Source of the DNA: an uncultured Pelagibacteraceae bacterium
GTDB taxonomy: Bacteria > Pseudomonadota > Alphaproteobacteria > Pelagibacterales > Pelagibacteraceae
Direction: 5' to 3'
Assembly (NCBI GenBank): GCA_902607625.1
Contig: CACLKR010000010.1
Location: 1-32,045 of the forward strand
Length of the DNA: 32,045 nt
Part shown: one piece after another, positions 1 to 32,045 of the stretch
How the letters are laid out: each line of letters starts with the position of its first letter
Position numbering within the stretch: position 1 is the first letter of the stretch
Program-made: the position numbers and the translations under genes
Notes under the pieces: generated by a model
The model's database searches: none
What the model was told of the DNA's origin: nothing
The model's input: only the letters and a program-made list of their open reading frames with translations

Positions 1-1649
1 TTCCTACAAGAAGTCATACGGCAGCCGCTCAAGGTGGAATTTCAGCAGCTTTAGGTAATGCCGGTGAAGATGACTGGCGTTGGCATATGTATGATACGGT
101 AAAAGGATCAGACTGGCTTGGAGATCAAGATTGCATCGAATATCTATGTAAAGAAGCACCAAAAGCCGTTATTGAACTCGAACATTATGGTGTTCCATTT
201 AGCAGAACTAAAGATGGCAAAATATATCAAAGAGCTTTTGGTGGTATGACAAAAAATTATGGTAATGAACCAATTAAAAGAACTTGCGCAGCTGCTGATA
301 GAACTGGTCATGCCATATTACATACTTTGTATGGACAAGCTCTTAAACACAAGACAGAGTTTTTCATTGAGTATTTTGCTTTAGATTTATTAATGAAAAA
401 TGGCGAATGCAAGGGTGTGCTCGCATGGAATTTAAACGATGGAACCATTCATAGATTTCGATCGCATATAACAATTTTAGCTACAGGTGGATATGGTAAA
501 ATTTATTATTCAGCTACAGCAGCTCATACATGTACCGGCGATGGAAATGGTATGGCTTTAAGAGCAGGATTACCATTGCAAGATATGGAATTTGTTCAGT
601 TTCATCCAACAGGACTTTATGGAATTGGTTGCTTAATTTCTGAAGCTGTTAGAGGAGAAGGTGGCTTCTTGCAAAATTCTAAAGGTGAGCATTTTATGGA
701 AAAATATGCTCCTACTGCTAAAGATCTTGCATCAAGAGATGTTGTAAGCAGATCTATAGCAATTGAAATAAATGAAGGAAGGGGTATAGGAAAAAACAAA
801 GATTATGTGCATTTACATATTGAACATATAGATCCTAAAATCATAGAAGCTAGATTGCCCGGAATATCAGAGTCCGTAGCAACTTTTGTAAATCGTGATG
901 TAACTAAAGAACCAATACCAGTTGTTCCAACTGTACATTATAATATGGGAGGGATACCGACAAACTACAAAGCAGAAGTTTTAACTTCAAATGGTAGTGA
1001 TAAAACAATATCAGGATTAATGGCCATAGGTGAAGCTGCGTGTGTATCTGTTCATGGAGCTAATAGATTAGGTTCAAATTCATTGATTGATCTTGTGGTT
1101 TTTGGGAAAGCGGCAGCTAAGAGAGCTGTAGAATTAATAAAACCAAATTCTCCTCACGAAGAGATTTTCAAAAACGAAATAGACAAATCTCTTGATAGAT
1201 TCGATAAATTGAGAAATGGAAATGGTTCAAATAAAACTTCTGAACTTCGATTATCGATGCAAAAAACGATGCAATCAAAGTGTGCGGTTTTTAGAACTGA
1301 AAAAACACTAAAGGAAGGTGTTAATGAAATTAAAAAACCGTATGAAGGTATGCAATCTATATTAGTCAAAGATAAATCTTTAATTTTTAATACAGATTTA
1401 ATGGAAACGCTTGAGTTTGATAATCTTATCCGACAAGCTATTACAACTATGGAGTCAGCTTATCAAAGAAAAGAAAGTCGTGGAGCGCATGCTAGAGAAG
1501 ATTATCCTAAAAGAGATGATGAAAATTATATGAAGCACACTTTGAGTTGGCATAATGGAAAAGAAGTTAAAATTGATTATCGACCGGTAAATTTATCGAC
1601 ATTAACCAGCGATGTTCAAACTTTTCCACCAAAAGAAAGAGTTTATTAA
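1..1649 (+). CDS. sdhA: Succinate dehydrogenase flavoprotein subunit, 5'-truncated by window edge
   Basis: Complex II flavoprotein, which oxidises succinate to fumarate on the inner face of the cytoplasmic membrane and passes electrons through covalent FAD to SdhB. The reading frame is open from base 3, so the first ATG in the window (87) is internal and roughly the first 40 residues lie upstream. The motif [12 protein letters not shown] begins at base 3. Its His (15-17) matches the covalent FAD-attachment His of the family, whose usual form is HTVAAQGG. Further on, [25 protein letters not shown] and [13 protein letters not shown] carry the expected active-site His/Arg residues. The C-terminus has the usual DYRPV and PPKERVY ending. 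The stop overlaps the sdhB start by one base (TAATG), which implies translational coupling. sdhC and sdhD presumably lie upstream. Identity is secure. Confidence 0.97.
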
Positions 1650-2425
1650 TGGTGCAATTCAATCTTCCAAAAAATTCTAAAATTTTAAAAGGACAATATT
1701 TTAAAGACAAAACAGGTTCTTCAAATCTAAAAATAGTCCATGTTTATAGATGGGATCCAGAAAAAAATGAAAATCCAAGAGAGGATACTTTTGAAGTTAA
1801 TCTAGATACGTGCGGGAATAAAGTTTTAGATATTTTAAATAAAATTAAAAACGAAATAGACTCATCTCTTACTTTTAGGAGATCGTGTGCCCATGGTGTA
1901 TGCGGATCATGTGCAATGAATATTGATGGTATAAATACCCTATCTTGCATGAAATCTTATAAAGATATCAAGGGTGATATTCGTATTTTTCCTTTACCTC
2001 ATCTAAAGGTAGTTAAAGATTTGGTAGCGGATTTAAGCACGTTGTATAGACAATATGCATCAATTGAACCTTGGTTAAAAACAAAAGAATCTAAATCACA
2101 AAAAAATGAAATTAATCAATCCAAGGAAAATAGAGAAAAACTTGACGGATTGTACGAGTGCATTATGTGTGCTTGTTGCTCAACCTCTTGCCCAAGTTAT
2201 TGGTGGAACGGAGAAAGTTATTTGGGTCCGGCAGTTTTATTACAGGCTTATCGCTGGATATCAGATAGTCGAGATGAGGAGAAAAAAGAAAGACTAAAAA
2301 TGGTAGCTGATAAACTTAAATTATACAGGTGCCATACTATAATGAATTGCACAAGTTCTTGCCCAAAAGGCCTAAATCCAGCAAAGGCCATTGGTTCAAT
2401 CAAAAAAATGCTTGCAACAAGCTAG
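1649..2425 (+). CDS. sdhB: Succinate dehydrogenase iron-sulfur subunit
   Basis: SdhB, 258 residues, a normal length, relays electrons from FAD to ubiquinone through three iron-sulfur clusters. The [2Fe-2S] ligands are Cys80, Cys85, Cys88 and Cys100 in a plant-type ferredoxin domain. The C-terminal domain holds [11 protein letters not shown] (171-181) followed by PSYWWN. A second group at Cys228, Cys234 and Cys238 (CHTIMNC, SSCPKG) completes the [4Fe-4S] and [3Fe-4S] sets. The start ATG overlaps the sdhA stop by one base, so the two subunits should be made in fixed ratio. A Lys/Glu/Asn-rich stretch at about 145-165 is a lineage-style linker between the two domains. Nothing is missing. Confidence 0.97.
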
Positions 2426-2453
2426 AAGCTTAATTAAATCATTTTAGGCAGAA

Positions 2454-3947
2454 ATGAATTCAATTGAACATTTTATAAACGGAAAAATAACTAAAGGATT
2501 TTCAAAGAAAACATCTAAAATTTTTAATCCAGCAACTGGTGAACAAACAGCTGAGGTAAATTTAGCTTCAAAAAATGATGTAGATCTAGCAGTGGAAAAA
2601 GCAAAGCACGCATTTACTGATTGGAGCAGAAAACCACCAGCTCAAAGAGCAAGAGTAATATTTAAATTTAAGGAATTAATAGAAAAAAACTCAGATGAAA
2701 TAACCAAGCTTATAGTTTCTGAGCACGGAAAAGTTTATGAAGATGCTAAAGGTTCATTAACCAGAGGATTAGAAGTTGTTGAATTTGCATGTGGTATACC
2801 ACATCTTCTTAAAGGTGAATTTTCCGAGAATGTGGGAACTGATGTTGATAGCTGGTCAATTAGACAGCCATTAGGAGTTTGTGCAGGCATTACTCCATTT
2901 AATTTTCCTGCAATGGTTCCAATGTGGATGTTTCCAATGGCTATAGCATGTGGTAATACATTCATACTAAAACCTTCCGAAAAAGATCCCTCTTGTTCAA
3001 TTAAACTAGCGCAGCTATTTAAAGAAGCTGGATTGCCCGATGGAGTTTTTAATGTAGTTAATGGAGATAAAGAAACCGTCGACGCATTGTTAACCAATAA
3101 AGATGTAGTTGCTATAAGCTTTGTTGGATCTACACCAATTGCAAAATATATATATGAAAAAGCTGCAAAAAATGAAAAACGTGTTCAAGCTTTAGGCGGA
3201 GCCAAAAATCATTGCGTTATTATGCCTGACTGCGACCTTGATCAAGCAGTAAATGGCCTGATGGGAGCAGCTTATGGATCAGCTGGTGAAAGATGTATGG
3301 CTCAATCTGTTGCAGTCGCTGTAGGCAAAATTGGAAATCAGCTAGTAAATAAGCTTGCCAAAAAAGTTGAATCTTTAAAAGTTGGTCCAGGATTAGATAA
3401 AAATTCAGAAATGGGACCACTTGTCACCAAGCAACACTTAGAAAAAGTTGAAGGTTATGTTGATCTTGGAGTTCAAGAAGGAGCAAAACTAGTTGTAGAT
3501 GGCAGAAATATAAAACTACAGGGTTATGAAAAAGGTTTTTACATAGGTGGTTGTCTTTTTGATAATGTAGATAAAAAAATGAGAATTTATAAAGAAGAAA
3601 TTTTTGGTCCAGTTCTATCGGTAGTTAGAGTAAGAGATTTTGAAACAGCGGTAAATTTAGTGAACGAGCATGAATTTGGAAACGGAACAAGTATATATAC
3701 TCGTGACGGTGATGTTGGAAGAACTTTTGCTACCAAAATTAAAATTGGAATGGTTGGTATTAATATACCAATACCGGTGCCTGTTGCTTATCATTCATTT
3801 GGAGGTTGGAAGAGATCATTATTTGGCGATCAACATATGCATGGTCCAGAGGGAGTTAGATTTTACACGAAACTAAAAACTATAACTTCAAAATGGCCTA
3901 AGGGAATAGCATCAGATCCCGAATTTGTTATGCCAATACTTAATTAA
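2454..3947 (+). CDS. mmsA: Methylmalonate-semialdehyde dehydrogenase (CoA-acylating)
   Basis: Aldehyde dehydrogenase superfamily enzyme of 497 residues. It matches the CoA-dependent methylmalonate/malonate-semialdehyde dehydrogenase branch, which makes propionyl-CoA or acetyl-CoA during valine, inositol and beta-alanine catabolism. The N-terminal NAD-binding region carries [17 protein letters not shown] and [16 protein letters not shown] near 248-253 is typical of this branch, and the nucleophile is Cys281 in [16 protein letters not shown] lies in the C-terminal half. It starts 28 bases after sdhB on the same strand and ends 5 bases before mdh, so it is probably transcribed within the TCA operon. 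That placement is not intuitive from its pathway, but the product could enter the cycle as succinyl-CoA after propionyl-CoA carboxylation. Substrate preference within the branch cannot be read from sequence alone. Confidence 0.9.
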
Positions 3948-3952
3948 ATTTT

Positions 3953-4900
3953 ATGAAAAAGAAAATTTCTTTAATAGGAGCAGGAATGATTGGTGGCACG
4001 CTAGCTCACCTCATAAGCATCAAAGAACTTGCAGATGTTGTGCTTTTTGATGTAGCTGAAGGCTTAGCCAAAGGCAAAGCTTTGGATATAGCTCAATCAA
4101 CATCAATTAGTGGTTCTAATATTAATCTTACAGGCACGAATAACTACGAAGATACTAAAAATTCAGATGTGATTATTATTACAGCAGGAATCCCAAGAAA
4201 ACCAGGTATGTCCAGAGATGATTTGCTAGAAACGAATTTAAAAATAATAAAACAAGTAGCCGAAGGGATAAAAAAAACCTCTCCCAATGCATTTGTAATT
4301 TGTATTACAAATCCTTTAGATGTTATTGTTATGGCATTGCAAAAATACTCTGGTTTACCAACTAATATGGTTGTAGGAATGGCTGGTATATTAGATTCCT
4401 CAAGATTTAAATATTTTCTTTCCCGAGAACTTCAAGTACCAGTTAAAAATATTGAATCATTGGTTTTGGGAGGACATGGAGATACTATGGTACCAATGCC
4501 TAATCAAACCAAAATAAATGGCAAGTCTTTAAATCAAGTTATTAAAAAAGAAAAACTAGATCCAATAATTGAGAGAACACGTAAAGGAGGAGCTGAAATA
4601 GGAAAGTTATTACAAAAAGCATCAGCATTTTATGCGCCTGCAGCTTCAGGAATTGAGATGGCGGAATCTTATATCAAAGATTTAAAAAAAACTTTACCAT
4701 GTGCGGCTTATTTAAGCGGTGAATATGGTGTAAATAATATATATGCGGGTGTTCCAGTTGTAATAGGTAATAATGGCATAGAAAAAATAGTTGAACTATC
4801 GCTAAGTAAAGAAGAAAAGGTAAATTTTAATTTGTCTATTAAAGCTGTAAGAGAACTTTTTGAGGTGGCTGTAAAAATAGATAAAGATTTAGGAAGTTAA
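3953..4900 (+). CDS. mdh: Malate dehydrogenase (NAD, LDH-like type)
   Basis: Oxidises malate to oxaloacetate with NAD in the cytoplasm; 315 residues, the usual length for the tetrameric LDH-like malate dehydrogenases of alphaproteobacteria. The Rossmann motif GAGMIGG is at 9-15 and Asp34 sits at the end of the second strand, as expected for NAD preference. The substrate loop contains Arg82 ([12 protein letters not shown]), the residue type that selects malate over lactate. Arg88 and Arg151 fit the carboxylate-binding positions, and His175 ([10 protein letters not shown]) is the catalytic base. The gene starts 5 bases after the mmsA stop with no obvious Shine-Dalgarno, as is common here. Confidence 0.96.
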
Positions 4901-4949
4901 TTTTTTATTTCTTTATAATAAATAAAGTTTTACTTAATATATTTTTTTA

Positions 4950-6521
4950 ATGAAAAATAATATTTTATTTAATAAAAAAATTTTTTTTGTTGTCTTTCTT
5001 TTCCTATTTTCGTTATTAATCAACCAATATTATGGGAATAAAGGAATTTTTCCCGTTGATAGCTTTGCTCACTTTGATACAGGTTTCAGAATTTTATTGG
5101 GAGAATATCCCTTTAAGGATTATTGGGTCGTTTCAGGACCTTTAATTGATTATCTTCAATCTATTTTATTTTATTTTTTTGGTGTTAATTGGCAGAGTTA
5201 TGTATTGCATGCATCATTAATGAATGCAGTTCTAACTCTTGCAACTTTTTTTGTTTTAAGAAATTTTAATCTCAACATTTATTATAGTTTTGTATATTCA
5301 ATATTTTTTTCTATTCTTGCTTATCCTACAAGTGGCACACCGTTTGTTGATCATCACTCAGCTTTTTTCTCTTTACTGGGAATTTATAGTTTAATTTTGG
5401 GTATAAAAACTGAAAAAAAAATATACTGGATTTTACTGCCGGTACTTTTTGTATTTGGATTTTTGTCAAAACAAGTACCCTCGTCTTATATAATTTTATC
5501 AGCAACTTTAGTTTTAATCTTTTTCTCATTAGTTAATAAAAAATATTATTGGATAAAATATTCTCTTGTAAGTTTTATTTTAATAATTTTAATATTATTA
5601 ATTTTCGGAAAAGTTCAGGGAATAAGCTTATCTTCTTTTTTAAATCAATACTTTTTTTATCCCCAAAGCATTGGAACAAAAAGAATAGATAATTTAGTTT
5701 TTACTTTTGGGGGAATAGTAGATCATTTTAAATTTATTTATATTGCGCTTATACCTCTATTCTTTATAAATTTAAAAAAAGTTTTTTTTGAAGCAAAATA
5801 TTTAAAACATAAAGATTTTTATTACTTTTTGACTTTAATTTTATTTACATTTGCTTTGATTTTGCACCAAATATTAACAAGAAATCAAACGTTTATATTT
5901 TTTTTAATTCCAATTTTATTCGCATTTTCTCATATTTACCTAAACCTATCCAAATCTAACTTAAATAAAATTTTACCTGTAATTTTAATTTTAATTTGTT
6001 TATTTGCTGCGCTTAAATATCATATAAGATTTAATGAAAATAGAAAATTTCATGAATTAAATTATGTAAATTTTGAACTACATGCAAATGGTAAAGAAAT
6101 TGATAAAAAATTTACAGGTTTAAAATGGATTACCCCTGAATATAAAAATAGATCTAATGAAGAAATTGATTTAATCAATAAAGTAAAATTTCATTTATTA
6201 AATGATACTAGAACTAAAATGGTAATAACTAATTATTCTTTTTTTTCAAGCGTTTTAAACGAAAAACTTTATTCACCGAGCAGATGGTACATATTAGATG
6301 GAACAGATTATCCTATGAAAAATAATAAATATTTTATTGATTACAAAAATTTATTAATAAATATTATTAAAAAGAATAATATTCTTGTTATTTATATGGT
6401 CCATCCTCAACCAAGTTCAATTTTATATCAATATATTGACAGAAGTTGTTTTACTGAAATAAAAATATCTAACGTTTTAAATAGTTATGAATTAAAAAAT
6501 TGCTATGAAATTAATGGATAA
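4950..6521 (+). CDS. Polytopic membrane protein, GT-C glycosyltransferase-like, function unknown
   Basis: I do not recognise a specific family member. The 523-residue product has an N-terminal membrane segment (about 11-28). A first outer loop follows with FPVDSFAHFD (Asp37, Asp43), GEYPFKDYW and SGPLIDY, then about ten more hydrophobic segments to roughly residue 355. The last ~165 residues are hydrophilic and contain KWITPEYKN and VIYMVHPQPSS. An acidic loop after TM1, followed by a short glycine/proline-rich amphipathic stretch, resembles GT-C enzymes of the PMT/ArnT/GT39 kind that use polyprenyl-phosphate sugars. On that analogy Asp37 would be the catalytic base candidate. This is analogy from layout, not a proven match. 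It is even more AT-rich than its neighbours and interrupts the TCA genes between mdh and sucC, with 49- and 25-base spacers. It could be a later insertion or a lineage-specific cargo gene. Confidence 0.6.
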   Translation: MKNNILFNKKIFFVVFLFLFSLLINQYYGNKGIFPVDSFAHFDTGFRILLGEYPFKDYWVVSGPLIDYLQSILFYFFGVNWQSYVLHASLMNAVLTLATFFVLRNFNLNIYYSFVYSIFFSILAYPTSGTPFVDHHSAFFSLLGIYSLILGIKTEKKIYWILLPVLFVFGFLSKQVPSSYIILSATLVLIFFSLVNKKYYWIKYSLVSFILIILILLIFGKVQGISLSSFLNQYFFYPQSIGTKRIDNLVFTFGGIVDHFKFIYIALIPLFFINLKKVFFEAKYLKHKDFYYFLTLILFTFALILHQILTRNQTFIFFLIPILFAFSHIYLNLSKSNLNKILPVILILICLFAALKYHIRFNENRKFHELNYVNFELHANGKEIDKKFTGLKWITPEYKNRSNEEIDLINKVKFHLLNDTRTKMVITNYSFFSSVLNEKLYSPSRWYILDGTDYPMKNNKYFIDYKNLLINIIKKNNILVIYMVHPQPSSILYQYIDRSCFTEIKISNVLNSYELKNCYEING

Positions 6522-6546
6522 AATTTTTTTCAATAAATATAAATAA

Positions 6547-7707
6547 ATGAATATTCACGAACATCAAGCAAAAGAAATTCTAAAAAAATTTGATATTAGC
6601 GTTCCCAACGGCGCTGTACTATTTTCATTAGAAGAAATAGATCAAAATTTTAAAAAATTAAAAACAGGTAAAATTGTTCTAAAAGCACAGATTCATGCTG
6701 GAGGGAGAGGGAAAGCCGGTGGTATAAAAATAGTAAATGGTATTGAAGAATTAAAGAAAGAAGCAAAAAATTTATTTGGAAAAAAATTAATTACACAACA
6801 AACTGGACCACAAGGAAAAGAAATCAAGAGGTTATATATTGAGGAGACTTGTGATATAGCGAAAGAATTTTATTTATCTTGTTTGATTGACAGATCAAGT
6901 TCAAAAATTGCTTTTATTTCTAGTGCTGCTGGAGGCGTTAATATAGAAGAGGTTGCAAAAAACAATCCTGAAAAAATTGTTACTGTAAAAATGAATTTAT
7001 CAGGATTAGTTAATAAAAAAGATATCGAAAAAATAGTTCGACCATTTGTTTTGTCCGAAAAATCACAGAAACAGGCTTTTAGTCTTATCCAATCTATTTA
7101 TGAAGTTTTAATCAAAAAAGATGCAAATCTAATAGAAATTAATCCACTAATCTTAACTAAAGATGACAACTTGCTGTGTCTTGATGCAAAAATTAATTTT
7201 GATGATAATGCATTATACCGACACCCAGATATTTTATCTCTGAAAGATTTTAATGAAGAGGATCCAATTGAAACAGAGGCTGGTAAGCATGGTTTGGCTT
7301 ATATTAAATTGGATGGAAAAATTGGCTGCATGGTTAATGGTGCGGGTCTAGCAATGGCAACTATGGATATAATTAAATTATATGGATCTGAGCCAGCTAA
7401 TTTTCTTGATGTTGGAGGTGGTGCTTCAAAGGAAAAGGTGTCAGCTGGTTTCAAAATTATACTTTCAGATAAAAGTGTTAAAGGAATTTTAATTAATATT
7501 TTTGGAGGAATAATGAAATGTGATGTGTTAGCCCAAGGAGTTGTTGATGCCGCAAAAGATATTAATTTATCAATACCCTTGGTGGTTAGATTAGCTGGTA
7601 CTAATGTAGAATTAGGAAAAGAAATTTTAAAAAAATCAAAATTAAAAATTATATCTGCTGATAATTTGGCAGATGCAGCAAAAAAAATTGTTGAGGGCAC
7701 AAAATAA
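6547..7707 (+). CDS. sucC: Succinyl-CoA synthetase (ADP-forming), beta subunit
   Basis: Beta subunit of succinyl-CoA synthetase, 386 residues, close to the usual ~390. It opens with [12 protein letters not shown], a family signature. The ATP-grasp domain carries [10 protein letters not shown] and a metal-binding region ending in LIEINPLIL. The C-terminal ligase domain has [10 protein letters not shown] and [11 protein letters not shown], which form the succinate/phosphate site at the interface with the alpha subunit. It makes ATP or GTP from succinyl-CoA in the TCA cycle. The stop is followed two bases later by the sucD start, so the subunits are coupled. No feature seen distinguishes ADP from GDP use with certainty. 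Confidence 0.97.
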
Positions 7708-7709
7708 TA

Positions 7710-8585
7710 ATGTCTATTTTGGTAAATAAAAACACAAGATTAATTTGTCAAGGTTTCACAGGAGCTCATGGTACATTTCATTCGGAACAGGCCATTGCTT
7801 ATGGCACGAATTTAGTAGGTGGAGTTACTCCAAAAAAGGGAGGACAAATTCATTTAGAAAAACCAGTTTTTAATACAGTTAGCGAAGCTGTCGAAAAAAC
7901 GCAAGCAAACGCGACTATGATTTATGTTCCCGCAAAATTTGCAACTTCAGCAATTATTGAGGCTATAGAAAATGAAATTCCATTAATTGTTTGTATTACC
8001 GAAGGTATTCCAGTTTTAGATATGATTAAAGTAAAAGAAAAACTTGCTAAATCAAAGTCACGTCTAATTGGACCAAACTGTCCTGGAATTATAACTCCCG
8101 AAGAATGTAAAATCGGTATTATGCCAGGAAATATTCATAAAAAAGGTTCATGTGGAATTGTTTCAAGGTCAGGTACACTTACATATGAAGCTGTAGCTCA
8201 AACAACTGAATGTGAGATAGGTCAATCGACAGTAATTGGAATAGGTGGAGATCCAATTAATGGAACAAGTTTTATTGATTGTTTAGAACTTTTTTTAAAA
8301 GATGAGCAGACCAAATCAATCTTAATGATTGGAGAGATAGGTGGTTCTGCAGAGGAAGAGGCTTCAGAATTTATTAAATCTTCTAAGATTAAAAAACCTA
8401 TTGTTGGATTTGTAGCTGGTGTAACAGCGCCGCCTGGAAAACGAATGGGCCATGCAGGAGCAATTATATCGGGGGGAAAAGGAAATGCAGGAGACAAAAT
8501 AGAAAAAATGAAATCATGCGGCATTATAATAGCAGAGTCACCTGCACAAATTGGTCAAACCTTGTATAACAAACTTGCAAGATAG
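7710..8585 (+). CDS. sucD: Succinyl-CoA synthetase, alpha subunit
   Basis: Alpha subunit, 291 residues, the normal size. The N-terminal CoA-binding domain begins [21 protein letters not shown], with FTGAHGTFH contacting CoA. GPNCPGII and [10 protein letters not shown] are typical ligase-domain motifs. His248 in [16 protein letters not shown] is the residue transiently phosphorylated during catalysis. The gene follows sucC by two bases. Its last codons overlap a good candidate -35 element for sucA (see the promoter entry). All expected residues are present. Confidence 0.97.
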
Positions 8586-8603
8586 TTTTATCAATTTTAT
8601 AAT
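8575..8603 (+). promoter_or_regulatory. Candidate sigma70-type promoter for sucA
   Basis: TTGCAA (8575-8580) and TATAAT (8598-8603) are separated by exactly 17 bases. They lie across the sucD stop codon and 25 bases upstream of the sucA ATG. Transcription would begin near 8610, giving a leader of about 20 bases. It could let sucAB-lpd be expressed separately from sucCD. In such AT-rich DNA a TATAAT can arise by chance, but the matched -35 and ideal spacing raise the odds. The same bases contain a weak A/T-rich inverted repeat (TTTTATC at 8586, GATAAAA at 8606). Confidence 0.45.
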
Positions 8604-8628
8604 AAGATAAAATTTATTTTTACTATCA

Positions 8629-8841
8629 ATGACATCAAACAAAGATAATACAATTTTTGAAAAAACCTCATTTTTACAAGGAAGCAATAGTGCTTTTATT
8701 AAGGAACTTTATTTAAAATATTTAAAAAATCCAGAATCCGTTCCTCCAAGTTGGGTAGAATTTTTTGATGGCCTCAACGAAGATCAGGATATCATAAAAA
8801 AAGAAATATTAGGACCAAGTTGGTCCCCTGAAAAAAAATAA
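8629..8841 (+). pseudogene. sucA: 2-oxoglutarate dehydrogenase E1, N-terminal fragment (frameshifted)
   Basis: This 70-codon frame is the start of the sucA gene that continues in another frame downstream. It encodes the short N-terminal E1o segment (FLQGSNSAFIKELY, PPSWVEFFDG) that in this family docks E1 on the E2 core, followed by GPSWSPEKK and a stop at 8839-8841. The stop follows an A8 tract (8831-8838). With one A fewer, reading continues as PEKNNNLKINPLEKDF through 8842-8950 with no stop. A second shift is then needed near 8919-8926 to enter the frame of the catalytic part. As written, the product would be a tethering peptide with no catalytic domain. It may be a sequence error, a real mutation, or a site rescued by transcriptional slippage. 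Confidence 0.85.
8831..8838 (+). repeat. A8 tract at first sucA frame break
   Basis: Eight consecutive A residues directly after codons for W-S-P-E. The frame used from 8629 ends at 8839-8841. Removing one A would join it to the frame that stays open from 8798 to 8953. The break must lie between 8798 and 8838, and this tract is the most natural place because the GPSWSP segment before it reads well. Confidence 0.75.
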
Positions 8842-8918
8842 TAATTTAAAAATTAATCCTTTAGAAAAAGATTTTGTCGTAGACAAACAACCATCTATTA
8901 ATGATACATTAATTACAG

Positions 8919-8926
8919 AAAAAAAA
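8919..8926 (+). repeat. A8 tract at second sucA frame break
   Basis: Eight consecutive A residues within the window (8913-8953) where both the middle frame and the catalytic frame are open. Loss of one A gives T-E-K-N-Y-E-K-E-K-E-Q and leads directly into SVKAIALIRAYRIRGHL, the conserved beginning of the E1 catalytic part. A shorter A run at 8932-8935 is an alternative site for the same shift. Confidence 0.7.
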
Positions 8927-9026
8927 TTACGAAAAGGAAAAAGAACAATCTGTTAAAGCCATTGCTCTGATTAGAGCATATAGAATTAGAGGACATCTTA
9001 TAGCAAATCTTGATCCATTAGACATT

Positions 9027-11534
9027 ATGGAGAGAAAATACCTTCATGAACTTCATCCAGCTGACCATGGTTTTAAAAAAGAAGATTATAATAAAAAGAT
9101 TTATTTGCATGAATATATGGATCGTGGTTATGCAACTATTAACGAACTACTTCCATTTCTTAAAAAAACTTATTGTTCAACGATAGGAGTGGAATATATG
9201 CACATTTCAGATCCTACTGAAAAAAAATGGTTCAGAGAAAGAATGGAAAAAAAGGAAAACCAATTAAATTTTACAGATACTGGTAAAAAATTTATTTTAA
9301 ATAAACTAATTCAGGCAGAAGGATTTGAAAAATTTTTAGCCGTTAAATTTGTTGGTACCAAAAGGTTTGGCATAGATGGTGGAGAATCATTAATTCCAGC
9401 TCTAGAGCAAATAATAAAACGAGGTGGTCAGTTAGGTGTTAAAGAAATTAAAATTGGCATGCCACACAGAGGCCGACTAAATGTATTAGCAAACTTGTTA
9501 CAAAAATCATACAAAAGAATGTTTAATGAGTTTGCTGGCGAGTTTGGTTCTTCGGCAGTAGAATCAGCAGGAGATGTAAAATACCATTTAGGTGCTTCTT
9601 CTAATAGAGAATTTGATGGTAATTTAGTTCACGTAAGCGTGTCAGACAATCCTTCGCATCTTGAGGCTGTTGATCCTGTTGTATTGGGACAAACTCGTGC
9701 TAAACAATTTTTTCACAAAGATATTAAAAGACAAAAAGTAGTTCCAGTTTTAATTCATGGAGATGCTGCCTTTGCAGGCCAAGGTGTTGTTGCTGAGTGT
9801 TTTGCCATGTCGGGAGTAAGGGGACACAGTACCGGTGGAACTCTACATTTTGTAATTAACAACCAGATAGGTTTTACTACAAACCCAAGATTTGCTAGAT
9901 CTTCACCTTATCCGTCGGACATAGCAAAAATGGTTGAAGCACCAATTTTACATTGTAATGGTGATGATCCGGAAGCTGTAGTTCATTGCGCAAGAATGGC
10001 AATAGAATTCAGACATCAATTTAATAGGGATGTAGTGATTGATATGATTTGTTATCGAAGATTTGGTCATAATGAGGGAGATGAACCCTCATTTACACAG
10101 CCGATGATGTATAAAAAAATTAGACAACACCCAACAACACTTAATGTTTATGGAGAAAAGCTTATTAAGGAAGGAACAATTACTGTTGAAGAATTTAATA
10201 AAAATAAAAAGGAATTTAGGAATCTTTTGGATGAACAATTAAAAACTGCTAAAGAATACAAACCAAAACTTGAATGGTTCGAAGGAGTTTGGTCGCGGTA
10301 TAAACCTTCACGCGGTCAAGATAAAAGAGGAGTAACCGGCGTAACTCTAGACACAATTGAGAGAATTGGAAAAAGAATCACCCATATTCCTGAGGATTTT
10401 AATGTTCATCCAACTATAAGAAAAATTTTTGACAATAAGAAGAAAATGTTTGAAAACGGAACAGGATTTGATTGGGCAACAGCTGAACAGCTAGCATTTG
10501 CAACGCTATTGGAAGAGGGAACTCCAGTAAGACTTTCAGGTCAAGATTCTGGTAGAGGAACATTTAGTCAAAGACATTCAGTGCTGCGCGATCAAAAAGA
10601 TAATAGCTACTACACTCCTTTAAATAATATTTCTAAAAAGCAAAAGAGGTTTGAGGTAATCGATAGCGTACTTTCAGAGTTTGCTGTACTAGGTTTTGAA
10701 CATGGTTATACTCTTTCCGAACCAACAACTTTAGTAGTGTGGGAGGCTCAATTTGGTGACTTTGCGAATGGTGCACAAGTTATAATAGATCAGTTTATTG
10801 CAACAGGTGAAAGAAAGTGGTCAAAAGCAAGCGGTTTGGTGATGCTCTTACCTCACGGTTATGAGGGGCAAGGTCCTGAACATTCTTCAGCAAGATTAGA
10901 AAGGTTTTTACAATTATGTGCTAAAGAAAACATTCAAGTTATGAATTGCACTACACCTGCTAATTACTTTCATGCTTTACGAAGACAAATACATAGAGAT
11001 TTTAGGAAACCTTTAATAATAATGACACCTAAATCTTTACTAAGAAACAAAAGATGTGTTTCAAACATAGAAGATTTTACCAAAAAAAATTCATTTCATA
11101 GAGTTCTGCAAGATCATGCAGAGCTGAAAGAATATGGTCTAATTAAACTTAATAGTGATAAAGAAATTAAAAAAGTGGTTTTATGTTCAGGAAAAGTCTA
11201 TTTTGATCTCTTAGAAGCTAGAGAAAAAATAAGAAATAATCGGGTGTTCTTTATTCGGATAGAACAACTATATCCATTTCCGGTAAAAACTTTAGCAAAA
11301 GATTTAAAAAGATTCAAAAAAAATGCTAAGTTTTATTGGTGTCAAGAAGAACCTCAAAATATGGGAGCTTGGAACACTGCTAGAAATTACATTGAATGGA
11401 CTTTGGATCATATAAAAGCTAAAAATAGGCAAGTTGGCTATATTGGTAGAGAACCTGCCGCGTCTCCTGCTTCAGGATATTTAAAAAAACACCTTGCGCA
11501 GCAAAAAGAAATAATAGAAAAGGTACTTAGCTAG
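9027..11534 (+). CDS. sucA: 2-oxoglutarate dehydrogenase E1, catalytic part (gene broken upstream)
   Basis: Thiamine-diphosphate E1, which decarboxylates 2-oxoglutarate and transfers the succinyl group to lipoyl-E2. The first ATG in this frame is 9027, but homologous sequence begins upstream. The frame is open from 8913 and encodes LIRAYRIRGHLIANLDPLD before the ATG, which is conserved E1 sequence. Start 9027 is therefore unlikely to be the native N-terminus. The 835 residues from there include [30 protein letters not shown] (diphosphate/Mg site), [27 protein letters not shown] and [17 protein letters not shown], all typical and intact. No stop or frame break lies after 8953. Together with the 8629-8841 piece this would make a normal E1 of about 940 residues. 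sucB follows after two bases. Whether the cell makes functional enzyme depends on the two frame breaks being errors or being rescued. Confidence 0.93.
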
Positions 11535-11536
11535 GT

Positions 11537-12895
11537 ATGTCGAATCAAATTTTAGTACCGTCTTTAGGTGAATCAGTTACAGAAGCAACTGTATCCAAGT
11601 GGCTTAAACAGGTTGGCGAAGAAGTTGCCTCAGATGAACCTCTAGTGGAACTAGAAACCGATAAAGTTAATGTTGAAGTGCCATCTCCTTTAACTGGGAC
11701 ATTGTCATCAATCAAAGTAAAAGAAGGTGATACGGTAGAGGTAGGAACTTTATTAGGTGAAGTCAATGAAGGAAAATCAGATTCAATTAAAACTGTTAAA
11801 ATAGAACCGATAGACGAAGATGCACAATCCTACATACCACCCGAAATATCTAAGAAAAAAAATATTACCAAAGAGACTATAAAAAAAAATAAAAAAAAAG
11901 CTTCCAAGAAACAAGAAACTTTAACTCTTGTTGACGAGGCAAAAGAAGAAAATTCTAACGATGCTTTAATTCTGGATACTCTGGCTGAGGAAGATATTAA
12001 TAAAATAAAAGAAGAAAAATATATACCTCCTAAAACTAGAAAAAATTTATCTCCCGCGGTAAGAAAAATTGTTGAAGAACATAATATTGATATATTAAGC
12101 GTTGAAGGAACAGGTAAATCTGGAAGAATTTCAAAAGGAGATTTAATTAATTTGATGGGTAATATACCTCAACCATCAAAAAGAAAAGTTACGTATGGTC
12201 CAGAAGAGCGTGTCAAGATGACAAGATTGAGGGTAACCATTGCTAGACGTTTAAAAGAAGCTCAAAATAATGCAGCGATGTTAACTACTTTTAATGAAGT
12301 AGATATGAATAATATTATTGAAATGAAGCAAAACTACCAAGAAGATTTTCAAAGAAAATATTCTGCTAAATTAGGCTTCATGTCATTTTTTGTTAAAGCA
12401 TCTGTTGTTGCTTTAAAAAATTTTCCAGCAGTAAATGCCGAAATAGAAGACGATCATATTACTTATAAAAATTATTATAATATTTCGATTGCTATAGGAA
12501 CTGATCGAGGATTAGTTGTACCTGTTCTCAAAAAGGCTGATGAATTATCTTTTGCAGATATAGAAAGAAATATTTTATTGCTTTCCGAAAAAGCTAGGCA
12601 AGGGAAAATTACAATTAATGATCTCCAAGGCGGAACGTTTACCATTAGCAATGGTGGAATTTATGGCTCAATGCTTTCTACTCCGATTCTAAATCCACCA
12701 CAAACTGGCATTTTAGGTATGCACAATATTGTAGAAAGACCAGTAGTAAAGAATGACAATATTGTTATACGATCCATTATGTATTTGGCTTTATCTTATG
12801 ATCATAGAATAATTGATGGCAAGGAAGCTGTCTCATTTTTAAAAACTATTAAAGAATGCCTTGAAGAACCACGTAGATTATTTTTAGATCTTTAA
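11537..12895 (+). CDS. sucB: Dihydrolipoamide succinyltransferase (E2 of 2-oxoglutarate dehydrogenase)
   Basis: E2 core enzyme, 452 residues, moving the succinyl group from lipoamide to CoA. Domain order is a lipoyl domain (1-77) with the lipoylated Lys43 in [11 protein letters not shown], then a long flexible Lys/Glu-rich linker. A peripheral subunit-binding domain follows near 170-206 ([26 protein letters not shown]), and the catalytic acyltransferase domain runs from about 220. His423 and Asp427 in SYDHRIIDG are the catalytic pair. The linker is encoded by in-frame A8, A9 and A9 tracts (11854-11899). It is Lys-rich rather than the Ala/Pro-rich linker common in high-GC relatives, a plausible effect of AT bias. 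It lies between sucA and lpd with two-base spacers on both sides. Confidence 0.97.
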
Positions 12896-12897
12896 TA

Positions 12898-14304
12898 ATG
12901 AATAATAATTTTGATGTGATTGTAATCGGATCGGGCCCCGGTGGGTATGTTTGTGCTATAAGATCTGCTCAATTAGGATTTAAAACAGCATGTGTGGAGT
13001 CACAAAAAACTTTAGGTGGCACATGTTTAAATGTTGGCTGCATACCTTCAAAAAGCTTATTGAATTCATCCGAAATGTACCGTAAAGCAAAAAATGAATT
13101 TAATAATTTAGGTATTGAAGCTAAAAATATCAAACTGAATTTATCTAAGATGATGAACAATAAAAACAAATCAATACTAACTCTTAATAGGGGAGTAGAA
13201 TTTTTATTTAAAAAAAATAAAATTATTCATTTAAAAGGCAAAGGTTTAATTTCTGATAAGAATATTGTGACGGTTATCAGCGATTCAGGAAAAAAAGTAA
13301 ACTATAAAGCAAAAAATATTGTAATAAGCACGGGTTCTGTACCGACATCTTTATCAGGGATAAAAATTGATGAAAAAACTATTGTTTCCTCAACAGGAGC
13401 TTTATCTTTTGATAAAATTCCAAAAAAATTAATAGTTATAGGAGGAGGTTATATTGGTTTAGAACTTTCAAGTGTTTGGAGAAGATTGGGTTCAGACGTC
13501 ACAGTTATTGAATTTTTAGACCATATTATTCCTGGGATGGACAGAGATATTTCAAATGAATTTTTAAAAATTCTAAATAAACAAGGAATTAATTTTAAGT
13601 TAGACACAAAGGTTACAAGTGTTAGTCTTATTAAAAATAAAGCAATTGTAGATTTTACAAACAATAAAAGCGCAATAAGAGAAAGATTAGAATGTAACAA
13701 AGTATTAGTTGCAGTGGGAAGAAAATCTAATATTGGCGCAGATATATCTAAATTAGGTATTAAATTAGACAATCAAGAAAAAATTCAAGTTAACAAAAAA
13801 TTTGAAACATCTATCAAAAATATTTATGCCATTGGAGACGTAATAAATAAAGGTCCAATGTTGGCGCACAAAGCAGAAGATGAAGGAATAGCTGTAGCAG
13901 AAATAATTGCTGGCCAAGCAGGACATGTTAACTATGATGTCATACCTACTGTTATTTATACTTCACCAGAAGTAGCTACAGTTGGTAAAACTGAAAAACA
14001 ACTTAAAAAAGAAAATATTAAATATAAGGTTGGAAAATTTCCATTTATAGCAAATTCACGAGCTAAAATTAATTCAGAAGCAGAAGGTTTTGTTAAAATA
14101 ATAGCAGATCAAAAAACAGATAAAGTTTTGGGAGTCTCAATAATTAGCACTGTAGCTGGAACTATGATCGCTGAATTAGCTCTTGCGCTGGAATTTGGTG
14201 CAAGCGCAGAAGATATAGCTAGAACATGTCACGCTCATCCAACTCACAATGAGGCAGTAAAAGAGGCTGCGTTGGCAGTTGATAAAAGAACAATTCATTT
14301 TTAA
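12898..14304 (+). CDS. lpd: Dihydrolipoyl dehydrogenase (E3)
   Basis: Flavoprotein disulfide reductase of 468 residues that reoxidises dihydrolipoamide on E2 and reduces NAD. The FAD Rossmann motif is GSGPGGYV near 11-18. The redox disulfide is Cys43/Cys48 in GGTCLNVGCIPSK. The NAD-binding motif is GGGYIGLE in the middle, and YAIGDV closes the FAD site. His447 and Glu452 in CHAHPTHNEAV are the catalytic base pair from the partner monomer. Position after sucB indicates it serves the 2-oxoglutarate dehydrogenase complex, though one E3 commonly also serves pyruvate dehydrogenase and the glycine cleavage system. Confidence 0.97.
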   Translation: MNNNFDVIVIGSGPGGYVCAIRSAQLGFKTACVESQKTLGGTCLNVGCIPSKSLLNSSEMYRKAKNEFNNLGIEAKNIKLNLSKMMNNKNKSILTLNRGVEFLFKKNKIIHLKGKGLISDKNIVTVISDSGKKVNYKAKNIVISTGSVPTSLSGIKIDEKTIVSSTGALSFDKIPKKLIVIGGGYIGLELSSVWRRLGSDVTVIEFLDHIIPGMDRDISNEFLKILNKQGINFKLDTKVTSVSLIKNKAIVDFTNNKSAIRERLECNKVLVAVGRKSNIGADISKLGIKLDNQEKIQVNKKFETSIKNIYAIGDVINKGPMLAHKAEDEGIAVAEIIAGQAGHVNYDVIPTVIYTSPEVATVGKTEKQLKKENIKYKVGKFPFIANSRAKINSEAEGFVKIIADQKTDKVLGVSIISTVAGTMIAELALALEFGASAEDIARTCHAHPTHNEAVKEAALAVDKRTIHF

Positions 14305-14321
14305 TAATTGTTAAAAAAAGC

Positions 14322-15026
14322 ATGATTAAAAAAGCAATGATTCTTGCGGCCGGTTTTGGCAAACGAATTAATCCTTTAACTCTAAAGAGTCCAAAGCCTC
14401 TGTTAAAAATTGGTAATGAAACATTATTATCTAATACTTTAAAATTTCTTGAGTTATTTGGAATCAAGCAGGTAGTAGTTAATGTTCATTATTTAGGAGA
14501 GCAGATCGTTGATTATGTTAATAAAAATAAATTTAAGTTAAATATTAACATAGTTAAAGAGAAAGATAAAATTTTAGATACAGGTGGCGGCGTACTAAAT
14601 GCGATTCAATATTTTTCAAATGAACCTTTTTTAATTATTAATCCTGATACAATATGGAATTCATATTACTTAAAAGAGTTAAACTTAATGGAAAAATCAT
14701 TTTTTGAAAAAAAAAATAAATGTTTACTTCTTGTTGTAAACAAGAAAAAAAGTTTTGATAAATCTATCAACGGCGACTTTAATTTAAAAAATAACTTCAT
14801 TAGTAGAAAAAATGAAAAAGATTTAAGTTACATTTATACGGGTTTACAAATTATTAAACCTGAAGTTTTTTCCAGTTTAGATGTGAAAGCTTTTTCAATA
14901 AACAGAATTTGGAACAAACTAATTAAAAGTAATGAACTATATGGATTAGAAAGCGATATTGATTTTTTCCATGTAAGTACGTTAAATATTTATAAGAATT
15001 TATTGAAAAAAAACTTTAAACGTTAA
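14322..15026 (+). CDS. Sugar-1-phosphate nucleotidyltransferase, MurU-like
   Basis: 234-residue nucleotidyltransferase-fold protein. MILAAGFGKRINPLT at 6-20 with SPKPLLKIGN is the nucleotide-binding signature. DTGGGVLNAI and LIINPDTIW (metal-binding Asp) follow the pattern of MurU, the N-acetylmuramate-1-phosphate uridylyltransferase of the cell-wall recycling bypass, which is of similar length. In many proteobacteria that gene sits beside the sugar kinase amgK, and no such neighbour is present here. It begins 17 bases after lpd and its 3' end overlaps the convergent gpmA by 11 bases. Alternatives are a glucose- or mannose-1-phosphate nucleotidyltransferase, but its short length and the TGGG motif favour MurU. 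Confidence 0.72.
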   Translation: MIKKAMILAAGFGKRINPLTLKSPKPLLKIGNETLLSNTLKFLELFGIKQVVVNVHYLGEQIVDYVNKNKFKLNINIVKEKDKILDTGGGVLNAIQYFSNEPFLIINPDTIWNSYYLKELNLMEKSFFEKKNKCLLLVVNKKKSFDKSINGDFNLKNNFISRKNEKDLSYIYTGLQIIKPEVFSSLDVKAFSINRIWNKLIKSNELYGLESDIDFFHVSTLNIYKNLLKKNFKR

Positions 15027-15711
15027 ATATTATTTTTTTAGATCTTTTAATATCGAGATATTTGTAATCTTGCACTTTTAAATTTTCTTCAAATCTAATT
15101 AAAAGTGGATTACCTGTGGGGATTTCCAACTGAATAATTTTTTCATCAGAAATATTAAAAATTTTTTTTAATAATGATCTACAACTGTTGCCGTGGAACA
15201 CAATTAAAATATTTTTTTTTGAAAGTATGAGTGGTTCTATTTTTTTCTTGTAATATGGCATTACGCGTTCGAATGTATCTTTTAGCGATTCAGTTCTAAT
15301 GTTTGAATTAATTTTTTTTTTATAGGGATGTTGATCGTCCATAGGAGGTGGAGGAATGTCAAAACTTCTTCTCCAGATTTGTACTTGTTTTTTACCATAC
15401 TTTTTTACGGTACTATCTTTATTGAGAGATGTTAAACTTCCGTAGTGTCGTTCATTTAATTCAAAAGCTTTAAAAACTTCAACTTTTTGTTTATTTAAAA
15501 TTTTTAGGATTATTTCTAAACTGTTTATCGCTCTTTTTAGTTTAGAAGTGAAATATGCATGAAATTCAATATTTAATTTCTTGATTAATTGTCCAGCAAG
15601 CTCAGCTTCTTCTTTCCCCCCTTCAGTTAAACCGATATCAGCCCAACCTGTAAATCTTTTTTCTTTATTCCAAAAGCTTTGCCCGTGCCGGACTAAAATT
15701 AGATTATGCAT
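15016..15711 (-). CDS. gpmA: 2,3-bisphosphoglycerate-dependent phosphoglycerate mutase
   Basis: Interconverts 2- and 3-phosphoglycerate; 231 residues, slightly short of the ~230-250 family range. LVRHGQSFWN (Arg8, phospho-acceptor His9), FTGWADIGLTEGG, LNERHYG (Glu87), WRRSFDIPPPP and FHGNSCRSL (His173) are the classic dPGM motifs. IPTGNPLL near the C-terminus is also typical. The usual QGLNK is TSLNK here, and the C-terminal tail is short and basic. It is the only minus-strand gene in this part. It is divergent from the VanZ-like gene with a 49-base gap and convergent with the MurU-like gene with an 11-base overlap, so neither gene has room for its own terminator between them. Confidence 0.92.
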   Translation of the reverse strand: MHNLILVRHGQSFWNKEKRFTGWADIGLTEGGKEEAELAGQLIKKLNIEFHAYFTSKLKRAINSLEIILKILNKQKVEVFKAFELNERHYGSLTSLNKDSTVKKYGKKQVQIWRRSFDIPPPPMDDQHPYKKKINSNIRTESLKDTFERVMPYYKKKIEPLILSKKNILIVFHGNSCRSLLKKIFNISDEKIIQLEIPTGNPLLIRFEENLKVQDYKYLDIKRSKKIIFNV

Positions 15712-15760
15712 TTTCTAAAAAATATTATACGACTCATTATAACCATTATATATTAGTAAA

Positions 15761-16144
15761 GTGAATAAATTTTTAAAATCTATTTTTTATATTTCAGTAT
15801 TATTTTTAATAATTATTTCGCTTTATCCAGGTAGCTTGCTTGGATATTTATTTTATGGCGATTTGGAACTTCAACCTAATTTAATTGAAAATCCTTTTGG
15901 AACAGCCATTAATCATTTTATTTGTTATACCTATGTTTCTTTGCTGGGATTTTTTCTTTATTCAAGCAGTCAAAACTTTAAAAAATTAGTTTATGGCCTG
16001 TTTTTTTTGTCAATAATTCTTGAAGTTTTTCACTTTATAGTGCCGAATCGATCTTTTGAAATCGAAGATTTATTTGGGAATATTTTAGGTGTAGTAGTTG
16101 CTTATTCTATCGTAAAGATTTATCTATTCTTTAACAAACCATGA
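15761..16144 (+). CDS. VanZ-like small membrane protein
   Basis: 127 residues with four likely membrane segments (about 5-27, 47-66, 74-92 and 105-123). The pattern with AINHFICYTYVSLLGFFLYS, a LEVFHFIVPNR loop and FEIEDLFGNILGV matches the VanZ-like family, in which a conserved P-x-R...E-x-x-D-x-x-x-N-x-x-G segment sits between the last two helices. Its biochemical role outside teicoplanin resistance in enterococci is unknown. The start is a GTG with no clear Shine-Dalgarno and no early ATG alternative. The stop overlaps the start of the next gene (ATGA at 16141-16144), suggesting coupled translation with the ATPase zeta inhibitor gene. Confidence 0.75.
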   Translation: MNKFLKSIFYISVLFLIIISLYPGSLLGYLFYGDLELQPNLIENPFGTAINHFICYTYVSLLGFFLYSSSQNFKKLVYGLFFLSIILEVFHFIVPNRSFEIEDLFGNILGVVVAYSIVKIYLFFNKP

Positions 16145-16455
16145 ATAAATTTGATGACAGAGGAAAGAGCTTTGAAAAAAAATTTCAAATGGATCAAGAG
16201 CTTCAATTTAAAGTAGAAGCACGTAGTAATAAATATTTAGCAGAATTTGTAAGTTTGAAGTTGGGAAAAACAGAGGAAGAAAAAAAAAACTACATTCAAG
16301 AAATAATCAAAGCTGATATGGAAGAAGCTGGACAAGAAGATGTATTTCGTAAAATAAAACAAGATTTTCAAACAGCTTCAATTAGTATAGAAGATGCGGA
16401 AATCAGAGATCAAATGAAGAGGGCTTTATTACGTGCAAAAGAAGATTTTAAATAA
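16141..16455 (+). CDS. F1Fo-ATPase inhibitor zeta subunit (DUF1476)
   Basis: 104-residue, highly charged, mostly helical protein starting MNKFDDRGKSFEKKF, with QELQFKVEARSNKYLAEF, then ADMEEAGQEDV and a helical C-terminus (EIRDQMKRALL). This layout matches the alphaproteobacterial zeta subunit. In Paracoccus denitrificans zeta binds F1 and blocks ATP hydrolysis through its N-terminal inhibitory region. No targeting signal is present, so it acts in the cytoplasm. It overlaps the upstream VanZ-like gene by four bases and the downstream lipoprotein gene by 23. The family assignment is firm. The inhibitory strength is known to vary between alphaproteobacteria and cannot be judged here. Confidence 0.88.
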   Translation: MNKFDDRGKSFEKKFQMDQELQFKVEARSNKYLAEFVSLKLGKTEEEKKNYIQEIIKADMEEAGQEDVFRKIKQDFQTASISIEDAEIRDQMKRALLRAKEDFK

Positions 16456-17044
16456 AAATTTAATTTTTTTAATTATTTTTTTCTTAATAGCTTCTTGCAG
16501 TTCAGTACCTAAATATCCCCAAAATGCTTGTAAAATCTTTGGGGAAAAATATTTTTATTTAAAGTATACAAGAGCAGCTTCCAAAAAATGGGGGGCACCC
16601 ATTTCAAGTATCTTAGCCGTAATTAACAAAGAGAGTGGTTTTAGAAGATTTGCGAAGCCAAAAAGAACAAAACTCTTTAAAATAATTCCTTATCGGCGTC
16701 CCAGTTCAAGCCTAGGGTTCAGCCAAGCTGTTGTAAAAACTTTTGATCTTTATAAAAAAGAAAACAATAAACCATTAGCGTTACGTATAAGTTTTCGGAA
16801 TAGCTCCGATTTTATAGGTTGGTATTTTTGGAAAACAAATAAAATTAATAAAGTTTCTTTTAATGATACCAGAAATATGTACCTAAATTATTATCTGGGA
16901 TGGCAAGCGTATAAAAACAAAGCTTACCAAACTAATAAGAAGGCAATAATATTTGCAAAGAGTGTGGAAAAACAGGCAAAAATTTACAAAAGTCAATTAC
17001 AGGAATGTAAATCCGTGTTGAACAAAAGTTATATTATCTTTTAA
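16433..17044 (+). CDS. Lipoprotein with lytic-transglycosylase (SLT-like) domain
   Basis: 203 residues. Residues 1-21 form a lipoprotein signal (basic start, hydrophobic core, lipobox L-I-A-S-Cys22), so the mature protein should be lipid-anchored in the envelope. SILAVINKESGFRRFAKP carries the SLT catalytic Glu67 (K-E-S-G-F). SSSLGFSQAV and NMYLNYYLGWQAYKN follow the pattern of the small alphaproteobacterial SLT-domain lipoproteins. It would cleave peptidoglycan glycan strands to 1,6-anhydro-muropeptides. The chosen GTG start lies inside the zeta gene and gives a complete signal peptide; I see no in-frame ATG that would do so. The 3' end overlaps the convergent RND pump gene by 11 bases. Confidence 0.75.
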   Translation: MQKKILNKNLIFLIIFFLIASCSSVPKYPQNACKIFGEKYFYLKYTRAASKKWGAPISSILAVINKESGFRRFAKPKRTKLFKIIPYRRPSSSLGFSQAVVKTFDLYKKENNKPLALRISFRNSSDFIGWYFWKTNKINKVSFNDTRNMYLNYYLGWQAYKNKAYQTNKKAIIFAKSVEKQAKIYKSQLQECKSVLNKSYIIF

Positions 17045-20000
17045 GCTCTTTACTTAATTGAATGTCAATTGCATCAATTCGTTTAGTATTTTTTGTAAGA
17101 AGAACATACATTGCGGGAGTTACATACAGTGTAAAGAAAGTAGATATAAGCATCCCTCCAAATATAGTAGCGCCAACAGCTAAACGGCTACCTTCGCCAG
17201 CACCCGGTCCTATGTTGCCAATTAACAACGGGACCATTGCAATCATAGTCGAAAGTGATGTCATAATGATTGCGCGGAATCTTCTTCTACATGCTTCTAA
17301 AGCAGCACTTTGAATATTTTTTCCAGCCCTTCTTAATTGATTTGCCCAATCTACAATTAAAATTGAATTTTTTGTAGAAATTCCAATTAAGATCACCAGG
17401 GCAATTTGTGAAAAAATATTTATGCTTGAATTAAAAAGCAAAATAAAAATAATTCCTCCAAACACACTTAATGGAACTGTTAGCATAATCACCAAGGGAT
17501 GAATAAAACTATTAAAGTTTGCCGCCATTACTAAAAAAGCTGTTAATAATGCTAACACAAATATAATAAATAATTCATTGCTGATTTCTTTAAGCTCTTC
17601 TGATTTACCTTTCCATTCAATTCGTGCATCTGGTACTTTTTTATTTACTGTTTTTTCAAGATAACCTAAAGCTTCAGAAAGCGTATAGTCTCCTACCAAT
17701 CTAGCACTAATCGTAACAGCACGCTGTCTATCATAACGTGCTAAAATTTTAGCTGAACCTACTTCTTTAAATTCAACAAGGTTAGCTAGTGATATTAACT
17801 TTCCTGTAGTTTCTGAACGTACAAAAATTTTACTTAAACTTTCACTCCTTTTTCTATTTTCTATGTCAGCCTGGAGAATAATTGGATATTCTTTTCCTTG
17901 CCTATTAAACTTTGTGACAGTTTTTCCAGAAAAAAGAGTGTTGATCGTTGATCCAATGGATTGAATTGAAACTCCTAAATCTTGGGCTTTTTTTCTATTT
18001 ATTACTAATTTTATTTCAGGTTTATTTTTAGAATAATCAGATTCAATTGCAGCTAAATTTTTATTTTTTCTTAATTCCATCATTATTGATTTTTGCCATT
18101 TTTCAAGTTGATCGTAACTGTTTCCTAACAAAACCATTTGAACTGGTTTGTTATAACTACTAACTCGAATACTTTGTGGAGATATGGGAAAAGCTAATGC
18201 TTGTGGCACTGTTACAATTTTCCCTATAGCTTTTCTCATAATTTTGACAGCACTTTCATCTCTATTTTTCCAATCATCTAGCAGCGCTATGATAATGAAA
18301 CTATTGTAAGATTTACTTGCTCGTCCAAATCCCGGCACCCTCATAATTATCCTTTTATAAGATTCTCCATCTTTTTTTATTAAAGGGATTAATCGTCTTT
18401 CTATTTCCTCTGCTTTATCAGCGGTATATTGAAATGAACTTCCCTCATCAGTTTTACCTATAACTAAATAGACTCCCCTATCTTCTTGTGGAAGTAATTC
18501 TTTGGGAGAAAAATTGAAAAGTAATACAGAAGCTATTACCACAAAAAACATAAATGTAATTATGAGTTTTTGTTTATTTATCCAATAATTTAATGTTTCT
18601 GAATAAAATTCTAAAAAGGATTTATAATATTTTTCAAATTTTAAAATGATCTTTGATTTCTTTGTATTTTTATTAAGAAATTTGCTTCCTAGCATTGGAG
18701 ATAGAGTTAAAGCCACGAAAGAAGATACAACAATTGCAAAAGTTAAAGAGATGGCGGTTTCTCTAAAGAGTGTACCCGATATTCCTTCTATAAATATTAA
18801 AGGTAAGAAAACTGCCACTAGAACTAAAGTAGTTGAAATAATAGCAAAAGTTACACTCTTAGATCCATTGACTGATGCTACTAAAGGAGTTTCTCCATTT
18901 TCTACTCTATTGTAAATTGCATCTGTCATTATTATAGAGTCGTCCACCACTATTCCTATTGCCAATATTGCTGCTAAAAGTACAAAAATGTTTATGGATA
19001 ATCCAAAGAACCACAAACCTAAAGCAGCTGAAATTAGACTAACTGGTAGTGCTATTGCAGGAACAATCACAGCTTTAAGATTTCCTAAAAATAGGTAAAT
19101 AATTATTACGACCAATACGAAGGCTATTGCTAATGTTTTATATACTTCATTTATGGCTGCATTAATGTAAGTAGCCCTATCAAAAGATACCCCTAATTTT
19201 AATCCATCAGGTAAAGTTTTACTGACTTTTTTAATACGCTCTCTTATTTTTTTTGATAATTCAACTGTAGAGGCGCCGCTTTTTGCATAAATTCCTATTC
19301 CAACAACTTTTTCATTGGGTTCACCATCTTTACTTTGTGCCTTAAAAAGTGTTTTTTCAGATACAGGTCCATATTTCACATCAGCAATATTTTCTATACG
19401 AATAACGCTATTTTTTATTTTTTTAATAGGTAATTGTTTTATAGAAGACAAATCTTTGTAAGCTTTATCAAGATTGATTGTTAAATCGATATTAGTCGCT
19501 TCTAAAGTTCCCGCTGGAAGACTGATATTTTCTTTTCTTAATGCCTGTTCAACCTCTTGTATAGTTATGTCATTAGCAGCTAGTTTTGTTGGAGAAATAT
19601 ATATTCTTACACTTAATTCACGAAGCCCACCAACCAAAATTCTTCCTACACCCTTAACATTTGAAAAGTTGTCCACCAGATACCTTCGTGTGTAGTCTCC
19701 AATTTCTAAATCACTCCAAGTTGTTGAGGAAACAGAAAGCCACATTGAGGTAGTAAAGCCAGCACTTTGTTTAAGTATTTCTGGAGCATCAGAATCTTCT
19801 GGAAGGTTGTCTGTAACTCTACTTACTCTATCTCTTATATCATTGGTTGCAGCATCAAGATCAATAGAAGTATCAAATTCAATTTTTATTGTAGCTCTAC
19901 CATTTTCGGAAGTTGAATCTATATTTTTTATTCCTTCTGCCCCACCAATCACATCTTCTATTATTTCAACGATTTCACTTGAAATAATTTCAGCAGAAGC

Positions 20001-20162
20001 ACCCTGATAATCAACTTGAACCTGGACCACAGGTGGTTGTAAACCCGCAGGCAATTCTCTTACAGGCAATTTCCAAAATACGAACAATCCAAAAACTACT
20101 AGTATCATGGAAAAAACCGCTGAAACGACTGGTCTACGAATGGAAAGATCGGTAATAAACAT
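17034..20162 (-). CDS. RND-family efflux pump, inner-membrane transporter (HAE1/AcrB type)
   Basis: 1042 residues, the standard length for proton-driven AcrB/MexB-like pumps. It starts MFITDLSIRRPVVSAVFSMI with TM1, followed by a large periplasmic porter loop, TM2-6, a second periplasmic loop and TM8-12. The proton-relay pair Asp407-Asp408 is present in GIVVDDSIIMTDA, at the same numbers as in AcrB. The TM10 Lys is near 931 in GISTKNSILIVDWANQ. LPVRELPAGLQPP and the porter motifs are intact. It follows the adaptor gene by 10 bases on the same strand. No outer-membrane TolC-type gene and no regulator is nearby. Substrate cannot be inferred; solvents, bile-like amphiphiles, drugs or lipids are all handled by this family. 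Confidence 0.93.
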   Translation of the reverse strand: MFITDLSIRRPVVSAVFSMILVVFGLFVFWKLPVRELPAGLQPPVVQVQVDYQGASAEIISSEIVEIIEDVIGGAEGIKNIDSTSENGRATIKIEFDTSIDLDAATNDIRDRVSRVTDNLPEDSDAPEILKQSAGFTTSMWLSVSSTTWSDLEIGDYTRRYLVDNFSNVKGVGRILVGGLRELSVRIYISPTKLAANDITIQEVEQALRKENISLPAGTLEATNIDLTINLDKAYKDLSSIKQLPIKKIKNSVIRIENIADVKYGPVSEKTLFKAQSKDGEPNEKVVGIGIYAKSGASTVELSKKIRERIKKVSKTLPDGLKLGVSFDRATYINAAINEVYKTLAIAFVLVVIIIYLFLGNLKAVIVPAIALPVSLISAALGLWFFGLSINIFVLLAAILAIGIVVDDSIIMTDAIYNRVENGETPLVASVNGSKSVTFAIISTTLVLVAVFLPLIFIEGISGTLFRETAISLTFAIVVSSFVALTLSPMLGSKFLNKNTKKSKIILKFEKYYKSFLEFYSETLNYWINKQKLIITFMFFVVIASVLLFNFSPKELLPQEDRGVYLVIGKTDEGSSFQYTADKAEEIERRLIPLIKKDGESYKRIIMRVPGFGRASKSYNSFIIIALLDDWKNRDESAVKIMRKAIGKIVTVPQALAFPISPQSIRVSSYNKPVQMVLLGNSYDQLEKWQKSIMMELRKNKNLAAIESDYSKNKPEIKLVINRKKAQDLGVSIQSIGSTINTLFSGKTVTKFNRQGKEYPIILQADIENRKRSESLSKIFVRSETTGKLISLANLVEFKEVGSAKILARYDRQRAVTISARLVGDYTLSEALGYLEKTVNKKVPDARIEWKGKSEELKEISNELFIIFVLALLTAFLVMAANFNSFIHPLVIMLTVPLSVFGGIIFILLFNSSINIFSQIALVILIGISTKNSILIVDWANQLRRAGKNIQSAALEACRRRFRAIIMTSLSTMIAMVPLLIGNIGPGAGEGSRLAVGATIFGGMLISTFFTLYVTPAMYVLLTKNTKRIDAIDIQLSKELKR

Positions 20163-20172
20163 GAGTAATTTT

Positions 20173-21048
20173 TTATTGAGAATTAATAATTGGTTTTACT
20201 TTCATGCCAGGTCTAACTTTTGTTAACCCCTCTGCAATTATTTGGTCACCTTCATTTAAGCCACTAAGGACCTCAAGATTTCCCGAATTACGGATTCCTG
20301 TTTCAACCTCAGTCTTTTTAATCATATTATTTGCAATTATTTTATAGATAAATTTTTTACTTCCCTCATACATAATGCTTGTATCAGGAACACTTAAAGC
20401 ATTTTTTTCGTTGTATAATATTTTAATCTCTAAAAGTGAACCAGGAATTATTTCAGAATTTTCATTATTAATTTTTGCTCTTGCTAATATGCTCCTAGTT
20501 TGAGGATCTACACGTGATGCCACTGATTCAATTTTTCCTTCATAAGTTTTATCTTTATAAGCTGAAAATGTTGCTCTCAGTTTTAAATCTTTTTTCAAAA
20601 TTGCAGCATAAACTTCGGGTATTTTTAGGTCACATAATATATTTCTGGAGTCATCCAAAGTTAATATGATTGTATTTTCAGAGCCTAAGCTACTTCCACT
20701 AATTCCTCTTTTGCCAATTATACCTGAAAAAGGAGCTGTAATAGTTTTAGATGATAATTTAGCTATTATATCTCCCTTATTAACTTTTTTGTTAAAGTTT
20801 ATTTGTTCTAATAATTCGTCCTTTTTAATTTTGAAGGAAGTGGTCTTACTACTTAAGGAAGTGCAGTAGCTTTCTAGAGATTGACTAAAACTTTTATTTG
20901 TAATTACTTCAACGATTACGCCTGGGGGTGGTCGCTTAGAAAACTTTTTTTTAAAGTAGAGACCTATAGCATACCGGCCAGCAATAATTACAACAATGAT
21001 GAGGAAAAATATTATTATTGCGGTTGTTATTTTTTTTGTTCTTTTCAT
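20173..21048 (-). CDS. RND efflux periplasmic adaptor, minimal form without alpha-hairpin
   Basis: Membrane fusion protein of 291 residues, short for a family usually of 350-400. An N-terminal signal-anchor (about 7-27) leads to the first half of a biotinyl-lipoyl domain ending VNKGDIIAKLSSK. The second half, ITAPFSGIIGKRGIS, follows directly. In AcrA-like adaptors a coiled-coil hairpin of dozens of residues that contacts TolC sits between these halves; here there is almost nothing. The beta-barrel domain (KIPEVYAAILKKDL, SRVDPQTRSILARAKI) and the membrane-proximal domain (LSVPDTSIMYEG, EVLSGLNEGDQIIAEGL) are present. It overlaps the sulfurtransferase gene by four bases (ATGA) and precedes the pump by 10. 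The frame is clean, so this looks like a natural short form. Confidence 0.88.
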   Translation of the reverse strand: MKRTKKITTAIIIFFLIIVVIIAGRYAIGLYFKKKFSKRPPPGVIVEVITNKSFSQSLESYCTSLSSKTTSFKIKKDELLEQINFNKKVNKGDIIAKLSSKTITAPFSGIIGKRGISGSSLGSENTIILTLDDSRNILCDLKIPEVYAAILKKDLKLRATFSAYKDKTYEGKIESVASRVDPQTRSILARAKINNENSEIIPGSLLEIKILYNEKNALSVPDTSIMYEGSKKFIYKIIANNMIKKTEVETGIRNSGNLEVLSGLNEGDQIIAEGLTKVRPGMKVKPIINSQ

Positions 21049-21866
21049 CTAATTTTACCGTATTCGCTCCATGAACCCATATAAATAATTGGCATATACT
21101 TATTATTTATCAAAGAATAAGCAACCCCTAATACTGATGCGGTTACAGAAGAGCCGCAGGCAAAAACAACATTATTATCAACCACATTTAGTGATTTGAA
21201 TTTTTCATCTAAAATTTTTTTATTTAAAAACGAATTATCTTTAGGATTTATACATTCGGAGTAGGGCAAACATATTGAACCTTCAATTGATCCGCTTCTG
21301 ACGCCGGGTCTTGGTTCTTTAACTTTACCATTGAAGCGTTCTTTGCTTCTAGCGTCTAAAAGTTTAAATTCATCTTTTTTAATATTTTCTTCAATTTGTA
21401 ATTTATTTTTAATCATATGAGTATTTTCTTTAGCAAAATATTTTGATGGTTTAATTTTTGTTTCTTTATTAGTAATTTTTCTATTTTCCAATTTCCATTT
21501 TTTTAGACCACCATCTAAAATAAAAATTAAATCGGATCTATGTCCAAAATACAAAAACTGAAACCAACAACGGCAGCTAGTAATTAAATCACTATTGTCA
21601 TAAATAACAACTTTGTCATCATTTGAAATTCCCATTTCTGAAAGTGTTTTTTCCCAATCACTTTTTTTGGGAAGAAAATGATTATGAGGTAAATTTTTTT
21701 GTTGATTAGAATGTTTTTCTAAATCAAAAAAAATTGCATTTTCTATATGTTCTTTTTGATACTCTTTGAATCCGTCTCTATTGGATAAAAAATGCCAAGA
21801 GGCATCAATTAATTTAACATTACTTGACAAGCCATTATCAAGCTCTTGAGTTGAGACAAGAATCAT
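21045..21866 (-). CDS. sseA: Rhodanese-type sulfurtransferase (3-mercaptopyruvate sulfurtransferase-like)
   Basis: Tandem-rhodanese protein of 273 residues. The N-terminal inactive domain carries LIDASWH and DKVVIYDN. The C-terminal domain carries LLDARSKERFNG, PRPGVRSGSI and the persulfide Cys237 in ACGSSVTA. The CG[S/T]-G-VT loop is diagnostic for mercaptopyruvate rather than thiosulfate sulfurtransferases; here the fourth loop residue is Ser instead of Gly. The ending MGSWSEYG matches the family's GSWSEWG-like tail. It moves sulfur from 3-mercaptopyruvate to thiols or cyanide in the cytoplasm. It overlaps msrA upstream and the adaptor gene downstream by four bases each (ATGA), so it is translated as part of one operon. 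Confidence 0.87.
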   Translation of the reverse strand: MILVSTQELDNGLSSNVKLIDASWHFLSNRDGFKEYQKEHIENAIFFDLEKHSNQQKNLPHNHFLPKKSDWEKTLSEMGISNDDKVVIYDNSDLITSCRCWFQFLYFGHRSDLIFILDGGLKKWKLENRKITNKETKIKPSKYFAKENTHMIKNKLQIEENIKKDEFKLLDARSKERFNGKVKEPRPGVRSGSIEGSICLPYSECINPKDNSFLNKKILDEKFKSLNVVDNNVVFACGSSVTASVLGVAYSLINNKYMPIIYMGSWSEYGKIR

Positions 21867-22312
21867 TTTTTTGTTTTTTTTTGAAAATATTTTTGATGAT
21901 ATTCTTCTGCTTTACAATAGTTTTTTTCTTTTGATATTTTTGTAACCACTTTTCCATCTAGTTTTTTGTTCATTTCGTTTAAAATTTTTTCAGCAATCTC
22001 TTTTTCCTCATTAGTATTGTAAAATATTTCTGAACTATACTGATATCCGATATTTGGTCCTTGACGGTTTGGTGTAGTTGGATCATGAAATCTAAAAAAC
22101 AATCTAGCCATCTCTTCGTAAGAAATTATTTTTGGATCAAATTCAACTTTTACAACTTCTATATGTTCCGTATTTCCACCACAAACTTGTTCATAATTTA
22201 CTGTTGAACTTTTACCTCCACAATATCCGCATTCAGTAGAGATAACTCCAGGAATCCCCTCGTATTTTGTCTCATCCCAAAAACAACCAATTCCCCCTAT
22301 AAATTTTTGCAT
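21863..22312 (-). CDS. msrA: Peptide methionine sulfoxide reductase A, cysteine-rich variant
   Basis: 149 residues; reduces methionine-S-sulfoxide in proteins. The nucleophile is Cys10 in GGIGCFWDE; the family usually has GCFWG. FHDPTTPNRQGPNIGYQY is the conserved substrate-pocket segment, and AEEYHQKYF is the conserved C-terminal region. Extra cysteines occur at 28 and 31 (ECGYCGG, where VGYAGG is usual), at 44 (EQVCGG) and at 133 (KNYCKAEEYHQ). Any of these could act as resolving cysteines or a metal site. It is the first gene of a four-gene minus-strand operon with the sulfurtransferase and the efflux pump. Only 16 bases separate its start from that of the divergent permease gene, so its promoter must overlap that gene. 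Confidence 0.92.
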   Translation of the reverse strand: MQKFIGGIGCFWDETKYEGIPGVISTECGYCGGKSSTVNYEQVCGGNTEHIEVVKVEFDPKIISYEEMARLFFRFHDPTTPNRQGPNIGYQYSSEIFYNTNEEKEIAEKILNEMNKKLDGKVVTKISKEKNYCKAEEYHQKYFQKKTKK

Positions 22313-22328
22313 AATATTTTTAAATTTA

Positions 22329-23246
22329 ATGATAAATATAAATCAAAATATCCGAATGATCAAAAATCAAAATCATCTAGGCGGTATATGCATGATATTA
22401 AGCGTTCTGTTTTTTTCACTTATGGATGTTTTGATAAAAATAACTAACGAATATGATGTGGGTCAAGTTATGTTTTCAAGAGCCCTGTTTGGTCTTATTC
22501 CAATATTTTTTTTAATACCTAAAAAAAAACTCAAATATTTTTATAAAACAAAACGTGTAAAGTTACATTGCTTAAGAGCAGGTGTCGGAACTATTGGAAT
22601 GTGGGCCATTTTTGTAGGGCTTCGAAATTTAGAACTTGCAGAAGTAACTTCTATTGCATTCTCAGGACCAATTTGGGTGGTTATATTTTCAATTCTATTT
22701 TTGAGTGAGAAAATTAAAGCTAAACGTTGGACAGCGGTAGGACTTGGTTTTATTGGAGTTGTCATTATTTCAAAACCAGGATTTGATAATTTAAACTATT
22801 ATTATATTTACCCAGTAATATTCACGCTCGCTTTTGCTGGTGTATCTATCTTCATTCGTAAGTTAACACTTGTCGGTGAACCTGTTTATTTAATTGCTTT
22901 TTATTTTTCTGTTTGCTCAGGAATTTTTGGCCTTTGCACTTTACCATTTGGCGGGTGGTTGATGCCTTCAAGTTATGATTTAGGTTTATTAATTTTAATA
23001 GGGCTTTTTGGAAGTATTGCAAATTTACTTCTTACAAAATCATACCAGTTGGCGGAAGTTTCACTGACAACACCTTTAAAATATTTATCACTTGTTTTTG
23101 CAATTATTTTTGGATTTTATTTTTTTAATGAAGTTCCTACTATTTATACTTTATCTGGAGCTGGCTTAATTGTCATTTCTTCTGCTATAATATTTGTTAG
23201 AGAACACCAGTTAAAAAAACCTATTACTTTGCCTAGACAACAATGA
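22329..23246 (+). CDS. DMT-superfamily permease (EamA domains)
   Basis: 305 residues with about ten hydrophobic helices in two EamA repeats. The first begins GGICMILSVLFFSLMDVLIK near residue 18 and includes SRALFGLIPIFF and AEVTSIAFSGPIW. The second includes LILIGLFGSIANLLLTKSYQ and AEVSLTTPLKYLSLVFA. This is the drug/metabolite transporter pattern seen in S-adenosylmethionine and amino-acid exporters or importers; the substrate is unknown. The first ATG (22329) leaves only 16 bases to the divergent msrA. ATG 22356 (Met10) would give a more typical N-terminus and a 43-base gap, so the start is uncertain. It overlaps the next gene by ATGA at 23243-23246. Confidence 0.85.
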   Translation: MININQNIRMIKNQNHLGGICMILSVLFFSLMDVLIKITNEYDVGQVMFSRALFGLIPIFFLIPKKKLKYFYKTKRVKLHCLRAGVGTIGMWAIFVGLRNLELAEVTSIAFSGPIWVVIFSILFLSEKIKAKRWTAVGLGFIGVVIISKPGFDNLNYYYIYPVIFTLAFAGVSIFIRKLTLVGEPVYLIAFYFSVCSGIFGLCTLPFGGWLMPSSYDLGLLILIGLFGSIANLLLTKSYQLAEVSLTTPLKYLSLVFAIIFGFYFFNEVPTIYTLSGAGLIVISSAIIFVREHQLKKPITLPRQQ

Positions 23247-23869
23247 AACATCCTCCGGCTTACTGGCATAAAGCAAAAAAAGTATTATCAAAAAGAGATC
23301 CAGTATTAAGAAAAATAATTAAAAAATATAACAAGGGTTTTTTAACTACCAAAAATAAACCTTTTTTTTCTTTATGCCGTACAATTGTAGGTCAACAAAT
23401 AAGTACTAAAGCTGCAGATTCAATTTGGTTAAAATTTGAGGCAAAGTGTAAAAAGAAAATAAATCCAAAAACTGTATTAAATCTGCCTACTCGTACTTTA
23501 AAAAGTTCAGGTCTATCACGTCAAAAAGTTTCTTACTTAAAAAATGTTGCAAAAAATTTTAACAATAAATCTTTCGACATTAAAAAACTTAAAAAAATGA
23601 ATGATAACGATGCCATAAATTATATAACACGTCTAAAAGGTTTAGGGGTATGGAGTGCTCAAATGTTTTTAATGTTTAATTTAAATAGATCAGATATGTA
23701 TCCTACGGGCGATATTGGATTTCTAAGAGCTTTATCATTAAATTATAAAACATCATATCCACCAAGTAAAAGATTTTTAGATAAAATTTCTAATCTTCAT
23801 TTAGGTTATAGAACTGTTTTAACTTGGTATATGTGGAGATCAATTGATCCAACCGATGTTGAATATTAA
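23243..23869 (+). CDS. DNA-3-methyladenine glycosylase (AlkA-like HhH-GPD)
   Basis: 208-residue base-excision repair glycosylase. FFSLCRTIVGQQISTKAADSI is the typical start of the HhH-GPD domain. The helix-hairpin-helix is LKGLGVWSAQMF (131-142), followed by YPTGDIGFLRAL with catalytic Asp157. GYRTVLTWYMWRS is the usual C-terminal helix. Its length matches the compact AlkA forms without the N-terminal beta domain. It would excise 3-methyladenine and related alkylated bases. Translation is probably coupled to the permease gene through the ATGA overlap. The stop codon shares bases with the stop of the convergent uraD (TTAA at 23866-23869). Confidence 0.88.
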   Translation: MKHPPAYWHKAKKVLSKRDPVLRKIIKKYNKGFLTTKNKPFFSLCRTIVGQQISTKAADSIWLKFEAKCKKKINPKTVLNLPTRTLKSSGLSRQKVSYLKNVAKNFNNKSFDIKKLKKMNDNDAINYITRLKGLGVWSAQMFLMFNLNRSDMYPTGDIGFLRALSLNYKTSYPPSKRFLDKISNLHLGYRTVLTWYMWRSIDPTDVEY

Positions 23870-24372
23870 AGACCTTTATTATTTAGTTCTTTTAAGCGTA
23901 AACTAGCAATTTGCTTTACTTGTTTAGTAGCTTGATCAAATTCTATTGTTGGATCAAAAGAAATTCTTTTTTTAAAGTTATCTAAAATTTCATTTTTATT
24001 TTTTCCTTTTACAGCTAGAATAAAAGGGAAACCAAACTTTTTCTTATACTGTTCATTTAAATGCTTAAATTCATCGAACTCTTCTTCGGTACAATGATTT
24101 AATCCTGCGCTAGCTTGTTCTTTCAAAGAGTCCGGAGTTAATGAGCTTATTTTTGTTTTATTTGCTAGATCTGGATGAGCATTAAGAATTTTTAATTGTT
24201 TTTCCTTTGTAGCGGTTTCAAAAATACTAAGTATTTTTAAAGACAATTCTTCAAAGCTATTGAAAGGTTTTTGATTGTATAGTTCTTCTGCAATCCATCT
24301 TGCATTTTCGAATATATTAGCGAAAACTTTGATAAATTCACTTTGAGACAATTTATTAATTTTATTGATCAT
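23866..24372 (-). CDS. uraD: OHCU decarboxylase
   Basis: Decarboxylates 2-oxo-4-hydroxy-4-carboxy-5-ureidoimidazoline to S-allantoin, the last step of urate breakdown. The 168-residue, all-helical protein has ILNAHPDLA with catalytic His66, an EQASAGLNHCTEEEFDEF segment and KFGFPFILAVKGKNKNEIL, all signatures of the family. It is transcribed away from uraH, with only 25 bases between the two start codons. The two genes encode consecutive steps, so a shared bidirectional promoter region is likely. Its 3' end overlaps the convergent glycosylase gene by four bases. Nothing appears to be missing. Confidence 0.93.
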   Translation of the reverse strand: MINKINKLSQSEFIKVFANIFENARWIAEELYNQKPFNSFEELSLKILSIFETATKEKQLKILNAHPDLANKTKISSLTPDSLKEQASAGLNHCTEEEFDEFKHLNEQYKKKFGFPFILAVKGKNKNEILDNFKKRISFDPTIEFDQATKQVKQIASLRLKELNNKGL

Positions 24373-24392
24373 ACTTATTTAGTTTATATAAT
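24365..24392 (+). promoter_or_regulatory. Candidate promoter for uraH-xdhAB-guaD-puuD, possibly leaderless
   Basis: TTGATC (24365-24370) and TATAAT (24387-24392) are 16 bases apart in the uraD-uraH divergent gap. The uraH ATG starts only five bases after the -10 element, so a transcript from this site would begin at or next to the start codon. This is a pattern match only; the -35 overlaps the first codons of uraD on the other strand. Confidence 0.35.
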
Positions 24393-24397
24393 ATCTT

Positions 24398-24745
24398 ATG
24401 ACAAAATTAACCACTCATTGCCTTGATACTTTTTCTGGAAAACCTGCGAAAGGTGTTAAAGTGGATATCTATTTTGTTTCAGGCAACAGAGAAAAACTTA
24501 ACTCTACGACATTAAATAATAATGGACGATCAGATAAGCCTTTAATTGAAGGTGCTAATTTTAAAGAGGGTGAGTATGAACTAGTTTTTTTTATAGGTGA
24601 CTATTTCAAAAAGATAACCGATTTACCTAAAACACCATTTTTAAATGAAGTGGTAATTAGGTTTGGGATATCTAATCCCAACGAACATTATCATGTACCC
24701 TTACTTGTCAGCCCCTGGAGTTATTCGACTTATCGAGGTAGTTAA
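24398..24745 (+). CDS. uraH: 5-hydroxyisourate hydrolase (transthyretin-like)
   Basis: 115 residues; hydrolyses 5-hydroxyisourate to OHCU, the step between PuuD and UraD. LTTHCLDTFSGKPAKGVKV opens the protein with the active-site His7. NEHYHVPLLVSPWSYSTYRGS at the C-terminus, with the terminal Y-R-G-S, is diagnostic of HIU hydrolases and separates them from true transthyretins. No signal peptide is present, so it acts in the cytoplasm. It is the first gene of the plus-strand purine operon. The stop overlaps the xdhA start by one base (TAATG). Confidence 0.95.
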   Translation: MTKLTTHCLDTFSGKPAKGVKVDIYFVSGNREKLNSTTLNNNGRSDKPLIEGANFKEGEYELVFFIGDYFKKITDLPKTPFLNEVVIRFGISNPNEHYHVPLLVSPWSYSTYRGS

Positions 24746-26184
24746 TGACCTCAAATATTATTAAGTTTATTCACGAAGATCGAATTATAGAAGTTAGAAA
24801 TCCAGATCCAAGTGAAACTTTATTAAATTTCGTCAGAACAGAGTTAAGAAAAACTGGCACCAAAGAAGGCTGTGCCGAAGGAGGTTGTGGCGCGTGTACA
24901 GTTGTACTAGGTGAATTAAAAAATAATCAAATAAATTATATTGCAGTAAATTCTTGCATTATGTTTTTGCCTGCTTTGCAAGGTAAACAACTTATACTTG
25001 TTGAGGATTTAATTTCTGAAAATGGCTCATTACATCCTGTGCAACAGGCAATGGTTAATTATCATGGTTCACAATGTGGGTTTTGTACACCTGGTTTTGT
25101 TATGTCATTATTTTCAATGTTCAAAAATCACGGTAGATTTAAAGATGAAGTAATTAAAGATTCTATTGCCGGGAATCTTTGTCGTTGTACTGGTTACCAA
25201 CCCATAATTAAAGCTGCAAGAAGTTTAAATAATAGAAATAAAATTGATCACTTTACCAGAAATAAACAAAGCATAATTGCTTTATTAAAAAAAATAAATA
25301 ATAAAAGTATAGCTATTTATAAAAAAGATAAAAAATATTTTGCACCAAGGTATATCCAAGAACTAAAAAAAATTCTTAAAAAAAATATCGATTCGCATTT
25401 GCTTAGTGGTGGAACGGATTTATCATTGATTGTAACTAAAGAAAGAAAGGATATTAATTCTGTTATTTATATGAACTCAATTGAGGAATTGAACTATATA
25501 AAAAATAACGGCGAATATATTGAGGTAGGATCCACAACTCCATTAATTAAATTTGAAAATTATATACAAAAATATTATCCAGATTTTACTGCTGTTCTCA
25601 AAAGGTATGGATCTCAACAAATAAGAAATGTTTGCACTATTGCGGGCAATATTGCTACTGCATCACCAATAGGAGATACCTTACCTATATTATTGTCACT
25701 CGATGCAAAAGTAGTTTTAAAGAGTATAAAGAAAACGAAGATAATATCTTTAAACGACTTTTTTATCGATTATCGTAAAACTAAATTAAAAAAAGGCCAA
25801 TTTATTGATTCAGTAAGAATTCCTCTGTTCCCAAAAAATATTTTTAAAGCTTACAAGATTAGCAAAAGATTTGATGATGACATTTCATCTGTTTGTGCTT
25901 CATTTAATCTTGAAATAATAAATGAGAAGGTCAAAAATATAAAAATTGCATATGGAGGTATGGCATCGATTCCTAAAAGGGCAAAATATTGTGAAAAAAT
26001 ACTCTTAAACTCCTCAATAACAGAGCCAATTATTAATAAAGCTAAAGAAGCTTTAGAAAAAGATTTTAAACCTATTAGCGATATGAGAGCTAGCAGAAAA
26101 TATCGTATGGAGGTGGCTAAAAATTTGCTTCGCAAATGTTTCTTAGAAATTACACAAAAAAAATTAATAAGGGTGATGGATTAA
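24745..26184 (+). CDS. xdhA: Xanthine dehydrogenase small subunit (2Fe-2S and FAD)
   Basis: 479 residues; carries electrons from the molybdenum site of XdhB to NAD. The N-terminal [2Fe-2S] domain has Cys43, Cys48, Cys51 and Cys71 (GCAEGGCGACTVV). The second has Cys111, Cys114, Cys146 and Cys148 (CGFCTPGFV, GNLCRCTGYQP). The FAD domain follows from about 195, with LLSGGTDLSLIV and IAGNIATASPIGDTLP, then a CO-dehydrogenase-type C-terminal flavin domain (YGGMASIPKRA). Length and order match the XdhA of the bacterial two-subunit enzyme (as in Rhodobacter capsulatus). A one-base gap separates it from xdhB. Cofactors should be inserted in the cytoplasm. Confidence 0.95.
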   Translation: MTSNIIKFIHEDRIIEVRNPDPSETLLNFVRTELRKTGTKEGCAEGGCGACTVVLGELKNNQINYIAVNSCIMFLPALQGKQLILVEDLISENGSLHPVQQAMVNYHGSQCGFCTPGFVMSLFSMFKNHGRFKDEVIKDSIAGNLCRCTGYQPIIKAARSLNNRNKIDHFTRNKQSIIALLKKINNKSIAIYKKDKKYFAPRYIQELKKILKKNIDSHLLSGGTDLSLIVTKERKDINSVIYMNSIEELNYIKNNGEYIEVGSTTPLIKFENYIQKYYPDFTAVLKRYGSQQIRNVCTIAGNIATASPIGDTLPILLSLDAKVVLKSIKKTKIISLNDFFIDYRKTKLKKGQFIDSVRIPLFPKNIFKAYKISKRFDDDISSVCASFNLEIINEKVKNIKIAYGGMASIPKRAKYCEKILLNSSITEPIINKAKEALEKDFKPISDMRASRKYRMEVAKNLLRKCFLEITQKKLIRVMD

Positions 26185-26185
26185 A

Positions 26186-28495
26186 ATGATTAAAGAAATT
26201 TTTATTCAAGATAAAAGACCTCATGAAAGTGGAGCAAAGCATGTGAGTGGCTACGCCAATTACACAGATGATATTTCTGAACCAGAGGGAACTTTATATG
26301 GGGCTATTGGATGGGCAAAAAAATCTCATGCGATTATTAAAAAAATTGATCTTAAAAACGTCATAAAAAGCGAAGGTGTTGTTGCTGTTGTTACAAGTAA
26401 AGATATTCCAGGTAGAAATGATGTAGGACCAGTTTATGATGGTGATCCAATTTTTCCGAAAAAAAAGGTTGAATATTTTGGTCAACCATTATTTGCTGTC
26501 GCGGCCAAATCGACAGAGCTTGCGAGAAAAGCCGTATTAAAAGCGAAAATTAGTTACAAAACCCTAAAACCAATTATTAAAATTAAAGACGCATTAAAGA
26601 AAAAATCATTTGTTCTAAAAGCTCAAACAATTAAAAAAGGAGATCCTGTAAAGGGAATTCGTGAAGCAGTAAATAGTTTGAAAGGTGAATTCACCACGGG
26701 TAGCCAAGAACATTTTGCTCTTGAAGGACAAGTTGCATTTGTAATACCTCAAGAAGATAATGATTTTAAAGTATATTCTAGTACTCAGCATCCTAGTGAA
26801 ACCCAACAAATAATAGCAAAAATGTTAGGCCAAAAAAGTAATACCATTACGGTACTCGTTAGAAGAATTGGCGGTGGTTTTGGAGGAAAAGAAACACAGT
26901 CATTTATTTTTGCTGCTGTCTGCACACTTTTAGCAAAAAAAACTAAATTTCCTGTAAAACTTAGAATGGATAGAGATGATGATATAATTATTACTGGCAA
27001 AAGACATGATTTTTACTCAGAATATGAAGTAGGTTACGATGAGCTTGGTGTTATTGAAGGTTTAAAAATAAAACTTGCATCAAGGTGTGGAATTTCACCA
27101 GACTTATCCGGCGCAATTAATGCTAGAGCCTTGCTGCACATTGATAATGCATACTTTTTAGCAAATGTGTCAGTAGAGAATTATCTTTGCAAAACAAATA
27201 CATCTTCATCAACGGCGTTTAGGGGTTTTGGCGGAAACCAAGGGATGATGGTTATAGAAAACATTATCGATAACATAGCTAGGTCACTAAAAAAAGATCC
27301 TTCAGAAATAAGAAGAAGGAATTTTTACCAAAAAGAAAAAAAAAATATTACCCATTATGGCATGAAAATTGAAGATAATATTATTCATGAAATTTTTGAT
27401 AGTTTAATAAGCTCTTCAAATTACAAAAGTCGGCAACTAAATATAAAAAAGTTTAATTTAGAAAATAAATATTTAAAAAAAGGAATTGCTATAACTCCAG
27501 TTAAATTTGGTATTAGTTTTACAACTTTGCATCTAAATCAAGCAGGGGCTTTGGTGCATATTTATTATAATGATGGAAGTGTTCACGTAAATACAGGTGC
27601 AGTAGAAATGGGTCAAGGTACATATACTAAAATTGCACAGCTTGCCGCAAATGAATTGGGACTACCTTTCAATAAAATTAAAGTTTCAGCTACACGCACT
27701 GATAAAGTGCCTAATACATCAGCTTCTGCAGCTAGTTCTACCACTGATCTTAACGGAGCAGCAGCGCTTAACGCTATACATAAAATAAAAAAAAATTTAG
27801 CTTCATTTGTGCAACGTAAATATAAAATGAAAAATGGCGAAGCTATTTATGAAAAAGGTTTAGTTAAATTTAAAGGAAAATCATTTAGATTCAGTTCTCT
27901 GATTAAAGAAGCATATCTTAATAGAGTTTCATTATCTTCTTCAGGTTTTTATACAACTCCAAAAATACATTTTAATAAAAAAAAATTTTTAGGAAGACCA
28001 TTTCTTTATTTTTGTTATGGAGCAGCAGTTTCAGAAGTGTTGATTGACACTTTAACTGGTGAAAATAAAATTTTGCGTGTTGATATAATACATGATGCCG
28101 GTCGAGCTATTAATCCAGCAATTGAACTTGGTCAAATAGAAGGTGGCTTTGTTCAAGGAGCTGGATGGTTAACTATGGAGGAAGTTAATTGGAAATCAAA
28201 TGGGCAACTTATTACTCATTCTCCTTCAACTTACAAAATTCCTGCTGTTAATGATATGCCAGAAAAATTTAACGTAGAAATTTATAAATACGGAAAAAAT
28301 AAAGAAAATGTAGTAAATAAATCAAAAACAACTGGAGAACCACCATTAATGAACGCAATGTCAGTATTTTTTGCAATTAAGGACGCTATTGCTTCTGTGG
28401 ATGATTACAACACAACACCAATTATTAGCGCACCAGCAACACCCGAAAAAATTCTAATGAGTATAAAAAAATTGGAGAGAAATCATGAAAAATAA
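26186..28495 (+). CDS. xdhB: Xanthine dehydrogenase large subunit (molybdopterin)
   Basis: 769 residues; the molybdenum-cofactor subunit that hydroxylates hypoxanthine to xanthine and xanthine to urate. RRIGGGFGGKETQ includes Glu236 and INARALLHIDNAY includes Arg314; these fit the two substrate-orienting residues known in xanthine dehydrogenases. Other motifs are TAFRGFGGNQG, AVEMGQGTYTK, and TTGEPPLMNA with catalytic Glu718. Presence of both the Glu and Arg supports true xanthine specificity rather than aldehyde oxidase activity. The last 11 bases overlap the guaD start. The maturation factor XdhC, which sulfurates the cofactor, is often next in the operon but is not found in this window. 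Confidence 0.96.
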   Translation: MIKEIFIQDKRPHESGAKHVSGYANYTDDISEPEGTLYGAIGWAKKSHAIIKKIDLKNVIKSEGVVAVVTSKDIPGRNDVGPVYDGDPIFPKKKVEYFGQPLFAVAAKSTELARKAVLKAKISYKTLKPIIKIKDALKKKSFVLKAQTIKKGDPVKGIREAVNSLKGEFTTGSQEHFALEGQVAFVIPQEDNDFKVYSSTQHPSETQQIIAKMLGQKSNTITVLVRRIGGGFGGKETQSFIFAAVCTLLAKKTKFPVKLRMDRDDDIIITGKRHDFYSEYEVGYDELGVIEGLKIKLASRCGISPDLSGAINARALLHIDNAYFLANVSVENYLCKTNTSSSTAFRGFGGNQGMMVIENIIDNIARSLKKDPSEIRRRNFYQKEKKNITHYGMKIEDNIIHEIFDSLISSSNYKSRQLNIKKFNLENKYLKKGIAITPVKFGISFTTLHLNQAGALVHIYYNDGSVHVNTGAVEMGQGTYTKIAQLAANELGLPFNKIKVSATRTDKVPNTSASAASSTTDLNGAAALNAIHKIKKNLASFVQRKYKMKNGEAIYEKGLVKFKGKSFRFSSLIKEAYLNRVSLSSSGFYTTPKIHFNKKKFLGRPFLYFCYGAAVSEVLIDTLTGENKILRVDIIHDAGRAINPAIELGQIEGGFVQGAGWLTMEEVNWKSNGQLITHSPSTYKIPAVNDMPEKFNVEIYKYGKNKENVVNKSKTTGEPPLMNAMSVFFAIKDAIASVDDYNTTPIISAPATPEKILMSIKKLERNHEK

Positions 28496-28949
28496 ATTTA
28501 TGACACGCGCCATAGAACTTTCAAGAGAAAGCGTTAATTCGGGGGGCGGTCCTTTTGGGAGTATTATTACGAAAAATGATAAAGTTATTGCTGAGGGCTC
28601 AAATAAAGTTACTTTAAATAATGATCCAACGGCACATGGAGAAATTGTAGCAATCCGCAAAGCTTGTAAAAGTTTAAATAATTTCAACCTTAGTGGTTGC
28701 GAATTGTATTCGACTTGCGAACCGTGCCCTATGTGTTTATCTGCAATTTATTGGGCTCATATTGATAAAGTATATTATGCTAATACAAGAAATGATGCTC
28801 AAAAGATTGATTTTGACGATTCATTAATTTATTCAGAACTTCTAACAAATGTTAAAAAAAGAAAAATTCAAATGGTTCCAATGATGAGAGATGAAGCCTT
28901 AAAAGTTTTTGAATTATGGGATAAAAAAACAGATAAAATTAAATATTAA
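28485..28949 (+). CDS. guaD: Guanine deaminase (cytidine-deaminase fold)
   Basis: 154 residues; deaminates guanine to xanthine. It closely follows the Bacillus subtilis GuaD pattern: GGGPFGSIITKNDKVIAEG, NDPTAHGEIVAIRKAC, STCEPCPMCLSAIYWAH and DFDDSLIY. Zinc ligands are His51, Cys81 and Cys84, and Glu53 is the proton shuttle (H-G-E here instead of the commoner H-A-E). The FDDSLIY segment and the long C-terminus favour guanine deaminase over tRNA adenosine or cytidine deaminases. It begins inside xdhB (11-base overlap) and ends immediately before puuD, so it is translated with the xanthine dehydrogenase it feeds. Confidence 0.88.
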   Translation: MKNKFMTRAIELSRESVNSGGGPFGSIITKNDKVIAEGSNKVTLNNDPTAHGEIVAIRKACKSLNNFNLSGCELYSTCEPCPMCLSAIYWAHIDKVYYANTRNDAQKIDFDDSLIYSELLTNVKKRKIQMVPMMRDEALKVFELWDKKTDKIKY

Positions 28950-29789
28950 ATGGAATTATTACCTTATACTTTTAAATGGATTGAAGTTTTATTACGCTGG
29001 AGTCACGTTTTATTTGCCATCCTGTGGGTTGGAAATAGTTTTTTATTTAATTATTTAGATAACAAGTTAGAAAAGAATACAACTAGCAAAGAAGTGGATG
29101 CAGAAGGAATCTTGCAACACAGCGGTTGGTTTTATCGCGTGGAAAGACTTAATACTGTACCTGAAAAATTTTCTAAAAATTTAATTATATTTAAATGGCA
29201 AAGCTATCTAACGTTTATTACTGGAATGTTATTATTAATAATTATTTATTACGCTAATTCAAAAATTTTAATGATCGATAAGAGAGTAAATGAAAATATT
29301 ACACCTTTAATGGGAATAGGAATTTCAATTTTCTCTATAGTAGGATCTTGGTTAATTTACGATCTTATCTGTAAGTCTAAGTTGATAAATAAGAAAATAA
29401 TTTTCCCAGTAGTGTTGCTTATTATTGGAGCTGTTATTTCATTTTCTTTGACAAAAATTTTTGGATCAAGATTCGCATTTTTGTCTGTTGGTGTTATTTT
29501 AGGTTGTATAATGTTTTTTAATGTATTTTTCGTTATAATACCTAACGGTAAAAACATTACTTCTTCAGCTTTAAACAAAGAAAAGTTTGATTTAAATTTA
29601 TCAATTAGCGCTAAAACGCGTAGCGTACATAATAATGTCATCACATTTTTGGTTCTTTTTGTTATGTTGAGTGGACATGCTTCCTTTATTTGGATTAACC
29701 AGTACAATTGGATTATATTAACGTTCTTAGCTATTACTTTAGGTCTTCTTCGTCACTATTTTAACTTAAGAGCAAAAAAAAAGATCTAA
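28950..29789 (+). CDS. puuD: PuuD-type membrane urate oxidase domain, without cytochrome c domain
   Basis: 279-residue membrane protein that matches the N-terminal membrane domain of PuuD, the urate hydroxylase making 5-hydroxyisourate. Recognisable parts are LLRWSHVLFAILWVGNSF, LQHSGWFY, FKWQSYLTFITGMLLL, FNVFFVIIPNGKNI and RSVHNNVITFLVLFVMLSGH. About eight hydrophobic helices are visible. Histidines at 19, 57, 227 and 243 could be functional or haem ligands. Full-length PuuD proteins are about 400 residues with a C-terminal cytochrome c (CXXCH) domain. Here the protein ends after the last helix and no CXXCH is encoded in the remaining downstream sequence. Position next to xdhB/guaD and in the same module as uraH and uraD supports urate as substrate. 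The 3' end overlaps the convergent DUF1330 gene by four bases. Confidence 0.85.
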   Translation: MELLPYTFKWIEVLLRWSHVLFAILWVGNSFLFNYLDNKLEKNTTSKEVDAEGILQHSGWFYRVERLNTVPEKFSKNLIIFKWQSYLTFITGMLLLIIIYYANSKILMIDKRVNENITPLMGIGISIFSIVGSWLIYDLICKSKLINKKIIFPVVLLIIGAVISFSLTKIFGSRFAFLSVGVILGCIMFFNVFFVIIPNGKNITSSALNKEKFDLNLSISAKTRSVHNNVITFLVLFVMLSGHASFIWINQYNWIILTFLAITLGLLRHYFNLRAKKKI

Positions 29790-30076
29790 ACACCTTCTAC
29801 GATTTGTAAATTTCTGTCGGTTGAACTTTTAGCTAAACTCCAAGCTTCCTGATATTCCTTAGAATTATAGCATTTTTCTGCCTCTTCATAGGTTGGAAAT
29901 TCCCAAATTACAGTTCTTGGAAAATCATTACCTTCAAGACATTTATATTTTCCTCCTCTAACAAGTGGATTTCCACCATAACTTTTTATCGTCTTGGTTG
30001 CTTTTGCAGCATAGTTTCCAAGATTATCTTTACTTTCTATTTTTTTATAAGTTGCTAACCAATATCCTTTTGGCAT
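29786..30076 (-). CDS. DUF1330 family protein
   Basis: 96-residue ferredoxin-like fold (dimeric alpha-beta barrel) protein starting MPKGYWLATYK, with YGGNPLVRGGKYKCLEGND, PRTVIWEFPTYEEAEKCYNS and a terminal IVEGV. These are the recurring features of DUF1330, a family without a settled biochemical function. It has one of the few good Shine-Dalgarno sites in the window, AGGAG at 30084-30088 on this strand, seven bases before the ATG. It lies opposite puuD and the phosphoribosyltransferase gene within the purine region. A role in purine use is possible by location only. The cytoplasm is its likely site, as no signal is present. Confidence 0.85.
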   Translation of the reverse strand: MPKGYWLATYKKIESKDNLGNYAAKATKTIKSYGGNPLVRGGKYKCLEGNDFPRTVIWEFPTYEEAEKCYNSKEYQEAWSLAKSSTDRNLQIVEGV

Positions 30077-30083
30077 AAATTTT

Positions 30084-30088
30084 CTCCT
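30084..30088 (-). promoter_or_regulatory. Shine-Dalgarno site of the DUF1330 gene
   Basis: AGGAG on the minus strand, within AAAGGAGAAA, seven bases before the ATG at 30076. It fixes the start codon of this gene with good confidence. Confidence 0.6.
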
Positions 30089-30128
30089 TTTTTATTAAGT
30101 TTTTTTTAACTATGATAGCAGAATTAGT

Positions 30129-30656
30129 ATGTCAGAAAAATTAATTGTTAGTTGGGAAGAATACACAAATACTGTAGAAAAACTAGCAGTTCAAATTGAT
30201 AACAGCGGTTATAAGCCCACTATTTTAATTGGAATTATGAGAGGAGCAGGACTTTGTATCGATCTTCTTTCGCGAATATGGAAAATGAAAACTGGATATA
30301 TTTCAGTTCAAAGCTATTCGGGAAAAGGGGTAGAAGACACACAGGGATCTATAATGTTTTCAAGACAAATAAGTTCTATTGCGGAAAGTAATGATTTTGA
30401 AAAAATATTACTAATAGATGATTTAAGTGATACAGGTTTAACACTTAATAAAAGCATAGAATGGTTAAAAAATCACGATCCAATTAAAGATTTTATCAAA
30501 GAGATTAAAACAGGTTGTTTATGGAGAAAAAAGAAATCAACCTTTACTCCAGACTTTTGTGCTGTAAATTTACCCAATTCGCCTTGGATCGTGCAACCTT
30601 TTGAAAAACATGAAGAAATTAGAATTGAAGACCTGAAGAAGAAGTATTCCAAATAA
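30129..30656 (+). CDS. Purine-type phosphoribosyltransferase (Gpt-like)
   Basis: 175 residues, type I phosphoribosyltransferase fold. The PRPP-binding loop is ILLIDDLSDTGLTLNKS (two acidic residues followed by the D-x-x-D-T-G pattern). The N-terminus MSEKLIVSWEEY and the C-terminal NLPNSPWIVQPFEKHEE resemble E. coli Gpt (MSEKYIVTW, DTWIEQPW), which salvages xanthine and guanine to nucleotides. It sits between the purine catabolic operon and a purine permease, which fits base salvage. The exact base cannot be fixed: xanthine, guanine or hypoxanthine are all possible. It is convergent with the permease gene across a shared hairpin terminator. Confidence 0.72.
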   Translation: MSEKLIVSWEEYTNTVEKLAVQIDNSGYKPTILIGIMRGAGLCIDLLSRIWKMKTGYISVQSYSGKGVEDTQGSIMFSRQISSIAESNDFEKILLIDDLSDTGLTLNKSIEWLKNHDPIKDFIKEIKTGCLWRKKKSTFTPDFCAVNLPNSPWIVQPFEKHEEIRIEDLKKKYSK

Positions 30657-30657
30657 A

Positions 30658-30684
30658 AAAGGGCCAGAATAAATCCGGCCCTTT
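30658..30684 (-). terminator. Hairpin terminator between convergent phosphoribosyltransferase and permease genes
   Basis: A perfect 8-bp stem AAAGGGCC/GGCCCTTT (30658-30665 with 30677-30684) with an 11-base loop. On the minus strand it is followed by TTTTTTATTT, a good intrinsic terminator for the permease gene. On the plus strand the tract is only TTTCTAT, so termination of the phosphoribosyltransferase transcript is weaker. It starts two bases after that gene's stop. It is the only clear GC-rich hairpin terminator I see in the window. Confidence 0.85.
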
Positions 30685-30703
30685 CTATAAAAAATTTAAA
30701 TTT

Positions 30704-31990
30704 TTAAGCTACAACGAAACTTATTACGCTCGCTGCTGCTATTACCCAAATAGCTGGGCTAACATTTGTTTTTCCTGTACAGATTTTAATAGCTGCGTAA
30801 GAAATAAATGCTAATGCAATTCCATGTGAAATTGAATAAGTAAATGGCATTGCTATCATAGCAAGGACCGCAGGTCCTGCTTCAGCTATATCATCCCATT
30901 CAATATCTACGATGTTACGAACGAAAAGAGTTGCAATATAAATTAATGCAGCTCCGTCTATTTCTTTCGGTAGACTAGTTGCTAATGGAGCAAGGAATAT
31001 ACAAGACAAGAATAAAAGTCCTATTACAAGTGAAGTCATTCCTGTTCTTCCACCAGCTTTTACACCAGCAGCAGATTCTACGTATGTAGTAACTGTGCTT
31101 GTACCCATTAAGGCACCGGCAACAGTAGATGCACTGTCTGAAAGCATAGCTTTATCGATGTCTTGGATTTTTCCATCTTTTCCAATTTTTCCTGAAACAT
31201 TTGCAACACTAGTTAAAGTTCCTGCAGTATCAAAAAAGTCAATGAAGAACAGAGTAAAAATTACTGTTACCATTGAAGCTGAAAGTGCAGCACCTAAATC
31301 AAATGCAAATAAGTGAGTCATTGGAGGTGGAGCAGAAACTACACCATTAAACTGACCGAAGCCTGTGATCCAAGCGATAATACTAAAAGCAATGATTCCA
31401 ATGATAATGTTTCCTTTAATCTTCATTTTTTCCATTACGATCATTGATATAAATGCACCAGCACCCAAAAGTGTTAGTGGGTTGCTAAGATTACCAAGCG
31501 TTACAAGTGTAACTGGATGATCAGAAGTTAAGCCCATAATCTCAAAACCAATAATTGCTAAGAACAGACCTATTCCTGCACCAATTCCAAGTTTTAAACT
31601 TTTTGGAATTGAGTTGATTAGCCAAGCTCTTATTGGAGTTAGTGAAATTATTAAGAAGACCACGCCGGCAACAAGTACAGCTCCAAGTGCTTCTGCTGGG
31701 GTATAATTCATACCTAAACAAACACCATAAGCGACGAATGCGTTAATTCCCATTCCAGGTGCTAGTCCAACGGGCCAAGTCTTGGCGTAAAATGCAGCTA
31801 TAAAACAAGCTAAGGCTGTCGCCAAAACTGTAGCTGTGAAAACACCGCCAAAGTCAAATCCGCCATCAGCGAGAATGACTGGATTAAGAAACATAATATA
31901 AGCCATAGTTAAGAACGTCGAAACGCCGGCTATTACTTCTGTTTTAAAATCCGTTTTGTGTTTTCTATAGTCGAAATATTTATCCATCAT
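30704..31990 (-). CDS. NCS2-family purine base permease (AzgA/GhxP type)
   Basis: 428-residue membrane transporter with 12-14 helices. GVSTFLTMAYIMFLNPVIL, APGMGINAFVAYGVCLGM, FFIDFFDTAGTLTSVAN and STVTTYVESAAGVKAGGRTG are the signatures of the AzgA subgroup of NCS2 proton symporters. These carry adenine, guanine or hypoxanthine rather than uracil or urate. It probably supplies the purine bases degraded or salvaged by the adjacent genes. Two adjacent ATGs (31990 and 31987) are possible starts. The first is 10 bases from AGGAG (32001-32005, this strand), a suitable spacing. It is less AT-rich than most neighbours and Ala/Gly-rich, as usual for the family. It ends at the hairpin terminator. Confidence 0.92.
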   Translation of the reverse strand: MMDKYFDYRKHKTDFKTEVIAGVSTFLTMAYIMFLNPVILADGGFDFGGVFTATVLATALACFIAAFYAKTWPVGLAPGMGINAFVAYGVCLGMNYTPAEALGAVLVAGVVFLIISLTPIRAWLINSIPKSLKLGIGAGIGLFLAIIGFEIMGLTSDHPVTLVTLGNLSNPLTLLGAGAFISMIVMEKMKIKGNIIIGIIAFSIIAWITGFGQFNGVVSAPPPMTHLFAFDLGAALSASMVTVIFTLFFIDFFDTAGTLTSVANVSGKIGKDGKIQDIDKAMLSDSASTVAGALMGTSTVTTYVESAAGVKAGGRTGMTSLVIGLLFLSCIFLAPLATSLPKEIDGAALIYIATLFVRNIVDIEWDDIAEAGPAVLAMIAMPFTYSISHGIALAFISYAAIKICTGKTNVSPAIWVIAAASVISFVVA

Positions 31991-32000
31991 GATATATTTT

Positions 32001-32005
32001 CTCCT
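32001..32005 (-). promoter_or_regulatory. Shine-Dalgarno site of the purine permease gene
   Basis: AGGAG on the minus strand, 10 bases upstream of the first of two adjacent ATG codons. Most genes in this window lack such a site, so this and the DUF1330 site suggest stronger or separately controlled translation. Only 40 bases remain beyond it to the window end, too little to judge a promoter or riboswitch. Confidence 0.6.
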
Positions 32006-32045
32006 AAAGTATTAATTAATGAAGAAACTTTAATAGACCTTTTGA

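Follow-up and report, generated by a model that had tools for sequence, protein, structure and literature searches.

The 2015 study that defined the urate oxidase PuuD described its fused cytochrome c as invariant in full-length members and probably essential (PMC4562309). SAR11 purine use is under active study (PMC11698098). Neither a cytochrome-less PuuD nor the cluster cytochrome gene described below turned up in the open-licence literature, as far as its texts were accessible.

The window, as we call the whole stretch of DNA analysed here (32,045 nt from an uncultured Pelagibacteraceae bacterium), is contig C10 of a genome of 927,452 bases that is 76.5% complete. Its purine cluster contains the following genes:

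23866..24372, minus strand: OHCU decarboxylase (uraD); TIGR03164, 187.7 bits
24398..24745, plus strand: 5-hydroxyisourate hydrolase (hiuH), the enzyme after urate oxidase; TIGR02962, 124.8 bits
24745..26184, plus strand: xanthine dehydrogenase small (FeS/FAD) subunit; TIGR02963, 583.6 bits
26186..28495, plus strand: xanthine dehydrogenase molybdopterin subunit; TIGR02965, 1114.9 bits
28485..28949, plus strand: TadA-like deaminase, directly 5′ of puuD; PF00383; "purine deaminase 1" in the main text of PMC11698098
28950..29789, plus strand: puuD, 279 aa, without cytochrome domain and without helix VIII; PF06181, alignment, AlphaFold2 model
29786..30076, minus strand: DUF1330 gene, convergent with puuD; PF07045 (1.2e-29) and placement
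30129..30656, plus strand: purine phosphoribosyltransferase-like gene; position kept in relatives, name from the gene list in the main text of PMC11698098
30704..31990, minus strand: NCS2-type purine permease; PF00860

The cluster is intact: the expected companions of PuuD, HIU hydrolase (TIGR02962) and OHCU decarboxylase (TIGR03164), which process what urate oxidation yields, are both present. The DUF1330 gene overlaps the puuD stop by 4 bases.

The puuD product matches positions 2-274 of the 295 in the PF06181 Urate_ox_N profile (1.1e-77, 261.8 bits) and comprises the full-length Urate_ox_N (DUF989) membrane domain except for its last part, which corresponds to helix VIII. The protein stops at residue 279 and has no C-terminal cytochrome c. 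An earlier note on this DNA had read the 279-aa frame at 28950-29789 (plus strand) as PuuD with its membrane part only, and the profile match bears this out. Across the whole window, neither strand has a stop-to-stop ORF of at least 40 aa with CXXCH; hence none lies between the puuD stop and the window end, as the note had also said. A frameshift or assembly error as the cause of the short gene is ruled out by a stop position that is the same across the genus, and SAR11 puuD genes end at a clean stop, with none of the frameshifted cytochrome domains that had been raised as a possible objection.

The loss is not the peculiarity of a single odd protein, as first pictured, but clade-wide. CXXCH is found in 0 of the 46 SAR11 PuuD loci checked and in 0 of 22 named Pelagibacteraceae loci (L091-L112, which overlap the sampled genomes, so that the two sets are not to be added). 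Within the window's genus 21 of 23 genomes match Urate_ox_N, with full-domain ORFs of 279-283 aa apart from contig-end pieces. Across 397 Pelagibacterales genomes the full-domain ORFs span 279-308 aa, the exceptions being contig-cut pieces and one 451-aa frame (L178, 3793-5145; G224:C3) in which puuD runs in frame into the next, phosphoribosyltransferase-like gene, through either a genuine fusion or a deletion in the assembly.

Outside SAR11, CXXCH is present in all 30 fetched class-level PuuD loci and in all 58 named PuuD loci of other taxa, in agreement with the earlier description of full-length PuuD as ending in a cytochrome; the possibility that most homologues lack the domain was not realised among these non-SAR11 PuuDs. 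A class draw of 385 genomes gave 88 ORFs outside SAR11 of at least 395 aa, with G544 (308 aa), G707 (cut by the contig end) and G648 (divergent, 842 aa) as exceptions, and a phylum draw of 369 genomes gave 104 of 105 non-window ORFs of at least 399 aa, the remaining one lying at a contig end; these open-frame lengths include the stretch before the start codon, and length alone is not proof of a cytochrome domain, CXXCH having been checked in the fetched loci only. The nearest cytochrome-bearing relatives are three single-cell alphaproteobacteria (L113-L115) at 43-46% identity. With the domain present in these and other taxa and absent from the SAR11 loci checked, the loss is most simply derived within SAR11.

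Three related observations stand apart. The 308-aa PuuD of G544 (L187, contig C33), an alphaproteobacterium outside SAR11, has no cytochrome, keeps helix VIII and lies beside a hiuH-like gene; apparently it represents a second, independent cytochrome loss. The 842-aa ORF of G648 (L188, contig C1) has a divergent Urate_ox_N match (121.7 bits), a CXXCH and an extended, unexplained N-terminal region. A short protein of ~200 aa that matches only positions ~170-240 of the Urate_ox_N profile is nearly universal in Pelagibacterales (e.g. L018-L030).

Pelagibacter-type PuuDs (~301-303 aa) end in the hydrophobic helix VIII, seen as a hydropathy peak at residues 283-301 in the L094 protein; the shorter PuuD of the window's genus ends ahead of this helix. 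The AlphaFold2 model of the window protein (mean pLDDT 90.4) has seven long helices in place of the eight transmembrane helices of PuuD, the eighth being kept in relatives. This absence, evident from both alignment and model, escaped the earlier note, whose observation was right and is part of something larger than it thought: a clade-wide domain loss plus the loss of helix VIII. A convergent DUF1330 gene stands at the puuD 3′ end in all 14 window-genus genomes whose PuuD locus is complete, as well as in the named loci L091 and L092, against 0 of 74 other SAR11 loci (the loci overlap in part). The helix VIII lost in the window's genus probably brought the C-terminus out to the periplasm and would have become dispensable once the cytochrome was gone; the arrival of DUF1330 is the event that would have removed it.

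In many Pelagibacter-type loci DUF1330 is located at the opposite cluster edge, near an HhH-GPD gene. The contig-cut G410 PuuD, from a different genus, has the same ending as those of the window's genus. Within that genus, G021 (L004/L185, contig C36) carries a long-branch PuuD of 55% identity with His at residue 179, no helix VIII and a convergent DUF1330; it is possibly a transferred gene or a contaminant. Foldseek with the PuuD model returned no match at E 0.001 or better, the best VIA-align Z (6.8) is within the range of helical bundles without relatives, and a PDB sequence search with PuuD gave nothing convincing.

Retained invariant histidines and a low dN/dS make the window PuuD a probably active enzyme. 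In the 74-PuuD alignment His 19, 57, 227 and 243 along with R16, D37, R224, N228 and N229, all invariant in cytochrome-bearing PuuDs, are retained in the window protein. The window gene gives dN 0.029 and dS 0.351 against the partial puuD of G003, and the G018-G019 pair gives 0.042 and 0.547; low dN/dS refers to such closer pairs, dS being near saturation in wider ones. A lost ligand His at residue 179, hinted at earlier, is ruled out: the 30 cytochrome-bearing PuuDs have His (22) or Gln (8) there, so that the position is variable and not a fixed ligand. It is Ser in 30 of 30 Pelagibacter-type proteins and Gln, Ser or His (10, 3 and 1) in the window's genus. The change from SNHY to SGHA that the note had pointed out is correct, but not as a ligand loss, His243 being kept in all 74 aligned proteins. 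Altogether 27 of 79 conserved columns are changed in the window's genus. Clustering of the SAR11 changes on the periplasmic (cytochrome-docking) face is not supported (p 0.61), with 35 columns kept and 20 changed on the cytoplasmic side and 17 kept and 7 changed on the periplasmic side (the genus set without G021).

These residues and rates bear on whether PuuD still oxidises urate at all. A decaying or repurposed membrane remnant could explain why a domain thought essential in the 2015 study (PMC4562309) is gone together with one helix, but we regard it as very unlikely in view of the low dN/dS in closer pairs, the kept histidines and the position of PuuD between xanthine dehydrogenase and two product-using enzymes that would otherwise have no substrate source in the cluster. 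The window protein would instead be a working urate oxidase of a SAR11 (Pelagibacteraceae) purine-catabolism cluster that has lost its covalent electron acceptor.

With PuuD reduced to its membrane part, the electrons must exit by another route, a point of the earlier note that we accept. From the acceptors it listed (a separate cytochrome c, quinone, or O2 directly), only the separate cytochrome c finds genomic support, in relatives and not in the window's own genome. Fifteen of the 22 named Pelagibacteraceae loci have, at the purine cluster's far edge, a small gene (~103-111 aa) whose product begins with a hydrophobic stretch and contains a CXXCH. It adjoins uraD or lies on the far side of the genes for allantoicase, ureidoglycolate lyase and a polysaccharide-deacetylase-type protein (PuuE in the SAR11 operon of PMC11698098). 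At the corresponding edge in the window, beside OHCU decarboxylase, gene maps and the CXXCH scan show no such gene.

The best family for the cluster cytochrome is NCBIfam SorU (83.5, 89.8 and 83.7 bits, under the cut-off of 100). Its best PDB match is 4pw9/4pwa (E 1.5e-28), which we take to be SorU (of SorT/SorU, a sulfite dehydrogenase and its cytochrome c). It is not encoded beside a SorT-type sulfite dehydrogenase, the SorT-linked class being separate. An origin as a severed PuuD domain is ruled out by profile scores: the PuuD-domain profile gives the cluster cytochrome a mean of 3.9 bits (maximum 7.3) versus 117 for true PuuD domains, and the SorT-linked and apr-linked profiles give it means of 87 and 116 bits, two of the cluster sequences being short fragments that lower the minima.

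A profile search of the 397 genomes found the cluster cytochrome in 55 of 74 PuuD-positive genomes and in 1 of 323 other SAR11 genomes, where the 74 are full-domain rows that include one partial (G261) and do not count the contig-cut G410, and where G329 and G408 are assigned to the apr-linked class, not the cluster class. The single genome without PuuD is G326, whose contig ends inside the purine cluster. In 51 of the 55 the cytochrome is on the same contig as PuuD. Any SorU-type match (E 1e-12 or better) is found in 68 of 74 PuuD-positive genomes versus 29 of 323 others. The cluster cytochrome tracks the urate block, not the allantoin block, because it is absent from five genomes with allantoicase and without a full PuuD row (G046, G132, G307, G323, G416), and in five others (G209, G215, G357, G372, G413) it is near puuD with allantoicase on another contig. 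Its co-occurrence with PuuD is partly linkage, cluster genes being gained and lost together.

We infer, with a probability of roughly 0.55, that the PuuD of SAR11 is a two-component system delivering electrons to a soluble SorU-type cytochrome c. The membrane domain would still oxidise urate and release the electrons at the periplasmic face, where a free c-type cytochrome would take the place of the fused one; this carrier would, in most PuuD-positive SAR11, be the small secreted SorU-type cytochrome from the edge of the same cluster. For these genomes replacement by a soluble cytochrome is a supported hypothesis, which we do not extend to the window's own genome. Counting against the two-component reading, the sister classes of SorU type come with sulfite-oxidation partners of their own.

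The follow-up that the earlier note had suggested, a search for a separate cytochrome, succeeded in those 55 relatives, but not in the window's genome, where (at 76.5% completeness) the profile search gave no SorU-type match and a PF13442 search no cytochrome c ORF. What this genome has is one ordinary cytochrome c ORF (PF00034) with an N-terminal hydrophobic stretch, cut by the contig end. SorU-type matches occur in 19 of 23 window-genus genomes, in genes outside the purine cluster. G270 and G278, with readable clusters, gave no SorU-type match, nor did G544 (98% complete), whose cytochrome-less PuuD is unrelated. Such genomes are what one would expect if cytochrome-less PuuD used the cell's general respiratory cytochrome c, anchored in the membrane, as its acceptor; the fused domain would then have been a mere, dispensable relay and the cluster cytochrome, where present, an optional extra. 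The window's genome has the PF00034 ORF and no SorU type, and the other three likewise gave no SorU-type match. This reading leaves unexplained both the enrichment of SorU-type matches (68 of 74 against 29 of 323) and the complementary distribution described below, and we consider it rather unlikely.

A route that bypasses cytochrome c, with either membrane quinones or O2 itself taking up the electrons, would equally suit a genome where no SorU-type partner was found. It would also suit the seven-helix form, whose C-terminus would be cytoplasmic if the published N-out topology holds. We judge it improbable, since we identified no residue change that would mark a quinone site and the cytochrome linkage in most relatives would go unexplained. 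As for an H2O2 route, no catalase rise was seen for canonical PuuD in 2015 (PMC4562309), which counts against H2O2 in the canonical enzyme.

Returning to the soluble carrier, sister classes of the SorU type are found at sulfite loci. Ten sampled SorT-linked loci share a gene set in which the two large neighbours that were scanned proved SorT-like (PF00174) and another encodes a molybdopterin synthesis protein, and the apr-linked loci share an APS-reductase and TauE set (aprBA-tauE; one locus scanned). Among 73 PuuD-positive genomes with an inspected cluster edge, a sulfite-locus sister type is present in 15 of 18 without the cluster cytochrome and in 1 of 55 with it (Fisher 8.5e-12). Thirteen PuuD-positive genomes with a contig-cut or uninspected edge were left out (G181, G206, G325, G004, G007, G008, G009, G010, G012, G016, G017, G019, G021); of the ten belonging to the window's genus, eight have a SorU-type match, G017 has none and G021 has a weak match with a stop, which was not counted. 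As an example, G344 and G144 have near-identical PuuDs; G144 has the cluster cytochrome, and G344 lacks it and has a match in the SorT-linked score class. The complementary distribution is suggestive, because the PuuD tree allows only five well-supported independent pairs (on average 4.2 for and 0.2 against, median p 0.125).

In genomes without the cluster cytochrome, including most of the window's genus, a SorU type from the sulfite locus (SorT or aprBA-tauE) may serve PuuD. More tentatively, and as a possibility that we place below even odds, soluble SorU-type cytochromes could be interchangeable, with urate and sulfite oxidation feeding one small periplasmic carrier pool and with the enzyme of the window's genus cut back further, to seven helices.

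As a separate observation, in another SAR11 genome a small cytochrome c ORF (L256; G039:C1, 6151-6468) lies exactly between rpoB, identified by Pfam, and a 1395-aa ORF placed as rpoC by position only; six other genomes have matches in the same low score class.

An entire clade of bacteria that abound in the ocean runs a PuuD cluster without the cytochrome held invariant in 2015 (PMC4562309). The destination of urate's electrons is now directly testable, with a natural enzyme minus its relay and a named candidate partner. The label "cytochrome c urate oxidase" would misstate the mechanism for SAR11 puuD genes.

Compared with the PuuD of Agrobacterium fabrum (Atu2314; PMC4562309), the window protein shares the Urate_ox_N domain, the invariant histidines and a cluster with hiuH and uraD, but has neither the C-terminal cytochrome c nor helix VIII. 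The short four-helix DUF989 proteins (PMC4562309), with SAR11 examples of ~200 aa, also have part of the domain and no cytochrome; the window PuuD, unlike them, is full-length in this domain and lies within a purine cluster. With the SAR11 purine operon (Braakman 2025, PMC11698098) the window has in common the NCS2 permease, PPRT, PuuD, the TadA deaminase, the XDH subunits, hiuH and uraD; no cytochrome c is among the genes listed for that operon, nor is the term "cytochrome" used in the main text. The cluster-edge cytochrome of the relatives is nearest to SorU, which differs in that the partner would be a membrane urate oxidase and not SorT, and in a score of 83.5-89.8 bits against a cut-off of 100. 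The analogy that we propose with SorT/SorU is that of a soluble cytochrome serving a separate oxidoreductase.
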